From: Rhodococcoides kroppenstedtii | Lineage (GTDB): Bacteria; Actinomycetota; Actinomycetes; Mycobacteriales; Mycobacteriaceae | Reading direction: 5' to 3' | Assembly (NCBI RefSeq): GCF_900111805.1 | Contig: NZ_FOJN01000010.1 | Span: 62,001 to 126,000, forward strand | Length of the DNA: 64,000 nucleotides | Shown: positions 1 to 64,000 of the stretch, in pieces | Layout of the letters: each line of letters begins with the position of its first letter | How positions within the stretch are numbered: position 1 is the stretch's first letter | Notes under the pieces: generated by a model | Database searches by the model: none | The model's input: the letters and a program-made list of their open reading frames with translations, nothing else | Told to the model about the DNA's origin: nothing | Made by a program: the position numbers and the translations under genes

Positions 1-2
1 TG

Positions 3-806
3 CTGTTGATCCAGAAGACACCGCCCTGGGCGCGCACCACCGCCGACGGCAGCACACCCCCGACGGATCCCGCCGCCTACGCGCGCTTCGCCGCCACCAC
101 CGTCGCGCGCTACGCGCCGCAGGGAATCCGGGCGTTCGAGGTCTGGAACGAGCCGAACCTCTGGATGTTCTGGGCCGATCCCGTCACCGGCAAACCCAAC
201 GTCCAGGGGTATGTCGACCTGCTCCGCGCGGCCTATCCGGCCATGAAGGCGGCCACGCCGTACGCCATCACCGTCGTCGCCGCGGGCCTGTCGCCGTGGG
301 GCACCACCGGTCAGTCACCCGAGGGGCACGCGATCGCGCCGCTCACCTATCTCGATCAGATGTACGACCTCGGGGCGGGTGGATCCTTCGACGCCCTGGG
401 CTGGCATCCCTACACCGCACCCGCTCTGCCGAACGACGTCGCCGACTGGAACGCGTGGTCGCAGATGAGCATCGACTTCCGGAACCCCGACGGCTCGATC
501 TACCAGAAGAGCGCGCGGACGATCATGACCGAGAACGGTGACGCCGGGAAGCTGATCGTGATGACCGAGGCCGGCGCCGCCACCGCGGGCGACCCCAGCC
601 TCACCGAGCAGGCGCAGGCCACCGCCTACCGCCAAGCGGTCGACCTCCGCCTCTCCTACACCTGGGCCGGCCCGATCTTCTTCTACGAGACCACCGACCG
701 CGCCCCCCTCACCACCGTGAACCCCGACAAGGAGAACTACTTCGGGGTCTACCGCAACGACGGGTCCGCCAAGCCCGCCGTCGCGGTGCTGCAGTCCGTC
801 CGCTGA
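3..806 (+). CDS. glycoside hydrolase, clan GH-A type (C-terminal part, 5' end outside window)
   Basis: The reading frame is already open at the left edge, so the start lies upstream. The visible 267 residues are the C-terminal part of a (beta/alpha)8 retaining glycosidase like GH5/GH39 enzymes. A VWNEPN motif sits about 50 residues in; its Glu is the expected acid/base. MTEAG, about 190 residues in, carries the likely nucleophile Glu, and GWHPY matches the conserved loop between them. The chain ends SVR without an added binding module. Substrate cannot be read from the sequence; proteins of this type in actinobacteria are often exported and act on wall or biofilm polysaccharide, but the signal peptide region is not in view. 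The gene runs convergently towards a PrpD-type gene. Confidence 0.75.
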   Translation: MLIQKTPPWARTTADGSTPPTDPAAYARFAATTVARYAPQGIRAFEVWNEPNLWMFWADPVTGKPNVQGYVDLLRAAYPAMKAATPYAITVVAAGLSPWGTTGQSPEGHAIAPLTYLDQMYDLGAGGSFDALGWHPYTAPALPNDVADWNAWSQMSIDFRNPDGSIYQKSARTIMTENGDAGKLIVMTEAGAATAGDPSLTEQAQATAYRQAVDLRLSYTWAGPIFFYETTDRAPLTTVNPDKENYFGVYRNDGSAKPAVAVLQSVR

Positions 807-884
807 CCCCCTGCCCGGTGCGCTGACTCCTGCCCGGTGCTGCGCACCGCGGCCCGCGGCGGCCCGCTGCGCACCGCGGCTCGC
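801..884. repeat. short tandem duplications between convergent genes
   Basis: A block of about 20 bases containing the hydrolase stop codon (801-820) is repeated almost exactly at 821-839. A 19-base unit, GCTGCGCACCGCGGCCCGC, occurs at 839-857 and again with one mismatch at 866-884. The second unit is GC-rich and self-complementary around CCGCGG, so this gap may also fold as a terminator for the convergent genes. Confidence 0.6.
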
Positions 885-907
885 TGCGGCACTCGACCCC
901 GAGCGCC

Positions 908-2242
908 TCACGGCAAACCCTGCAGCACCTCCACGACGTCCGACGCCCCGGCCAGCCCGTCCACTACCCCGACGATTCGCTCTGCATCGGAGGCCCCGAC
1001 CAGCCCGACGATCTTGGCGACCACAGCATCCCGGTCGAGCGGGAAGTGGTCGCTGTCGCCGACGGGGTTGGGTGCGCCCGCGGCGACCACCTCCCCGGAC
1101 CGCAGCGCCAACTCCACCTCGACGGCCCGGCGGTCGGGGAGCAGCGCGGTCAGGTGGTCGGCCACCTCGACGTGAACCCGGTCCACCACCGACGTCGCGC
1201 GGACGAAGGTGGCGCCGTCGGGGTCGAAGGTGTCGACGCCGATCTCGTCGGCGACCAGCGCCGCGGCGACGACGACGGGAAGCGAGAACATCGCCTGCAG
1301 ACGATTCGTCGGGGTGCGCCCGAACAGTGGCTCGGCGAGCCCGTGAATGCGCACCCGCACGTCGGTGACGTCGTCGGCGGACAGGCCGCCGGTGCGGCGC
1401 AGGTGCTGAATCACGTCCACGGCGGCGTGGGTGTACGAGCAGCTGGCGTGGCGTTTGGCGTAGCCCCGGTCGATCGACAACACACCCGGCTCCACTGCGA
1501 GCCGGTCCGCGTGCAAGGTCCCGACCACCCCACCGAGCGTGGCCGACGCGATCCCGACGTTGTCCACCAGTCCGGCCTCGGCCAGCCGTGCGGCGTCGAG
1601 CCCGGCGCGAACGGCGTTGCCCATCCACAGGTTTCGTCCGAACTGCCCCTGCAGCACCACCTCCCACGGAGCGATCGAGACGAGGGACGTCGAGGCGTCC
1701 ACCGCGGCGGCCGCGCGGTCGACACTCAGGCCCCACACGGCGGCGGCGGCCATGGCCGCACCGGTCGCGCCCCAGTGGCCGTGGGTGTGCCAGCGCGGGT
1801 CGCGGTCGAGGGCGTGGCCGAACCGGGTGGCCACCTCGTAACCGGCGACGACGGCGGTGAGAAACGTGGTCCCGGAGACCGGTTCGTCCGCGAGGCGTGC
1901 GGCGGCGACGGCGGCGGGAACGACGTGCGCTGCGGGGTGGCCCGCGGCGTACTTGTTGCCCTCGTCGAGTTCGAGGCAGCACGACGCCACCGCGTCGAGG
2001 AGGGCGACGGCCTCGGCGGAGCCAGTGGCCCCACCGCCGAGGGTGATCCAGCGCCCCGGTTCGCGACGGCGGGAGGCCACCAGGGCAGCGACCTCGGGCG
2101 TGCGTGCGCCGGCGAGGCCGACACCCCACAGGTCGATCAGCACGGTTTCGACCCGCGATGGCCCGCGGGTCACGGCGGCGGCCAGGGCGTCGATCACCAG
2201 GGTGTGGACGGCGTCGCGGGTACGTTCCGCTGAGCGAAACAA
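908..2242 (-). CDS. MmgE/PrpD family protein
   Basis: A 444-residue protein of the MmgE/PrpD family (2-methylcitrate dehydratase, cis-aconitate decarboxylase and iminodisuccinate epimerase relatives). Visible family features are the N-terminal helical segment ending in LIDLWGVGLAGA, the AAGHPAAHVVPAA region, HGHWGATGAAMAAA and the KRHASCSYTHAAVD stretch that contributes to the active site. The chosen start is a TTG at 2242; a GTG at 2194 is an alternative and no strong ribosome binding site is visible. The gene is head-to-head with a FAD oxidoreductase fragment and the two overlap by a few bases, leaving no promoter between them. That is unusual and suggests a deletion at this junction. Exact substrate unknown; neighbours suggest carboxylic-acid catabolism. 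Confidence 0.8.
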   Translation of the reverse strand: MFRSAERTRDAVHTLVIDALAAAVTRGPSRVETVLIDLWGVGLAGARTPEVAALVASRRREPGRWITLGGGATGSAEAVALLDAVASCCLELDEGNKYAAGHPAAHVVPAAVAAARLADEPVSGTTFLTAVVAGYEVATRFGHALDRDPRWHTHGHWGATGAAMAAAAVWGLSVDRAAAAVDASTSLVSIAPWEVVLQGQFGRNLWMGNAVRAGLDAARLAEAGLVDNVGIASATLGGVVGTLHADRLAVEPGVLSIDRGYAKRHASCSYTHAAVDVIQHLRRTGGLSADDVTDVRVRIHGLAEPLFGRTPTNRLQAMFSLPVVVAAALVADEIGVDTFDPDGATFVRATSVVDRVHVEVADHLTALLPDRRAVEVELALRSGEVVAAGAPNPVGDSDHFPLDRDAVVAKIVGLVGASDAERIVGVVDGLAGASDVVEVLQGLP

Positions 2243-3255
2243 CGAACCCCCACACCGTCGAGGGTCGCCACGGCAGCGTGCTGCTCGATCACCTGACGCG
2301 CGCCGTCGCCGAGCACCCGAACATCGACGTCTACGCGCCCGCCCGGGTGACGGACGTGCGGACCGAGGACGGACGCGTGAGTGCCGTCGTCGTGACGCTG
2401 CCCGACGGCACCACCGACGAGATCCCGACGCCGGCAGTTCTGTTGGCCACCAACGGATACGGAGCGGACCACGCGGCCGTCGCCCAGCATGCCCCCGAGA
2501 TCGCGTCGGCGGTCTATCACGGCAGCGAGTACTCGACGGGCGACGCGCTCGCCATCGGCACGCGCCTCGGTGCCGAGGCCAGGTTCCTCGACGCCTATCA
2601 GGGACACGCGGCCCTGTCGAAGAAGGCGGCGACGCTGGTCGGCTGGGCGACGGTGATGCACGGAGGCGTCGTCCTCGATGCCACGGGCCGACGCTTCGGC
2701 GACGAGACCACCGGCTACTCGGAGTACGCGGCGCAGCTCGCGGCGCGCCCGGGGTCGGAGGGCTGGCTGGTCATCGATCGCGAGATCCACGATCGGTGCC
2801 TGGCGTTCACGGATTTTCGGCAGACCGTCGAGTCCGGCGCCGCGGTGTGGGCGGACGGCGCCGCGGGTCTGGCTGCCGCCACCGGATTGCCGGTGGACGC
2901 GGTCGTCGACGAGATCGCCGCTGTTGGCCGCTACGCTCGCGGTGAGGCCTCGGATCCGTTCGGACGCAACTCGTTCGAGCACGAGATGGTCGGTCCGTAC
3001 GTGGCCGTCGCCATCGTCCCGGCGCTGTTCCACACCCAGGGCGGTCTCGTGGTCGATGGGCACGCGCGCGTCCTGCGCACGGACGGCTCGCCCATCGACG
3101 GACTGTTCGCCGCCGGCGGCGCCGCCATGGGCATCTCCGGTCACGGCGCCTCGGGTTACCTCGCGGGCAACGGCCTGTTGCCCGCCCTCGGATTGTCCTT
3201 CCTGGCCGCGGACGCTGCGGCCGCTTCTCTCGATATGCAAAGGACCTCGTCATGA
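2236..3255 (+). pseudogene. FAD-dependent oxidoreductase (fumarate reductase/succinate dehydrogenase flavoprotein-like), N-terminally truncated
   Basis: Recognisable homology starts at about 2236 (NPHTVEGRHGSVLLDHL) and runs through the substrate domain to the classic C-terminal FAD segment GLFAAGGAAMGISGHGASGY. The N-terminal dinucleotide-binding region with GxGxxG, roughly 120-140 residues in this family, is missing: upstream DNA in this frame is only the antisense of the PrpD gene. The first usable in-frame start after the break is GTG 2278. Without the ADP-binding fold the product is unlikely to bind FAD, so I treat it as a remnant, by deletion or by an assembly join. Its stop overlaps the next start (ATGA), showing it was the first gene of the amidohydrolase/CoA-transferase operon. 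Confidence 0.7.
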
Positions 3256-4718
3256 CGACACTGCTCATCACCAACGCCCGCGTCGTACGTCCCGGTGCGG
3301 ACCACCCCGAGGAGGGGGAGTTCCTCGATCTCCTGATCGAGGACGGCAAGTTCACGCAGATCGCGGCCGGTATCGATCCGTCGGGGGCCGACACCGTCAT
3401 CGATGCTGCGGGCAAGGTCGCCTTCCCCGGAGTGGTGGACGCGCACCAGCACTGGGGCATCTACAACCCGCTGTGTGAGGACGCCGAGGCCGAGTCGCGG
3501 GCCTGCGTGCAGGGCGGCGTCACCACCTCGCTGTCGTACATGCGCACCGGCCAGTACTACATGAACACCGGCGGGTCCTACGCGGACGTCTTCCCCACGG
3601 TCCTCGAGGCCACCGAGGGACGCCCGTACGTCGACTACGCGTACCACCTCGCGCCGATGTCGAAGGAACACATCGGCGAGATCCCCTCGCTCATCACCGA
3701 TCACGGTGTGACGTCGTTCAAGATCTTCATGTTCTACGGCAGCCACGGTCTGCACGGTCGGTCCACCGACCAGAGCGAGTTCCTCATGACCCCCGAGGGC
3801 GAGCGGTACGACCTGGCGCACTTCGAGTTCGTCATGCGCGGCATTCAGGCTGCGCGCGAGCAGCTTCCGGAGATGGCCGATCACATCTCGCTGTCGCTGC
3901 ACTGCGAGACCGCCGAGATCATGAGCGCCTACACCAAGATGGTCGAGGAGGAGGGCACGCTGACCGGCCTCGCCGCCTACAGCGCGTCGCGTCCGCCGCA
4001 CTCCGAGGGCCTCGCGGTCACCATCGCGTCGTTCCTCGCCGACGAGACGCAGCTGCCGAACATCAACCTCCTGCACCTGTCCTCGCGCAAGGCGCTCACG
4101 GCGGCCATGCGCATGGCGAAGGCATTCCCGCACGTCAACTTTCGACGTGAGGTCACCATCGGGCACCTGCTCGCCGACATCGACACGGCCTACGGACTCG
4201 GCGGCAAGGTCAATCCGCCGCTGCGCCCGCGCGAGGACGTCGAGGCCCTGTGGGAGCACCTCATCGCCGGCGACGTGGACTGGGTCGTCAGCGACCACGC
4301 GTGCTGCAAGGACGAGAAGAAGTTCGCCGAGGATCGCGGCGACATCTTCGCGGCCAAGTCCGGCTTCGGCGGCGCCGAGTACTTGCTGCCCGGCCTGGTC
4401 AGCGAGGGCCGCAAGCGTGGGCTCAGCTGGCGTCGCATCGCCGAGCTGACATCGCTGAATCCGGCCGAGCGCTACGGACTTCCGGGTAAGGGCTCGATCG
4501 CCGTGGGCATGGACGCCGACCTCGCGCTCGTCGATCCGGACCACACCTGGACCGTGCGTCCGGAGGATTCCGAGTCCACCCAGGAGTACACGCCGTTCGA
4601 GGGCTTCGAACTCGGCGCCAAGGTGACCGACACGTTCGTCCGCGGACAGCGCGTTCTGGCCGACGGCGCCGTTTCCGGCGCACCGGCCGGCCGCTACCTG
4701 CACCGGCCCTACAAGTGA
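3252..4718 (+). CDS. hydantoinase/dihydropyrimidinase-like amidohydrolase
   Basis: 488 residues of the cyclic amidohydrolase family (dihydropyrimidinase, hydantoinase, allantoinase, dihydroorotase). Binuclear-metal ligands are visible in order: DAHQHW (His65, His67), SFKIFMF with the Lys expected to be carbamylated, LHCET, LHLSS and SDHACC with the catalytic Asp. The N-terminal beta-sandwich starts LLITNARVV and its second half returns at KGSIAVGMDADLALV near the C-terminus, the usual composite-domain arrangement. Length fits the family. The start overlaps the preceding stop (ATGA) and the stop overlaps the next GTG, so three genes are translationally coupled. It should hydrolyse a cyclic amide or imide; ring substrate undetermined. 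Pairing with a CoA transferase suggests the opened product is activated as a CoA thioester. Confidence 0.85.
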   Translation: MTTLLITNARVVRPGADHPEEGEFLDLLIEDGKFTQIAAGIDPSGADTVIDAAGKVAFPGVVDAHQHWGIYNPLCEDAEAESRACVQGGVTTSLSYMRTGQYYMNTGGSYADVFPTVLEATEGRPYVDYAYHLAPMSKEHIGEIPSLITDHGVTSFKIFMFYGSHGLHGRSTDQSEFLMTPEGERYDLAHFEFVMRGIQAAREQLPEMADHISLSLHCETAEIMSAYTKMVEEEGTLTGLAAYSASRPPHSEGLAVTIASFLADETQLPNINLLHLSSRKALTAAMRMAKAFPHVNFRREVTIGHLLADIDTAYGLGGKVNPPLRPREDVEALWEHLIAGDVDWVVSDHACCKDEKKFAEDRGDIFAAKSGFGGAEYLLPGLVSEGRKRGLSWRRIAELTSLNPAERYGLPGKGSIAVGMDADLALVDPDHTWTVRPEDSESTQEYTPFEGFELGAKVTDTFVRGQRVLADGAVSGAPAGRYLHRPYK

Positions 4719-5902
4719 CGGGTCCGCTCGACGGGATCCGCGTTCTCGACGTCTCGACCATCCTGGCCGGCCCGCTGGTCGCACAGATTCTCGGGGACTT
4801 CGGGGCGGACGTCGTCAAGATCGAGCACCCCACCAAACCGGACGGGATGCGCGGTCACGGGTTGGACAAGGACGGGCATCCGCTGTGGTGGACCATGGTC
4901 AGCCGCAACAAGCGGGGGCTGACCCTGAACCTCGGCAACCCGGACGGCGCCGAGGTGTTCAAACGGCTCGTCGCCGACGTCGATGTGGTGGTCGAGAACT
5001 TCCGCCCGGGCACGTTCGAGCGGTGGGGATTGGGTTACGACGTGCTGTCGGCGATCAATCCGGGTCTGATCCTGTTGCGGGTCACCGGGTTCGGTCAGAC
5101 GGGGCCGTATTCGACGCGGCCGGCGTTCGGCACCCTCGTTGAGTCGATGAGCGGGTTCGCCCACCTCACCGGTGAAGCCGACGGTCCGCCGACCCTGCCC
5201 GCGTTCGGTCTGGCCGATTCGCTCGCGGGGATCGCCGGGTCGTCGGCGGTGTCGATGGCGTTGCTGCACCGGCACAAGACCGGCCGCGGTCAGGAGATCG
5301 ACCTGGATCTGCTGAGCCCCATCATGACCGCCGTGGGGCCGGGCGTGATCTACGCCGATCAGCTCGGTATCGATCAGGAGCGCACCGGGAACCGGTCGAC
5401 CAACAACGCGCCCCGCAATCTCTACCGCACCAAGGACGGTCACTGGCTGGCCATCTCGACCAGTGCCAACTCCATCGCGGAGCGGGTGCTGCGCCTCGTC
5501 GGGCACCCGGAAGTCCTCGACGAGCCGTGGTTCGCCACCGGCCGCCAACGGGCCGCGCACGCCGACCTGCTCGACGACTACGTCGGTGGGTGGATCGGGG
5601 AGCGCACTCGGGACGAGGTGATCGCGGCGTTCGAGGACGCGGGCGCCGCGGTCGCCCCGGTCTGCAAGCCGTCGGAACTGCTCGACGACCCCCAGGTCAC
5701 CGCCATCGAGATGGTCACCAACGTCGACGACGAGGATCTGGGACCCGTGCGCATGCAGAACGTCATGTGGCGCATGGGGGAGAGCCCCGGCAGCATCCGG
5801 CACACCGGACGCGCGCACGGGGCGGACACGGACGAGATCCTCGCCGAATCCGGTTACTCCGCCGAGGAGATCGCCCGGCTCCGGGAGGTCGGGGCGGTCT
5901 GA
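4715..5902 (+). CDS. CaiB/BaiF (family III) CoA transferase
   Basis: 395 residues, normal length for family III CoA transferases, which move CoA between carboxylic acids through an enzyme aspartyl-CoA anhydride. The N-terminus GIRVLDVSTILAGP, the FGADVVKIEHP segment and VENFRPGTFERWGL are family hallmarks. The catalytic Asp is expected in FGLADSLAGIAG. The GTG start at 4715 overlaps the previous stop (GTGA), so expression is coupled to the amidohydrolase. Donor and acceptor acids cannot be read from sequence; I infer activation of the acid made by the upstream enzymes. Confidence 0.88.
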   Translation: MTGPLDGIRVLDVSTILAGPLVAQILGDFGADVVKIEHPTKPDGMRGHGLDKDGHPLWWTMVSRNKRGLTLNLGNPDGAEVFKRLVADVDVVVENFRPGTFERWGLGYDVLSAINPGLILLRVTGFGQTGPYSTRPAFGTLVESMSGFAHLTGEADGPPTLPAFGLADSLAGIAGSSAVSMALLHRHKTGRGQEIDLDLLSPIMTAVGPGVIYADQLGIDQERTGNRSTNNAPRNLYRTKDGHWLAISTSANSIAERVLRLVGHPEVLDEPWFATGRQRAAHADLLDDYVGGWIGERTRDEVIAAFEDAGAAVAPVCKPSELLDDPQVTAIEMVTNVDDEDLGPVRMQNVMWRMGESPGSIRHTGRAHGADTDEILAESGYSAEEIARLREVGAV

Positions 5903-5980
5903 ACCCCGCCCCGGCCCCGGTGACCCCCCGCACCGTTGGCGTCGGACCGCCGTGGACCATCCACCCGGCACACTGGTCAC

Positions 5981-6388
5981 ATGACCTCCGCCCAGAGCAT
6001 CGCTGACACACTCGGACGTCGCCTCGCCTGGTGGGGAGGGGGCAGCGTCGTCGGCGGGCTGGCGCTGGCCGCGTCGTCGTCCGAACGCGTGCGGGCATTC
6101 GGCCTGCAGAGCGCGGGCTGGGGGGCGATCGACCTGGCCATCGCCGGCATCGGTGCGGCCCGGTCCAAGCCCGTGACCAGCCCGTCTCTGCGCCGCACGC
6201 TCTGGATCAACACCGTTCTCGACGTCGGCTATGTCGCGGGCGGTGCCCACATGATGTATCACCGACCGTCCTTCGGTGGACGACTGACCCGCGACCAGTC
6301 GTGGGGTCACGGTGCAGCAGTCGTGGTGCAGGGTGCAGCCCTGCTCGTTCTCGACGCCGCCCACGCGCGGCAGCTCGAATCACACTGA
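5981..6388 (+). CDS. small predicted membrane protein, unknown function
   Basis: 135 residues from ATG 5981; an in-frame earlier start exists but the ATG fits the point where protein-like sequence begins. Hydrophobic stretches GGGSVVGGLALAA, WGAIDLAIAGIGA, TVLDVGYVAGGAHMMY and AAVVVQGAALLVLDAAHA suggest four short membrane segments. I do not recognise a catalytic motif. It follows the CoA-transferase gene by 78 bases and may be read through from it or have its own promoter. Confidence 0.65.
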   Translation: MTSAQSIADTLGRRLAWWGGGSVVGGLALAASSSERVRAFGLQSAGWGAIDLAIAGIGAARSKPVTSPSLRRTLWINTVLDVGYVAGGAHMMYHRPSFGGRLTRDQSWGHGAAVVVQGAALLVLDAAHARQLESH

Positions 6389-6488
6389 TGTAGTTCACGT
6401 TTCGCGACGGCATTCGGTTGCGCGCCCCCGCCCCCTCGGTAACACTCGTCACATCATTCACTTGAGTAACACCGCGACGGGTGGGGTT

Positions 6489-7733
6489 ATGCGCGCAATC
6501 GGTCGATCTGCCGTTCACAGGGCGATCCTGGCTCTGACCATCAGCGGGCTCGGCGTGGCGACGTCGTCCGTTGCTTCCGCCGAGCCCTGCGGTGGCCGCA
6601 TGGGTCCGGGGTCGTCGATGTTCGGCAGTTCGGGCGGCGGAGGAACCAATCCCCGCGGTCCCCAGGGCCCGTTGGCGCCCATCCGCTCGTCGAACACCCA
6701 ATCCGTCGGTTGGGTGACGGGCCCCGCCAGCGCGAACAGCACCTATGACCGCTTCGGCATCTCCGGTACCGATCTCGGCATTGCCTGGGACAACGGCGCC
6801 GGCCAGGTGCTCTACGCCTTCGGTGACACGTTCGGCAACTGCTCCGTCAGCGGCGGGCAATGGCGCAACAACGTGCTGCTGCGATCCGGTGACACCGCGC
6901 TCGGCGACGGCATCTCCATTCCGGACGCCGCGCCGGGCAACACCGCGTCGGGGTCGGTGGTGACCGCCGACGCGCCTCGGTTCGCACGCCAGATCGTCCC
7001 GACGCTCGGTCTACCCGAGATCGAGGCGACCACCATTCCGACGGCGGCCATCGCCATCGACGGGGTCCAGTACCTGAACTACATGTCGGTGCAGTCGTGG
7101 GGCGCACCCGGCCGGTGGGTCACCAATTTCTCGGCCATCGCCACCTCGCGGGACAACGGTCAGACCTGGACCACCGATCCGCTGACCATCAGGGTCAACA
7201 AGGGGGTCACCATCCCCGGCGTTGCACAGGTCAACGAGGCCAACGGCCGATTCCAGATGAATGCGTACGCGAAGGGGAACGACGGCTGGCTCTACCAGTT
7301 CGGCACGCCGAACGGCCGATTCGGTGCGGCATTCCTGGCGCGCGTCCGTCCGGCCGACATTCTGGACCTCACCAAGTACGAGTACTCGACGGGGAAGCCG
7401 GAGGCGCCCTGGTCGCCACGGGTCGAGGACTCGATCAAGGTGGTCCAGGAGCCCGTGTCGGAGATGAGCGTCGCGTGGAACGAGTACCTGCAGAAGTACG
7501 TGATGCTCTACGGGGACGAGACGCAGGGCTCCATCGTGGCTCGAACGGCCACCGAACCGCAGGGGCCGTGGAGTGCGCCGCGCACGTTGCTCGGCCGGGC
7601 CGAGACGATCGGCGGGGTGTACGCGCCGTACATCCACCCGAGTTCGTCGGGCCGCGACCTGTACTTCACCGCGTCCCGTTGGTCGGACTACAACGTCATG
7701 CTGCTCCGCACGAATCTCGACGCCCTGCGCTGA
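6489..7733 (+). CDS. exported DUF4185 domain protein
   Basis: 414 residues from ATG 6489. A Sec signal peptide is clear: basic RAIGRSAVHR, hydrophobic core, and a cleavage site after SVASA with the mature protein starting EPCGG. The rest is a DUF4185 domain, recognised by the opening GWVTGPASANSTYDRFGI, DLGIAWDN, YAFGDTFGN and the closing RDLYFTASRWSDYNVMLL. These domains form beta-propeller-like folds in mycobacterial and rhodococcal exported proteins; activity is not established, though some relatives are proposed to act on cell-envelope glycans. The gene converges with the type VII-like cluster; the two stops are adjacent. Confidence 0.85.
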   Translation: MRAIGRSAVHRAILALTISGLGVATSSVASAEPCGGRMGPGSSMFGSSGGGGTNPRGPQGPLAPIRSSNTQSVGWVTGPASANSTYDRFGISGTDLGIAWDNGAGQVLYAFGDTFGNCSVSGGQWRNNVLLRSGDTALGDGISIPDAAPGNTASGSVVTADAPRFARQIVPTLGLPEIEATTIPTAAIAIDGVQYLNYMSVQSWGAPGRWVTNFSAIATSRDNGQTWTTDPLTIRVNKGVTIPGVAQVNEANGRFQMNAYAKGNDGWLYQFGTPNGRFGAAFLARVRPADILDLTKYEYSTGKPEAPWSPRVEDSIKVVQEPVSEMSVAWNEYLQKYVMLYGDETQGSIVARTATEPQGPWSAPRTLLGRAETIGGVYAPYIHPSSSGRDLYFTASRWSDYNVMLLRTNLDALR

Positions 7734-8057
7734 TCACCGGGGTTCGGTCGGACGCAGCGATGCGGCGACGGCCTCGTCGGTCTCGACGTACTGCTCGCCC
7801 ATCCGGCGGAACGTGTCGGCCAACTTCGTGGCGACCTCGATGTGGCCTTGCATCATCGCCGTGAGCGAGCCCGATGCACCCGACGTGAGATCCGTGTACT
7901 TCGCATTCAGCGCCATGCCGGAGGGGAGGGTGCCGAAGCCGGAAATCTCTCCTCGCGATTCGACTTCGGCGTGGGCCTGTTGAACGCCTAGTGCGAATCG
8001 CGCGCACGCCTGGGCGCATTGCTCTGCGGCTCCCGGCGACAGTCTTATTTCATTCAT
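7734..8057 (-). CDS. small type VII (ESX) secretion substrate-like protein, copy B
   Basis: 107 residues from ATG 8057, preceded on its strand by GAGAAG. Predicted all-helical with a central GFGTLPSG turn, the size and shape of WXG100/EspC-type substrates. Y90-V-E-T-D94 fits the YxxxD/E type VII export signal near the C-terminus. It is clearly a paralogue of the gene at 8578-8907: GEISGFGTLPSG, GHIEVATKLADTFRRMGEQY and DEAVAASLRP are nearly shared. It lies 14 bases downstream of a DUF3558 lipoprotein gene, the second copy of a duplicated two-gene module. No partner ESX machinery is in the window. Confidence 0.75.
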   Translation of the reverse strand: MNEIRLSPGAAEQCAQACARFALGVQQAHAEVESRGEISGFGTLPSGMALNAKYTDLTSGASGSLTAMMQGHIEVATKLADTFRRMGEQYVETDEAVAASLRPTEPR

Positions 8058-8071
8058 GAGGTGCTTCTCTT

Positions 8072-8566
8072 TCAGAACGGCACAGTCGGGAGGAGAAGGA
8101 GAACGATCCGATCGAGGGAGACGCACATATCGTCGGTTGGCTCCCGCCCCGGACCGGCGCGAACCTCGAATTCTGCCGAGCCGTCCCAGGCGTCCAACGC
8201 GATTGCGCACGTCGGCAGACCGGCTGGCGAAGAGGCGCGGTAGCGAACCGCGGCGCGATCAACAACGAGCACGCGATCGCCCAGACTCGAACTGGGTACC
8301 CTCGCTTCGACGGGCTGAGCGAAGCTGTACGCCGTGAAATCGAAGTTCTGGTGGACGTAAGTACAGAATGCGGCCACCCGGCGGCTGCCTTCAACCCGTT
8401 CGCCGGGAATCGCTGCGTTCGGGTCGAGACCGGCCTCGGTGAGTGCCTCAAAAGGAATGCTGCACGGATCCCATAGCTCCGCGACCGGTGTCCCCGCGAC
8501 GCTTCCGCCGCATCCGCCAATGAGGACCGCGGCGACGCCGGCAACTCCGACCATTCGTGACCGCAT
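8072..8566 (-). CDS. DUF3558-type lipoprotein, copy B
   Basis: 164 residues from ATG 8566. A lipoprotein signal is visible: MRSR, a hydrophobic run, and lipobox LIGGC at about residue 19, so it should be anchored outside the membrane. The mature part opens with GTPVAELWDPCSIP, the Asp-Pro-Cys that marks DUF3558 proteins, with further Cys in AAFCTY, PTCAIALD and DDMC that could form disulphides. It is paralogous to the lipoprotein at 8914-9399 (VAELWDPCSI is shared). Function of DUF3558 is unknown; its place beside YxxxD-motif substrates suggests a role near type VII secretion. Confidence 0.78.
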   Translation of the reverse strand: MRSRMVGVAGVAAVLIGGCGGSVAGTPVAELWDPCSIPFEALTEAGLDPNAAIPGERVEGSRRVAAFCTYVHQNFDFTAYSFAQPVEARVPSSSLGDRVLVVDRAAVRYRASSPAGLPTCAIALDAWDGSAEFEVRAGPGREPTDDMCVSLDRIVLLLLPTVPF

Positions 8567-8577
8567 GTCCGGCACTA

Positions 8578-8907
8578 TCAACCGACCGTGTCCGACGGCC
8601 GCAGCGACGCGGCCACGGCGTCGTCCGTCGCGACGTAGTGCTCACCCATGCGGCGGAAGGTGTCGGCAAGTTTTGTGACGACATCGATGTGGCCCTGCAG
8701 CGTCGAGGTGAGTGACCCGGCCCCTCCCGACGTCAGCTCCGTGTACTTCTCGTTCAATGCGATGCCGGAGGGAAGAGTGCCGAAACCGGAAATTCGCCCC
8801 TGTGCAGCAACGTCATTGAGAAGTCCTTTTATCTCTGCGCCAAGACGCTCGCACGCCATAGCGCATTGCAGGGCGTCCTCACGCGACACTTTCACATGGT
8901 TTGTCAT
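8578..8907 (-). CDS. small type VII (ESX) secretion substrate-like protein, copy A
   Basis: 109 residues from ATG 8907 with TTAGGTG just upstream; a GTG two codons earlier is possible. Helical with the same GFGTLPSG turn as its paralogue at 7734-8057. Y91-V-A-T-D95 again fits the YxxxD export motif. It starts seven bases after the upstream lipoprotein stop and ends twelve bases before the next lipoprotein start, so all four genes form one minus-strand operon with a lipoprotein-substrate-lipoprotein-substrate order. Confidence 0.75.
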   Translation of the reverse strand: MTNHVKVSREDALQCAMACERLGAEIKGLLNDVAAQGRISGFGTLPSGIALNEKYTELTSGGAGSLTSTLQGHIDVVTKLADTFRRMGEHYVATDDAVAASLRPSDTVG

Positions 8908-8913
8908 GCGCAC

Positions 8914-9399
8914 CTAACGCGGCAGTTGGGGAAGTAGCGATTTTGCGAGCTCCGTGGCGACCGAACAGGAGTTCTCGCCCGACGGTGCAATGACGTCGGG
9001 TCGGGCTTCTAGTTCGACCGACGAGCTACGGGCGTCGAAGCCGATAATGCACGACACCCACGTCGGCGTGATGGACCTGGTGAACCGGATCGCCCTGCGG
9101 TCACCGACGCCAATCTCGTCGCGTACTTCCGCGGGGGACGATCGCGATTCCAGCGGTGAACGAAAGCTATACACGGTCAATTCGAAGCTGTCAGTTGCGT
9201 AAGAGCAGAAGGACGCGTCGGCAACCCCATCAGCGGGGTTTGTTTCGGAACCAAGAGGCGCCGGATCGATACCGGCGTCGACCAACGCCTCGGTCGAGAT
9301 GCTGCACGGATCCCACAACTCAGCCACCGGCGTTCCCACGACACCCCCACCGCACCCCGCGACGAGCGCGCACGCCAACCCCACCCCGACGGTCCTCAC
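8914..9399 (-). CDS. DUF3558-type lipoprotein, copy A
   Basis: About 161 residues from GTG 9399; starts further upstream would add a polar stretch without homology. A short signal MRTVGVGLACALVAGC contains lipobox LVAGC. The mature domain starts GTPVAELWDPCSIS and keeps the DUF3558 Cys pattern (DASFCSY, VSCIIGFDA, ENSCSVA). First gene of the duplicated operon. It diverges from the acyl-CoA dehydrogenase gene, and the 115 bases between them must hold both promoters; I see no clear -10/-35 pair there. Confidence 0.72.
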   Translation of the reverse strand: MRTVGVGLACALVAGCGGGVVGTPVAELWDPCSISTEALVDAGIDPAPLGSETNPADGVADASFCSYATDSFELTVYSFRSPLESRSSPAEVRDEIGVGDRRAIRFTRSITPTWVSCIIGFDARSSSVELEARPDVIAPSGENSCSVATELAKSLLPQLPR

Positions 9400-9514
9400 G
9401 ACCCGTTGGACGCCCCCGACCCTCGGGCGGTTCCCCCACACCCCATGTGATGTGTGTAACAGACGGTCGCAGGGGGTACCACCCGAGCAAACCGACGTCT
9501 CATGGGGGGACACC

Positions 9515-10900
9515 ATGGCTTTCGATCTGACGCTCACGCAGGCCCAGCACGATCTGGTGGCGCGGACGCACGACTTCGCGGAGAACGTGGTCCGCCCGGT
9601 CGCGCAGCACTACGACCAGCAGCAGGAGTTTCCGTGGCCGGTCCTGCAAGAGGCGGCACGGGCCGGGTTTTATTCGCCGCTGTTCTACCGCGATCTGATC
9701 GGTGATCCGACGGGGCTGTCGCTGCCGGTGTTCATGGAGGAACTCTTCTGGGGTTGCGCCGGAATCGGCCTCGCGGTGGTCATGCCGGCCCTCGCTCTGT
9801 CGGCCATCGGCCAGGCGGCCACCCCGGAGCAGATGCTCGAGTGGGCGCCGCAGTGCTTCGGCACGCCCGACGACATCAAGCTCGCTGCCCTCGCCATCTC
9901 GGAGCCGGAGGGCGGCAGCGACGTGCGGAACCTGCGCACGACGGCCCGCCAGGACGGCGACGACTGGGTCATCGACGGCCACAAGATGTGGATCGGCAAC
10001 GGCGGCATCGCCGACGTGCACGTCGTCAACGCCAACGTCGACCCCGAGCTCGGCCACAAGGGTCAGGCGCTGTTCATCGTCCCCGGCGGCACCAAGGGCC
10101 TCGAACTGGTCCGGAAGCTGGACAAGCTCGGATGCCGGGCGTCGCACACCGCGGAACTGAAGTTCGACGGCGTCCGGGTTCCCAAGGCCAACCTGCTGGG
10201 CGGCTGGGACAAGCTCGAGCACAAGCTCGCCAAGGCACGGGAAGCGGAGAAGACGGGCATCCGCGGCCGGTCGGCCACGCTGGGCGCCCTGGAGCAGACC
10301 CGGCCGATGGTCGCGGCGCAGGCCCTGGGTATCGCGCGCGCATCGCTCGAATACGCCACGCAGTACGCCAACGAGCGTGAGGCGTTCGGCTCACCCATCA
10401 TCGACAACCAGGGCATCGCGTTCCCGCTCGCCGATCTGGCGATGCGTATCGACGCCGCCCGCCTCCTGACCTGGCGAGCAAGCTGGATGGCCGCCAACAA
10501 GATTCACTTCGAACGCGGCGAAGGCTCGATGTCCAAGTTGGCCGCGACGGAGGTCGCCGTGGCGGCCACCGAACGCGCGATCCAGACGATGGGCGGATGG
10601 GGCTACATCACCGACCATCCCGTGGAGAAGTGGTACCGAGACGCCAAGCTGTACACCATCTTCGAAGGCACCAGCGAGATCCAGCGCGTCGTCATCAGCA
10701 ACGCCATCGCGCAGAAGGACGGCGACGCCCCGCTGCACGCGGAGATGGATCCCGACGGCGGCCCGCTGAACAAAGCCTTCGGCCGGGGCACCGAGACGCG
10801 AACCAAGATGATGAACAAGGCGATGGAGGCGAAGGACAAGGTCCCCGAGCCCGTCCTGCGCGGCGCCATGAAGCTTCTGCAGCCGCCCAGCCGGAAGTAG
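9515..10900 (+). CDS. acyl-CoA dehydrogenase (FadE-type)
   Basis: 461 residues from ATG 9515, preceded by a good ribosome binding site (GGGGGA, about 6 bases upstream). Flavin-dependent dehydrogenase that introduces the alpha-beta double bond in acyl-CoA. Visible motifs are the FAD/substrate loop AISEPEGGSDV, WIGNGG in the beta domain, QTMGGWGYI, and the C-terminal FEGTSEIQR, whose first Glu matches the catalytic base of medium-chain enzymes. A tail of about 50 residues after this signature is longer than in minimal family members. It is transcribed away from the lipoprotein operon. Chain-length preference cannot be judged. Confidence 0.9.
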   Translation: MAFDLTLTQAQHDLVARTHDFAENVVRPVAQHYDQQQEFPWPVLQEAARAGFYSPLFYRDLIGDPTGLSLPVFMEELFWGCAGIGLAVVMPALALSAIGQAATPEQMLEWAPQCFGTPDDIKLAALAISEPEGGSDVRNLRTTARQDGDDWVIDGHKMWIGNGGIADVHVVNANVDPELGHKGQALFIVPGGTKGLELVRKLDKLGCRASHTAELKFDGVRVPKANLLGGWDKLEHKLAKAREAEKTGIRGRSATLGALEQTRPMVAAQALGIARASLEYATQYANEREAFGSPIIDNQGIAFPLADLAMRIDAARLLTWRASWMAANKIHFERGEGSMSKLAATEVAVAATERAIQTMGGWGYITDHPVEKWYRDAKLYTIFEGTSEIQRVVISNAIAQKDGDAPLHAEMDPDGGPLNKAFGRGTETRTKMMNKAMEAKDKVPEPVLRGAMKLLQPPSRK

Positions 10901-10902
10901 TT

Positions 10903-11901
10903 CTACCGCAGCCGATCCTGCACCGATCGGACGACGTCCGCCCACACCTCGGAGCCGGGGTCGACCACCGCGAAGTGCCCACCGGGCCCCTCCACGTGGT
11001 CGACCTCGTCCCCGGCGTCGCGGGCGGCGTCGACGTACTCCCGTCCGATGTCGTTCAGGTTCGGATCGTCCTCCGTCGCGCACGCAACGACGGTGGGTAC
11101 GCCGAGCGGCAGACGCGCGCGTGGCGACGCCGCACTGTCGGCTTCGTCGATGACGTCGGCCGCGCTGTTCCCGAGCAGCCGAGTGCGGGCGACGGCGAGA
11201 TCGAGGACGCCCGCCAGGCTCACCACCGCGGCGGGCCGGTGGTCGGCTGCCCACCGCAGGGCCAGCTGACCGCCGGCCGAATGACCCAGGGCCACCACCG
11301 TGTCGGCGTCGACCACGCCCATCGCCGCCTCGACGTCGGCGGTCGTCGTGGACCACCCGTGCGCGGCGGGGCGGCGGTACTCGATGTTCCAGGTGTCGAA
11401 GCCGTGCGCCAGCAGGTCGATCGCGATCGCGTCGAGCGAGTCCAGTTCGAACGCTTCTCGCCAGTACCCGCCGTGCACCAGCGCCGCGGCGGGGGCTCCT
11501 GCGCGGCCGCACCGGCGCACCTCCACCCGCTGCTCCCAGTGCTCGCCGTAGCGCACCACCTCGGCCGGGTGGAGTCGGTGATGGAACACCCGGTCGACGG
11601 CGTAACGCAGCCCGTCGAGTCCGCGACCGCGGATGTGGGCGAACAGGTTCGGTGCTCGGTCGGGTTCGGCGAGTCCGAAGTCGACCCGCACGACGCACCG
11701 ACCGTCGCCTCCGAGGTCGACCGCACCGCCCGGTGCCGGGACCACCACCGCGTCACCGGTCGCCGTCGAGACGTCGTCGGTCACCAGGACGTCCCCGGCC
11801 ACCTCGCGTGCGTCGAGAGCGCGCCGCGCCAGGTCCGTCGCCGTGCGCACGTCGAGAACGGAGTCGGGATGCAGGAGGACGTCGATCCGGGTCACGGTCA
11901 T
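10903..11901 (-). CDS. alpha/beta hydrolase, probable kynurenine formamidase-type
   Basis: About 332 residues from ATG 11901. The C-terminal two thirds is an alpha/beta hydrolase: oxyanion motif HGGYW, nucleophile elbow GHSAGG, a late Asp in ATEDDPNLND and catalytic His in GGHFAVVDP. HGGxW is the hallmark of arylformamidase/kynurenine formamidase relatives, and kynureninase lies divergently 80 bases away, so I infer hydrolysis of N-formylkynurenine. An extra N-terminal region of about 120 residues precedes the hydrolase domain, including RVDFGLAEPDRAPNLFAH; I do not recognise it. Its stop is two bases from the convergent acyl-CoA dehydrogenase stop. Confidence 0.75.
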   Translation of the reverse strand: MTVTRIDVLLHPDSVLDVRTATDLARRALDAREVAGDVLVTDDVSTATGDAVVVPAPGGAVDLGGDGRCVVRVDFGLAEPDRAPNLFAHIRGRGLDGLRYAVDRVFHHRLHPAEVVRYGEHWEQRVEVRRCGRAGAPAAALVHGGYWREAFELDSLDAIAIDLLAHGFDTWNIEYRRPAAHGWSTTTADVEAAMGVVDADTVVALGHSAGGQLALRWAADHRPAAVVSLAGVLDLAVARTRLLGNSAADVIDEADSAASPRARLPLGVPTVVACATEDDPNLNDIGREYVDAARDAGDEVDHVEGPGGHFAVVDPGSEVWADVVRSVQDRLR

Positions 11902-11981
11902 GGACCTCACGCTACGTCCTACGCTCGCATCGACCCGGCGACATCACCGGAACCCACAACCACAGCATCGAGGGAGCCCGC

Positions 11982-13220
11982 GTGGACCACCTGACCCGAG
12001 CGGCCGAGCTCGACGCGACCGACCCGCTGCGGCACTACCGCGACCGCTTTTACACCGACTCGCCGGACGCCGTCGTCTCCTATCTCGACGGGAACTCGCT
12101 GGGCCGGCCCACCACCGCGAGCATCGCGAACGTCACCCGCTTCCTGACCGACGCATGGGGTGGGCGGCTGATCCGCGGGTGGGACGAGCAGTGGTGGGAC
12201 CTGCCGATCACGCAGGGCGACACCATCGGTCGGGTCGTGCTCGGCGCGGCCGCGGGGCAGACCGTGGTCGCGGATTCCACCACGGTCCTGCTGTACAAGC
12301 TGATCCGAGGCGCCCTGTCCCTCCGCCCGGGGCGCACCGAGATCGTCGTCGACCGCGACAACTTCCCGACGGACCGGTACGTCGTCGAGTCCATCGCGCA
12401 GGATCGCGGTCTCGCCGTGCGGTGGATCGACTCCGACCCCCGCGGGGGCGTCGACACCGACCAGCTCGCCGCCGTCGTGACCGACCGGACGGCCGTGGTG
12501 GTCCTCAGCCATGTCGCCTACCGCTCGGGCTTCCTGCTCGACGCCGCCGCAGCGGCCCGGACGGCCCACGAGAAGGGTGCGCTCCTGTTGCTCGACCTCT
12601 CGCATTCGGTGGGATCGGTGCCGCTCCACCTCGACGACTGGGCCGTCGACCTCGCCACCGGCTGCACCTACAAGTACCTGAACGGCGGGCCCGGCTCCCC
12701 GGCCTTCGCCTACGTGCGCCGTGAGCACCTCGACGGGCTCGACCACCCGATCCACGGGTGGGCCGGCCGCGCGGATTCGTTCGCCATGGAGCAGGGCTGG
12801 GTCCCCGCGGACGGGATTCGCCGGCTGCTCAGCGGTACGCCGCCGATCACGGCCATGATCGCGATGCAGGACACGCTGCAGATGATCGACGAGGTGGGCA
12901 TGGACGCAGTCCGCGACAAGTCCGTGGCCCTCACGACCCTGGCGCTCGATCACGCCCACACCGAGTTGACACCGCTCGGCGTCGAGATCGCCTCACCGGA
13001 GGACCCGGCTCGACGCGGAGGCCACGTCACCCTCGATCACCCCGGCTTCCGCGACCTCACGCCGCGACTGTGGTCCCGCGGTGTGGTGCCCGACTTCCGG
13101 GCACCGCACGGCCTCCGACTCGGACCGAGCCCGCTCAGTACGTCGTTTCGCGAATTGGTGACGGGAATGGATGCGATACGGGACGAGGTGCGCCGTCCTC
13201 GGTGCGCGGAAGAAAACTGA
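11982..13220 (+). CDS. kynU: kynureninase
   Basis: 412 residues from GTG 11982 with AGGGAG upstream. PLP enzyme of fold type I that cleaves kynurenine to anthranilate and alanine (or 3-hydroxykynurenine to 3-hydroxyanthranilate). Visible features: YLDGNSLGRPT at the N-terminus, the RGWDEQWWDLP segment, LLLDLSHSVGS with PLP-binding Asp205, and CTYKYLNGGPG with Schiff-base Lys231. Length matches bacterial kynureninases. No tryptophan dioxygenase or kynurenine hydroxylase lies in the window, so the substrate may come from elsewhere on the chromosome or from outside the cell. Confidence 0.88.
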   Translation: MDHLTRAAELDATDPLRHYRDRFYTDSPDAVVSYLDGNSLGRPTTASIANVTRFLTDAWGGRLIRGWDEQWWDLPITQGDTIGRVVLGAAAGQTVVADSTTVLLYKLIRGALSLRPGRTEIVVDRDNFPTDRYVVESIAQDRGLAVRWIDSDPRGGVDTDQLAAVVTDRTAVVVLSHVAYRSGFLLDAAAAARTAHEKGALLLLDLSHSVGSVPLHLDDWAVDLATGCTYKYLNGGPGSPAFAYVRREHLDGLDHPIHGWAGRADSFAMEQGWVPADGIRRLLSGTPPITAMIAMQDTLQMIDEVGMDAVRDKSVALTTLALDHAHTELTPLGVEIASPEDPARRGGHVTLDHPGFRDLTPRLWSRGVVPDFRAPHGLRLGPSPLSTSFRELVTGMDAIRDEVRRPRCAEEN

Positions 13221-13251
13221 ACCGACCACTCCGAAATGGACGCTGTCGGGT

Positions 13252-13257
13252 TAGTCT
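13252..13257 (+). promoter_or_regulatory. putative -10 element of the response-regulator operon
   Basis: TAGTCT within TTAGTCTGACG, about 27 bases before the GTG start at 13284. The same TAGYCTGACG context recurs at 22427 and 39154 ahead of other operons. No convincing -35 is seen. Confidence 0.4.
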
Positions 13258-13283
13258 GACGCTCCGAGTGACCGGGGGGTGGG

Positions 13284-13931
13284 GTGGCAGCACGTATCGG
13301 CATGGTGGACGACCATCAGTTCACCATCGACGGCCTGCAGGTTCGTCTGGCGGACTGCACCGACATCGACCTGGTGGCGCACGCGTCCACGGTCGCGGAC
13401 CTGTTCGCCGACCCCGCGGCACTGGACCTGGTGGTCCTCGACCTGCGGCTGCGCGACGGCTCCTCGCCCACGGGAAACGTCGAGGCCATCCGCGAGCGTG
13501 GTGTGCCGGTCCTCGTGCTCACTTCCGGCGAGGATCCGTATCTCGTTCGGGAGGCCGCGCGGGCGGGCGTGCTCGGCGTAGTCCGCAAGTCGCGTAGTCC
13601 GGAAGAGATCGTCGACGCGATCCGGGTGGCGGTGCGCGGTGAGGTCGTGCCGACGACGGACTGGGCGGCGGCCATCGACGGCGATCCCGAGATCGATCTG
13701 GTCGATCTGAGCCCGCAACACCGCAAGGTGCTCGAGCTGTACGCCGCGGGCGAGACCGCCACGCGCGTCGCGTCGGACCTGAAGATCTCGCGCGAGACCG
13801 TCAACGACTACCTCCGCCGCATCCGCACCAAGTACGCCGACGCCGGCCGTCCGGCCCCCACCAAGTCCGAGCTGTACAAGCGCGCGCTGGAGGACGGGTG
13901 GCTGCCCTTCCCACGTCGACGCAAGAAGTGA
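13284..13931 (+). CDS. NarL/LuxR-type response regulator
   Basis: 215 residues from GTG 13284. The receiver domain has the acidic pair in GMVDDHQF, the phosphoacceptor Asp in VVLDLRL and the Lys in VVRKSRSPEE. The C-terminal helix-turn-helix reads LSPQHRKVLELYAAGETATRVASDL followed by ISRETVNDYL, a less common LuxR variant with a long basic tail (PRRRKK). It overlaps the kinase gene by four bases (GTGA), so the two are coupled. Target genes unknown; self-regulation is likely from its position. Confidence 0.85.
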   Translation: MAARIGMVDDHQFTIDGLQVRLADCTDIDLVAHASTVADLFADPAALDLVVLDLRLRDGSSPTGNVEAIRERGVPVLVLTSGEDPYLVREAARAGVLGVVRKSRSPEEIVDAIRVAVRGEVVPTTDWAAAIDGDPEIDLVDLSPQHRKVLELYAAGETATRVASDLKISRETVNDYLRRIRTKYADAGRPAPTKSELYKRALEDGWLPFPRRRKK

Positions 13932-15097
13932 CCGCGGGCGCGGATTCTCGTGCGGCCGATCGCATCCTGCGCATGTTCGGTCGCTTCATCGGCGCGGGCT
14001 ACGTCTTCTACCTCCTGGTGTCGATGCCGCTGATCGTGCAGACGACGTCCATCACCCGGCCCTGGTGGACGCCCGTCGCGGTGGCGGTGTTCTTCGGGCC
14101 GGGTCTCGTCTTGCTCGGCGCCGCATTGGTCGGCTCGCCGCGGTCGATCACCGCGCTGGCCCGCGCGTCCGTGGTGGGGTACCTCGTCGGGTTGGCGACG
14201 TGGCCGCTCGGCTGGACGGGTGAGTCGTTCCTGAATGCGGAGCCGGTGTGGTTTTCGTTCTTTCCCGCCCTCGCGGCGCTCGGTGCGGCGATGACGACGA
14301 CGCCGGTGCGGGTCTTCCTCTACCTCGCGGTGGTGATCGTGGGTGCGCAGTCGATCAACTATCTCGTCCGAGAACCCGCGGACCGGAGTCCACTGCTACC
14401 GGATCTGGTGTACGGCTACGGTTTCGGCATCATCTTCGTCGGCGCCGCCGTCATGGCGGCGCGGACGGGCCGACTACTGGATCGCACCCGAGCGTCGTCG
14501 TACGCCCAGGCGGCGCGGTCGGCGGCCCTCGACGCCCGCACCGTCGAGCGGCGTCGATTCGACGGACTGATTCACGACGGCGTGATGTCGACCCTCCTCG
14601 CCGCGTCCCGGCCCGGCGCCGGAGACGCCGTCGTCCGCCAGGCGAGATCGACACTCGCCGAACTGGACACGTTGCGTGACGACGAGAGGTCGGGGGAGGA
14701 CTTCACGCCCGACGACGTCCTGGCTCATCTGCGCCTCGCGGCCGGTGGGGTGGACGGTTCCACTCCCGTGATCGTGCGCGGCGACGGGACCACGACGGGT
14801 TCGTTCCCCGCCGAGACGGTCCGCACGGTCGGCGCGGCGCTCGCCGAAGCGCTGCGCAACAGCGTCCGCCACGCCGGATCCGCCGACAGATCGGTGGAGG
14901 TCGCTCTGGCGGACGACGGTCTGACCGTCGTCGTGCGGGACGACGGCCCGGGATTCGACCCCGAGGGGGTCCCGGCTCATCGACTCGGAGTACGGGTGAG
15001 CATCGTCGACCGCATGTCCCGACTGCCCGGCGGGTCGGTCGAGGTGCGGTCGGCGCAGGGTCGCGGCACGCAGGTGACGCTCGGGTGGCGGCGGTGA
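13928..15097 (+). CDS. sensor histidine kinase, membrane-bound
   Basis: 389 residues taken from the GTG at 13928, which overlaps the upstream stop; another GTG at 13898 would extend it. Five to six membrane segments occupy about residues 15-180, with no sizeable extracellular loop, so the signal is probably sensed in the membrane. The dimerisation/phosphoacceptor motif is RRRFDGLIHDGVMS, a variant of the HisKA_3 box, with the expected His followed by Asp. The ATPase domain keeps the N box (ALRNSVRHAG) and G1 box (RDDGPGFD). Partner of the response regulator at 13284. Confidence 0.82.
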   Translation: MTAGADSRAADRILRMFGRFIGAGYVFYLLVSMPLIVQTTSITRPWWTPVAVAVFFGPGLVLLGAALVGSPRSITALARASVVGYLVGLATWPLGWTGESFLNAEPVWFSFFPALAALGAAMTTTPVRVFLYLAVVIVGAQSINYLVREPADRSPLLPDLVYGYGFGIIFVGAAVMAARTGRLLDRTRASSYAQAARSAALDARTVERRRFDGLIHDGVMSTLLAASRPGAGDAVVRQARSTLAELDTLRDDERSGEDFTPDDVLAHLRLAAGGVDGSTPVIVRGDGTTTGSFPAETVRTVGAALAEALRNSVRHAGSADRSVEVALADDGLTVVVRDDGPGFDPEGVPAHRLGVRVSIVDRMSRLPGGSVEVRSAQGRGTQVTLGWRR

Positions 15098-16149
15098 CGT
15101 CCGTGCTGGGACCGGGGGAGGTCGACGGCCGGGACGCCGACGTGACCACGCTGCTCGGGATGCGTACGCGAGCCGCGGCGGTCGTGGTGGCGGTCCACCT
15201 GATCGGCGTCGCGGCGGCCGCACTGGGCGCGCTACCCGGTATCGATCCGCCGATCGCACCCGTCCTTGCCCTGATCGCGCACTCCGCGTGTGTCGTGGCG
15301 CTCGTGCGCGTGCACGGCGACCCGATGCCGTTGCGCTGGACCGTGGCGATCGTGCTGACGGGACCGCTGCTGTGTGCTCTGGTGCTGTGGTCCCTCCCGG
15401 TGCCGAGAGACAATCCGCTGCAGACCTGGCCCATCGGAGTCTGTGCCGGCGTGGTCACGTTCCTGTGTGTGCGGGGTCGCGCGTGGTGGGGATGGGCGGA
15501 GTACGCCGCAGTCGTCGGCGTCACGGTGGTGTGGGTGTGGCAGACCGGCCAGGGGTTGGCCACCGCCGTTCCGCTCGTCACGCCCGCCGTCGCCTTGATT
15601 CTCATGGGCTCGTTCTTCGCGCTGGCCATCCGGAAACCGGTCGCCGACATCTTCCGGCTCCGGGCCGAGACCACCCTGCGTGCCGCCGAGGAAGCGGCCG
15701 CGGCGGCGTCGCTGCACGAGCGGGACGTCCAGCTCACCCGTCTCGACGAGCTCGCGCGTCCGCTGCTCACCCGTATCGCCTCGGGGGAGCCGCTGGCCGA
15801 CGACGAGCGACTCGCCTGCCGACTGCTGGAAAGTCAACTGCGCGACTCGTTCCGAGCACGGGGACTGTCCGACGTCAGCAGCGCCGTGCGCGCCGCACGC
15901 AGCCGCGGAGTGGACGTCCTGCTGCTCGACGATCGTGGTCAGCAGGACACCGAGACGGTCGACGACGCGATCGTCGACGCGGTGGTGGCCGCCCTCGAGA
16001 ACCCGGCGGTGGAGGCCGTGACCGTCCGGCTCCTGCCGCCCGACCGCGATTCCGCGGCGTCGATCCTGGTCGACGGGGTCGACGGTCCGCGACGGGTGGA
16101 CCTGCCCCATGCGGTCCGCGGTGACGAGACGCCGCGGCCCTCGACCTGA
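15094..16149 (+). CDS. kinase-like membrane protein without catalytic motifs
   Basis: About 351 residues from GTG 15094, which overlaps the kinase stop (GTGA). Residues up to about 190 form five or six membrane helices; a coiled stretch (RLRAETTLRAAEEAAAAASLHE) then leads into a cytoplasmic domain. That domain resembles the layout of the adjacent kinase but has no HD phosphoacceptor, no N box and no DxGxG. I read it as a degenerate sensor that might dimerise with or modulate the true kinase. It could instead be a separate signalling adaptor; no family name comes to mind. Confidence 0.65.
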   Translation: MTSVLGPGEVDGRDADVTTLLGMRTRAAAVVVAVHLIGVAAAALGALPGIDPPIAPVLALIAHSACVVALVRVHGDPMPLRWTVAIVLTGPLLCALVLWSLPVPRDNPLQTWPIGVCAGVVTFLCVRGRAWWGWAEYAAVVGVTVVWVWQTGQGLATAVPLVTPAVALILMGSFFALAIRKPVADIFRLRAETTLRAAEEAAAAASLHERDVQLTRLDELARPLLTRIASGEPLADDERLACRLLESQLRDSFRARGLSDVSSAVRAARSRGVDVLLLDDRGQQDTETVDDAIVDAVVAALENPAVEAVTVRLLPPDRDSAASILVDGVDGPRRVDLPHAVRGDETPRPST

Positions 16150-16164
16150 GCTACGGTGACCGCG

Positions 16165-17328
16165 ATGGCCTCCCCGACCTCCTCCCGGATGTCCCCGGTA
16201 GTGCATCCTGTCGCTCGCTCCGCAGGCTCCGCTCGAGCGCGCGCACTCGACGTCGCCGTCTCGCTGATCGTTTTCGCCTACAACCTGCCGATCCAGGGCA
16301 CGGCTTCCCCTGCGGCCCTGCTCGTTCCGGTCGGGTTGTGTCTGGCGTACCTGCTGAGTCGCCCCCGGCCGGTTCTCGCCTTCGTCCTCGTCATGGCGGT
16401 GGCGTTCGTGCAGCCGCTCGTCGGGCTCGGCCTGCTCGTGGCCGACGTGATGGTGGTTCTCACGCTCGTCCGGGTGGCGGCCACGCGTCCGTGGACTGTC
16501 TCGATCCCCGCGGCGACGGTGGCTGCAGCATGGACTCTGGCGATCACGGTCCCCACGCGTCACACGGATGGTCTGACTCCGGGGGACATCGGATTGTTCG
16601 TGGCCATCGTGCTGGTCGCGTGGCTGGTCGGCACCCTGACCCGGACCCGGCGGCTGTACGTCGAGAGCCTGGAGGAGCGCGCGCTGCAGGCCGAGCGTGA
16701 GCGCGACACGGGCACGCGCATCGCCGTTCTGGACGAGCGGGCGCGGATCGCCCGCGAGCTGCACGACGTCGTCTCCCACGGTCTGAGCGCCATCGTTCTG
16801 TTGTCCGAGGGGGCGGCGTCGATGGCCGAGACGGACCCGGACCGCGCTCGCAACGCGATGCTGTCGGTGCGCGACACCGGCCGCCACGCGATGACGGAGA
16901 TGCGGTCGATGCTGTCGGTTCTCCGGTCGGAGGACGACGCGACGGATCCGCAGCCGACCCTCGCCGGCCTCGAGAATCTGCTGGAACTGTCGCGAACGGT
17001 CGGGGTTCCCGTCACGCTGCGCGTCGAGGGGGCACCTCGCACCCTCACGGTCGGAACGGAACTCGTGATCTACCGTGTGGTCCAGGAAGCGCTGACCAAC
17101 GTCCGGAAGCACGCCGGGCCCGTCGAGACGGTCGAGGTGTGCATGCGGTGGACCGACGGCGGAGTCGCCGTGTCCGTGACCGACGACGGGTGGGGCGGTG
17201 ACAGCGCCACCGGCGGACTGGGGGTGATCGGAATGCGTGAGCGCGTCGAGGCGGTGGGCGGCAGTCTGACCGCCGAACCGGCCAACCACGGATTCGTCGT
17301 CCACGCGTGGATCCCGGCGCCCGCATGA
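16165..17328 (+). CDS. NarL-family sensor histidine kinase
   Basis: 387 residues from ATG 16165 (GGTGA upstream); GTG 16156 is an alternative. Membrane segments fill about residues 20-150, then a linker ESLEERALQAERERD and the canonical HisKA_3 box ERARIARELHDVVSHGLS with the phosphoacceptor His. The ATPase domain has VVQEALTNVRKHAG (N box) and TDDGWGGD, with GLGVIGMRERVEAVGG near the end. The stop overlaps the response-regulator start (ATGA). The following ABC exporter genes suggest this pair senses an antimicrobial or envelope-active compound. Confidence 0.88.
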   Translation: MASPTSSRMSPVVHPVARSAGSARARALDVAVSLIVFAYNLPIQGTASPAALLVPVGLCLAYLLSRPRPVLAFVLVMAVAFVQPLVGLGLLVADVMVVLTLVRVAATRPWTVSIPAATVAAAWTLAITVPTRHTDGLTPGDIGLFVAIVLVAWLVGTLTRTRRLYVESLEERALQAERERDTGTRIAVLDERARIARELHDVVSHGLSAIVLLSEGAASMAETDPDRARNAMLSVRDTGRHAMTEMRSMLSVLRSEDDATDPQPTLAGLENLLELSRTVGVPVTLRVEGAPRTLTVGTELVIYRVVQEALTNVRKHAGPVETVEVCMRWTDGGVAVSVTDDGWGGDSATGGLGVIGMRERVEAVGGSLTAEPANHGFVVHAWIPAPA

Positions 17329-17975
17329 GCATTCGGGTGGTGCTGGTCGACGATCAGGACCTGGTGCGCACGGGCCTGCGCATGGTGCTCGAGGCCCGCG
17401 GCGTCGAGGTGGTCGGCGAGGCCGCGGACGGGCGCGCGGCCCTCGACGTGGTGCGGGAGACGAGTCCCGACGTCGTCGTGATGGACGTGCGGATGCCGGT
17501 GATGGACGGGGTGGCGGCCACCCGTGAACTGTGTCGGCAACCGGGCGCACCGAAGGTGTTGATCCTGACCACTTTCGACCTCGACGAGTACGCGTTCGAC
17601 GCCTTGCGGAGCGGAGCCAGCGGCTTTCTCCTCAAGGACGGCCCGGTCGACGAGTTGGTGGCCGCCCTGGCACACGTGCGAGACGGTGACGCGGTGGTTG
17701 CTCCGTCGACGACTCGGCGGTTGGTGGACCACTTCACCCGGGGCGTCCCCTCGCTCGTGACCACCGGGAGTCCGGCCGACCTGACGCCCCGCGAACTCGA
17801 GGTGTTGCGGGCGATCGCGTCGGGCTTGTCCAACGCGGAGATCGCCACGGCCCTGGGTGTTTCGGAGGTGACGGTCAAGGCGCACGTCGGCCGCATTCTG
17901 GCGAAACTCGGCCTCCGGGACCGCACGCAGGCGGTCATCGTGGCGTACGAGAACGGTCTGATGGACCGGTCCTGA
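17325..17975 (+). CDS. NarL/LuxR-type response regulator
   Basis: 216 residues from ATG 17325. Receiver: VVLVDDQDLVR with the acidic pair, phosphoacceptor Asp in VVMDVRMPVMDG, Thr in LILTTFDLDEY and Lys in GFLLKDGP. The LuxR output domain is canonical: LTPRELEVLRAIASGLSN and VSEVTVKAHVGRILAKLGLRD. Coupled by ATGA to the kinase and followed 84 bases later by the ABC transporter operon, its likely target. Confidence 0.9.
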   Translation: MSIRVVLVDDQDLVRTGLRMVLEARGVEVVGEAADGRAALDVVRETSPDVVVMDVRMPVMDGVAATRELCRQPGAPKVLILTTFDLDEYAFDALRSGASGFLLKDGPVDELVAALAHVRDGDAVVAPSTTRRLVDHFTRGVPSLVTTGSPADLTPRELEVLRAIASGLSNAEIATALGVSEVTVKAHVGRILAKLGLRDRTQAVIVAYENGLMDRS

Positions 17976-18059
17976 CGCCCTGCCTCCTCCTCAGGTATAC
18001 CCCCGAAGTTCCGTCCTCGGGCCGACGATCTCGGCGCCGCTTCCGAGCAGAGTGGCGGC

Positions 18060-18962
18060 ATGGACATCGTCAGCACACAAGCACTCGGCAAACGGTACGG
18101 CTCCACGACCGTGGTCGACGACCTGCACCTGCGGATTCCCGAGGGCTGCGTTTACGGGTTCCTCGGGCCCAACGGGTCGGGCAAGTCGACGACCATGAAG
18201 ATGCTGCTGTCCCTGATCGCCCCGACCAGCGGTCGCATCGAGCTGTTCGGGCGCCCGATGACGCGGGAAACCTGTCGCGACCTGCTCGCCGGCGTGGGGT
18301 CGCTCATCGAGGCGCCGCCCGGCTACGGCCATCTCACGGGGGCGGAGAACCTTCGGATCGTGCAGCGCAGTCTGGGTCTGCGGAACGATCAGGTCGAGCG
18401 CGCCGTGCGCACCGTGCGCCTGCAGGACCAGATGGACAAGACGGTGCGGCACTACTCCCTGGGGATGAAGCAGCGTCTCGGCATCGCCATGGCGCTGGCC
18501 CGCGAACCCCGACTGCTCATCCTCGACGAGCCCACCAACGGTCTCGACCCCGCCGGGATCGAGGAGATCCGCGGACTGCTCCGACACCTGGCGTCGACCG
18601 GCGTGACCGTGATGGTCTCGAGTCATCTGCTGGGCGAGATCGACAGGATCGCCGACGTGCTCGGGATCCTCAACGGTGGTCGGATGATCTTCCAGGGCTC
18701 ACGCGCGGACCTCACCCGCTCCGCGAGCCCCGACGTCCTGATCGACACGTTGGACCCGTCGCGGGTCGAACCCGTTCTGCGGAGCGACCTCTCGGCTCGC
18801 CTGGACGGCCACACCGTGCGGCTGTCGGGGATCGACGATCGCACGACGGCGCGGGTGGTGGAAGACCTCGCCGGCGCCGGTGCCGGCGTGGTCGGCGTCC
18901 GGCGCGACGAGCAGTCCCTCGAGGACGTGTTCATGTCCCTCACGAGCGGAGGTCGACCGTGA
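18060..18962 (+). CDS. ABC transporter ATP-binding protein (lantibiotic-export type)
   Basis: 300 residues. Walker A GPNGSGKST, signature YSLGMKQRLGIAMAL, Walker B LLILDEPTNGLDP and switch His in VSSHLLGEI. The LGMKQR signature and C-terminal EQSLEDVFMSLT place it with BcrA/lantibiotic-immunity ATPases. Two membrane-protein genes follow, the first overlapping this stop by GTGA. With the upstream two-component pair it forms a likely detoxification or immunity unit. Confidence 0.88.
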   Translation: MDIVSTQALGKRYGSTTVVDDLHLRIPEGCVYGFLGPNGSGKSTTMKMLLSLIAPTSGRIELFGRPMTRETCRDLLAGVGSLIEAPPGYGHLTGAENLRIVQRSLGLRNDQVERAVRTVRLQDQMDKTVRHYSLGMKQRLGIAMALAREPRLLILDEPTNGLDPAGIEEIRGLLRHLASTGVTVMVSSHLLGEIDRIADVLGILNGGRMIFQGSRADLTRSASPDVLIDTLDPSRVEPVLRSDLSARLDGHTVRLSGIDDRTTARVVEDLAGAGAGVVGVRRDEQSLEDVFMSLTSGGRP

Positions 18963-19735
18963 CCCGCGCCATGCCTTCCGTACGCCTCTCACCGGGCCGT
19001 GCGACTGTGTTGCGCAACGAGATCGCGAAGTGCCGTCATCTCCGGCTCGGACTCGTGACCGCCCTGCTCGCCGTCGGCATCGTGGGGCTCACCCTCGTCG
19101 GCACGCTCGCGGGAGCGTCCCCCGACGGCGGCCTCACGGCCGCCCTGCCGCTGGCGGGATTGTCGCTCGCCGTTCCCGTCGCGTCACCGGTGGTTCTGGC
19201 GATCCTCGCCAGCCGTGCCGTCGACATCGAGCACCAGGGTGGAGGGTGGCTGCTGAACCGCACCACGGGAGTCGCACCGGGCCGGCTCTGCCGAGCCAAG
19301 CTGGGGGTGCTCGCTGCGGCGGTCGCCGTCGGCACCGGCGGGGCGTCCGTCCTCGTGGCGGTCCTGACCCGAGTGGTGGGGGCGACGGGCCACGTCCCGG
19401 TGTCCCTCTGGCTCGGCCACACCGTGGCCGCGATCGTGGTCTCGCTGGTGGTCCTGGCCGTGCAGGTGCTGATCTCGGCCCGCGTCGACAATCAGCTGAT
19501 CCCGCTGGGGGTGGGCATCGTCGGCACGGTGGTCGCGATCGCGGCGTCCGCGTTTCCCTCCTGGGCAGCACATCTGACGCCGTGGGGGTATTGGTCGCTG
19601 ATCGCCGCGGCCGACTACGCGGGCGAATCGGTGGTGATCCTGCAGCCGTCCTACGTCAGCGTCGTCGCGCTGGCACTGCTGGCCATCGCCGGCGTCGTCG
19701 TGGCGACCCGGCGACTCGATCGACAGGAGGTCTGA
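18959..19735 (+). CDS. ABC-2 type permease, first subunit
   Basis: 258 residues from GTG 18959, overlapping the ATPase stop. About six membrane helices follow an N-terminal amphipathic segment (VLRNEIAKCRHLRLGL), as in EpiG/MutE-type lantibiotic-immunity permeases. HQGGGWLLNRTTGVAPGRL matches the cytoplasmic loop contacting the ATPase in this family. Pairs with the next gene to make a heterodimeric channel. Confidence 0.8.
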   Translation: MTRAMPSVRLSPGRATVLRNEIAKCRHLRLGLVTALLAVGIVGLTLVGTLAGASPDGGLTAALPLAGLSLAVPVASPVVLAILASRAVDIEHQGGGWLLNRTTGVAPGRLCRAKLGVLAAAVAVGTGGASVLVAVLTRVVGATGHVPVSLWLGHTVAAIVVSLVVLAVQVLISARVDNQLIPLGVGIVGTVVAIAASAFPSWAAHLTPWGYWSLIAAADYAGESVVILQPSYVSVVALALLAIAGVVVATRRLDRQEV

Positions 19736-19737
19736 GC

Positions 19738-20487
19738 ATGCTGTCCGCAGAAGTACTCAAGCTGAAGCGTTCTCAGGTGTGGGCCGTCGTGGTGGTCCTT
19801 CCCCTCGTCGTGTCGGCACTGGGGGTGATCAACACTGCAGCATCCGGCACCGGACTGGCCGAGGGATGGGACACGCTGTGGCTGCGTACCGCCGTGTTCT
19901 TCGGTCTGTTCCCGCTGTCCCTCGGTGTCGCCGTCCTGGCGTCGCTCGTCTGGCGGCCGGAGCATCGTGGCGGCAACTGGACCGCGTTGATGTCCGGACC
20001 GGTGTCCTCGGCGCGAATAGTGGTGGCCAAGACGGTCGTGGTCGCCGGACTCGGAATCGCCATGCCGGCCGTACAACTCGTCGCCGTGTGGGTGCTCGGT
20101 ACGGCGTTCTTCGGTCTGGACGGCGCCCTCCCTCCGCGGTACCTCGCGGTGGCCGCGGTGACGGCCGCGGCGGTGATTCCCCTGGCCGCGCTGCAGTCAC
20201 TGCTGTCGATGGTCATGCGCTCGTTCGCGGCGCCCATCGGGGTCGCGCTGGTCGGCGCGGGAGTAGCCGTGGTGTTGTTGACGGCGAAGGTGCACGCGGC
20301 CATCGCCGTCCTGCCCTACGCGCTGGTCACGCGGGCCAGCCACCTCGCCTCGGGCGCGTTCGGCGATTCCGGCGCACTCACCCCCGGCTCTGTCGTCGAG
20401 GTGCTCACGGCGACGGTGGTGCTGGGCGCCGCCGTCGTGGCGGTGGCGATCCGTGTTCTCGATCATCGAGACGTCGTCACGCCGTGA
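19738..20487 (+). CDS. ABC-2 type permease, second subunit
   Basis: 249 residues from ATG 19738, with a strong AGGAGG site nine bases upstream. The same architecture as its neighbour: N-terminal SAEVLKLKRSQVWAV, then EHRGGNWTALMSGPVSSARIVVAKT corresponding to the ATPase-contact loop of the first permease, and six predicted helices. Three base pairs separate it from the preceding stop, so the three transporter genes are one operon. Confidence 0.8.
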   Translation: MLSAEVLKLKRSQVWAVVVVLPLVVSALGVINTAASGTGLAEGWDTLWLRTAVFFGLFPLSLGVAVLASLVWRPEHRGGNWTALMSGPVSSARIVVAKTVVVAGLGIAMPAVQLVAVWVLGTAFFGLDGALPPRYLAVAAVTAAAVIPLAALQSLLSMVMRSFAAPIGVALVGAGVAVVLLTAKVHAAIAVLPYALVTRASHLASGAFGDSGALTPGSVVEVLTATVVLGAAVVAVAIRVLDHRDVVTP

Positions 20488-20504
20488 CCGCTACCGTCGG
20501 ACCC

Positions 20505-21362
20505 ATGACGTCCGCCCTCGCCCGCCTGGCCTACTCGACGCTCGAGCCGTATCACGTGGCGGCGTACTTCAATCCGGATCTGCCGAACGCGTACTCCGAC
20601 ACCGGGCTGGACGGGCACGCGTTCTACGTGGGTGCCCGCGGTGCTCCGCTGGGACCGTGCGTGCCGGCCGTGGTGTCGTCGACGTTCTACAACTTCTCGC
20701 CCGCGCTGATCGCCGCGGCGTGGCCGGCGGCGGTCGAGGCCGGGCTGGAGCGAGTGTCGGATCGCCGCTGGGCCGCGTTGGACACCGTGCTGGCGGACGC
20801 GTTGGGGGAGCGGGCCGGGGATCCGCACCTCGCCGAGCTGGCCCGACGACTCCACGAGATCGGTGACCGAGCGGACTTCGCCGGCCGGCCACTCTCCGCC
20901 GCCTGGCACGCCGCGAGTCACCCTAATGCCCCGCACCTCGCGCTGTGGCACGCCATCGCGGTCCTGCGGGAATGGCGTGGCGACGGCCACCTGGCCGCGC
21001 TGGTCGACGCGGAATTGGATCCCACCGAAGCCGTGGTGTTCCACGAGGCGCAGCATCCGGATCCGGCGGGGCGTCGGACGCTCGGGCGCCGCATCACGCA
21101 GATCACGCGCGGGTGGTCCGACGAACAGTGGGGCGCCGCGATCGAGCGACTGCGGACGCGCGGGCTCCTCGAGCCCGACGCGGAGGCGTTGTCCGAGGGC
21201 GGCGTCGAGCTGGATCGCCGTATCGAGGAGCGCACCGATCGCCTCGCCGCGTCGATCTGGCGCGACGTGCCGGACGCCGAGGACCTGCTGACGTCGGCCC
21301 GCCCCTACGTCAAGGCCGTCATCGCGGCGGGGTTCCTGCCGGGGACGAAGAAGAAGTCCTGA
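20505..21362 (+). CDS. SCO6745-like helical protein, unknown function
   Basis: 285 residues from ATG 20505, 17 bases after the permease stop. The chain is mainly helical and opens LAYSTLEPYHVAAYFNPD; it contains HLALWHAIAVLREWRGDGHLAALVDAEL and a C-terminal region with a winged-helix look (ITRGWSDEQWGAAIERLRTRGLLEPD). I believe this is the actinobacterial family named after Streptomyces SCO6745, whose role is unknown; that assignment is from memory. It ends with a lysine-rich GTKKKS tail and may be co-transcribed with the exporter. Confidence 0.7.
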   Translation: MTSALARLAYSTLEPYHVAAYFNPDLPNAYSDTGLDGHAFYVGARGAPLGPCVPAVVSSTFYNFSPALIAAAWPAAVEAGLERVSDRRWAALDTVLADALGERAGDPHLAELARRLHEIGDRADFAGRPLSAAWHAASHPNAPHLALWHAIAVLREWRGDGHLAALVDAELDPTEAVVFHEAQHPDPAGRRTLGRRITQITRGWSDEQWGAAIERLRTRGLLEPDAEALSEGGVELDRRIEERTDRLAASIWRDVPDAEDLLTSARPYVKAVIAAGFLPGTKKKS

Positions 21363-21377
21363 CCGGATCGGATCAAG

Positions 21378-22361
21378 TCATGTCGACCGTGCGAGAAGGG
21401 TTGCGGCGCTGAGGTCGTCGATCACGAGGTCGGTGATCAGCCCGCCGGTGAGAGCGGCGTGCAGGGCGCGGAGTTTGTCCTCGCCGGCCACGACGCACAG
21501 GCGCCGCGGCACGCTCTTCAGGGCGTCGAGCGTCGGCCCGCTCGCCCGGTCGTTGAGCGTGATGCGGTCGTAGCTTCCGTCCGACCGGAAGAACACGGTG
21601 GCGATATCGCCCACCACGCCGTCCCGGTCCAGTTCGGCCAGGTCCGACTTCTCGAGGTACCCGGCGCTGTAGACGTGGCTCGGCACTGCACCTCCGTGCA
21701 CGCCGATGCCGAACAGCGCCAGGTCCATCCGATCCCGCAGATCCAGGACGCGGCGGATCGATCGCTCCCGCCACAGCAGCCGCCGCGTCTCGGGATAGTC
21801 GAACAGCGCGGGGACCGGAAATCCCTGGGCCACAGCGCCGTACGCGTCCCCGATGGTGCGGACGATGTCCGTCGCGTAGGAGACTCCGGTGGTGCGGGTG
21901 TTCGCCGCGCCGTTCAGCTGGACCACGTGCGTATTGTGCGTGCGTTTCGGGGCGACGTGCCGGCTCACGGCGCTGACCGTCGTGCCCCACGCGATGCCGA
22001 CCACCATGTCCGAGGTGACGAAGGTGGTGAGCAGGCGGCCGGCGAACATCGCGACGCGATCGAGTCGGTCGACGTCGCTCACCGCTTCCGGCACCGGAAC
22101 CACATGGGCCCGCACTCCGTACCGGTCGGCGAAGGCACGCTCGAGACTCGGCCCTTGGCCGAGAGCCGTGCTGATCCTGATCTCCACCAGGCCCGAGTCG
22201 CGCGCAAAGGTGATCAGACGCGAGACCGTCGACCGGGAAACGCCCAGTTCACGGCCGATCGCAGCCATCGTCAAATCCTGGAAGTAGTAGAGCCGGGCGG
22301 CCCGGACGGCGTCGGACGCGCGCGGGTCGGTCGCCGGAGACGGCACGAAATCGGAGGCCAC
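21378..22361 (-). CDS. SorC/DeoR-family transcriptional regulator, probable glycerol regulator
   Basis: About 327 residues from GTG 22361; GTG 22346 is equally possible and no strong ribosome binding site separates them. An N-terminal helix-turn-helix (RAARLYYFQDLTMAAIGRELGVSRSTVSRLI) precedes a sugar-binding SorC domain, recognised by GIAWGTTVSAVSRHV, LNGAANT and GIGVHGGAVPS. Effectors of this family are usually phosphorylated sugars or polyols. It is divergent from glpF with a perfect palindrome between them, so I infer control of glpFKD and of itself, with glycerol or glycerol-3-phosphate as a plausible effector. Confidence 0.82.
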   Translation of the reverse strand: MASDFVPSPATDPRASDAVRAARLYYFQDLTMAAIGRELGVSRSTVSRLITFARDSGLVEIRISTALGQGPSLERAFADRYGVRAHVVPVPEAVSDVDRLDRVAMFAGRLLTTFVTSDMVVGIAWGTTVSAVSRHVAPKRTHNTHVVQLNGAANTRTTGVSYATDIVRTIGDAYGAVAQGFPVPALFDYPETRRLLWRERSIRRVLDLRDRMDLALFGIGVHGGAVPSHVYSAGYLEKSDLAELDRDGVVGDIATVFFRSDGSYDRITLNDRASGPTLDALKSVPRRLCVVAGEDKLRALHAALTGGLITDLVIDDLSAATLLARST

Positions 22362-22383
22362 GGGCGTCGAGAGTAGTCCGTTT

Positions 22384-22397
22384 TGCACATATGTGCA
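22384..22397. promoter_or_regulatory. palindromic operator between the SorC regulator and glpF
   Basis: TGCACATATGTGCA is a perfect 14-base palindrome in the divergent gap, just upstream of the proposed glpF promoter and a short distance before the regulator start. Position and symmetry fit the binding site of the neighbouring SorC-type protein. Confidence 0.6.
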
Positions 22398-22401
22398 GAC
22401 G

Positions 22402-22432
22402 TTGTGTGCCGACGTGCATCTGGATCTAGTCT
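22402..22432 (+). promoter_or_regulatory. putative glpFKD promoter
   Basis: TTGTGT at 22402-22407 and TAGTCT at 22427-22432 are separated by 19 bases, slightly long. The -10 lies in CTAGTCTGACG, the same context as at 13252 and 39154. The palindromic operator ends five bases upstream of the -35. Confidence 0.4.
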
Positions 22433-22484
22433 GACGACACCGAGCGTTTCTATGGCGCGCATCACAAATGTGGAGGACGAGGCG

Positions 22485-23327
22485 ATGACGGAAAAGCGGG
22501 CCCGATGGGGTCTGGGTGCGGAGATGGCGGCCGAGTTCGCCGGAACGATGATTCTCATTCTGTTCGGTGTGGGCGTCGTCGCCCAGGTCGTCTCGGGCGG
22601 TGAGGAGGGCAGCCTCGGCGACCACGACTCGATCGCGTGGGCCTGGGGTCTCGGCGTCATGTTCGGCGTCTACGTCGCCGGTCGCGCGACGGGCGCGCAC
22701 CTCAACCCCGCCGTGACGGTGTCGTTCGCCCTGTTCCGCGACTTCTCGTGGGCGAAGGTCGGACCGTACGTCGCCGCGCAGATGCTCGGCGCCTTCGTCG
22801 CAGCGCTGATCGTGCGCTGGAACTACAACGACATGATCACCGCGATCGACCCCGAGCACACCACGGCGACGCAGACCATCTTCTCCACGTTGCCCGGCAA
22901 CGGAACGCTTCCGGTGAGCCTGCAGTCCGCGCTGATCGACCAGATCATCGGCACCGCGATCCTGTTGTTCCTCATCGTCGCCGTCACCGACAAGCGCAAC
23001 AGCCCACCGATGGCCAACATCGCCCCGTTCGTGATCGGCCTGATCGTCGTCGCCATCGGCTTCGCCTGGGGCACCAACGCCGGGTACGCGATCAATCCGG
23101 CCCGCGATCTCGGACCCCGCCTCGCGTCGTACATCACGGGATACGGTGGGGCATGGCGCGATCAGTACGGCAGCCTCTACTTCTGGGTCCCCATCGTGGG
23201 ACCGCTGATCGGCGGGCCCATCGGGGTGTTCCTCTACGACCGTCTGGTCGGCAAGCACCTTCCGCCCGCCGACGACGAGGGCGCCCTCGAGCCCGGACGG
23301 CTCCCCGAGAACGAGAAGACCGCATGA
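22485..23327 (+). CDS. glpF: glycerol uptake facilitator (aquaglyceroporin)
   Basis: 280 residues from ATG 22485, with GGAGG about nine bases upstream; ATG 22452 is in frame but poorly placed. MIP-family channel with two NPA boxes, HLNPAVTVS and [12 protein letters not shown]. The Asp right after the second NPAR is the glycerol-facilitator hallmark, as opposed to strict water channels. Six membrane helices are visible. The C-terminal tail ([19 protein letters not shown]) is acidic and cytoplasmic. First gene of glpFKD; provides glycerol for the kinase encoded next. Confidence 0.92.
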
Positions 23328-23367
23328 CCACCGTTCACCCCGCCACCCTCGCCGAAATGGAGAACCG

Positions 23368-24875
<1,508 letters not shown>

Positions 24876-24879
<4 letters not shown>

Positions 24880-26582
24880 CAACCACCAGCACAGCACTGA
24901 GTCCCGACGCGCGCCGTGAGGCGTTGCGCCGCCTCGCCTCCGAGGAGATGGACGTCCTGGTCATCGGCGGCGGTGTCGTCGGTACCGGGGCGGCGCTCGA
25001 CGCCGTCACCCGCGGCCTGAAGGTCGGTCTCGTCGAGGCGCGGGACTACGCCGCGGGCACGTCGAGCCGATCGTCCAAGCTCTTCCACGGCGGCCTGCGC
25101 TACCTCGAGCAGTTCAACTTCTCGTTGGTGTTCGAGGCGCTCAAGGAGCGGTCGCTCGTCCTCAACGATCTGTGTCCGCACCTCGCGCGCCCGGTGCCGT
25201 TCCTCTACCCGCTGCTCAAGCTGATCGACCGGCCGTACGCGGGGCTCGGCATAGGGGTGTACGACGTCATGGGGGCCGGTCGCGGCGTGCCGTCGCACCA
25301 TCGCCACCTGGGCAAGAAGAAGACGCTCGAGGCCTTCCCCTCCGGGAAGCGCTCTGCGCTTCGCGGCGCCATCAAGTTCTACGAGGGCCAGGTCGACGAC
25401 GCCCGGCACACCATGATGATCGCGCGAACCGCCGCGGCGTACGGGGCGTTGTGCGTCAACAGCACTCGCGTCACCGGATTCCTGCGCGACGGTGACCGGG
25501 TGATCGGCGTCGTCGCGACGGACCTCGAGACGGGGGAGTCGTTCGAGATCGCGGCCAAGCATGTCATCAACGCGGCCGGGGTGTGGACCGACGAGATCCA
25601 GGAGATGCTCGGTGGCCGTGGGCAATTCCAGGTGCGCGCCTCCAAGGGTGTCCACCTGGTCGTGCCGCGCAACCGGATCAACGCGGCGGCGGGCATCATC
25701 ACCCGGACGTCGAAGTCGCTGCTGTTCGTGATTCCGTGGGGGAGCCACTGGATCATCGGCACCACCGACACCGACTGGAAGCTCGATCTCGCGCATCCCG
25801 CGGCGAGCAAGAGCGACATCGACTACATCCTCACCGAGGTCAACCGGCTCCTGCAGGATCCGCTGGACCACGAGGACGTCGTCGGCGTCTACGCCGGACT
25901 GCGCCCGTTGCTCTACGGCGAGTCGGATTCCACCAGCACCCTCTCGCGCGAGCACGCGGTTTCCAGCCCGGTCCGCGGCCTCACGGTCATCGCGGGCGGC
26001 AAGTACACCACCTACCGCGTGATGGCCAAGGACGCCGTGGATTCCGCTGTGCACGGTCTCGAGCGCCGGGTTCCCGAGTGCGTCACCGAGAAGATCCCGC
26101 TGCTCGGTGCGGAGGGGTACTACGGCCTGTGGAACTCCCGCGAGCTCGCCGCGCAGCGCGCCGGGATGCGGGTGGGGCGGATGGAGCACCTGCTCGGGCG
26201 CTACGGATCCCTGGTCCACGAGGTGCTGGCGTTGATCGACGAGCGGCCCGAGCTCGGGCAGCCCCTGGAGACGGCGCCGGCGTACCTCAAGGCCGAGGCG
26301 GTCTACGCCGCCAGCCACGAGGGCGCGCAGCATCTCGACGACATCCTCACCCGTCGTATTCGCGTGTCCATCGAGCTCGACGATCGTGGTGAGGCCGCGG
26401 CGTCCGAGGTCGCCGCGCTGGTCGCCCCCATCCTCGGCTGGGACGAGCAGCACGTGGCCGACGAGATCGAGCATTACCGCAAGCGCGTTGCGGCAGAACG
26501 GGAATCGCAGATGCAGCCGGACGACGAGACCGCGGACGCCGCGCGGCTCGGTGCGCCGGACGTGCGGGTGCCCGTGGCCTGA
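24876..26582 (+). CDS. glpD: aerobic glycerol-3-phosphate dehydrogenase
   Basis: 568 residues; FAD enzyme oxidising glycerol-3-phosphate to dihydroxyacetone phosphate and feeding electrons to the quinone pool. N-terminal [21 protein letters not shown] is the FAD Rossmann motif, followed by [19 protein letters not shown], conserved in Glp[14 protein letters not shown] closes the FAD domain, and the C-terminal helical domain is complete. It starts four bases inside the glpK end. A hairpin 14 bases after its stop ends the operon. Confidence 0.94.
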
Positions 26583-26595
26583 TCGCTCTCGCGCC

Positions 26596-26635
26596 GTGCG
26601 CCTTTTGCACATCCCTGGATGTGCAAAAGGCGCAC
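26596..26635. terminator. perfect hairpin between convergent glpD and the FNT channel gene
   Basis: A 19-base arm (26596-26614) is exactly repeated in inverse at 26617-26635 with only two bases between. It lies between convergent genes, so it probably terminates both. Its halves contain TTTTGCACAT and ATGTGCAAAA, the same half-sites as the glp operator at 22384 with six more bases between them. No T-run follows on either strand, apart from the TTTT inside the arm. Confidence 0.7.
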
Positions 26636-26652
26636 GACGAGCGCAGCTCGGC

Positions 26653-27456
26653 TCACGAGTGCCGCTCCTCCTTCACCAGTTCCTTCGTGCGCACGAGGCG
26701 GAGAACGGTCACCAGCATCACGCCACCGACGATGTTGAAGCCGACCGTGTACCCGAACCACTCGATCCACTGCACGTAGTCGACCTCCGCACCGGCATGG
26801 ATGGCGCCGAAGATCAGCAGCGAGTCCAGGATCGAGTGGAACAGCTGCAGCCCGGCGAGCAGGAATCCGGCAGCCATGGCCGCGATGATGCGGGCGACGT
26901 CCGACGAGGTTCCCTGTTGCATCCTGGTCAGCAGCGTCATGGTGCTGCCGCCGAGGATCGCCAGGCAGATCGACTGCGTGTTCAGCGGCGCGTCGACGAA
27001 GTGGTGCGCGGACTCGGACAGGACGGTCTGCCACTGCGGAAACGCCTGCGCGACAAGCCACATGACGCCCCAGCCGCCGACGAGGTTGGCCAGCAGTGTG
27101 CCGATCCACAGCTTGGCGAGTTGGGCGGGCGTGCCGTCGCGGGAGACCACGGCGGCGACCGGCATGAGGAAGTCCTCGGTGAACAGCTCGCTGTGCGCGA
27201 GGTAGATCGCGACGAGTCCGATGCCGAACGCCAGTCCGGCGAGCAGGTGACTCCCCGTCTCGTCCAGGACGGCGAGATAGGCCATCACGCCCAGGGCCAC
27301 TTCGAGGCCACCGAACAGGCCGGTCACTATTACCGCCCGCACGGTGCGGTGCAGGCGCTCTGCCCCCTCGGTCACGACGGCGTCGAAGCTCGACTCCAAT
27401 TCTTCCTCGACGGGTCCGTCGTTGTCGCCGTCGTTGCGGCGCGCTTCCTCGCTCAT
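26653..27456 (-). CDS. formate/nitrite transporter (FNT) family channel
   Basis: 267 residues from ATG 27456. Six membrane helices after an acidic N-terminal tail (EEARRNDGDNDGPVEEELE), typical of the pentameric FNT fold. AHSELFTEDFLMPV and LWIGTLLANLVGGW match the family pattern, and SILDSLLIFGAI lies in the later repeat. Transport of formate, nitrite or another small weak acid is inferred; this actinobacterial subgroup with a long acidic N-terminus is not well characterised. Convergent with glpD. Confidence 0.8.
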   Translation of the reverse strand: MSEEARRNDGDNDGPVEEELESSFDAVVTEGAERLHRTVRAVIVTGLFGGLEVALGVMAYLAVLDETGSHLLAGLAFGIGLVAIYLAHSELFTEDFLMPVAAVVSRDGTPAQLAKLWIGTLLANLVGGWGVMWLVAQAFPQWQTVLSESAHHFVDAPLNTQSICLAILGGSTMTLLTRMQQGTSSDVARIIAAMAAGFLLAGLQLFHSILDSLLIFGAIHAGAEVDYVQWIEWFGYTVGFNIVGGVMLVTVLRLVRTKELVKEERHS

Positions 27457-27498
27457 CGCTCGGTGTACCCCGCGAGGGGGACGGCTACCGCCGCACCC

Positions 27499-27590
27499 CA
27501 TGCCTCACCGCACACAGGTCGGCCGGATCGGCGGGATCCCGCCCGTTCCGTCGTCCTGTGTGCGGCCACGCAGCATCACCTTGTGGAGTC
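27499..27590. repeat. 92-bp palindromic repeat, copy 1
   Basis: Starts CATGCCTCACCGCACACA and ends GTGGAGTC. CCGCACACAGG is matched in inverse by CCTGTGTGCGG, with GCGGGATCCCGC as an inner palindrome. Copy 2 follows 34 bases later in the same orientation and with the same length. Confidence 0.75.
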
Positions 27591-27624
27591 CTCATGAGGG
27601 CGGGGCAGCGAGGCGGCCCACCTC

Positions 27625-27716
27625 CATGCCTCACCGCACACAACTCGCCCGGATCGACGGGATCCCACCAGTTCCGTCGTCGTGTGTGCAGCCACGCAGC
27701 ACCACCCCGTGGAGTC
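27625..27716. repeat. 92-bp palindromic repeat, copy 2
   Basis: Same length and ends as copy 1, differing at a modest number of positions. Outer arms GCACACA and TGTGTGC are kept, with inner GACGG and CCGTC arms. It ends 72 bases before the 59-residue gene. Confidence 0.75.
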
Positions 27717-27788
27717 GTGGAACCGATCCGACCCGCGCCCGCGTCCAATCCCCGAGCAACCGCACCACCGCACGAGGAGGAAACGCCG

Positions 27789-27968
27789 ATGTCCGACGGC
27801 ACGACCAGCGATCGCAGCGAGTACGTGGAGCCGCACATCCAGGAGCGGAACGTGCTTCCCGACGGCACCACCATCCAGCTTCGGACCGCCAGCAAGCGCG
27901 GCGGGCCCGTCATCGACATCGCGCCCGGTGACGGCGGCCGTATGATCCGAGTGGCGACCGCACGATGA
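27789..27968 (+). CDS. 59-residue protein matching a polymorphic-toxin tip
   Basis: 59 residues with a good ribosome binding site. Residues 23-44 (VLPDGTTIQ ... ASKRGGPVIDI) align with residues 282-304 of the type VII toxin at 52622-53575 (VLPDGTELR ... DSKSGGPTMDI). It lacks the helical secretion domain and so is either a free-standing small toxin or a tip left after rearrangement. Its stop overlaps the start of an immunity-like gene (ATGA), and that partner also has a homologue after the full toxin. The shared motif is reminiscent of C-terminal toxin domains in Rhs/CdiA proteins, but I cannot name a family with confidence. Confidence 0.65.
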   Translation: MSDGTTSDRSEYVEPHIQERNVLPDGTTIQLRTASKRGGPVIDIAPGDGGRMIRVATAR

Positions 27969-28357
27969 ACGTGGAACTCGAGACCGAGCTGCTCGCCGAC
28001 ATGGAGGACGACTGGATGTCCTTCTGGGGGTTCCACACCATCGTCTCCTCCCTGACCCCCGAGCCGGTGTCCCCGGAGGACACCGCCCGTGTGATCGAGA
28101 CCCTGCTCCGGAGGGGACTCATCACCCTGGGTCAGCTGGCGTGGAACGACGTGGGACGAGAGGTGTGGGACGTGCCCCCGGGTGTGGCCATGGAGCGGAT
28201 CCGGTACGGCCACAACGGTAAACACGGATACGCGTCCGCGCCGAGCTGGGAGCACCTCATGACCACCGAGGTCATGCGCGCGGACCTCACCCCGCTGGGC
28301 GAGGAGCGTCTGACGGAACTGGCCTCGAGTGAGCGGCCGGTGAATCCGGTGCAGTAG
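27965..28357 (+). CDS. immunity-like protein, paralogue of 53572-54027
   Basis: 130 residues, overlapping the upstream gene by four bases. It shares the order and several motifs of the protein at 53572: ADMEDDWMSFWGF against LAEDWMSFGEF, a VIETLLRRGLITLG helix-turn against VVRDLATRGLIELG, EVWDVPPGVAMERI against EVWDVSVDEALHRI, and LTPLGEERLTEL against LTALGEERLSEL. Both follow a gene carrying the LPDGT/SKxGGP tip, so an immunity role is inferred. It is cytoplasmic, without membrane segments. Fold not identified. Confidence 0.72.
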   Translation: MNVELETELLADMEDDWMSFWGFHTIVSSLTPEPVSPEDTARVIETLLRRGLITLGQLAWNDVGREVWDVPPGVAMERIRYGHNGKHGYASAPSWEHLMTTEVMRADLTPLGEERLTELASSERPVNPVQ

Positions 28358-28416
28358 ACGGCGTACAGCACCGCCTGCTGCACCGGATCCCGGCGGGGGC
28401 GTGGGGCCCACCACCC

Positions 28417-28486
28417 CATGCCTCACCGCACACAACTCGCCCGAACCGCCGGGAACCCACCCATCGACGTGTCCTGTGCGCAACCA
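28417..28486. repeat. palindromic repeat, diverged copy 3
   Basis: Begins with the identical CATGCCTCACCGCACACA as copies 1 and 2 and then diverges (AACTCGCCCGAACCGCCGGG), ending near TCCTGTGCGCAACC. It lies after the immunity-like gene and about 40 bases before the LacI-type operators, so repeats flank the toxin/immunity-like pair on both sides. Confidence 0.6.
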
Positions 28487-28526
28487 GGCCGCCACGCCCA
28501 CGGAAACTCGAATCGGACAACTTCGC

Positions 28527-28550
28527 GCAAACGCTTACGCAAACGCTTGC
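28527..28550. promoter_or_regulatory. tandem LacI-type operators of the sugar operon
   Basis: GCAAACGCTTAC at 28527 is followed directly by GCAAACGCTTGC at 28539. Each has the near-symmetric GCAANCGNTTGC form bound by LacI/GalR proteins. They lie just upstream of a possible -10 (TACGCT, 28559-28564), overlapping the -35 region, so binding by the LacI protein at 33036 would block transcription of the operon. Confidence 0.75.
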
Positions 28551-28617
28551 GCCCGTCTTACGCTCCCCCGGTCACGCGATGCGGTCGGCGTCGCGCCCGT
28601 CGGACAAGGGAGTCCAC

Positions 28618-29616
28618 ATGTTCGAAACTCGCAGCAGGACCACGCTCACCGTCGGCGCGGTTCTCATGGCCGGTTCGTTGGCGCTCGGCCTCACGGCCTG
28701 CAGCAGCTCCGACTCGGACAGCGTCAAGGTCGGTCTGATCACCAAAACCGATTCCAACCCGTACTTCGTGAAGCTGCGCGAGGCCGCCCAGGCGCAGGCC
28801 GACAAGGACGGCGCCGAGCTCATCGCCCTCGCCGGCGCGTTCGACGGCGACAACGAGGGCCAGGTTTCCGCGATCGAGAACATGGTCGGCCAGGGTGTGA
28901 AGGGCATTCTCATCACGCCGAACTCGTCCACCGGCGTGCTCGACGCCATCCAGAACGCCCGCGATGCCGGTGTCGTCGTCATCGCGCTCGACACCGCGAC
29001 CGACCCCGAGGACGCGGTCGACGCCACGTTCGCCACCGACAACCGCGCGGCCGGCGTCAGCCAGGGTCAGTGGGTCAAGGCGGCCCTGGGCAGCACCGCT
29101 CCGCAGCTGGTCATGCTCGACGGCACCGCCGGCGGCACCGTGGACTCCTTCCGCCACGAGGGCTTCCTCGAGGGCATGGGCCTCGCCGAGGGTGCGCCGC
29201 AGATCGTCGGCCAGGAGAACACCAACGGTGATCAGACCAAGGCGCAGACCGCCATGGAGAACCTCATTCAGCGCGCACCGCAGACCAACGCGCTCTACAC
29301 GATCAACGAGCCCGCCGCGGCCGGTGCCTACCAGGCCATTCAGGCCGCCGGGAAGGCCGACCAGGTCACCATCGGCTCCATCGACGGCAGCTGCACCGGC
29401 GTCGCCGACGTCAAGGCCGGCAAGATCGGCGCCACCGTCATGCAGTTCCCGGCCAAGATGGCCGAGCAGGGCGTGCAGGCCGTCGTGAAGTTCGCGCAGG
29501 ACGGCACCAAGCCGAGCGGTTTCAACGACACCGGCTCGGTCCTCATCACCGACAAGCCCGTCGCCGGCCTCGAGTCCCAGGACACCACCTGGGGCGCCGA
29601 GAACTGCTGGGGCTGA
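28618..29616 (+). CDS. sugar ABC transporter substrate-binding lipoprotein (FrcB-like)
   Basis: 332 residues from ATG 28618. Signal peptide with lipobox LTAC, so it is tethered to the outer face of the membrane. The mature protein is a periplasmic-binding-protein type I fold (ribose/fructose class): KVGLITKTDSNPYFVKLREAA, GVKGILITPNSS, AGVVVIALDTATDP and TIGSIDGSCTGVADVKAGKIGATVMQFP are conserved positions around the sugar site. The operon composition matches Sinorhizobium frcBCAK, so fructose or a similar ketose is the likely ligand. Confidence 0.85.
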   Translation: MFETRSRTTLTVGAVLMAGSLALGLTACSSSDSDSVKVGLITKTDSNPYFVKLREAAQAQADKDGAELIALAGAFDGDNEGQVSAIENMVGQGVKGILITPNSSTGVLDAIQNARDAGVVVIALDTATDPEDAVDATFATDNRAAGVSQGQWVKAALGSTAPQLVMLDGTAGGTVDSFRHEGFLEGMGLAEGAPQIVGQENTNGDQTKAQTAMENLIQRAPQTNALYTINEPAAAGAYQAIQAAGKADQVTIGSIDGSCTGVADVKAGKIGATVMQFPAKMAEQGVQAVVKFAQDGTKPSGFNDTGSVLITDKPVAGLESQDTTWGAENCWG

Positions 29617-29624
29617 GTCGTCCC

Positions 29625-30632
29625 ATGACCAGCAGCAACACCGCCGTCGCCCCGGCGACGGAGAAGCCCCCGGTGTCGAGCCGGTTCACGGTGGGCAACA
29701 TCCTCCGTGAACCGCTCCTCGGCCCCATGGTGGCCCTGGTTCTCGCCGTCATCGTCTTCAGCGCGATCTCGGACTCGTTCCTCAACCCGCAGAACGTCTC
29801 GCTGATCCTGCAGCAGTCGGTCGTCGTCGGAATCCTCGCTGTCGGACAGACTCTCATCATCCTGACGTCCGGCATCGACCTCTCCATCGGTGCGGTCGCC
29901 GTGTTCGGCACCATCGTGATGGCGCAGACCGCGGGCGCCAACGGCCCGATGGTCGCGCTCGGGTCGACCCTGCTGGTGTGCCTCGCGTTCGGGGCGATCA
30001 ACGGCGGTCTGGTGACGGTGCTCCGGCTACCCCCGTTCATCGTCACCCTCGGCACCTTCACCGCGATCCAGGCGGCGACCCGCCTGCTCGCGGGGTCGGA
30101 GACCTACCGGGTGGAGCAGGGCCCGCTGACGTTCCTCGGCACCTCGTTCAAGATCGGCTCCTTCTCGACGACGTACGGCGTGGTCGCGATGCTGCTGGTC
30201 TACCTGGTGATGTGGTACGCGCTGTCCCAGACGTCGTGGGGCAAGCACATCTACGCGGTGGGCGGTAATCCGCAGGCGTCCAACCTCTCCGGTATCAAGT
30301 CGGGGCGCGTGCTGTTCTCCGTCTACATCGTCACCGGGGTCATCGCGGCCATCGCCGCGTGGGCCGCGTTGGGCCGCATCCCGAATGCCGATCCGAACGC
30401 GTACCAGAACGCCAACCTCGAGACGATCACCGCGGTGGTCATCGGTGGGACCAGCCTCTTCGGTGGTCGCGGCGGCGTCATCGGCACGCTGGTCGGCACC
30501 CTGATCGTCGGCGTGCTGCGCAACGGTCTCACCCAGGCCGGCGTCGACAGCCTCTACCAGAACATCGCCACCGGCATCCTCGTCATCGTTGCGGTGGCCG
30601 TGGATCAGTTCGCCCGCAGGAGGTCTCAGTGA
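29625..30632 (+). CDS. sugar ABC transporter permease (FrcC-like)
   Basis: 335 residues with about ten membrane helices, the RbsC/FrcC type. The motif GIDLSIGAVAVFGTIV early on, and TSWGKHIYAVGGNPQASNLSGI in the loop that contacts the ATPase, identify the family; ETITAVVIGGTSLFGGRG is also conserved. Starts eight bases after frcB-like stop. Its own stop overlaps the ATPase start (GTGA), with AGGAGG inside its end serving that start. Confidence 0.88.
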   Translation: MTSSNTAVAPATEKPPVSSRFTVGNILREPLLGPMVALVLAVIVFSAISDSFLNPQNVSLILQQSVVVGILAVGQTLIILTSGIDLSIGAVAVFGTIVMAQTAGANGPMVALGSTLLVCLAFGAINGGLVTVLRLPPFIVTLGTFTAIQAATRLLAGSETYRVEQGPLTFLGTSFKIGSFSTTYGVVAMLLVYLVMWYALSQTSWGKHIYAVGGNPQASNLSGIKSGRVLFSVYIVTGVIAAIAAWAALGRIPNADPNAYQNANLETITAVVIGGTSLFGGRGGVIGTLVGTLIVGVLRNGLTQAGVDSLYQNIATGILVIVAVAVDQFARRRSQ

Positions 30633-31453
30633 CGACGGTGGAGAATCCCGGCGGTACGTCCGGGAGTGCAGCCACGGGCGTCCCCGTGCTCGAAGCGCGC
30701 GGACTGGTCAAGCGGTACGGCAACGTCACGGCCATCAACGGTGCGGACTTCGAGCTCCGTGCCGGCGAGGTCCTGGCCGTCATCGGCGACAACGGCGCCG
30801 GAAAGTCCAGTCTCATCAAGGCTCTCGCGGGTGCGGTGATCCCGGACTCGGGCGAGATCCTCATGAACGGGACGGTGCAGTCCTTCAAGAACACTCGTGA
30901 CGCGCGGGCCGCCGGTATCGAAACCGTGTACCAGGACCTCGCCGTCATCCCGGCGCTCGACATCGCGTCCAACCTGTACCTCGGACGCGAGATCAAGCGA
31001 AAGGGTGTGATGGGCAGTGTGTTCCGTCGTCTCGACATGCCGCGGATGCGGCAGGAGGCGTCGCAGCACCTCGCCGATCTGAAGATTGGCATCAAGTCGG
31101 TGAACCAAGCGGTGGAGACCCTCTCGGGTGGCCAGCGTCAGGGTGTGGCAGTGGCGCGTGCGGCGGCGTTCGGTCGCGGCGTCATCATCATGGACGAGCC
31201 GACGGCGGCCCTCGGTGTGCGGGAGTCGGGGATGGTCATCGACCTGATCCGGTCGATCCGTGATCGCGGCATCCCCGTGGTGCTCATCAGCCACGACATG
31301 CCGCACGTGTTCGAGGTGGCCGATCGCATCCACATCCACCGCCTCGGCAAGCGCGCCGGTGTGGTGGATCCGAAGCAGCGCAGCATGTCCGAGGTGGTGG
31401 CGCTCATGACCGGCGCCACCGAACCCACCGACTCGGAACGCGCTGGTCTGTAG
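30629..31453 (+). CDS. sugar ABC transporter ATP-binding protein (FrcA-like, single domain)
   Basis: 274 residues from GTG 30629. Walker A GDNGAGKSS, signature LSGGQRQGVAVARA, Walker B IIMDEPTAALG and switch His in VLISHDMPHVFE. Unlike RbsA or XylG it has only one ATPase domain, the arrangement of FrcA. YQDLAVIPALDIASNLYLGRE matches the Q-loop region of this family. The stop shares its last base with the next GTG start. Confidence 0.88.
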   Translation: MTTVENPGGTSGSAATGVPVLEARGLVKRYGNVTAINGADFELRAGEVLAVIGDNGAGKSSLIKALAGAVIPDSGEILMNGTVQSFKNTRDARAAGIETVYQDLAVIPALDIASNLYLGREIKRKGVMGSVFRRLDMPRMRQEASQHLADLKIGIKSVNQAVETLSGGQRQGVAVARAAAFGRGVIIMDEPTAALGVRESGMVIDLIRSIRDRGIPVVLISHDMPHVFEVADRIHIHRLGKRAGVVDPKQRSMSEVVALMTGATEPTDSERAGL

Positions 31454-32346
31454 TGACACCTCCCCGCGGCGTCTTCGTCGGACTCGCGACGCTCGACGTG
31501 ATCCACCGCATCGCGGCTCCGCCCGCGGTGAACCAGAAGATCACGTCGAGCGCGCAGTTCGTCGCGGCCGGTGGACCGGCCGCCAATGCGGCGGTCACGT
31601 TCGCCGCGTTGGGCGGACAGGCCGTTCTCGTCACGGCGCTCGGTGACGAGCCGGTCGCCGACCTGGTGCGGGCCGACCTGGCGCGCCACGGTGTGGAGGT
31701 GCACGACGCCGCGGCGGGCACGGTGCGACCCGTGCCCGTCTCGGCGGTGTCGGTGGTGGAGACGACGGGCGATCGATCCGTCGTCTCGCTCGACGCGGTG
31801 GCGTCCGAGGCCACGCCACCGCCCGATCTCGACGACGTCCTCGGCGGTGCCGACGTCGTCCTCGTCGACGGCCATCACCCCCGCATCGCTCGTGCCGCAG
31901 CCGAGTCGGCGTCGCGGACGGGCAGAAGGGTCGTCGTCGACGCCGGCCGGTGGAAGCCGGTCATGGCCGATCTCGTCCCGTGGGCGTCGGACATGGTGTG
32001 CTCGGCCGACTTTCGTACCCCCGGTTCGGACGACGCCGAAACGACCGCGTCGTCGCTGATCGACGACGGCGTCCCGACGGTCGTCACCACTCACGGCGGC
32101 GACCCCATCCGGTGGCGCGTGGGCATGGAATCGGGCTCCGTCGACGTGCCCGCTGTCACGGCCGTCGACACGCTCGGTGCGGGCGACGTCTTCCACGGCG
32201 CGTACGCCTGGTTCTCGACGGACGGTGAGAGCAACCTCACCGACCGTCTCGCGCGCTCGGCGCGCGTGGCTGCTCTACGGTGCTCGGTGGTGGGACCGCG
32301 GTCCTGGATCGAACACGTTCCCTCCCTCGACTTTCGAAAGCGGTGA
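31453..32346 (+). CDS. PfkB-family sugar kinase
   Basis: 297 residues from GTG 31453. Ribokinase/PfkB signatures: AAGGPAANAAVTFAALGG near residue 38 and the C-terminal DTLGAGDVFHGAYAW with the catalytic Asp. VSLDAV and VLVDGHHPRIARAAAE fill the sugar-binding half. With the Frc-like importer and an aldolase in the operon, phosphorylation of fructose or a fructose phosphate is inferred; exact substrate and position cannot be read. Start and stop both overlap neighbours. Confidence 0.85.
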   Translation: MTPPRGVFVGLATLDVIHRIAAPPAVNQKITSSAQFVAAGGPAANAAVTFAALGGQAVLVTALGDEPVADLVRADLARHGVEVHDAAAGTVRPVPVSAVSVVETTGDRSVVSLDAVASEATPPPDLDDVLGGADVVLVDGHHPRIARAAAESASRTGRRVVVDAGRWKPVMADLVPWASDMVCSADFRTPGSDDAETTASSLIDDGVPTVVTTHGGDPIRWRVGMESGSVDVPAVTAVDTLGAGDVFHGAYAWFSTDGESNLTDRLARSARVAALRCSVVGPRSWIEHVPSLDFRKR

Positions 32347-32999
32347 CCGTCATGAGCGGCCAGGACGTGCAGGACGCCTCGTTCGACGAGCTCGTCGCGT
32401 GGGCGAGTGCGCTGGCGGTGCCGGGTCAGCGGCGCATCCTCGGCCTGACGGGTGCTCCCGGTGCGGGCAAGTCGACGGTGGCGGCGGAGCTTGTCGCGGC
32501 CCTCGGGTCCGACCTCGCGGTCCTCGTCCCCATGGACGGCTTTCATCTCGCCAACGAGGTGCTGATCGACCTGGGTCGTCGGGACCGCAAGGGCGCCCAC
32601 GACACGTTCGACGACGACGGGTACGCCCGACTGATCGAGACCCTCCGCGCGCAGCCGACGGACGCACCGCTGGTCTACGCGCCGCGCTTCGACCGGGACC
32701 TCGAGGAGTCCATCGGCTCGGCCGTGCCCGTGCGTGGCGATGTGCCCCTGGTGGTCACCGAGGGCAACTACCTCCTGCTCGACGTCGACGCCTGGCCGCG
32801 CGCCCGTCGTCACGTCGACGAGGTCTGGTTCCTGGCCCCGGACACCGACATTCGGCACGAGCGCCTTCTCCGTCGCCATCTGTCCTACGGCAAGACGCCA
32901 CAGGAAGCGTCGTTCTGGACGCTGGGGTCCGACGAACGCAACGCCGAACTCATCACCTCCACCGCGGTGCACGCCGATCGCGTTCTGCGATTGCGATGA
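32343..32999 (+). CDS. FrcK-like nucleoside/nucleotide kinase family protein
   Basis: 218 residues from GTG 32343 (overlapping the previous stop); ATG 32352 is an alternative. P-loop GLTGAPGAGKST, then VPMDGFHLANEVL, TFDDDGYARLI and VTEGNYLLLD, the pattern of the uridine-kinase/PanK-like group that includes FrcK of the Sinorhizobium fructose system. A second kinase in the same operon as a PfkB kinase suggests two phosphorylation steps or different sugars. Function of FrcK itself is not settled. Confidence 0.78.
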   Translation: MTVMSGQDVQDASFDELVAWASALAVPGQRRILGLTGAPGAGKSTVAAELVAALGSDLAVLVPMDGFHLANEVLIDLGRRDRKGAHDTFDDDGYARLIETLRAQPTDAPLVYAPRFDRDLEESIGSAVPVRGDVPLVVTEGNYLLLDVDAWPRARRHVDEVWFLAPDTDIRHERLLRRHLSYGKTPQEASFWTLGSDERNAELITSTAVHADRVLRLR

Positions 33000-33035
33000 C
33001 GGTCGTGTCGTCGACGTCGCTTTGGGTGGCCTGAC

Positions 33036-34031
33036 ATGGCCACCATGGGCGATGTCGCGCGCCTCGCCGGGGTATCGGTGTCCACGGTGTCGCACGTGCT
33101 CAACGAGACTCGCAAGGTCAACGCGACCACGCGCGAACGCGTCGAGTCCGCCATCGCCGAGACGGGCTACCGTCGCAACGTCGTCGCGCGGTCGCTGGCG
33201 GCGGGGCGCACGCACACCATCGGCCTGTCGATCTCCGCGCTCACCAACCCGTATTTCGGCAGCCTGGTGCACGCCATCGAGGAGCGTCTCTCGGCCGCCG
33301 GTCTGGTGATGTTCCTCGGGGATTCGCACGACGATCCGGCGGCGGAACGACGCGTCGTCGATTCGTTGCTCGACCGACAGGTCGACGGCATCATCGTCGC
33401 GCCGTCGGCGGACGCGGAACGGAAGACCATCCCGACGATCCAGGCCAACGGAACGCCGTTCGTCCTCATCGACCGTGGCGTCGAGATCCCCTGCGACCAG
33501 GTCGCTCCGGAGAACGTCGAGTCGGCCGCGCGGCTGACCGAGCACCTGCTCGATCTCGGCCACCGCCGTATCGCGGTGGTGCGCGGTCTGGTCGGCATCA
33601 CGTCGTCCACCGAGCGGATCGACGGGTTCTTCCGCGCGATGGCCGACCGTGGAGTCGCGATCGATCCCCGCTACGTGCTCGACGGCCATTCCCGTGTCGA
33701 CGACGCAGAACATGCTGTGCGCGAGGTGTTGTCCGCTTCCGATCGGCCCACCGCCATCGTCAGCCTCAACAATTCCATGACCATCGGCACCGTGAAAGCC
33801 GCTCGGGCACTGGGTCTTGATATCCCGTCCGACGTCGCGCTGGTGAGTTACGACGACTTCGAATGGTCGGACCTGTTCGAGCCGCGCCTCACCGCCGCGG
33901 GGCAGGACGTCGGCACCATGGGCCGTGCCGCCGTGGACATGCTGCTCGAACGGATCGATGGGTACGACGGGCCGGCGCGCCGTGTGCAGGTGCCCACCAG
34001 CTTTCATCACCGCAATTCCTGCGGGTGCTGA
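33036..34031 (+). CDS. LacI-family transcriptional regulator
   Basis: 331 residues. N-terminal LacI helix-turn-helix and hinge: MGDVARLAGVSVSTVSHVLN, then RNVVARSLAAGRTHTIGL. The effector domain is complete, with VPSDVALVSYDDFEWSDLFEP and the usual C-terminal RVQVPTSFHHRNSC. It is encoded within the operon it probably represses through the tandem operators at 28527, giving feedback. Effector likely the imported sugar or its phosphate. Confidence 0.9.
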   Translation: MATMGDVARLAGVSVSTVSHVLNETRKVNATTRERVESAIAETGYRRNVVARSLAAGRTHTIGLSISALTNPYFGSLVHAIEERLSAAGLVMFLGDSHDDPAAERRVVDSLLDRQVDGIIVAPSADAERKTIPTIQANGTPFVLIDRGVEIPCDQVAPENVESAARLTEHLLDLGHRRIAVVRGLVGITSSTERIDGFFRAMADRGVAIDPRYVLDGHSRVDDAEHAVREVLSASDRPTAIVSLNNSMTIGTVKAARALGLDIPSDVALVSYDDFEWSDLFEPRLTAAGQDVGTMGRAAVDMLLERIDGYDGPARRVQVPTSFHHRNSCGC

Positions 34032-34058
34032 ACCACTCTCGACCAGAACAGGATTCCC

Positions 34059-35081
<1,023 letters not shown>

Positions 35082-35100
35082 GGCCGCGGCCTCCCGACCT

Positions 35101-35164
35101 GCCTGGCTGCACACAGGTCGCCCGAATCGACGGCATACCGCCGATTCGTGTGAATTGTGTGCGC
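35101..35164. repeat. palindromic repeat, diverged copy 4
   Basis: CTGCACACAGGTCGCCCGAATCGACGG is close to the left half of copies 1-3, and AATTGTGTGCGC closes the outer arm. Located between the sugar operon and the sulfonate cluster. Confidence 0.5.
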
Positions 35165-35273
35165 CTGCGCAGTTAGAGCGAGATCGATTCACCGCGATTT
35201 CAACTGTGGCGTTTCCTCCCGATTGCGCCGATCGTCGTCGGGTCGGTGTTCGGTCGATCGGAAGGCACGCCCC

Positions 35274-36113
35274 ATGGTTGTCACGTCCTACGCGGTTCCC
35301 ACCGGAACCGTGCGCGGGACCGCGGCGTCGGAACCCACCCGCGCGCCGTCCTGGTGGCAGCGCCGCCGGTGGACCGTGCTGCGTGCGCTGTCGCCGGTGG
35401 CGATCCTGCTGCTCTGGCAGGTGGCGAGCGCCGCGGGTGTGCTGTCCGAGCGGGTGCTGCCGGCCCCGTCGCTGATTCTCGACGCCGGATGGCAGCTGAC
35501 GACCAGCGGCGAGCTGGCCCACGCACTGGCCGTCTCGGGAACCCGTGTAGTGCAGGGACTTCTGCTGGGTGGTGTCATTGGTGTCCTGCTCGGCACGATC
35601 GTCGGGCTCTCCCGGTTCGCCGAGGCCACCGTCGACCCGCCGCTGCAGATGCTGCGCGCGCTGCCCCACCTCGGGCTCATCCCGCTGTTCATCCTGTGGT
35701 TCGGCATCGGCGAGACGCCCAAGATCCTGCTCGTCGCCCTCGGCGTGGCGTTCCCGCTGTACCTCAACACGTTCTCGGCCATTCGGCAGATCGACCGCAA
35801 GTTCCTCGACACCGCTGTGGTGCTGGGCTTCTCGTGGTGGCAGCGGTTCACCGTCATCATCGCGCCGAGCATCGCCCCGCAGCTGCTGGTCGGCCTGCGT
35901 CAGTCCCTCGCGATTGCGTGGCTCTCGCTGATCGTCGCCGAGCAGATCAACGCCGAGTCCGGGCTCGGGTACATCATCAACAACGCCCGTGACTTCCTGC
36001 GTATCGACGTCATCATCTTCGGTCTCGTGGTCTACGCGCTGATGGGCATCGCGACGGACGGCATCGTCCGCATTCTCGAGAAGCGCTCGCTGCGCTACCG
36101 GTCGGAGGCATGA
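35274..36113 (+). CDS. ssuC: aliphatic sulfonate ABC transporter permease
   Basis: 279 residues from ATG 35274. Six membrane helices with the binding-protein-dependent EAA loop, FLDTAVVLGFSWWQRFTVIIAPSIAPQ, and the SsuC/TauC pattern LPHLGLIPLFILWFGIGE. N-terminal TRAPSWWQRRRW is cytoplasmic and basic. The stop overlaps the ATPase start (ATGA). Part of a four-gene sulfur-scavenging cluster in the order C-B-A-D. Confidence 0.85.
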   Translation: MVVTSYAVPTGTVRGTAASEPTRAPSWWQRRRWTVLRALSPVAILLLWQVASAAGVLSERVLPAPSLILDAGWQLTTSGELAHALAVSGTRVVQGLLLGGVIGVLLGTIVGLSRFAEATVDPPLQMLRALPHLGLIPLFILWFGIGETPKILLVALGVAFPLYLNTFSAIRQIDRKFLDTAVVLGFSWWQRFTVIIAPSIAPQLLVGLRQSLAIAWLSLIVAEQINAESGLGYIINNARDFLRIDVIIFGLVVYALMGIATDGIVRILEKRSLRYRSEA

Positions 36114-36832
36114 GCATGACGACCACCACGTCCGTAGCGACGCTGTCCGGAATCGACAAGTGGTACGGCGACTCTCACGTGTTGCGCTTGGTGGACCTCG
36201 AGGTCGGCCGCGGCGAGATCGTCGCGCTGGTCGGCCGGTCGGGCTCCGGCAAGTCGACGATCCTGCGGGTGCTCGCCGGACTCTCCACCGACCACACCGG
36301 ACGACGCGACGTCGCCGGCCACCCCGCCGTCGCCTTCCAGGAACCACGCCTGTTCCCGTGGAAGAGCCTGCGCCAGAACGTCTCCTACGGGCTGAACACG
36401 GCCGGGGTGACCGGGGAGCCGGCCCTGACTGCCGCCGACGCCACGCTCGCCGAGGTGGGCCTGGGCGACAAGCTGAACGCTTGGCCGCTCACCCTCTCCG
36501 GTGGGCAGGCGCAGCGCGCCGCGTTGGCCCGCGCCCTCGTCGGCGAGCCCGAACTGCTGCTGCTCGACGAGCCGTTCGGCGCGCTCGACGCGCTGACGCG
36601 GCTGTCGATGCAGTCCCTGCTGCTCGACCTGTGGTCCCGACACCGCTTCGGCATCCTGTTGGTGACGCACGACGTCGACGAAGCCGTCGCGCTCGCCGAC
36701 CGTGTACTCGTCCTCGAGGACGGTGCTGTCATCGACTCCGTCCCCGTCTCGCTCGATCGTCCCCGCGACCGCGGGACCGCCGAGTTCTCCCGCATCCGCA
36801 GCCGCCTCCTCGGCGCGCTCGGCGTGCACTGA
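36110..36832 (+). CDS. ssuB: aliphatic sulfonate ABC transporter ATP-binding protein
   Basis: 240 residues. Walker A GRSGSGKST, Q-loop AFQEPRLFPWKSL (SsuB/TauB type), signature LSGGQAQRAALARAL, Walker B LLLLDEPFGALDALT, switch His VTHDVDEAVAL. Slightly shorter in the N-terminal part of the helical region than nitrate/taurine relatives. Coupled to the permease by ATGA. Confidence 0.87.
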   Translation: MSMTTTTSVATLSGIDKWYGDSHVLRLVDLEVGRGEIVALVGRSGSGKSTILRVLAGLSTDHTGRRDVAGHPAVAFQEPRLFPWKSLRQNVSYGLNTAGVTGEPALTAADATLAEVGLGDKLNAWPLTLSGGQAQRAALARALVGEPELLLLDEPFGALDALTRLSMQSLLLDLWSRHRFGILLVTHDVDEAVALADRVLVLEDGAVIDSVPVSLDRPRDRGTAEFSRIRSRLLGALGVH

Positions 36833-36869
36833 TCGTTCCTGTTCACCGATTCCGAAAGTAGCCCTCTCC

Positions 36870-37913
36870 ATGTCGTCGTCCCTCCGTGCGCGTTCCACGC
36901 GGACAGTCGCTGCCGTCGCCGTTCTGGCCCTGAGCGTGGCCGGTCTCGCCGGGTGCGTGTCGCGGGAAAGCGCCACCGCGTCGTCGGACGCGCCCGCCCT
37001 GGTCTCGAACGACCAACTCTCGACCGTCACACTCGATGTCGGCGATCAGAAGGGCGGCACCGAGGCGCTGCTGCGTGCATCCGGTGAGCTGGAGGGGACG
37101 CCGTACGCCGTGGCGTTCTCCACCTTCACGTCCGGCCCGCCGCAGGTGGAGGCGGCCACCGCCGGGCAGATCGACTTCGCCGTCACGGGCAACACGCCGC
37201 CGGTCTTCGGCGTGGCGGCGAACGCTCGCATCAAGATCGTCTCGGCGTACACCAACGACGCGAGCGGCGATCAGATCCTGGTCCCGCCCACCTCGACCGC
37301 GACGACCTTCGCGGATCTGAAGGGAAAGAAGATCGCCGTCGGCAAGGGCTCGTCGGCCCACGGCCACGTCCTGCTGCAGCTGCAGAAGGCCGGCCTGACT
37401 CTCGACGACGTGCAGCTAGTCTTCCTGCAGCCGGCCGACGCATCGACGGCGTTCTCGTCCGGGGACGTCGACGCATGGGCCATCTGGGACCCCTACACCG
37501 CGATCGCGCAGGTGCAGAACGGATCCAAGACTCTGACCACCGCCGAGGGCGTCGCCAACGGCTACGGCTTCGGCATCGCCTCCCAGCAGGCGCTGGACGA
37601 CGCCGCGACCAATACGGCGTTGCAGGACTTCGTCGTTCGCCTCGCCAAGGCATCGGCGTGGGCCGACGCCAACCCGGCCGAGTGGGCTGCGGCCTACTCC
37701 GCGGCCGTCGGCATCGACCCGAAGGCCGGCGAACTGGCGCAGGGCCGCAGCCAGCGTCCTGCCATCGCACTGGACGACAGCGTCGTCGAGTCCGAGCAGA
37801 CCTTGTACGACGCCTTCGTCGACGGTGGCGCCATCCCGGGTGGCAACCGGTTCGCGGACTTCGTCGACACCCGCTACAACGACGCGGTCGCTCAGGCGAC
37901 CACCTCTAACTGA
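36870..37913 (+). CDS. ssuA: aliphatic sulfonate substrate-binding lipoprotein
   Basis: 347 residues from ATG 36870. Lipoprotein signal with lipobox LAGC after about 28 residues. Mature SsuA/NMT1-like domain: VTLDVGDQKGGTEALL, AATAGQIDFAVTGNTPPVFG, FADLKGKKIAVGKGSSAH and DVDAWAIWDPYTAIAQ are the family positions that bind the sulfonate. The C-terminal part ends GNRFADFVDTRYNDAV. Located between the transporter core and the monooxygenase. Confidence 0.86.
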   Translation: MSSSLRARSTRTVAAVAVLALSVAGLAGCVSRESATASSDAPALVSNDQLSTVTLDVGDQKGGTEALLRASGELEGTPYAVAFSTFTSGPPQVEAATAGQIDFAVTGNTPPVFGVAANARIKIVSAYTNDASGDQILVPPTSTATTFADLKGKKIAVGKGSSAHGHVLLQLQKAGLTLDDVQLVFLQPADASTAFSSGDVDAWAIWDPYTAIAQVQNGSKTLTTAEGVANGYGFGIASQQALDDAATNTALQDFVVRLAKASAWADANPAEWAAAYSAAVGIDPKAGELAQGRSQRPAIALDDSVVESEQTLYDAFVDGGAIPGGNRFADFVDTRYNDAVAQATTSN

Positions 37914-37931
37914 TCGCAGGAGTTCTCACTC

Positions 37932-39038
37932 GTGACCGCACGCATCTTCTGGTTCCTTCCCACCGCCGGTGACGGCCGCTCGATCGTGGGGGCGTCGCAC
38001 GCGTCGTCGCATCGCGTCGAGCCGGCCGGGTTCCGACGGCCGTCGCTCCGCTACCTCACCGAGGTGGCGCAGGCCGCTGACCGCCTCGACTACGAGGGGG
38101 TGCTGACACCGACGGGCACCTGGTGCGAGGACGCGTGGCTTACGACGGCGGCGCTTCTGCAGGCGACGCGGCGGCTGAAGTTCCTCGTCGCGTTCCGTCC
38201 CGGCTTGACCCCACCGACGCTCGCTGCGCAGCAAGCTGCCACGCTGCAACGCTTTTCGGAGGGGCGGGTGCTGTTCAACGTGGTGACCGGCGGTGACGAT
38301 GCCGAGCAGCGGCGGTTCGGTGACTGGGTGGATCACGACCGTCGCTACGCGCGCACCGACGAATACCTCGACCTCGTGCGCCGCATCTGGACGGAGGACT
38401 CCGTCGACCACGACGGCGAGTTCTACCGCGTCGAGGACGCGCGGGTGTCGGAGGCGCCGGATCCGTTGCCGGAGTTCTGGTTCGGTGGGTCGTCGGACCC
38501 CGCCCTGGCCGTCGCCGCCAAGCGGGTGCAGACCTACCTGACGTGGGGCGAGCCGCCCGCCGCCGCGAAGGCGAAGATCGAGCGGGTGCGTGCCCTCGCC
38601 GACGCGGAAGGCCGGAAGCTGACCTACGGCATCCGGTTGCACACCATCAGCCGTGACACGTCGGAGGAGGCGTGGGCCGTCGCGCAGCGTCTGCTCGACG
38701 AGCTGCCCGACGACGCCGTCGACAAGGCTCACCAGCTGCACACGGCGTCGCAGTCCGAGGGGCAACGTCGCATGGCCGCCCTGCACGGCGGCAGCAAGGA
38801 CTCGCTCGAGATCTACCCGAACCTGTGGGCGGGGGTCGGCCTCATTCGCGGCGGGGCGGGGACCGCGCTGGTGGGCTCGCACGAGGAGGTCGCGAACCTC
38901 GTCGGCGAGTACCACGACGCCGGGTTCGACGAGTTCATCCTGTCCGGTTATCCCCACCTCGAGGAGGCGTACCACTTCGCGGAGGGGGTGCGGCCGATTC
39001 TCGACCAGCGTGGGGTGACGGCGCCGGCGAGGAGGTAG
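37932..39038 (+). CDS. ssuD: FMNH2-dependent alkanesulfonate monooxygenase
   Basis: 368 residues from GTG 37932. Bacterial luciferase-like fold that uses reduced FMN and oxygen to release sulfite from alkanesulfonates. FWFLPTAGDGRSIVG at the start, LTPTGTWCEDAW (including the conserved active-site Cys), VAFRPGLTPPTLAAQQ and FNVVTGGDDAEQRRFGD match SsuD. No flavin reductase (SsuE) gene is adjacent, so reduced FMN must come from elsewhere. Confidence 0.9.
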   Translation: MTARIFWFLPTAGDGRSIVGASHASSHRVEPAGFRRPSLRYLTEVAQAADRLDYEGVLTPTGTWCEDAWLTTAALLQATRRLKFLVAFRPGLTPPTLAAQQAATLQRFSEGRVLFNVVTGGDDAEQRRFGDWVDHDRRYARTDEYLDLVRRIWTEDSVDHDGEFYRVEDARVSEAPDPLPEFWFGGSSDPALAVAAKRVQTYLTWGEPPAAAKAKIERVRALADAEGRKLTYGIRLHTISRDTSEEAWAVAQRLLDELPDDAVDKAHQLHTASQSEGQRRMAALHGGSKDSLEIYPNLWAGVGLIRGGAGTALVGSHEEVANLVGEYHDAGFDEFILSGYPHLEEAYHFAEGVRPILDQRGVTAPARR

Positions 39039-39153
39039 GGGCAGCGGGCGCGAACGTCGCGGGTCGCGTGTGTCGGCGGCCGATTCGGTCGCCAACGACG
39101 CGTTGGGGGGTCCGTTGGCCGCAGTCGGGAGACGGTGTGTCGGACGCTTCGGT

Positions 39154-39159
39154 TAGCCT
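39154..39159 (+). promoter_or_regulatory. putative -10 of the accessory cassette
   Basis: TAGCCT in GGTTAGCCTGACGG, 28 bases before ATG 39187, with a GGGGAGGAA ribosome binding site between. Same motif context as at 13252 and 22427. It would drive the gene with the nine-G tract and possibly the genes behind it. Confidence 0.4.
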
Positions 39160-39186
39160 GACGGCCATTCAGGGGAGGAATGGATC

Positions 39187-40453
39187 ATGGCAACAGGCGA
39201 AGTAGTGGTACCGGTGTGGGCTCTGTCAACGGAGCCCGAGGCCGACCCGGTGTTGGCCGACAAGGACAGCCTCACGGCTGAGCGGCTTGCGGAATTGCGT
39301 ACGGTGCTGGCGACGATGGCCGACACCCCTGTGGTCACGCTCGAGGCCCACGACGTTCCCCGTGATCTCGACCGCCGGGCCGGAATTCGGTTGGACAAGG
39401 CAAGCCCGCTTGCCTCGCAGCTGGCAATGCTGGTCAAGAACACTCCGAAGGTCACGGCCGAGGTCGACAGCGAGACCCTGTACCGAATGGTGGTGCCGGC
39501 GAAGGTGGCCGGCCAATTCGGAAGTGGACTGGTCAAACCCATGATCGCCAAATCCGTGAGCGCCGGCATCCGGTCACCGTTGATCGGGAAGGCGGGCATT
39601 GTCGGGCAGGCGGCGTTCGTTCCCGTGACGGGTGGAACAGTCGCGAAAGCCGGTGCTGCTGCCGGCGCTGCCGGAGCAATGACGGTGGCCGCCCCGTTGG
39701 TACTGGCCGCTGTCGCGGCTGGACTCACCATGCATGCGGAGAAGAAGCGAACGGACGCACTGGACAACATGGCCCGTTTGCTCGACAAACTGCACGACGA
39801 CGCCCTGGCCGGTGAGCGGGATGCGTTGAACGGTTGCGTCGACGCAATCGAGAAGGCGACGTCGATTCTTCTCGACCGTGGGCGGGTCGGGGCATCGCTC
39901 GGGCTCGATTCGGCGGCCCACGCGATCAGTACGGCAATGTCGAAGGCGGAGGCTCGGCTGACGAGCTGGCGTTCGAAATTGGGTCAGATCGGTGGTACCC
40001 GAGTGGAGTTGTCCGCGCTGAGGGAGACGTTCAAGGGCATCGACGAGGAGGGGGGGGGAGTTCCGAACCCACCTCGAAATCGCGGCGTTGGCCATTGCTC
40101 TGAAGAAGCGGGTCATCGTCCTCCAGGCGGTGGAGCACGCTGAGCTGAACGAGGGGAACGTGTTCCAGAACTTCACCCAAGCGTTGCGGGCGGACCAAGC
40201 CAGGGTGATGAAGCTGGAGACAGGTATCAGTGAATTCCTGGGCGAACTGTCCGAGGTCCGACTCGACCGATCGCACGGTGTACGCGACATCGTGTTTCGC
40301 GCGAGCGAGGTCGACAAATTGCTGGAGGCGTCGTACCGGATCAGAGCGATCGGATCTGGTGTCGACCCCGGAGGTGAGCTCGCCGACGTCTCGATCGACA
40401 TGGTTCAGGAGCGCGACGGCTCCGTGGTGGTGTTCCCCGCTCAGGCTTCATGA
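39187..40453 (+). pseudogene. frameshifted gene of unknown function with a nine-G tract
   Basis: Two adjacent frames make one protein of about 420 residues. The first runs from ATG 39187 to past FKGIDEE; at the run of nine G (40050-40058) protein-like sequence jumps to another frame and continues EFRTHLEIAALAIALKK to the end at 40453. With eight G the frame would be continuous. In the frame as given, the chain ends after a low-complexity tail at 40143. The N-terminal half contains a glycine/alanine-rich hydrophobic stretch (KAGAAAGAAGAMTVAAPLVLAA), a possible membrane hairpin, followed by long helices. No family recognised. Phase variation, sequencing error and decay are all possible. Confidence 0.7.
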
Positions 40454-40493
40454 GCATGTGAACACGAGCCAGAGGTAAAGGACGATCCGAAGA

Positions 40494-41237
40494 GTGTGGA
40501 ACCCATTCGACCGGCGCACCGACAATCGGCGGGCACTCGATGCTGTGGTGTCGGGACTGCCTCGCCCCGCGTGGGTCGACGACAATTCGCATCGGTCCTC
40601 CCGGTTCGTGCACGACGCCCTCGTGGGGTGGAGCGGTTCGCACCCCAAGACGCGTCCGAGGGGCGGGATGCACGGCCTTCGTCGGTATCTCGCCCGTCAG
40701 CCGCGGGTGACAGCGGGTGACATCGCGGAACTCGAACAGCTGCGCCGCAGCGAATGCGGGTTCGCACTTCACGCGGTTGTGGTCCTGGCGTCGCTTCTCG
40801 ATTCGTTCGATGTCTGGTCTGCGAGCGAAACATCTCATCGTGTCGTTCCACTCGACTTGGCGCATGAGGTGCGCTCCGTCGGTCTGAGCGCCGGACAGCT
40901 TCAGCGGGCAATCGACGAACTCGGCGACAGGCCGGGCGCGAACCTGGCCGACAACGCGCGCGTTCAGGAACTCTATGTGGCGCGATCCGAGGCCCTGGCT
41001 GATCGGATGCGGGCATTGATCAGCCGAGTGAGTGCGTTCAGGGCATACTTCGACGGGGTTGCCCACATTCAGCGCGATCTCGAAGCTCTCCGATGGATTG
41101 CGCGACACGGGGAATCCCACAGGAGCGAGTTCGACGCACAGGCGGTCGACGAATCTCGTGCGGCCGACCTCGCCGCAGCACGTGAATCCATGCGCACGGA
41201 TGCCGAGGAGATGGCGCGATGGAAACAAGATCAGTAG
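40494..41237 (+). CDS. hypothetical protein of the accessory cassette
   Basis: 247 residues from GTG 40494, with AGAGGTAAAGGA upstream. Begins MWNPFDRRTDNRRALDAV; mostly helical with a long coiled region (ARVQELYVARSEALADRMRALI) and an acidic C-terminus rich in Ala, Glu and Arg. No membrane segment and no catalytic motif that I recognise. It starts 40 bases after the frameshifted gene and precedes the Rad50-like ATPase by 113 bases, so it may belong to the same unit. Confidence 0.65.
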   Translation: MWNPFDRRTDNRRALDAVVSGLPRPAWVDDNSHRSSRFVHDALVGWSGSHPKTRPRGGMHGLRRYLARQPRVTAGDIAELEQLRRSECGFALHAVVVLASLLDSFDVWSASETSHRVVPLDLAHEVRSVGLSAGQLQRAIDELGDRPGANLADNARVQELYVARSEALADRMRALISRVSAFRAYFDGVAHIQRDLEALRWIARHGESHRSEFDAQAVDESRAADLAAARESMRTDAEEMARWKQDQ

Positions 41238-41350
41238 TCCGGCCTGCATCCGTCCTCTGGGACTGACAACGGGAGCCCGGGTTTGCCGATGCACGTCGTA
41301 CCCCTGTGCCACGGTGGTTCCGAGCACCAACCGAGTCTGAAGGAGTGTCG

Positions 41351-43789
41351 GTGACCGAACCCGTAGTGGACAGGCCGTTGACGGACGATGTGCTCGAGGC
41401 CATCGACGCCGACACCGATCTGGCGGATGCCGCCAAGTATCTGGTGATGGCGGCACTGGAGGGCGACGACGCCCTGGCCGGGCTCCTCGACGGGACGTCC
41501 ATACCGCAACCGAGAACACCGTCGGACGTCGAGGCAGCGGAGCCGGTGGGGGCCTTCCTGACCTCGATCAGCGTCGCGGGTTTTCGCGGGATCGGGCCGA
41601 AAGCCGTCTTGAACCTGCATCCGGCACCGGGAATCACGGTCGTCAGCGGGCGCAACGGCTCCGGTAAGTCCAGCTTCGCCGAGGCACTCGAGTACGCCGT
41701 CACGGGGAAGAGCTACCGCTGGGAGAACAAGGCCAAGCTCTGGCGGGATTCCTGGCGCAATCTGCATCAGGCGACCCCGTGCGAGGTTCGGGTCGGTCTC
41801 ACCGTCGAGGGGGCCGAGCCCACCGTCGTCGGGGTGGACTGGGCCGACGACGCGCAGCTCACCGATTCGGTCACCTGGACACAGCAGGGAAAAGGCAAGC
41901 GCCGCAGTGGCACCGACGACCTCGGGTGGAACGCCGCAGTCGAACTGCACCGGCCCATCCTGTCCTACGACGAGATCGGGGGACTGGTCGAGGACAGTCC
42001 CTCCGCGTTGTACGACGCGCTGGCCACCCTCCTCGGCCTCGAGGAGATAACGGACGCCGAGAAGCGCCTCGCCGCAGCACTCAAGGCGGCGAAGGTGCCA
42101 CGGTCCGAGGCGTCCGCCGGCTTGCGTGAACTCAGAGCACTGGTCGCGGACATCGACGACGATCGCGCCCGGTCGGCGGCCACCCTGCTCAAGAAGCGAG
42201 CCCCGGACCTCGACGCGCTGCTCGCCCTGGCCAGCGGTACCGACAACGCCGGGGCACAATCGCTTTCGGGTCTTCGGGCGATGGCGGAGCTGTCCGTCCC
42301 CGAGCCGGCGCGAGCGGAGTCGGTCGCGACGATGCTGCAGGCGGCCGTCACTGCCGCCGTCGATGGCGCTGACGACTTGTCTGCCGCCGTCGCACGGCGC
42401 CACGACGTCGTCGAGGCCGCGCTTGCGCTGCACGACGAATCCGGCGACGGGCCCTGCCCGGTCTGTGGTGTCGGGGAACTCGACGCGGCCTGGGCAACGC
42501 GCACGCGGACCGCGTTGGCCGACGAGAACGAGGCCATGGCCGACTATCAACGTTGTCGACGAGACCTTGACGACGCCCGTCGGTCGGCTCGCGCTCTGAT
42601 AGACCAGCTCGTCGACGTCGTGGACGACGACGGCCTCGACCCGGTCGTGGTGAGCGCCTACCGCGCCGCGGTCGGTGCAGCGCGCGCCGTGCCGACGGAC
42701 GCCGCAGAACTTCCGAATCACCTCAGGTCGACCGTGCCGGCTGTCGTGGAGGCGGGGCACGCCGTGCGCGCCGCCGCCACCGCGGTTCTGACGGCACGCG
42801 AGGACCGGTGGGCCCCAGTCGCCGGTCGTATCGGGGCGTGGGTCACGCTCGAAGCCGACGCTCGGACGCGAGACGCTGACGTGGACAACCTCGACGCCGC
42901 AAAGAAGTGGATCACCTCCCACGCCGCCGATTTGCGCAATCGTCGCCTCGAACCCATCGCCGCACAGGCGCGCGAGATCTGGTCGGAGCTGCGCCAGGAG
43001 AGCAACGTCGACATCGGGTCGATCAGTCTGCAGGGCAACAACACCCGTCGAAAAGCGGTGCTCACGGGATCGGTCGACGGCGCACCGTCCGAAGCGTTGG
43101 CCGTGATGAGTCAGGGTGAACTGCATGCTCTCGCGCTCGCGCTCTTCATCCCGCGGGCGACCACGCCCACCAGTCCATTTCGCTTCATCGTGCTCGACGA
43201 CCCCATTCAGGCCATGGACCCGGCGAAGGTCGACGGGTTCGTCCGGGTGCTGTCGAGGCTCGCCGCGACGAGGCAGGTCGTGGTCTTCTCGCACGACGAC
43301 CGGTTGGCGACGGCGATTCGGCAACTCGCCGTCGACGCCCGCCTGATCGAAGTGACCAGAGCTACGGGTTCGGCGGTGACGGTGAGCGAAGCGTCGAACC
43401 CCGCGACGCGCTACGTCGACGACGTGTTCGCTCTGGTTCGAGACGAGAACGTGCCGGACGTCGTCAAGCGTCGTGCCTGTCCCGGGCTCTTCCGGTTGGC
43501 TTTGGAATCGGCTGCGCAACAAGTGTTCTACGCGGAGCAGTACAGGACCGGCGCGGGCCGCGTGGAGACCGAGAAGCGGTGGAGCGAGGCCGGTTCGACC
43601 CGGAAGCGTCTCGCCCTGGCCGCACACGGGGACGCCGAACGTGACCTCAGTGGATGGTTGTCGTGGCGAACGGAGCGTCACCCCACGTTGCGCATCGCGA
43701 ACGCCGGAACACACGGCACCGACGTCGTCGTGGATGACATGGCGGTCAAGGACCTGCGCAGCATGGTCAAGGGAATCCTGAACCCGTGA
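41351..43789 (+). CDS. Rad50/SMC-like AAA ATPase with zinc-hook motif
   Basis: 812 residues from GTG 41351, with AAGGAG seven bases upstream. Residues about 70-130 form the N-terminal ATPase half: FRGIGPKAVLNLHP and Walker A GRNGSGKSS near residue 100. Two helical arms flank CPVCG near residue 368, the place of the Rad50 zinc hook, though the arms are short. The C-terminal half has signature MSQGELHALALAL (about 585), Walker B FIVLDDPIQAMD (about 613) and VVVFSHDDRLA. About 120 more residues follow with no motif I know. Repair proteins and defence ATPases such as RloC, PrrC and Septu share this plan. Translational coupling to a HEPN-like gene favours defence. Confidence 0.82.
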   Translation: MTEPVVDRPLTDDVLEAIDADTDLADAAKYLVMAALEGDDALAGLLDGTSIPQPRTPSDVEAAEPVGAFLTSISVAGFRGIGPKAVLNLHPAPGITVVSGRNGSGKSSFAEALEYAVTGKSYRWENKAKLWRDSWRNLHQATPCEVRVGLTVEGAEPTVVGVDWADDAQLTDSVTWTQQGKGKRRSGTDDLGWNAAVELHRPILSYDEIGGLVEDSPSALYDALATLLGLEEITDAEKRLAAALKAAKVPRSEASAGLRELRALVADIDDDRARSAATLLKKRAPDLDALLALASGTDNAGAQSLSGLRAMAELSVPEPARAESVATMLQAAVTAAVDGADDLSAAVARRHDVVEAALALHDESGDGPCPVCGVGELDAAWATRTRTALADENEAMADYQRCRRDLDDARRSARALIDQLVDVVDDDGLDPVVVSAYRAAVGAARAVPTDAAELPNHLRSTVPAVVEAGHAVRAAATAVLTAREDRWAPVAGRIGAWVTLEADARTRDADVDNLDAAKKWITSHAADLRNRRLEPIAAQAREIWSELRQESNVDIGSISLQGNNTRRKAVLTGSVDGAPSEALAVMSQGELHALALALFIPRATTPTSPFRFIVLDDPIQAMDPAKVDGFVRVLSRLAATRQVVVFSHDDRLATAIRQLAVDARLIEVTRATGSAVTVSEASNPATRYVDDVFALVRDENVPDVVKRRACPGLFRLALESAAQQVFYAEQYRTGAGRVETEKRWSEAGSTRKRLALAAHGDAERDLSGWLSWRTERHPTLRIANAGTHGTDVVVDDMAVKDLRSMVKGILNP

Positions 43790-44136
43790 CCACCCAGCCG
43801 GCCCTGTCGCTCGCCCACGCCGAGCGACTTCTCGACAGCAGCGGTGTCGCGACGCCGCACTCCGCCCGTCTGGCGGCGGTGTTGGCGCGCCAGGCGTTGG
43901 AGGAACTGGTGTCCACCCGGTGCGCGGAACTGGGCGTCGCGGTTCCCGACGCGACGATGCGGTCGAAGCTCGTCATTCTGCGCGCTCTCGACTCGCAGGA
44001 TCGTGCCGACGCGGCCGCTCTGGCCTGGAACCGACTCAGCAGCGTGTGCCATCACCACGCCTTCGAACTGTCGCCGACCGTCGTCGAGGTTCGTCACCTC
44101 TGTGCGGCGGTCGCGACGCTGCTGAAAGGCCCCTAG
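43786..44136 (+). CDS. small HEPN-like protein coupled to the Rad50-like ATPase
   Basis: 116 residues from GTG 43786, overlapping the ATPase stop (GTGA), so the two are made together. All-helical; LARQALEELVSTRCAELG and the later NRLSSVCHHHAFE resemble HEPN domains. Arg83 and His89-His91 fit the R-x4-6-H motif of HEPN ribonucleases. If active it would be an RNA-cutting effector held or triggered by the ATPase, as the HEPN nuclease domain is in RloC and PrrC. The assignment is by motif and helical pattern only; an inactive HEPN-fold adaptor is the alternative. Confidence 0.65.
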   Translation: MTTQPALSLAHAERLLDSSGVATPHSARLAAVLARQALEELVSTRCAELGVAVPDATMRSKLVILRALDSQDRADAAALAWNRLSSVCHHHAFELSPTVVEVRHLCAAVATLLKGP

Positions 44137-44172
44137 GTAGTGACCTGATCGTGCCTTGCCCGCGATGTCCGG

Positions 44173-45399
44173 TCAGGAACTCAGGTCGTCGCACCGCTGA
44201 CGTATGACACGGGCCATCCGTGCTGCTGTCTTGTCGTCGAAGCCGATCGCGCGGAGGCCGTCCACAGCGGCACGGACCCCGTGTACGACGTCGTCGAGAA
44301 CTCTCCCTGCTGCTTTGGTCGGGATGAGGTGCCGGGCCGCACCGTCCAGGACGTGCCGGCGATTCCAACGGTTGTTGCGCCCGTAGAAAGTGAGAGCCAT
44401 CGGGTCGTCCCACCCCATGTAAGGCTGCGTGCACAGCAGGTCGTAGGCAGGAGTGACTTCCCAGTGCCCGCGAGGGTGTCGGCGAACGGAGTAGTTCTTT
44501 CCGTGCAGATCACCGTTTCCGATGGCGTACGAGTAGACGGTCAGCCTCAGTAAGTCGAGCGTGGCCGCGCGAGCGGAACCGCCGCCGCGCTCGACGACGG
44601 ACGACAACGAGTCGAACACCGTCTCGCTCTTCATTCGATACTTCGCCGAGGGATACAGGGCGTTGATCTGGCATGCGTCTTCCTGCGCCAGCGCGGAATC
44701 TCCGTCCCGGTCGAATCGCTGGACGAGCAGTCCGGTGACTCCGCGGTCGTCGGTGATCATCTGTGTCCGCGGAACGGTCAACCCGCACGTCTCGGCGACC
44801 GTCATGAAGAAGTGTTCGTTCTCCACCAAACGCGGAAATCTGTTGGTAGGAGCGAGTTTCAGGATCGCTGCACCGCGTGTGGTCGACACGGGGGACGTGT
44901 GCATCTGAGCCGACACTTTGCCCTGCACCCCCGGCAGGCTTGCTCGATCGACGGTGACGGACTCGGGCCCGGACAATCTGTCGAAGAGGGCGCGAAGGTC
45001 GGGGACACGGTCATTGGGGTCGATGGTGCCGCTCCGCGTGGTCAGACCGGTCGATTGCGGTACGACCCGAACGTCGCCGACGGTGTCGGAACCGACCGCG
45101 AGGAGGATGGTGAGGTGATCGTCCTCGGACGTTTTCATTCCGGCGACGATGCCGGACAGGCGAATCCCCTCGGGGAGAAGGCCGGCGAAGAACGGGGGCA
45201 CACTGCCTGCACCCGCACTCAGCTGGGTGATCGTTTTCGGGATGGTCCATGCGACGGCGTCCGTGTTCGGGTCGTCTCGGTAGGCGTCGTCGTACGAGAA
45301 CACGACGTCGTCACCCGATCGGGCCAAGGTGCCGGCAAGAACGCCACCTTTGTAGACGTCGGCGCTGGCAACGTGCCGGAGGTCGACCTGCGCGGTCAT
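44173..45399 (-). CDS. hipA: HipA-family serine/threonine kinase toxin
   Basis: 408 residues from ATG 45399. N-terminal HipA domain (ADVYKGGVLAGTLAR, PFFAGLLPEG) then the kinase-like domain: ILKLAPTNRFPRLVENEHF, catalytic loop GNGDLHGKNYSV and metal-binding PAYDLLCT. The activation-loop region PGVQGKVSAQ also fits. HipA toxins phosphorylate tRNA synthetases or other targets and stop growth; the target here is unknown. The start overlaps the hipB stop (ATGA). Convergent with the HEPN-like gene, 36 bases apart. Confidence 0.87.
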   Translation of the reverse strand: MTAQVDLRHVASADVYKGGVLAGTLARSGDDVVFSYDDAYRDDPNTDAVAWTIPKTITQLSAGAGSVPPFFAGLLPEGIRLSGIVAGMKTSEDDHLTILLAVGSDTVGDVRVVPQSTGLTTRSGTIDPNDRVPDLRALFDRLSGPESVTVDRASLPGVQGKVSAQMHTSPVSTTRGAAILKLAPTNRFPRLVENEHFFMTVAETCGLTVPRTQMITDDRGVTGLLVQRFDRDGDSALAQEDACQINALYPSAKYRMKSETVFDSLSSVVERGGGSARAATLDLLRLTVYSYAIGNGDLHGKNYSVRRHPRGHWEVTPAYDLLCTQPYMGWDDPMALTFYGRNNRWNRRHVLDGAARHLIPTKAAGRVLDDVVHGVRAAVDGLRAIGFDDKTAARMARVIRQRCDDLSS

Positions 45400-45653
45400 G
45401 GGTTCCGGCCGTCGACGACAGTGCCGGCGCGCGTCATGAGGACCAGGTCGCACCCCAACGCGTCGGCAATGGCTTGGACGCCGTCGATCTGGGCGGAGTC
45501 CTTGCCACCCTCCACGGCCTGAACGGTCGACCGGCCGACCCCCGCCAGCAGGGCGAGCTCAGATTGAGTCAACCCGAGCTGGAGACGTCGGGCTACGAAC
45601 GAGCGCGCGAGCGGTGGGTTGTCCGGGCGTCGCGATCGGCGGGGTGTCGCCAT
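45396..45653 (-). CDS. hipB: HipB-type antitoxin, XRE family
   Basis: 85 residues from ATG 45653, with an AGGGGGA site upstream. A Cro/C1-type helix-turn-helix (LGLTQSELALLAGVGRSTVQAVEGGK) follows a basic tail (TPRRSRRPDNPP). It should neutralise HipA and repress the pair by binding inverted repeats around the promoter described separately. The C-terminal tail DLVLMTRAGTVVDGRNP completes the small domain. Confidence 0.85.
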   Translation of the reverse strand: MATPRRSRRPDNPPLARSFVARRLQLGLTQSELALLAGVGRSTVQAVEGGKDSAQIDGVQAIADALGCDLVLMTRAGTVVDGRNP

Positions 45654-45664
45654 GGGTCCCCCTG

Positions 45665-45743
45665 TGCTTGCGTTCGGAAGCGTTGGAAGGAATGTACGGC
45701 GTCGATCTCTGTCATTCAAGGCTTAAGCTTGCTGACGCAAGCA
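45665..45743 (-). promoter_or_regulatory. hipBA promoter with inverted operator half-sites
   Basis: Read on the minus strand, TTGAAT (45719-45714) and TACATT (45696-45691) are 17 bases apart, a near-textbook sigma-70 type promoter. TGCTTGCGTT at 45665 and GACGCAAGCA at 45734 are inverse copies flanking it, and GCTTGC-TGAC-GCAAGC is a local palindrome at 45727-45742. These fit autoregulation by HipB. Confidence 0.6.
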
Positions 45744-45771
45744 TGGAGTCGCAGGCTCGGGTATCGCGAGT

Positions 45772-46188
45772 TCAGTAATCGTCCGGGCGTGCCCACGCGA
45801 TCACGACGAGCTGCCGCAACACGTCGAGGTCGATCCGGTCGAGCGACTTGACGTACACGCAGCCCGCTCCTTCGGTGTACGTACCCAGCGACGGGAGTAG
45901 AGCAGCCCCGTCGGGAAGGTCCTTCAGCCCGTAGAGCGAAAGCTGCGCCTTTCGTGGCGAGAACGCAACCCGCGGCCAGATGCCACGCGTCCGCGGGTTG
46001 GCCGGTGAGGCATATCGGTAGCTGCCGTACCCGACCATCGACGGTCCCCACATGACCGGGTCGGTGCCGGTCACCTCGCGGAACAGGTCGGCCAGCCGCA
46101 GGCCGTCCACCCGTCGGCGAGCAGGGGTCGCCGCAGCAAGGAAGTCGGCAACACTGGCATCGGTCGGCTGGGTCTTGATCTCGGCCAC
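45772..46188 (-). CDS. DUF1801 domain protein
   Basis: 138 residues from GTG 46188. The order FLAAATPARRRVDGLRLADLFREVTG, MWGPSMVGYGSYRY and VAFSPRKAQLSLYG is that of DUF1801 (YdhG/YjhX-like fold) proteins. Small cytoplasmic protein of unknown biochemical role; related proteins have been linked to iron or stress biology without firm function. Divergent from the HAD hydrolase gene. Confidence 0.78.
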   Translation of the reverse strand: MAEIKTQPTDASVADFLAAATPARRRVDGLRLADLFREVTGTDPVMWGPSMVGYGSYRYASPANPRTRGIWPRVAFSPRKAQLSLYGLKDLPDGAALLPSLGTYTEGAGCVYVKSLDRIDLDVLRQLVVIAWARPDDY

Positions 46189-46289
46189 GGACGCATCATC
46201 ACATGAGCAAGAACGGCGTCGGCATCTGTTCGAGCGGGTGCCAGCGTGCCGTCGCTTTTCCAACAGCTCGCAGTCGGGTAGCCGCGAGT

Positions 46290-46976
46290 ATGACCACCCC
46301 AGCCGCACCCAAGGTCTTCGTCTTCGACGTGGTCGGAACCCTCGCAGATCTGCAGCCCGTGGAGAACCGCATGCAGGCCCGCGGACTCCCCGCCGGCTCG
46401 CTCGACCCGTGGTTCCGCCACATGCTTCGCGACGCCATGGCTCTCACGTTGGCGGGGGACTACCGCCCGTTCCCGGACGTCGCGGCGTCCGCGCTGCGCA
46501 GCCATACCCGCGGGGCGCTGTCCGACGACGATGTCGAATGGATCCTGGGCGGCTTCTCCGAGACTCGACCCCACCCCGACGCCGTGCCTGCCGTCGACGC
46601 CGCACTGAAAAGCGGGGCGCGGGTGTTCGCGCTGTCCAACGGTGCGGCGTCGTCGACCGAGGGCTTTCTCGACCGGGCGGGGATCCGCGACCGGGTGGAG
46701 CAGATCCTGTCGATCGACGACGTCCGCGCTTGGAAGCCGTCGCCCGCGCCCTACCGCCTGGCCGTCGAGCGGGCCGGGGTGCCCGCATCGTCGATGGCCA
46801 TGATCGCCGTGCACGGGTGGGACCTGCACGGCGCCAGTCGAGTTGGTCTGCGCACCGGGTGGTGTTCCCGCGAGGAGGGCGTGCTGACGCCGGCGTTCGC
46901 GCGCCCGGACGTCGTCGCCGACAGGCTCGACGACGTCGTCCGGGGGCTGGCGACCCCGAGCGTCACCAGCGAGTGA
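46290..46976 (+). CDS. haloacid dehalogenase type II-like HAD hydrolase
   Basis: 228 residues from ATG 46290. HAD motif I is VFVFDVVGTLAD; the nucleophile Asp is kept and the second position is not Asp, as in L-2-haloacid dehalogenases (FDxxGTL). Motif II FALSNGAA with Ser, motif III Lys in DVRAWKPSPAPYRLA, and motif IV in IAVHGWDLHGASRVGLRTGW. Substrate not predictable: dehalogenases and small phosphatases share this subgroup. Confidence 0.8.
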   Translation: MTTPAAPKVFVFDVVGTLADLQPVENRMQARGLPAGSLDPWFRHMLRDAMALTLAGDYRPFPDVAASALRSHTRGALSDDDVEWILGGFSETRPHPDAVPAVDAALKSGARVFALSNGAASSTEGFLDRAGIRDRVEQILSIDDVRAWKPSPAPYRLAVERAGVPASSMAMIAVHGWDLHGASRVGLRTGWCSREEGVLTPAFARPDVVADRLDDVVRGLATPSVTSE

Positions 46977-47125
46977 CGGCGCCCTCGATCCGCCCCGCCC
47001 ATCCGTCCATCACCGTCGCGATGCTGCCGCCGGACGGCTCGCGATACGCCGACGGGGACAAGTCTCCGACAACCCTGAGCAAGGCCCGCGGCTCTCTCCC
47101 GCGCCCCCGTCGTGGTTGCATGGAA

Positions 47126-47205
47126 CTCGACACGGGGTGCCGGGCGGCCGGCTGAGAACACACCCGTCGAACCTGACCGGGTCATGCCGGCGGAGGGATG
47201 TCGAG
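47126..47205 (+). ncRNA. TPP riboswitch
   Basis: The thiamine pyrophosphate aptamer core is clear: ACGGGGTGCC, GGCTGAGAACACACCC, GAACCTGACCGGGTCATGCC and GGAGGGATG. The outer stem pairs CTCGACA (47126-47132) with TGTCGAG (47199-47205), whose last base touches the ATG at 47206. GGAGGG inside the core is also the only Shine-Dalgarno candidate for the gene, so ligand binding would hide it directly. Translational repression by TPP is expected; no separate expression platform is seen. Confidence 0.9.
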
Positions 47206-47976
47206 ATGGCGACAGCGATCGCTGATCAGGTGGTGCTCGTGACCGGTGGCGCTCGCGGCCTGGGTGCGTCGATCAGTCGGGCGTTCATTGCCGAGGGTGC
47301 CCGCGTGGTCGTGAACTACCGTCGCAGCGCGGAGTCGGCACGGGCGTTGGTCAGCGAATTCGGGGCTGACCGGACGTTCGCCGCGCGGGCTGACGTCACC
47401 GTCGACAACGACGTCGTCGACATGGTCGAGGCGGCACGGGAGCACTTCGACTCGCCGGTCACGACCGTCGTCAACAACGCTCTCGTCGACTTCGTGTTCG
47501 ACGGCGATGCCCGCGCCTCGGTGGAGACCATCGAGTGGGACGCGTTCGACCAGCAGTTCAGGGGTTCGGTCGCCGGCGCGCTCAACACGACCAAGGCCGT
47601 GCTGGCAGGTATGAGAGAGGCCGGATTCGGCCGAATCGTCACCATCGGAACGAATCTCGTGCAGAACCCCGTCGTCCCATACCACGATTACACGGCTGCG
47701 AAGGCGGCCCTGTTGGCACTCACGCGCACGCTCTCCGCCGATCTCGGTCCCGACGGGATCACCGTGAACATGGTGTCCGGCGGCCTTCTCCGAACGACGG
47801 ACGCCAGCGCCGCCACCCCCTCTGCCGTGTTCGACATGATAGGCGAGAGCACCCCGCTGCGCCGGGTGACGACGCCGGCCGAGTTCGCCGACGCCGTCCT
47901 GTTCTTCGCCTCACCGTGGGCGCGGGCGGTGACCGGTCAGAACCTCGTCGTCGACGGCGGGTTGGTCAAGGATTGA
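47206..47976 (+). CDS. short-chain dehydrogenase/reductase under TPP riboswitch
   Basis: 256 residues from ATG 47206. Classical SDR: VLVTGGARGLGASI cofactor motif, VVVNYRRSAES (NADP-type basic residues), NNALVDF replacing the usual NNAG, IGTNLV with a Thr-Asn where the catalytic Ser is normally expected, and YHDYTAAKAAL for the Tyr-x3-Lys. GPDGITVNMVSGGL is typical of FabG-like members. The riboswitch ties it to thiamine supply, so a role in thiamine or precursor metabolism is likely; an SDR with THI-element control has been called oarX, but identity with that family is not verified here. Confidence 0.82.
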   Translation: MATAIADQVVLVTGGARGLGASISRAFIAEGARVVVNYRRSAESARALVSEFGADRTFAARADVTVDNDVVDMVEAAREHFDSPVTTVVNNALVDFVFDGDARASVETIEWDAFDQQFRGSVAGALNTTKAVLAGMREAGFGRIVTIGTNLVQNPVVPYHDYTAAKAALLALTRTLSADLGPDGITVNMVSGGLLRTTDASAATPSAVFDMIGESTPLRRVTTPAEFADAVLFFASPWARAVTGQNLVVDGGLVKD

Positions 47977-48135
47977 CGCCTCGGCCCGATCTCCGACACG
48001 CGAAGTGCTGAGCGGTCCACAGCGCGGCCGAGATCGCGCGTGACTTGACTGCGCTGTTCCAGCGAGCAGTTCCACTGACGTAGGTTCAGCCGAACCCGAA
48101 GGTTCGGTCCGTTTCCGTGCGAGAGTGGTCGCGTG

Positions 48136-49884
48136 ATGTTCAGAACGCCGGCGGCCAGCCCCGATCGTTGGGTGGTGGTCGACGTCGAGACGTCCGGCCT
48201 GAAGGCGCACCGGGACCGCGTCCTCAGCGTCGCGGCGATCACGTTGGACGACGACGGCAGGGTGGGCCAGGAACTGTCCACCCTGATCGACCCGGGGTGC
48301 GATCCCGGTCCTGTTCACATCCACGGTCTGACGAGGGAGCGTCTGCGTGGAGCGCCGCGTTTCGACGAGGTGGCGCCGCACCTGATGACCCTGCTCGCCG
48401 GCCGCACCATGGTGGCGCACAACGCCAGTTTCGATCACGGGTTCCTCCACCGTGAACACCTCCGTGCCAAGGTGACGATGCCGACGGAACACCGGTTGTG
48501 CACCCTCGCTCTGTCCCGTCGGTTGCAGCCCGATCTCGAGAATCACACGCTGTCCACGCTGGCGCGGAGGTGGAAGATTCGGCAGTCTCGGGCCCACGAC
48601 GCGTACGACGACGCACGCGTACTTGCCCAGATCTTTACGCACAGTGCGCGATTGGCGCGCTCGCTCGATCTACCGTTACCCGTGGTCGCCTGCACCGAAC
48701 GCATATCGGTCTACCCCGACTCCATCCCGCGAACTCCATGCCCGTGGCGGAATCCCGGTCCGTTGGACCCGACGGTCGGCCTGGTGCAGGGCATGCGCGT
48801 GGTCATCAGTGGCGACACCCGTGTTCCGCGTCTCCGACTCGCCGAACAACTCACCGCCGCCGGCCTCGACGTGATGAACTCGGTCAGTCGCTACACCAGT
48901 GTCGTGGTCTGTTCGGATCCGTCGTCGGACAGCGTCAAGGTGCGTCGAGCCCGTGAACACGGACTCCAGGTGGTCTCCGAACAGCGAATCCTCGATCTCG
49001 TCCGCACAATTCGGCCCGGCACGCCGAAGGCGGAGCGGACACCGGCGGTCGTCGTCGCACCGAAGCCGACACCTATCGTCGGTCCGTGGGCTAACCGCCG
49101 CGTCCTGGTGATGGGCGGAACGCACGGTGAGGCCGTTGTGATGCGTTCGCGTCTCGTGCAACTCGGCGCGCGTCCTGCCGTCAACCTCCACGCGAGCGTC
49201 TCGGCGGTGTTGATCCTCGACGGCGGTGACGGGGATCCGAGAATGCCACGCGTCGTCGAGCGGGGTCTGACGGTTCTCGCTGCCGACGACGTCGATCGCG
49301 CCCTGAACCTGGACGTCCCCGCCGCGGCACCGCTGACCCCGCGCGAGGCCGAGACGACTTATGCGCCACAGCTTTCACGCGGGGCCGTCATCGACCTCGA
49401 GGCGTCGAGCACCGCGTTCACCATCGACGCCTCGTGGAACGCGTCGGGCCCGACGCTGCCGGTCGACGTGGTGGCGTTCCTGCTCACCCGAGACGAAGTG
49501 GTGTCCGAGGACGAGGATTTCGTGTTCTACAACGCCCCCGCAACGTCCGACGGTGCCGTCGCTCTGACGGTCGACGGCGATCGCGAGCAGGGTGTGCGTC
49601 TCGACCTCGCGCTGGTGCCCGACGACATCGAGCGCATCGTGGTCGCCGCCGCGGTTGACGGCGAGAACACGTTCGGCGACGTCGGTGCGGTGTCCCTGTC
49701 GGTCGCGGGTCCCGAAAGATCGATTGCCACAGCCGTTCTCGATGCGGCGACCACGGAGCGGACCCTGCTGCTTACGGAGGTGTACCGCCGGGGGACCGGT
49801 TGGCGCCTCCGTGCGATCGGACAGGGTTACGACGACGGCTTGGGCGCGTTGGCCGTCCGGTACGGCGTGGAGGTCGACGACTGA
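48136..49884 (+). CDS. DEDDh exonuclease - BRCT - TerD fusion protein
   Basis: 582 residues from ATG 48136 (GTG 48133 also possible). Residues 1-175 are a DnaQ-like 3'-5' exonuclease with VVDVETSGL (DxE), HNASFDHGFL and HDAYDDARV, the full DEDDh set. Residues about 215-290 form a BRCT domain (VQGMRVVISGD ... ERGLQ-like region ending SEQRILDLV), and a second BRCT-like unit starts RRVLVMGGTHGE. The last 160 residues are a TerD domain: FTIDASWNASGPTLPVDV, DEDFVFYNAP, and the DDIERIVVAAAVDGE segment with calcium-binding acidic residues. It probably links DNA damage processing with the tellurite/stress-type TerD system. No ter neighbours are present. Confidence 0.87.
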   Translation: MFRTPAASPDRWVVVDVETSGLKAHRDRVLSVAAITLDDDGRVGQELSTLIDPGCDPGPVHIHGLTRERLRGAPRFDEVAPHLMTLLAGRTMVAHNASFDHGFLHREHLRAKVTMPTEHRLCTLALSRRLQPDLENHTLSTLARRWKIRQSRAHDAYDDARVLAQIFTHSARLARSLDLPLPVVACTERISVYPDSIPRTPCPWRNPGPLDPTVGLVQGMRVVISGDTRVPRLRLAEQLTAAGLDVMNSVSRYTSVVVCSDPSSDSVKVRRAREHGLQVVSEQRILDLVRTIRPGTPKAERTPAVVVAPKPTPIVGPWANRRVLVMGGTHGEAVVMRSRLVQLGARPAVNLHASVSAVLILDGGDGDPRMPRVVERGLTVLAADDVDRALNLDVPAAAPLTPREAETTYAPQLSRGAVIDLEASSTAFTIDASWNASGPTLPVDVVAFLLTRDEVVSEDEDFVFYNAPATSDGAVALTVDGDREQGVRLDLALVPDDIERIVVAAAVDGENTFGDVGAVSLSVAGPERSIATAVLDAATTERTLLLTEVYRRGTGWRLRAIGQGYDDGLGALAVRYGVEVDD

Positions 49885-49909
49885 TCGGTCGAAGCCGGGT
49901 GCACCGGGG

Positions 49910-50326
49910 TCACCACTGCGGGATGACGTCCAGAATCCACACGACGCCGAACTTGTCGATCAGCTTCCCGTACAGCGGCGAGAAGCCGACCGGGCCCAGC
50001 GGCACCAAGACCGTTGCCCCGTCGGACAATCCGGTGAAGGCCGCGGTGATGACGTCGGAGTCGGGACTGCGCAGCGCGCTGTAGAACGCGTTCTCGCCGG
50101 GGTGGTACTCGAGCGAGTCCTGGATGTCGTACGCCATGATGCGGAACCCGTCGGGCGTGCTCACCTCGCCCCACGCCACCTGATCGGCCTGATCGGGCCC
50201 CTGGCCCGACGGGGTGTCGCCGTACGGAAAGGCCGTCAGCTCGCCGCCGAACACCGACTGGTAGAACTCGAGCGCCTCGCGGGCGTTGCCGCGGAGGTTG
50301 ACGTGCAGTGCGCTGACGATGGTCAC
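49910..50326 (-). CDS. VOC (PhnB-like) superfamily protein
   Basis: 138 residues. Glyoxalase/VOC fold of the PhnB type: VSALHVNLRGNAREALEFYQSVFGG, EVSTPDGFRIMAYDI and FSPLYGKLIDKFGVVWILDV. Such proteins bind metals or small molecules; many have no assigned reaction. It is divergent from a WYL-domain regulator, which may control it. Confidence 0.82.
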   Translation of the reverse strand: MTIVSALHVNLRGNAREALEFYQSVFGGELTAFPYGDTPSGQGPDQADQVAWGEVSTPDGFRIMAYDIQDSLEYHPGENAFYSALRSPDSDVITAAFTGLSDGATVLVPLGPVGFSPLYGKLIDKFGVVWILDVIPQW

Positions 50327-50430
50327 GGTGAGTCCTTGCTGTCGAGGTTTCGGCCTCGGTGGCCGCTGCAGACCACGTTCTCAGTGATATAGGTCAGATC
50401 CTGTCCTAGTGGTGCGCGATAGTGGGACGC

Positions 50431-51387
50431 ATGTCGGAACCGTCGTCGCGGATGCTCGCCTTGCTCTCGCTCCTGCAGCTGCGTCGGGAGTGGTCGGGGA
50501 CCGTGCTGGCCGACCGCCTCGGCGTCACCCCGCGCACCATCCGGCGCGATGTCGACCGGCTCCGCGAGCTCGGGTACTCGGTGTCCGCGGTGCGGGGTTC
50601 CGAGGGTGGATACCGACTCGACGCCGGTGACGCGGTACCGCCCTTGTTGCTCGACGACGACCAGGTGATCGCGTTGACGGTCGCGCTGCAGATGGTCCCA
50701 GCGATGGGTGTCGACGTCGGTGACGCGGCGGAGCGCGCCCTGGCCACGGTGCGACGGATCATGCCCGATCGAGTACGACGCCGCGTCGACGCCGTCGAAT
50801 TCGCCTCGATGTCGACAACGGTCGACCCCGTCGATGCGGAAATCCTTCGCTCGATGGGCGAGGCGACGCGGGCGCGGGAAGTGGTGCGCTTCGATTACGT
50901 TGTTGACGAACAGAACTTGCCGGTGGGTCTTCCGCGCCGGGTGGAACCGCACGGCGTCGTCGGGGCCGGGTCGAGGTGGTACGTGGTCGGTTTCGATCTC
51001 GACCGGGACGACTGGCGTCTGTTCCGCGTCGATCGCATGAGACCGAAGATGCGTACCGGCGTGACGTTCACGGCGCGGGAGATCCCCGGTGGGTCCGCGG
51101 CGGAATTCGTCCGTCGCCACTTCCGCGGGACCGCATCCGGGGAGTGGGCGTGTACCGGAGAGGCGACGGTCGTCTTGCCCGCGTCGGCCGTCGCGCCGTT
51201 CGCCGGTGACGGCACCGTCGAGAGCCTGGACGACGACCGCTGCCGCGTGCGGATCGGCGCGTGGTCCTGGGCCGGGGTAGCGGCGTCACTGCTGCGTTTC
51301 GACGCTGCGTTGTCCGACGTCGAACCCCCCGAGTTGGTCGACGCGATGCGGACGATGGCCGGCCGCCTCGAAGACGCCGTTCCCTAG
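50431..51387 (+). CDS. YafY-type HTH and WYL domain transcriptional regulator
   Basis: 318 residues from ATG 50431 (GTG 50422 possible). N-terminal DeoR-like winged helix: MLALLSLLQLRREWSGTVLADRLGVTPRTIRRDVDRLR with RGSEGGYRLD. The WYL domain shows VRFDYVV, VEPHGVVGAGSRWYVVGFDLDRDDWRLFRVDRM, and a C-terminal extension. WYL domains sense nucleic acids or nucleotides in several systems. It is divergent from the VOC gene, with about 100 bases between them. Confidence 0.85.
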   Translation: MSEPSSRMLALLSLLQLRREWSGTVLADRLGVTPRTIRRDVDRLRELGYSVSAVRGSEGGYRLDAGDAVPPLLLDDDQVIALTVALQMVPAMGVDVGDAAERALATVRRIMPDRVRRRVDAVEFASMSTTVDPVDAEILRSMGEATRAREVVRFDYVVDEQNLPVGLPRRVEPHGVVGAGSRWYVVGFDLDRDDWRLFRVDRMRPKMRTGVTFTAREIPGGSAAEFVRRHFRGTASGEWACTGEATVVLPASAVAPFAGDGTVESLDDDRCRVRIGAWSWAGVAASLLRFDAALSDVEPPELVDAMRTMAGRLEDAVP

Positions 51388-51435
51388 CCTCACGGGCACT
51401 CACCTTCGTCGTGTCGGCCGCCGTACGCTCGGCTC

Positions 51436-52275
51436 ATGACGCCGACCATTGCTGTCACGGGTTCCACCGGTGCGGTCGGGGGTGCAGTAGCGGCACTCCT
51501 CGCGGACTCTGGAATGGCGATTAGATTGCTGGTTCGTGACGTGGGTCGGGCACCGGCGATCCCGGAGAGTGCCGTCGCGCAGTGTTCGTACGACGACGCG
51601 GATGCATCGATTCGAGCCCTGCGCGGCGTCGATGTTCTGTTCATGGTGTCGGGGTCGGAGAGCGCGACTCGACTCGACGAACACCGGACATTCGTCGACG
51701 CCGTGGCCGCGGCAGGGGTGCGACATGTGGTGTACACGTCGTTCTTCGGCGCGGCCCCGGATGCCACATTCACGTTGGCGCGGGACCACTTTCACACCGA
51801 ACAGCACATCGCAGCGTCGGGAATGGGCCACACGTTTCTGCGCGACAACTTCTACGCCGATGTGATGGAGCACTTCGCCGGCGAGGACGGCGTGATCCGT
51901 GGGCCCGCCGGCGACGGTCGGGTGTCGCTGGTGGCCCGAGCGGACGTGGCGCGGGTGGCCGCGGCGGTGCTGACCGACCCCGCGTCACACGTCGGCACGT
52001 CCTACGACCTCACCGGCCCCGAGGCACTGACCATGGCAGAGGTGGCCGCCACGATTGCCGAGGTGCGGGGGCGGGCGGTGACGTTCCACGACGAGACTCT
52101 GCAGGAGGCGTATGCGTCGCGGGCGCGGTGGAACGCGCCGGACTGGCAGAACGACGCGTGGGTGTCGACGTACACCGCCATCGCGTCGGGGGAGTTGAGC
52201 CGGGTGAGCGAGGATGTGGAGCGGGTGACGGGGCGGCGTGCGATGACGTTGCGCGAGGTGTTGCGCGCGGGCTGA
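51436..52275 (+). CDS. NmrA-like NAD(P)-binding protein
   Basis: 279 residues. Atypical SDR with IAVTGSTGAVGGAVAALL as the dinucleotide motif, LRGVDVLFMVSGSES and VVYTSFFGAAPDATF, as in NmrA/QorB/azoreductase relatives. C-terminal YDLTGPEALTMAEVAATIAEVRGR is conserved in this group. It probably acts as an NADPH quinone reductase or redox sensor; substrate unknown. Confidence 0.82.
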   Translation: MTPTIAVTGSTGAVGGAVAALLADSGMAIRLLVRDVGRAPAIPESAVAQCSYDDADASIRALRGVDVLFMVSGSESATRLDEHRTFVDAVAAAGVRHVVYTSFFGAAPDATFTLARDHFHTEQHIAASGMGHTFLRDNFYADVMEHFAGEDGVIRGPAGDGRVSLVARADVARVAAAVLTDPASHVGTSYDLTGPEALTMAEVAATIAEVRGRAVTFHDETLQEAYASRARWNAPDWQNDAWVSTYTAIASGELSRVSEDVERVTGRRAMTLREVLRAG

Positions 52276-52344
52276 TGTCCGCTCGCACAGATTGGCGGAA
52301 CCGACGGGGGCCGTGCTGCGTCCTACCCTCGGGGGTGAGGCGAG

Positions 52345-52635
52345 ATGCTCGTCGATGCTGACATCGAGGCCATGCAGTTCGTCAGTCGCACCGTTCTCGT
52401 CGAGGCGGAACGATTCACCGCGGTGCCCGCAGCGCGTGCCGTGGTTGCGATGCCGGGCGCGGCCACGGCAGCGGCGATGGTGAGGGCGGACACGCGTCTG
52501 TCGTCTGCGGTGACAGAGCTGGCTGCCGGCGTTACGGCGACGGCCCGGTCGGTGGGGGAATCCGCGGTCGGGTACGACGCCGTGGACTCCGCGAATGCAA
52601 CCCGACTCGGTGGGGTCGTGCATGGCGGTCTCTGA
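52345..52635 (+). CDS. EspC-like type VII secretion partner protein
   Basis: 96 residues from ATG 52345, with GGGGGTGAGG upstream. Helical, Ala-rich, ending with Y77-D-A-V-D81, the YxxxD export motif, and SANATRL. This is the pattern of EspC-type chaperone/partner proteins that leave the cell with a larger substrate. It overlaps the toxin gene by 14 bases, so the two are made together. Confidence 0.78.
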   Translation: MLVDADIEAMQFVSRTVLVEAERFTAVPAARAVVAMPGAATAAAMVRADTRLSSAVTELAAGVTATARSVGESAVGYDAVDSANATRLGGVVHGGL

Positions 52636-53575
52636 GGCCGTTCTCGATAGAGCGACCGTAGAGGCCTGGGAACCGGCGGCGTTGCTGAGCGACGCGACCG
52701 GGATCGCCGACGTCGCGCTCTCCGTCGAGCTTCGCGCCGCGGCCTTGGATACCGGTCTGGGGCAACTGCGTGGCGCTTGGAGCGGCGAAGCCGGGGATGC
52801 AGCGGCACGCAGCCTCCAGCGCCACGTGGATGCTGCCCGGCAGCTCTCTCGTGGAGCTCGTGCGCTCGAACGCGCGGTCAGTGACGGCGAGGCGACCCTC
52901 GACCACGCGCGGACGCAGCTCCTGGACGCCGTTCTGGCCGCGGAGGCGGCGGGCTGCACGGTCACCCCCGAGTGGTCGGTGGCCGGTCCACCCGACGCTG
53001 TCGAGGTGCACGCCGCGGTGGTCTCGTCGCAGGTGCGGGCCTTGATGGCTGCGGACGAGTCGGTCGCTCGGTCGATCGACGATGCGTCGCGGACCTTGGG
53101 CGACACTCGTGCGCGGACCTTCTTGTCGGTCGCGATCGGTATCGCGTGGGCTGTGGACGCGGCCGTGAGTGCCATGATTGCGGCGGGGGTTCTGTCGGCC
53201 GGAGCGATCGCATTCGCGTTGGTCGACAGGTTCGGAATCGAGGCGTGGGAGAGTATTCGCGAGGCCATTCCGAATGCATTCTTCGAAAGTTCCGGCCCGA
53301 TCGACGAGGCTGGCGTGCGTGAGGCGGTTCAGTCGGCTACTGAACCAGGGAAGAACCCGCCGTTCCGTCAGGTGGACACTCCGGCGGAGGTGGCTTCGAT
53401 CTACGACAGAGTGGCCTCTGAAGGGCGGGTGCTCGACGTCGGACGTTACCCCGGGACCGGAGTGGTTTTGCCGGACGGGACCGAGTTGCGGTACCGACAA
53501 GACAGCAAGTCCGGAGGTCCAACAATGGACATACGCTATCCCGACGGTTCGATTGTGAAAGTGCATGTGAAATGA
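52622..53575 (+). CDS. type VII polymorphic toxin
   Basis: 317 residues from ATG 52622. The first 165 residues are a helical secretion domain with a W53-S-G55 turn (WXG). A hydrophobic stretch, about 166-201, could span a membrane. The C-terminal 70 residues form a separate domain: VASIYDRVASEGRVLDVG and then LPDGTELR, DSKSGGP, MDI and DGSIVKVHVK. The tip matches the 59-residue protein at 27789, and the gene overlaps its immunity-like gene by four bases. Activity not known; the motif recalls toxin tips in Rhs/CdiA proteins, possibly nucleases. Confidence 0.78.
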   Translation: MAVSEAVLDRATVEAWEPAALLSDATGIADVALSVELRAAALDTGLGQLRGAWSGEAGDAAARSLQRHVDAARQLSRGARALERAVSDGEATLDHARTQLLDAVLAAEAAGCTVTPEWSVAGPPDAVEVHAAVVSSQVRALMAADESVARSIDDASRTLGDTRARTFLSVAIGIAWAVDAAVSAMIAAGVLSAGAIAFALVDRFGIEAWESIREAIPNAFFESSGPIDEAGVREAVQSATEPGKNPPFRQVDTPAEVASIYDRVASEGRVLDVGRYPGTGVVLPDGTELRYRQDSKSGGPTMDIRYPDGSIVKVHVK

Positions 53576-54027
53576 CTGATATCCGACTCGAGAATTTTCT
53601 ACTCTCCTCCCTGGCTGAGGACTGGATGTCGTTCGGGGAGTTCCTGTTCTTTGCCGGGCGAATTACTCCTCGAACATCGGCTCCCCCCGACGTCGCGGAG
53701 GTCGTTCGAGATCTGGCAACACGTGGGTTGATCGAGCTGGGCGGCTGGTCCGACGACGGCCGTTTCGAGGTGTGGGACGTGTCCGTCGACGAGGCGCTCC
53801 ACCGCATTGCGCACGGGTACCAGGGGGAGGCCGGGTACCTGAACGGGAATACCGAGGTCCTCGGCCGAACCGAAGTGTTCAGGGCGAACCTGACCGCGCT
53901 GGGGGAGGAGCGGCTGTCCGAACTCGGGGACCCGTACGACAACTACGGTGACCCCTGGTCCGAGGTCCCGCATCTGCGCATCGCTCGTACGGTGCCACCG
54001 TGGCGCGAAGTCGACGACCGTCCGTGA
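53572..54027 (+). CDS. predicted immunity protein of the type VII toxin
   Basis: 151 residues, overlapping the toxin stop (ATGA). Acidic and soluble, with LAEDWMSFGEFLFF, a probable winged-helix-like VVRDLATRGLIELG, FEVWDVSVDEALHRI and LTALGEERLSEL. Paralogous to the protein at 27965 (see there) but with a longer tail DPYDNYGDPWSEVPHLR. Assignment rests on position directly after the toxin and on the paired duplication. Confidence 0.75.
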   Translation: MTDIRLENFLLSSLAEDWMSFGEFLFFAGRITPRTSAPPDVAEVVRDLATRGLIELGGWSDDGRFEVWDVSVDEALHRIAHGYQGEAGYLNGNTEVLGRTEVFRANLTALGEERLSELGDPYDNYGDPWSEVPHLRIARTVPPWREVDDRP

Positions 54028-54085
54028 TGTCGGAGCAATCCTCTACGTTCCGTGCACTCGGACGCACCGCACCCCAGGAGTCACG

Positions 54086-54784
54086 ATGACCGGTCCTTCG
54101 AACTCACTCGTTTCCGTTCTGCTTCACCACTCGGCGTCGAGGCCGTCGATCGTCGACGCCATGTACGGCGGCTTCAGCCGCTTCGCCCAGGCAGAGCGCC
54201 GTCGATCGAGCTCGACCATCGTCGAACTCGCGCAGCTCGACGACCCTGACGAGTCGGACTACGGGCCGGGTTACTTCGAGATGGACTACGAGGCGGAGTC
54301 CTTCGGCGGGGCCGGACTTACAAGGCTCCAGGGGTTTCCGCGAAGGCCAACCGCGTTGTGCGACGAATTGGGCAAATGGATCACGGCGGTGGATGCGCTT
54401 CACTCGATACTGACGGCGGAGAACCGGCCGGGGGCGGTCACCGTTGTGGTTCTGACGGCCGGGCATGCCGTTGCTGGCCGTCAATGGTCGCTTGACGACG
54501 TGCGCCGACTCATCGAGCGGCAGGAAGCAAAGTTCGGCTGGGACTTCGTCCTTCTGGGCGCCAACATGGACGCGGTCGAGACGGGGGCGAAGATGGGCTT
54601 CGCCCGAAACAAGTCACTCACGTTCGACGCGTCGTCTGCGGGTATCGACTCGGCCTTCTCCGCTGTGTCGCACTATCAGATGCGAAAACAGGAGGCTGGT
54701 ACACAAAGAATCGCGGGGTTCTCCGACGAGGATCGTCGGCGCGCGTGTCGACGCTTCGCTGCAGTGTCACGGCGACGTCGGTAA
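54086..54784 (+). CDS. VWA-like protein with degenerate metal site
   Basis: 232 residues from ATG 54086, with CAGGAG upstream. It is a diverged paralogue of the VWA protein at 57673: FGWDFVLLGANMDAVETGAKMGF and GFSDEDRRRA are almost the same. The metal-ion-dependent adhesion site is broken: the other copy has LLDRSGSM, here LLHHSASR, so the first Asp is His; and VMTDGHE became VLTAGHA, losing a second Asp. Metal binding should be lost. Either a retained regulatory copy or a decaying duplicate. Leader sequence before the ATG is also similar to the other copy. Confidence 0.72.
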   Translation: MTGPSNSLVSVLLHHSASRPSIVDAMYGGFSRFAQAERRRSSSTIVELAQLDDPDESDYGPGYFEMDYEAESFGGAGLTRLQGFPRRPTALCDELGKWITAVDALHSILTAENRPGAVTVVVLTAGHAVAGRQWSLDDVRRLIERQEAKFGWDFVLLGANMDAVETGAKMGFARNKSLTFDASSAGIDSAFSAVSHYQMRKQEAGTQRIAGFSDEDRRRACRRFAAVSRRRR

Positions 54785-54888
54785 CAGGGAGGTCTTTGTA
54801 GCGTGCCGCGCTCGGGATCGCGACTGGTGCAGAGCCCGAATGATCGCGTTGGACAGCCGTGGCGCACCAACGGCTGCTTGCTCACGAG

Positions 54889-55536
54889 CTACTCGACCAG
54901 TCCGCACCGAAAGGCCGTGAGTGCGGCTCCGACTCGGTTGGACACCCGCAGCTTGTGGTTCACCGACGCGAGGTGGGACTTGACCGTCGTCTCCGACATG
55001 AACAACCGCCGCGCGATGTCGGCATTCGTGGCGCCGGACGCCATGACGGCCAGCACTTCCCGCTCGCGATCCGTCAGCGAGTCCAGAGCGACCGTCGGTC
55101 GCTGCGACGGTGAGTGTCGAACGATGCGGCGTAACGAGTCCTCGGAGAAGAGGGTGTTGCCGGCCGCGACGGCCCGGACCGATTGGTGATAGGTCTCGGG
55201 CGGCTCGGATTTGCTGAGGAAGCTGTGGGCACCGGCTTTGACGGCTTCGACCACCAGGTCGTCGACATCCATCGCCGTCATCGCGACGACTTTCGGCGGA
55301 TCCGGCATCGTCATCAATGTCCGTGTTGCGTCGAGCCCGCCAACACGTCCCATCATCAGGTCCATCAGCACGACGTGCGGGCGCGTGGCCTCCACAGCCG
55401 CGGGGACCTCGTCGCCGTCGGACACCGACCCCACGACGACGATGTCCGTGGTCGCCGCGAAGATGTCTGTCATTCCGCGCCGGACGAATGCATCGTCGTC
55501 GACAACGAGAACGGAAATCTGCGCTTCGGAACCCAT
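54889..55536 (-). CDS. NarL/LuxR-type response regulator
   Basis: 215 residues. Receiver: VLVVDDDAFVRRG, phosphoacceptor Asp in VVLMDLMMGRVGGLD, Thr in VVAMTAMDVDD and Lys in SFLSKSEPPE. LuxR domain: LTDREREVLAVMASGATN and MSETTVKSHLASVNHKL. The kinase gene lies just upstream on the same strand, 89 bases away. Targets unknown; the DUF4352 gene is transcribed divergently from the kinase. Confidence 0.88.
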   Translation of the reverse strand: MGSEAQISVLVVDDDAFVRRGMTDIFAATTDIVVVGSVSDGDEVPAAVEATRPHVVLMDLMMGRVGGLDATRTLMTMPDPPKVVAMTAMDVDDLVVEAVKAGAHSFLSKSEPPETYHQSVRAVAAGNTLFSEDSLRRIVRHSPSQRPTVALDSLTDREREVLAVMASGATNADIARRLFMSETTVKSHLASVNHKLRVSNRVGAALTAFRCGLVE

Positions 55537-55625
55537 GATGCGTCGACCGTAGCGAACGACACCGACACGGCCGACCCATTGGATCTAGAGATTCCGTCGT
55601 GGACGTCGAGTCGAACTGAGCCGGG

Positions 55626-56825
55626 TCACGAGTACCAGGGCAACCACGCCGACAGGACGAACTCCCCACCGTGGACATCCCACCGCACCCATCCGCCTGC
55701 CGTCTGCGCTTGTTCGGCCAGACCGACCAACCCGCTCCGCGATCCCGGCCCTGGACTCCCGGACGCCGCCGGGTTTCGCACGACCAGGCTGATGCCGTCG
55801 GTGTCGGCACCGCTGACAGTGATCTGCAGCGGCGAACCGGGTGCGTGCTTTTGGCTGTTGGTGAGGGCCTCTTGGACGATGCGATACGCGGTGTGACTGG
55901 TCAGGTCGCCGACGGTCCCCGGAAAGATGTCCTGGATCAAGGTCACCCGACATCCCGCCGAACGCGCCGCATCGACCAGGTCGCCGATACCCGCCAGGCT
56001 GCGCCGGCCGGCGTCGGCGCCACCGGTCGCCGATCCACGGAGAACGCCGATGATGCGTTTGAGCTCGTCCAGGGAGTCGTGCGCAGTGGCACGGATCAGC
56101 GCCGAGGTGTTCGAGACCTTCTCCGGTCCGTCGGTACTTCCGACTTGTAATCCGCCGGCGAGCAGCGAGATCCGGCTGAGGCCGGCTGCGAGCGTGTCGT
56201 GCATGTCGCGCGCGATGCGCGCACGTTCCTGCTGAATCAGCATGTCTTCGTGCAGACGCCGAGACTGCGCGGTTGCTTCGTTTCTCGACCGGACCGCCAC
56301 GTCGAGGTCGGACTTCGTTCTGCGTAGTTGCGAAAGGCCCACGACCACGGCGACGAGCACCGCGGCGACGAGCATTGGGAGCCACCACGGGAGCGACCAG
56401 GTCGGAGGGGGCTGACCTTCGACCTGCTTCACGCCGAGGGTCAATACCGAGAAATCACGTCGTCGGGACGCGTCGTATGTCAGCGAAACCGCGCAGGCCA
56501 GGTACACGGCCGCCGCCGCGCCGACCAGGCGACGCCCGCCCGCCCTGGCGCCGACTGCGTACAACGTGATGAGCGCGGCCGTGGCATCGGTTGCAAAGAA
56601 CAGCGGTCCGGCGACCGACATGGCCAGGACGATCCAGGGCTTGTCGTGCCGCCAGACCAGCGCCACCGCCGCCGCGACGTTGAGGACAAATCCCAGCCCG
56701 GCGTTCCACGCGGGAGTACCGGATATTCCGGCCAGGCCCACCGTCATGATCGTGCAGAACAGGCTGAGCGTCACCGCGCCGACAGTCCAGGCGCGACGCC
56801 GAACCGTGGCTGCAGTCGTGGACAC
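55626..56825 (-). CDS. NarL-family sensor histidine kinase
   Basis: About 399 residues from GTG 56825; GTG 56855 would add ten. Membrane segments occupy about residues 15-125 with a further helix near WLPMLVAAVLVAVVVGL, the loop between (DASRRRDFSVLTLGVKQVEGQ) being the likely sensor surface. HisKA_3 box ERARIARDMHDTLAAGLS has the phosphoacceptor His, and the N box is IVQEALTNSQKHA. The G1 region is weak (LVVRNPAASG rather than DxGxG), while SGLVGLAEQAQTAGG is kept. Such variants can still be active. Partner of the regulator at 54889. Confidence 0.83.
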   Translation of the reverse strand: MSTTAATVRRRAWTVGAVTLSLFCTIMTVGLAGISGTPAWNAGLGFVLNVAAAVALVWRHDKPWIVLAMSVAGPLFFATDATAALITLYAVGARAGGRRLVGAAAAVYLACAVSLTYDASRRRDFSVLTLGVKQVEGQPPPTWSLPWWLPMLVAAVLVAVVVGLSQLRRTKSDLDVAVRSRNEATAQSRRLHEDMLIQQERARIARDMHDTLAAGLSRISLLAGGLQVGSTDGPEKVSNTSALIRATAHDSLDELKRIIGVLRGSATGGADAGRRSLAGIGDLVDAARSAGCRVTLIQDIFPGTVGDLTSHTAYRIVQEALTNSQKHAPGSPLQITVSGADTDGISLVVRNPAASGSPGPGSRSGLVGLAEQAQTAGGWVRWDVHGGEFVLSAWLPWYS

Positions 56826-56994
56826 CTTGCCGACGTTACGGGGACCGTCCGACACGGTCGTCGGTTATTCGGTCGCGGAATCCGCCCGAAAGGACGAGAA
56901 AGGTCGACCGGTTCGACGAGGTGGAGAGCGGGCTGGGTGCGGTGTGCTCGTCGTGAAGCATCGACCGGTGCTCGACGTGTCGAGAGGAAACACC

Positions 56995-57603
56995 ATGACT
57001 CAGCCTCCGCAGAACCCCTACCCGCAGCAGCCGCCCGCCAAGAAGAACTGGTTCTTGCGCCACAAGATTCTCACCGTCCTCGGCGCGCTGATCGTGATCG
57101 GCGTCGTCGTCAACCTGGCCGGCGGTGGCGGTGAGAGCGGGTCGGGCGGTGCCGACAGCACGACCTCCCAGGCTGCGCCGAACGGCGAGGAGCCCGCGGA
57201 GGGCGGTCAGGCACCGGGAATCGGGGCCGCGGTACGAGACGGCAAGTTCGAGTTCGTGGTCCAGAACGTCGAACGCGGTGTCACCTCGGTGGGGGACCAA
57301 TACACGTCTCAGACGCCGCAGGGTGAGTACGTGCTGGTCACTGTGAATGTCGCCAATATCGGCAACGAGCAGCAGTTGTTCGACACCACGTCGCAGAAGC
57401 TGCTCGACGCGCAGGGCCGGGAATACTCCACCGACACCGTGGCCACGGTGACCGAGGATCCGAATCTCGGCTTCTCGCAGATCAATCCAGGGAACTCGCT
57501 GGTCGCAACCCTGGTGTTCGACATCCCGACCGGGGTCTCTCCGTCGGAGATCGAACTGCACGATTCCCTGTTCTCGGGTGGCGTGACCGTCGCACTCGGG
57601 TGA
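56995..57603 (+). CDS. membrane-anchored DUF4352 protein
   Basis: 202 residues from ATG 56995, with GAGAGGA upstream. A proline/glutamine-rich N-terminus (PPQNPYPQQPPAKKN) precedes one membrane helix (ILTVLGALIVIGVVVNLAG), a Gly/Ser linker, and an exported DUF4352 immunoglobulin-like domain: FVVQNVERGV, YVLVTVNVANIGNEQQLF, VFDIPTGVSPSEIELHD. These domains often bind other envelope proteins. Divergent from the kinase gene, so it may be its target. Confidence 0.82.
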   Translation: MTQPPQNPYPQQPPAKKNWFLRHKILTVLGALIVIGVVVNLAGGGGESGSGGADSTTSQAAPNGEEPAEGGQAPGIGAAVRDGKFEFVVQNVERGVTSVGDQYTSQTPQGEYVLVTVNVANIGNEQQLFDTTSQKLLDAQGREYSTDTVATVTEDPNLGFSQINPGNSLVATLVFDIPTGVSPSEIELHDSLFSGGVTVALG

Positions 57604-57672
57604 CCAGGAATTCGATGTCGGACCCATGCTCTACAGTCCCGCATTCGATCGCACCGCGTGTCAGGAGCCCTC

Positions 57673-58308
57673 ATGACCGATCCGTCCCTCTCCCTCGTGG
57701 CCGCCCTTCTCGATCGCTCCGGGTCGATGGCGTCGATTGCCGACGACACTCGCGGCGGTTTCGACAGCTTCATCCAGTCCGAGCGCGGACACGACGGCTC
57801 GACCGTGGTCACGCTCGCGCAGTTCGACGACCGATACGAGATGGTCTATGAATCGAAACCCATCGACGAAGTGGGCGGTCTCGAACTGCTGCCGCGGGGG
57901 TCGACCGCGTTGTACGACGCGGTGGGCACCTTCGTCACCGAGGTCGGGTCGACGCTGGCGGCACTGCCACAGCAGCGGCGACCGGGATCGGTCACGGTGC
58001 TCGTGATGACGGACGGCCACGAGAACTCCAGTCGCGAGTGGTCGCATCGGAAGGTGCGCGCTTTGATCGAGCAGCAGGAATCGCAGTACGGGTGGGATTT
58101 CGTGTTCCTGGGCGCCAACATGGACGCGGTGGAAACCGGGGCGCAGATGGGCTTCACGAGGGACAAGTCGCTTACCTACGCCGCGTCGTCCGAAGGGGTG
58201 AACGCGGCCTTCTCTGCGGTGTCCGATTACCAGGATCGGAAGCGGGCGTACGGGATGCGCAAGGCCGCAGGGTTTTCCGATGACGATCGGCGTCGGGCGG
58301 GCCGGTGA
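57673..58308 (+). CDS. von Willebrand factor type A domain protein
   Basis: 211 residues from ATG 57673 with CAGGAG upstream. A single VWA domain: metal site D14-R-S16-G-S18, second ligand Thr in PRGSTALYDAV, third Asp in LVMTDGHEN. C-terminal GWDFVFLGANMDAVETG and GFSDDDRRRAG are shared with the degenerate copy at 54086. Soluble, cytoplasmic by lack of signal; binds a metal and probably a partner protein. Partner unknown. Confidence 0.83.
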   Translation: MTDPSLSLVAALLDRSGSMASIADDTRGGFDSFIQSERGHDGSTVVTLAQFDDRYEMVYESKPIDEVGGLELLPRGSTALYDAVGTFVTEVGSTLAALPQQRRPGSVTVLVMTDGHENSSREWSHRKVRALIEQQESQYGWDFVFLGANMDAVETGAQMGFTRDKSLTYAASSEGVNAAFSAVSDYQDRKRAYGMRKAAGFSDDDRRRAGR

Positions 58309-58355
58309 CTAGAGATGCCGGCCCAGCGGTGACCGGCCACATGATTACGACAAAT

Positions 58356-58397
58356 CGACCGTAAGGTCGGGTCTGCTGTATCGAGACCGGCTATGTT
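58356..58397 (+). promoter_or_regulatory. putative promoter with palindrome before the GIY-YIG gene
   Basis: TATGTT at 58392-58397 is a good -10, 28 bases before ATG 58425 with GGGAGGA between. CGACC-GTAA-GGTCG (58356-58369) is a short palindrome where a regulator could bind, overlapping the expected -35. Confidence 0.4.
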
Positions 58398-58424
58398 ATC
58401 GATCGGTGTGAGGGAGGATTTGCG

Positions 58425-60077
58425 ATGTGGTGTGGAGACGCGCGCCTGGCGAGGTGGTCGACCGACAACGGCTTCGGAGCCGAGCGGGGGTACAGCCGTG
58501 ACCGGCTCGACGAGCTGACGCCGAAAACCAATGGCCTGTACATTTTCGAAGCCGAGAATCACGAGGCGTACATCGGCATCTCCACCGACCTGCGTGCGCG
58601 GCTGGCACAGCATTCCCGGCTCCACGGTGACATTCGAGCTTTCCGAGTGCGTGAGATGGCCGGCACCCCGATGGAACTGCGGACCGTCGAGCGAAAGCTG
58701 GTGCACGACGCCCAGAAGAACAGTTTCATCCTGCGCAATCGCGAACACGCCATGACCTTGACCGGTGAGAGCGTCTTCGATGACGTGATGGCTCCGGCGG
58801 AGCAATCCGCGTGGTTGCGAGACCCAGCCGGCGTCAACGCGGCGGACTTGTCGTCACCTCCTCCGTACGACAGCAACCACCTGGCTGCTCATGCATCGTC
58901 GTTCGCACGTTTGCAACAGCATCCCCGCAGCAGTGAGGTCATTGATGCGGTTGGCGTCTACCTGCGCACCTGTGTTCCTGTTCCGGTTCGCACCGAGGGC
59001 ACCTTCTGGACGATCAGTTGCTATCCCGGCTCCTCTCGAGCACGCCTGACGTGCATCTCCATGGCCACGCTCGAGACGTTCTATGTGTGGTCCCCGCCAA
59101 ACGAGGACCGGCTCGAAATTCGCATGTTCGTCGACGGAAGCCGGATACCGAAGAGCTGGTTGACGCGCGACAGGGCCTGGCGGAAACTCGCGCCGGGGGT
59201 CAAGCTGGGCCCGCGTGCGCACAAATCTGCCGGAGTGCATGAACGGGTCATCGTGATCGATGACGTATCGACGATGTCGGCGGCACTCGACATAGCCGGC
59301 GTTGCGGACGCGGCAGCTCACCACGCTCTTGCCGTGATGCGGAAGCGGCAGTCCGGCTACAAGATTTCGCACTGCCCCCAACTCGCGGCGGCGGTGTCCG
59401 TGTCGGCGGACCACCGCGATATCTCTCCCGTTCCGGCGCAGGCGGCAGTAGAGAGGGCGACTGCAGGCGTCACTCTCGACGATGAACTGGAAGACACTGT
59501 CGCTGACGTGGTGCCGAACGTCGGTGCCGACGCAGTTGACAGTTCTCAACAGCAGACGAAGGTGGACAAGTTCCTCCGACTCGATTCGGATGGAACCGTA
59601 CTGCGCTGGCTCGGCGCATTCATCGAATCGGCTGTCCCGGACTCGTTCACGGACGCTGGAGTGAACTGGGGCGTGACCTGCCTGCCGTCGACGAAGTCGG
59701 GGCCCGGTTCGCAGCGGCTCTTCACGGTGAATGTGGGTGCGATAGAGGTGGCGTACGTTCGTGCTGCTACGAAGCCCGCAGGGGAGAACCCGAACGTCAC
59801 TGTGGTCGTCTCGCGTTCCGCGCTCGAGGCCGAATCGGGTCTGTCGATCGATGAGTTGATTCGCGACTTTCCCTCGGTCACTTTCACTACGCATGGTTAC
59901 GTTGCGGCAGGGGGTGACGACATCTCGTTGACCTGGTCTCTGGCGGCGCCACCAGAGAACATCCCGTGGCGTTTCGCGTCCGCTGTTCTGGTCGACGCCC
60001 TTCGCGGTTCGCGATCACCCTACGGGCGTTACCACTCTCCGGCACTGCACAAGGCGTCGTACGAGACACTCGCGTAA
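58425..60077 (+). CDS. GIY-YIG nuclease-domain protein with duplicated C-terminal region
   Basis: 550 residues. Residues 36-100 hold a GIY-YIG domain: GLYIF (Gly37-Leu-Tyr39), AYIGISTDLRARL with Tyr49-Ile-Gly51 and Arg57, and TVERKLVHD with the expected Glu. The rest appears internally duplicated: FWTISCYPGSSRARLTCISMAT then LETFYVW in the first unit compare with WGVTCLPSTKSGPGSQRLF then AIEVAYVR in the second, each followed by a segment predicting a charged helix. I do not know this repeat. First of a run of nucleic-acid enzymes on the same strand. Confidence 0.75.
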   Translation: MWCGDARLARWSTDNGFGAERGYSRDRLDELTPKTNGLYIFEAENHEAYIGISTDLRARLAQHSRLHGDIRAFRVREMAGTPMELRTVERKLVHDAQKNSFILRNREHAMTLTGESVFDDVMAPAEQSAWLRDPAGVNAADLSSPPPYDSNHLAAHASSFARLQQHPRSSEVIDAVGVYLRTCVPVPVRTEGTFWTISCYPGSSRARLTCISMATLETFYVWSPPNEDRLEIRMFVDGSRIPKSWLTRDRAWRKLAPGVKLGPRAHKSAGVHERVIVIDDVSTMSAALDIAGVADAAAHHALAVMRKRQSGYKISHCPQLAAAVSVSADHRDISPVPAQAAVERATAGVTLDDELEDTVADVVPNVGADAVDSSQQQTKVDKFLRLDSDGTVLRWLGAFIESAVPDSFTDAGVNWGVTCLPSTKSGPGSQRLFTVNVGAIEVAYVRAATKPAGENPNVTVVVSRSALEAESGLSIDELIRDFPSVTFTTHGYVAAGGDDISLTWSLAAPPENIPWRFASAVLVDALRGSRSPYGRYHSPALHKASYETLA

Positions 60078-60182
60078 CAGTCGGCAGACCCGGACGCGAG
60101 CCGCCCCCCAGTTGGCTGCGGCATTCGGGATCCCGCGCCGGGAAATCCGACCACCGATGCTGCGAGATGGCACCCTCGTCCT

Positions 60183-61828
60183 ATGCCGCATGTTCCCGGT
60201 CCCCCTTCGCTCGTGAACGGTGCTGAGAGGACCGTCTACGAAGCGCTCGTCGACCAGCTCGGCGAGCACGACATCGTTCTGTCGAACCGGCGGGTCACCA
60301 ACCACCACAAGGACTACGAGATCGACTTCGTGGTCCACCTCGACGGTCTCGGTGTCGTGTGTGTGGAGGTCAAGGGCGGGCAGGTATCGCACGACGGCTC
60401 GACCTGGGTGCAGACGCGTCAAGGCATGGACCACGCGATCGACCCTGTCGCACAGGTACGAGAAGCGAAGTACGCGCTCCGGACCTACGTGGAGGACGAC
60501 CCACGATGGACGCTGGGCAAGGGGTTCCCGTGGACCCATGTCGTCGTCCTGCCGAACACCGAACTGCAGCAGGACTTCTCGCTCCCCGACTGCCCACGGT
60601 GGAGCGTCGTCGATCGGACGGGGCTGTGTCTCGGCTCGGGCACTCGCTGCGTTCCATTCTGCGTCACAAGTCGGACGGCACCCTTGATCCACGATCTGGT
60701 GAACAATTGCTGGCGGTGCTCGGTGGGCGAGGGTTGCCGCAGAAGGACGTCCTCTCGCGAGCCATCGCGAACGAGGACGCCGCGGAGACGTTGACCGCGC
60801 AGCAAGCGGTCATCCTGCAGGCCACCAGGCTGCTGAAGCGTGTCGAGATCCGTGGCGGCGCCGGCAGCGGGAAGACGTTTCTCGCGCTCGAGCAGACCCG
60901 CCGCCTGCAGAAGGAGGGTAAGCGCGTCGCGCTTCTGTGTTACTCGCACGGTCTGGCGTCGTATCTCAAGCGGCTGACCGCGACGTGGCCGCGCAAGGAA
61001 CGACCCGCGTACGTCGGCGAGTTCCACGCATTGGGCATGCAGTGGGGCGCGGCGACGGGTCCCGACGAGTCGGTCCGGACCGCCGAGAGCGTGAAGTTCT
61101 GGGAAGAGGACCTGCCCGCCCAGATGGCCGACTTGGCCGCCGCTCTCGCCCCGGGCCGTAAATTCGACGCCGTGGTCGTCGACGAGGCGCAGGATTTCGC
61201 CGATGCGTGGTGGAGTCCTGTGGTCGAATCCCTCCGGAGTGCAGAGGACGGCTCCATCTACCTCTTCAGCGACGAGGCGCAACGCGTGTTCGACCGGCAC
61301 GGCACTCCGCCGCTGGACCTCGTGCCGATCGTGCTCGATCAGAACATCCGGAACACCAAACAGATCGCGACGTGCTTCGGTCCACTCGCCGGACAACGCA
61401 TGCGCTTGCTGGGTGGGGACGGACCCGCGGTAACGATGGTGGCGTGCTCGGCGGTAGATGCACTGGACCATGCGGACGACCAGATCGACGTGTTGTTGGA
61501 GTCGGGGTGGAGGGAGCAGGATGTCGCGCTCCTGACGACCGGTACTCGGCACCCCGAGCAGGTCTCACGTCAGGCAGAGGGGCAGGCCGAGTACTGGAAC
61601 AGCTTCTGGGACCACGATCAGGTGTTCTACGGGCACGTTCTCGGATTCAAGGGTCTCGAACGCCGAGCGGTCGTACTCGCGGTGAACGAGTCAGGCGGGC
61701 GGGATCGGTCACGAGAGCGTCTCTATGTCGGACTGTCGAGAGCGCGAGACCAGTTGGTGGTGTGCGGGGATCCGGCTTACATCCGAGATGTGGGTGGGGC
61801 GGAGTTGGCTGCGCGACTGGGGATCTGA
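60183..61828 (+). pseudogene. NERD nuclease-SF1 helicase, frameshifted
   Basis: Two frames make one protein of about 548 residues. From ATG 60183, a NERD domain shows YEIDFVVHLDG and CVEVKGG (Asp48, Glu62, Lys64 of the PD-(D/E)xK site). Near 60625, at a TGTG repeat in GGGCTGTGTCTC, the protein-like frame switches and continues RLGHSLRSILRHKSDG into a UvrD-like helicase: Walker A GGAGSGKTFLALEQ, Walker B VVVDEAQDF and motif VI VGLSRARDQLVV, ending at 61828. Removing one GT unit would restore the frame. As given, the NERD part ends at 60794. Error or real inactivation cannot be told apart here. Confidence 0.72.
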
Positions 61829-61924
61829 GGCCGCACGACGTGGCCGAACTCGCCGCCGCATGGGTGCGCCGCGAATCAGTTCGAATACCATCCGTGGACC
61901 GTCAGTCCGTGACAGGCTCGTTGC

Positions 61925-62368
61925 ATGACCGACTATGTCTACGGTGATGTCGATGGTGCGCTGGTCTTCATACCGAAGGCTCGCGCCGAACAGCTTTCGA
62001 TTCTGCGGTCGGATTTCGCGACCTGGGGTGATGCAAAGCAAAACTTGAGCTCGGACACCTGGTCCGGGGTCGTCGAGCAATTCGACGCGGGCGAGGTCGA
62101 TGTTCCTGCAGACGACGAGCCGTACGATCTCGACGCAGTTCCGGGTCATGCTGACGGCAATTGGCCGGCGTGGCCCGCACGCGACATGCTTCGAGACGTG
62201 CCGGCATCGGTGCGCGAGAAGTTCGGCCGGACGGAAGACAGCGTCCACAGCGGCTCGTACCTGCACCTCGATGCTGCCGACGAGGACGAGATTCTGGAGG
62301 CTCTCCGGCGCCACGGCTGGACCTGCACGCGCGATGACGTTCTGGTGAGCAAGGCGAGCGGATATTGA
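61925..62368 (+). CDS. hypothetical protein between two helicases
   Basis: 147 residues from ATG 61925. Acidic and soluble; opens MTDYVYGDVDGALVFIPKARAE and contains DDEPYDLDAVPGHADGNWPAWPARDM and HLDAADEDEILEALRRHGW, the last a possible helix-turn unit. No family recognised. Its stop overlaps the TTG start of the HelD-like gene, suggesting co-translation. Confidence 0.65.
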   Translation: MTDYVYGDVDGALVFIPKARAEQLSILRSDFATWGDAKQNLSSDTWSGVVEQFDAGEVDVPADDEPYDLDAVPGHADGNWPAWPARDMLRDVPASVREKFGRTEDSVHSGSYLHLDAADEDEILEALRRHGWTCTRDDVLVSKASGY

Positions 62369-64000
62369 GCTCGAGCAACGGACTGGAGCTCGACGCCATG
62401 CGCCGAGTTCATCGTGAGTACGAACGAGAACTCGCCGTTCGTTCGTCGGAATCCGTTCGCTATGCGGGACCTCGCAATGGCCTGTGGACGGGCTCGGGTC
62501 TGCCGACGCGGCCGCGCAAGATCGATGCCGTTCTCCTCGGTCGGGTGGAATTGGCCGAGGCGGACATGGACGTTCTGAACGGGCGCACGAGCTTCTTCGT
62601 CGGTAGCGCGCACGCAGAACTGCGAGACGTCGAGGTCTTCAACTGGACGGCACCCGTGGCGTGTGCGTTCTTCAACGGGGCGGATCACCACGACCTGTGT
62701 CGGACGGTGAACCGCGTACGGACCCTGTTCTACGAGAACGGTGAGGTGTCCACGTACGTCGATGACACCGGCAGTCATGTCGTCGAACATGCGGATATCG
62801 ATGCCGACGACAGGCGGGCGAACCGGCGACCCCCACTGGCCGTTCCAAGGACGCGCAGTGGTCGACCCCCGCACGAGGACCAGCGCATCGAGAGTCATCA
62901 CGTGGTCGAACGAGCGCAGGGCAGGGGGCTCCGCAACTCCGCCGCACTGCACGCGAGCTTGGCGCTCCCCAAGAAGATCGCCCTCGCATCGCATCTCGCG
63001 ACCTTGCAGGGCGAGCAGTACGACTTGGCAACGAAGCCCGCCATGCACACCACGCTGATCGAGGGTCCGCCCGGGAGCGGGAAGACTGTCGTTGCCGTTC
63101 ATCGCGCAGCGTATGTCGTCAGCGGAGACACTCCACCGGAGAATGCGATGGATGGAAACGTCCTCCTGCTCGGGCCGACGGAGGGCTACGTGACGCACGT
63201 GTCGGCCCAGGTATCGGCACTTTCCGACGACGCCGACCGCATTCGTGTCCGGGCAATCCCTGCCCTGATGTGCGACGTGGCCGGGCTGGCGACGGAACCA
63301 ACCGGGTCGCCGACACGAAGTTGGCGAGACGCACAGAGTGAACTGGGGCGGTTCGCGTTGGCTGCGGTGACCAGAGCGCGTGCTCATCACGACGATCGAC
63401 TGACGGTCAGACATGCCTACGACCAATTGCGGCAGGCAACGGTATCCAACGCCACGCGCGATGCCGCGGACTGGCGTCGATACCTCGGCCAGCTGCCGCC
63501 GTTCGCCCGCGCAGTGATGACCCGCGCTTATCTGCCGCTGCTGGCCATCCTGCGCTGGGCCGTCGAGCCAAATCCCGTCTACGCGAACATCGAGCACATC
63601 ATCGTCGACGAGGCTCAGGATCTGACCCCACTGGAATGGTTCTTTATTCACCGGTTGAACGAGACGCGCCAGTACACCCTTCTCGGCGACCTTGACCAAC
63701 GACGGTCGGACCACACGCCACCGAATTGGGAGGCGGTGTTGGAGATTCTGGAGGTCGAGCACGGGGATTACTCCCGTCGCCGACTGGAGCGCGGCTACAG
63801 GTCGACTCAGCCCATCCTCGACTTCGCGTCACGGTTGCTTCCGCGAGAATCGGGGGCGACCCAAGCGTTGGTGACGGACGGTCCGAGTCCGCGGGTCTTA
63901 GCCACTCGCACGTCCGAACTGGGCGCGACCACGCTGCGCGTGGTGAAGCAACTGGTCGCACATCACGCGAATGGAACGGTCGCGCTGATCGGTCATGACC
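62365..64000 (+). CDS. HelD-like SF1 helicase/motor ATPase (3' end outside window)
   Basis: Open to the right edge. TTG 62365 overlaps the preceding stop; ATG 62398 is the alternative start. The N-terminal part has VLLGRVELAEADMDV, then TSFFVGSAHAELRDV and VFNWTAPVACAFF, which parallels the DWRAP region that HelD-type proteins have before the motor. Walker A is EGPPGSGKTVVAVHRAAYVV and Walker B HIIVDEAQDLTPLEWFF. HelD proteins remove stalled RNA polymerase; whether this member does so or is a DNA helicase is not clear. The final helicase motifs are beyond the window. Confidence 0.78.
   Translation, partial: MSSSNGLELDAMRRVHREYERELAVRSSESVRYAGPRNGLWTGSGLPTRPRKIDAVLLGRVELAEADMDVLNGRTSFFVGSAHAELRDVEVFNWTAPVACAFFNGADHHDLCRTVNRVRTLFYENGEVSTYVDDTGSHVVEHADIDADDRRANRRPPLAVPRTRSGRPPHEDQRIESHHVVERAQGRGLRNSAALHASLALPKKIALASHLATLQGEQYDLATKPAMHTTLIEGPPGSGKTVVAVHRAAYVVSGDTPPENAMDGNVLLLGPTEGYVTHVSAQVSALSDDADRIRVRAIPALMCDVAGLATEPTGSPTRSWRDAQSELGRFALAAVTRARAHHDDRLTVRHAYDQLRQATVSNATRDAADWRRYLGQLPPFARAVMTRAYLPLLAILRWAVEPNPVYANIEHIIVDEAQDLTPLEWFFIHRLNETRQYTLLGDLDQRRSDHTPPNWEAVLEILEVEHGDYSRRRLERGYRSTQPILDFASRLLPRESGATQALVTDGPSPRVLATRTSELGATTLRVVKQLVAHHANGTVALIGHD

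Follow-up and report, generated by a model that had tools for sequence, protein, structure and literature searches.

THI elements that overlap ribosome sites in actinobacteria were reportedly described early on by Rodionov et al. in 2002, who are also said to have given the name oarX to a THI-regulated reductase. A literature search on oarX, covering few subscription papers, showed nothing on bacteria among the matches listed, and one on TPP together with SDR or monooxygenase, of the same coverage, showed nothing on the pair among its listed matches. The closest systems described at the transcript level are the TPP leaders of Corynebacterium glutamicum, four of which, out of five, end at the aptamer according to RNA-seq (PMC3890552, Table 2). 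The 5'-UTRs of thiC, thiM, thiE and cg1227 terminate close to the end of the Rfam match, from 9 nt short of it to 1 nt past it, and the ribosome binding site can be sequestered, at least partly, in all 13 leaders folded by the authors (PMC3890552). The leader of cg0825 is of the extended type, with a 5'-UTR ending 57 nt beyond the match. This gene, reported in 2013 with an observed transcript, encodes a putative short-chain oxidoreductase, for which a role in thiamine metabolism is a guess that its authors call "attractive to speculate" (PMC3890552). The combination of a TPP riboswitch with a short-chain oxidoreductase is, in C. glutamicum, already known and has been in print since that year.

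The locus studied here lies in a stretch of 64,000 nucleotides, hereafter the window, whose features are collected in Table 1. A TPP riboswitch upstream of an SDR gene had been proposed by a sequence-only reading of this DNA, and the Rfam family RF00059 confirms it: the match is full length (model positions 1 to 105) and scores 69.2 bits against a gathering threshold of 54.3 (E = 1.6e-11). No other Rfam family matches within the 64-kb window at the gathering threshold. With this E-value, and with the motif preceding the SDR in all 30 loci from the window's genus, the aptamer is more than a chance resemblance.

Table 1. Features of the riboswitch-SDR locus (window coordinates).
Feature	Position	Strand	Basis or remark
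TPP riboswitch aptamer	47123..47215	+	RF00059 match; the last 10 positions are coding sequence
P1 5' strand CUCGACA	47126..47132	+	Sequence and listed pairs
Shine-Dalgarno GGAGGG	47192..47197	+	In the aptamer core: 3' strand of P4 and adjoining core bases; 8 nt upstream of the ATG
P1 3' strand UGUCGAG	47199..47205	+	Sequence; outer pairs poorly conserved
SDR oxidoreductase gene, 256 aa	47206..47976	+	NCBIfam NF006393 (PRK08642), 418.6 bits against a curated cut-off of 292

As in the cg0825 system, a TPP riboswitch stands before a short-chain oxidoreductase, but the start codon in the window lies inside the Rfam match, whereas the cg0825 leader runs 57 nt past it (PMC3890552). The leader is compact and ends at the aptamer, like those of thiC, thiM, thiE and cg1227; the genes behind those four, however, are thi genes and one for an ABC transporter, not an SDR (PMC3890552). 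The other two TPP leaders of the window's own genome likewise have the start codon inside the Rfam match. Together with the C. glutamicum leaders, they make the compact layout ordinary for its group. Both of these riboswitches (L002:1501-1601 and L003:1501-1623) were missed at the gathering threshold, which their scores of 52.8 and 52.6 bits just fail to reach, yet they precede a TenA-family gene and thiO.

By minimum free energy the leader does not stand out from shuffled sequences (z-score -0.29), and the evidence for its structure therefore comes from the covariance model and from a comparison of 12 compact leaders, of which 11 precede the SDR and the twelfth belongs to the TenA-family gene in the window's genome. 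Pairing holds in 91.4% of the cells of the structure drawn for this set. Both partners are changed in 16 cells, P3 and P5 accounting for 10 of these, and none of 500 shuffles gives as many. Two of the five pair measures are weak against the shuffles, namely double-change pairs (20 of 500) and further pair types (281 of 500). The inner four pairs of P1 form in all 11 rows that have letters there. The outer three, which in the window extend the helix to 7 bp and bring its 3' strand against the ATG, form in 8, 4 and 3 of the 11 rows. The contact between stem and start codon, which had been read correctly from the sequence, is therefore a local detail. The feature that the compact leaders share, as judged from their sequences, is a Shine-Dalgarno sequence in P4.

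In the window, the 3' strand of the Rfam helix P4 comprises positions 47193-47196, of which 47194-47196 pair with 47172-47174 and the end pair 47175-47193 is a G-G mismatch. GGAGGG, the sole good Shine-Dalgarno sequence seen for the ATG, falls mostly on this strand. The earlier claims that the ribosome site is embedded in the aptamer core and that the leader has no separate expression platform both hold, the latter by the sequence, in which P1 abuts the ATG. A ribosome binding site built into the aptamer is also found in the direct-occlusion riboswitches SAM-II and preQ1-I, although the aptamer is a different one and the review that treats them places TPP riboswitches under strand exchange (PMC10907184). 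Twelve of the 50 motif-positive loci, among the best 80 of at least 552 homologous loci, have compact leaders with GGAGGG or GAAGGG 8-10 nt before the start. A core base is G in 8 of the 12 compact leaders and in 1 of the 38 others, the exception (L024) being ambiguous because an in-frame ATG immediately follows the aptamer there as well. Tuning of this base towards a better ribosome site was considered and given no weight, most compact rows belonging to one clade.

Because the Shine-Dalgarno sequence overlaps the aptamer and a separate platform is missing, competition between TPP and the ribosome would be the natural model of control. In folds of the leader alone, the Shine-Dalgarno bases are unpaired with probabilities of 0.31 to 0.85. 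Forcing P4 costs about 0.5 kcal/mol, a rough figure as the G-G position was included, and freeing the six Shine-Dalgarno bases costs about 1.8 kcal/mol, so that in this calculation the ligand could tip the balance between P4 and a free ribosome site. When TPP is plentiful, the aptamer would close, P4 and the core holding GGAGGG would be locked, and ribosomes would not start at the ATG; when TPP is scarce, the site would be open often enough for translation. A riboswitch acting through strand exchange or Rho-dependent termination is an improbable alternative. It would agree with the 2024 review cited above for the placement of TPP riboswitches (PMC10907184) and with the many extended relatives in which, read by eye, a downstream segment could pair with GGCGAAGG. 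In the window, by contrast, P1 abuts the ATG, and the leader (47123-47225 considered) therefore offers no downstream segment for a separate platform. Direct occlusion of the ribosome site remains our preferred reading, and the compact leader offers an uncomplicated way to ask whether ribosomes can be blocked by a TPP aptamer by itself.

The association between riboswitch and SDR was followed in the best 80 of at least 552 confirmed homologous loci. A first motif pattern was positive in 53 of the 80, with two false hits (L047, L081) and one garbled sequence (L068). A stricter pattern places the aptamer motif upstream of the SDR in 50 of the 80; it misses L075, whose aptamer lies near the contig start, and L037 has almost no upstream sequence. 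Rfam finds the TPP riboswitch directly upstream in 35 of 55 scanned loci picked from the same 80: 13 of 14, 13 of 15 and 9 of 13 in three sets (42 loci, chosen largely for carrying the motif) and 0 of 13 in the loci chosen as motif-negative. On the SDR side of L068 and L075 there is no passing Rfam match. Of 151 genomes from another genus of the same family, probably Corynebacterium, 18 carry a gene scoring above the NF006393 cut-off, with the aptamer directly upstream at 15 of the 18 loci. A set of 14 control genomes contains such a member in C. glutamicum alone, and we infer it to be cg0825.

TPP-linked SDR genes are spread over Actinomycetota and Pseudomonadota, as seen in the Rfam-scanned loci and on a tree of 95 rows. 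The TPP label changes 10 times on this tree, against 26.8 times in shuffles, near-copies contributing to the clustering. A few labels were assigned manually: TPP for L075 and the plasmid loci, thiMED for L127 (later confirmed), and "no" for L053, although TPP precedes its thiMED run. A third phylum, Bacillota, would have been added by L062, titled Sporosarcina, and was dropped. This sequence is 10.8 kb long at 66% G+C, its SDR groups with those of Cryobacterium and Arthrobacter on the tree, and it is probably a contamination of that assembly; only two phyla are therefore claimed. Two phyla and the 2013 report of cg0825 mean that TPP control of an SDR is not a one-off. As a side observation, a Guanidine-III riboswitch lies about 1 kb upstream of the TPP-controlled SDR of a Dietzia locus (L059:3705-3771).

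The neighbouring genes of these relatives are informative. In 39 of the best 80 of at least 552 loci, the SDR gene is followed, on its own strand, by one for an NtaA/DmoA-type flavin monooxygenase; 33 of these 39 are among the 50 with the aptamer motif. The two monooxygenase proteins scanned belong to TIGR03860, and solved relatives include YtnJ, NtaA, DszA and riboflavin lyase, among them nitrilotriacetate and EDTA monooxygenases. The nitrilotriacetate and EDTA monooxygenases and riboflavin lyase cleave C-N bonds oxidatively. Within the window's genus, 24 of 30 loci have the monooxygenase after the SDR, but it is absent next to the SDR in the window's own clade. A member of the monooxygenase family encoded at another site in the window's genome (L088, 46% identical) has different neighbours and was not accepted as the missing partner.

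A sodium:solute symporter is encoded on the opposite strand in 16 of the best 80 loci, and a TPP riboswitch precedes it in all 13 of these that were scanned with Rfam. ThiV, which probably imports HMP in SAR11, belongs to the same broad symporter family (PMC11452348). Plasmid homologues (7 of 16 matches examined) also show a link to salvage genes. Four alphaproteobacterial loci, from Gemmobacter, Neorhizobium and two Rhizobium (L122, L125, L127, L157), have the order TPP-thiM-thiE-thiD-SDR, two (L123, L124) have TPP-SDR-monooxygenase, and the Caballeronia locus L126 has neither. In Arthrobacter sp. H14 (L053) the order is TPP-thiM-thiE-thiD-SDR-monooxygenase, the last match being in two pieces, and the Arthrobacter loci L067 and L072 have a neighbouring thiMED run on the opposite strand, under a TPP riboswitch of its own. 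The TPP-led thiMED runs of L125, L127 and L157 resemble the rhizobial plasmid thiMED salvage genes and continue into the SDR, which the available portions of the papers on those genes do not mention; unlike these runs, the SDR in the window stands alone (PMC2434198, PMC3898782). TPP control and linkage to salvage genes thus recur among the relatives, with no such neighbour beside the window's SDR. We judge it rather likely that the SDR is part of a thiamin-precursor salvage regulon and that its translation is repressed through the compact TPP riboswitch.

The SDR itself is the only one of 39 matches in its genome to exceed the NF006393 cut-off (Table 1). It carries the marks of a classical SDR, with TGGARGLG at residues 13-20 (TGxxxGxG) and Y162 and K166 of the YxxxK motif, each in 118 of 118 rows. 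The classical catalytic Ser about 13 residues before the Tyr is replaced by Thr149, which keeps the hydroxyl; the position is T in 116 and S in 2 of 118 relatives, and faces a Ser of 2ew8 in an alignment read by eye. TNL and NNAL had been singled out as anomalies in the sequence-only reading. Both motifs are present, but they are not anomalous: like SGGLLRTTDAS, they are invariant or nearly so among the 118 relatives and constitute family signatures, which rules them out as marks of a degenerate SDR. The AlphaFold model (mean pLDDT 78.7) has a classical SDR fold, and a fold search returned FabG, borneol dehydrogenases and others tied at Z of about 28, that is, a generic SDR whose fold names no substrate.

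Since NCBIfam labels NF006393 as a 3-oxoacyl-ACP reductase and the fold is about equally like FabG and other SDRs, the enzyme might be an ordinary 3-oxoacyl-ACP or general carbonyl reductase, with a TPP control unrelated to thiamin chemistry and owed, for instance, to TPP enzymes in fatty-acid or branched-chain metabolism. Aptamer motif and adjacent monooxygenase are both lacking in 24 of the best 80 of at least 552 loci, 17 of them Lysobacteraceae by title, so that thiamin may not be the only context of the family. We nevertheless hold this explanation to be unlikely. Both the riboswitch and the thi neighbours are found repeatedly across two phyla, the thiM, thiE, thiD runs among them; the active-site segment TNLxQNPVVPYHDYT is nearly invariant among the 118 relatives; and the family profile finds no solved structure at 1e-40, the best single-sequence match being 1.9e-30. 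A role in thiamin-precursor salvage is the reading we favour, and we regard it as probable. The question raised at the outset, what an SDR does in thiamine metabolism, was well founded, as the neighbourhoods of the relatives point to precursor salvage. The riboswitch serves here as a pointer to an enzyme family that is recurrently linked to TPP riboswitches in two or more phyla, is tied to salvage genes and bears a borrowed name, and it is this recurrent, probable salvage function of the SDR family, rather than the riboswitch, that is worth following.

The thiamin genes of the host bear on which precursor is involved. Among the matches listed, its nearest named relative is Rhodococcoides corynebacterioides (97%). 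In the own genome thiE, thiO and thiD exceed the NCBIfam cut-offs and thiG is recognised by Pfam. One TPP riboswitch leads the TenA-family gene (Pfam; below the NCBIfam salvage_TenA cut-off), followed by genes for an NMT1/THI5-like protein and an ABC transporter, and the remaining one precedes thiO-thiG. No thiC was found in this genome by a search that was positive in 13 of 14 controls. With thiO and thiG present and thiC missing, the organism should make thiazole and need pyrimidine. In the genus, thiC is found in 0 of 37 genomes, whereas the SDR occurs in 36 and the thiM family in 37 of the 37; a genus-wide pyrimidine auxotrophy is predicted from these gene contents. Across the family, 78 of 101 sampled genomes have thiC, against the 0 of 37 in the window's genus.

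In the family sample, thiC is lacking in 11 of 26 genomes with the SDR and in 12 of 75 others (p = 0.013), with G311 counted as lacking thiC since it is missing from the listed matches and G288, which has a short thiC fragment with a stop, counted as having it. Without the window's genus the link is not significant (5 of 20 against 12 of 75, p = 0.34). Among 43 genomes picked from the 80 loci, taken without completeness figures and including some metagenome bins, thiC is lacking in 9 of 28 TPP-linked genomes, the doubtful L062 being one of the nine, and in 0 of 15 without a direct TPP riboswitch (p = 0.017). Loss of thiC as the sole explanation of the SDR was rejected, most of the signal coming from one genus. 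A genus that lacks thiC and keeps the SDR in nearly every genome is a clean genetic system for a substrate search.

A tentative proposal for the substrate, to which we give a low probability, is the aldehyde of the thiamin pyrimidine. The SDR would reduce this aldehyde, or a comparable damaged precursor, to HMP, the alcohol that the cell can use and that would then feed ThiD; in many relatives, the NtaA-type flavin monooxygenase would produce the aldehyde by oxidative cleavage. The corresponding salvage route, itself of low probability, would be an undescribed one: the monooxygenase would oxidatively free an aldehyde of the pyrimidine from damaged thiamin or from an alkylated precursor, the SDR would convert it to HMP, with or without the monooxygenase, and lineages without thiC, such as the window's genus, would depend on it. 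If true, such salvage of damaged thiamin adds a step to the bacterial recovery of vitamin B1. The SDR might instead act on the thiazole half, that is, on hydroxyethylthiazole, its aldehyde or its acid, which would suit the linkage to thiM, the hydroxyethylthiazole kinase, and the presence of the thiM family throughout the genus. We think this improbable as well, for the own genome, with thiO and thiG and no thiC, should be short of pyrimidine, and the opposite-strand symporter resembles, at the family level, the likely HMP importer ThiV (PMC11452348). Being present in all 37 genomes, thiM was of no help in separating thiazole from pyrimidine salvage.

The window contains further genes of separate interest. 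Just downstream of the SDR, one long frame (48133-49884) combines exonuclease (RNase_T), BRCT and TerD domains according to Pfam. On the minus strand, 44173-45719 encodes a helix-turn-helix protein followed by a HipA-like protein (Pfam), likely a HipBA-type pair. The region 41306-44136 holds a gene for an 827-residue SMC/AAA ATPase, and a 116-residue frame overlaps its end by 4 bases.
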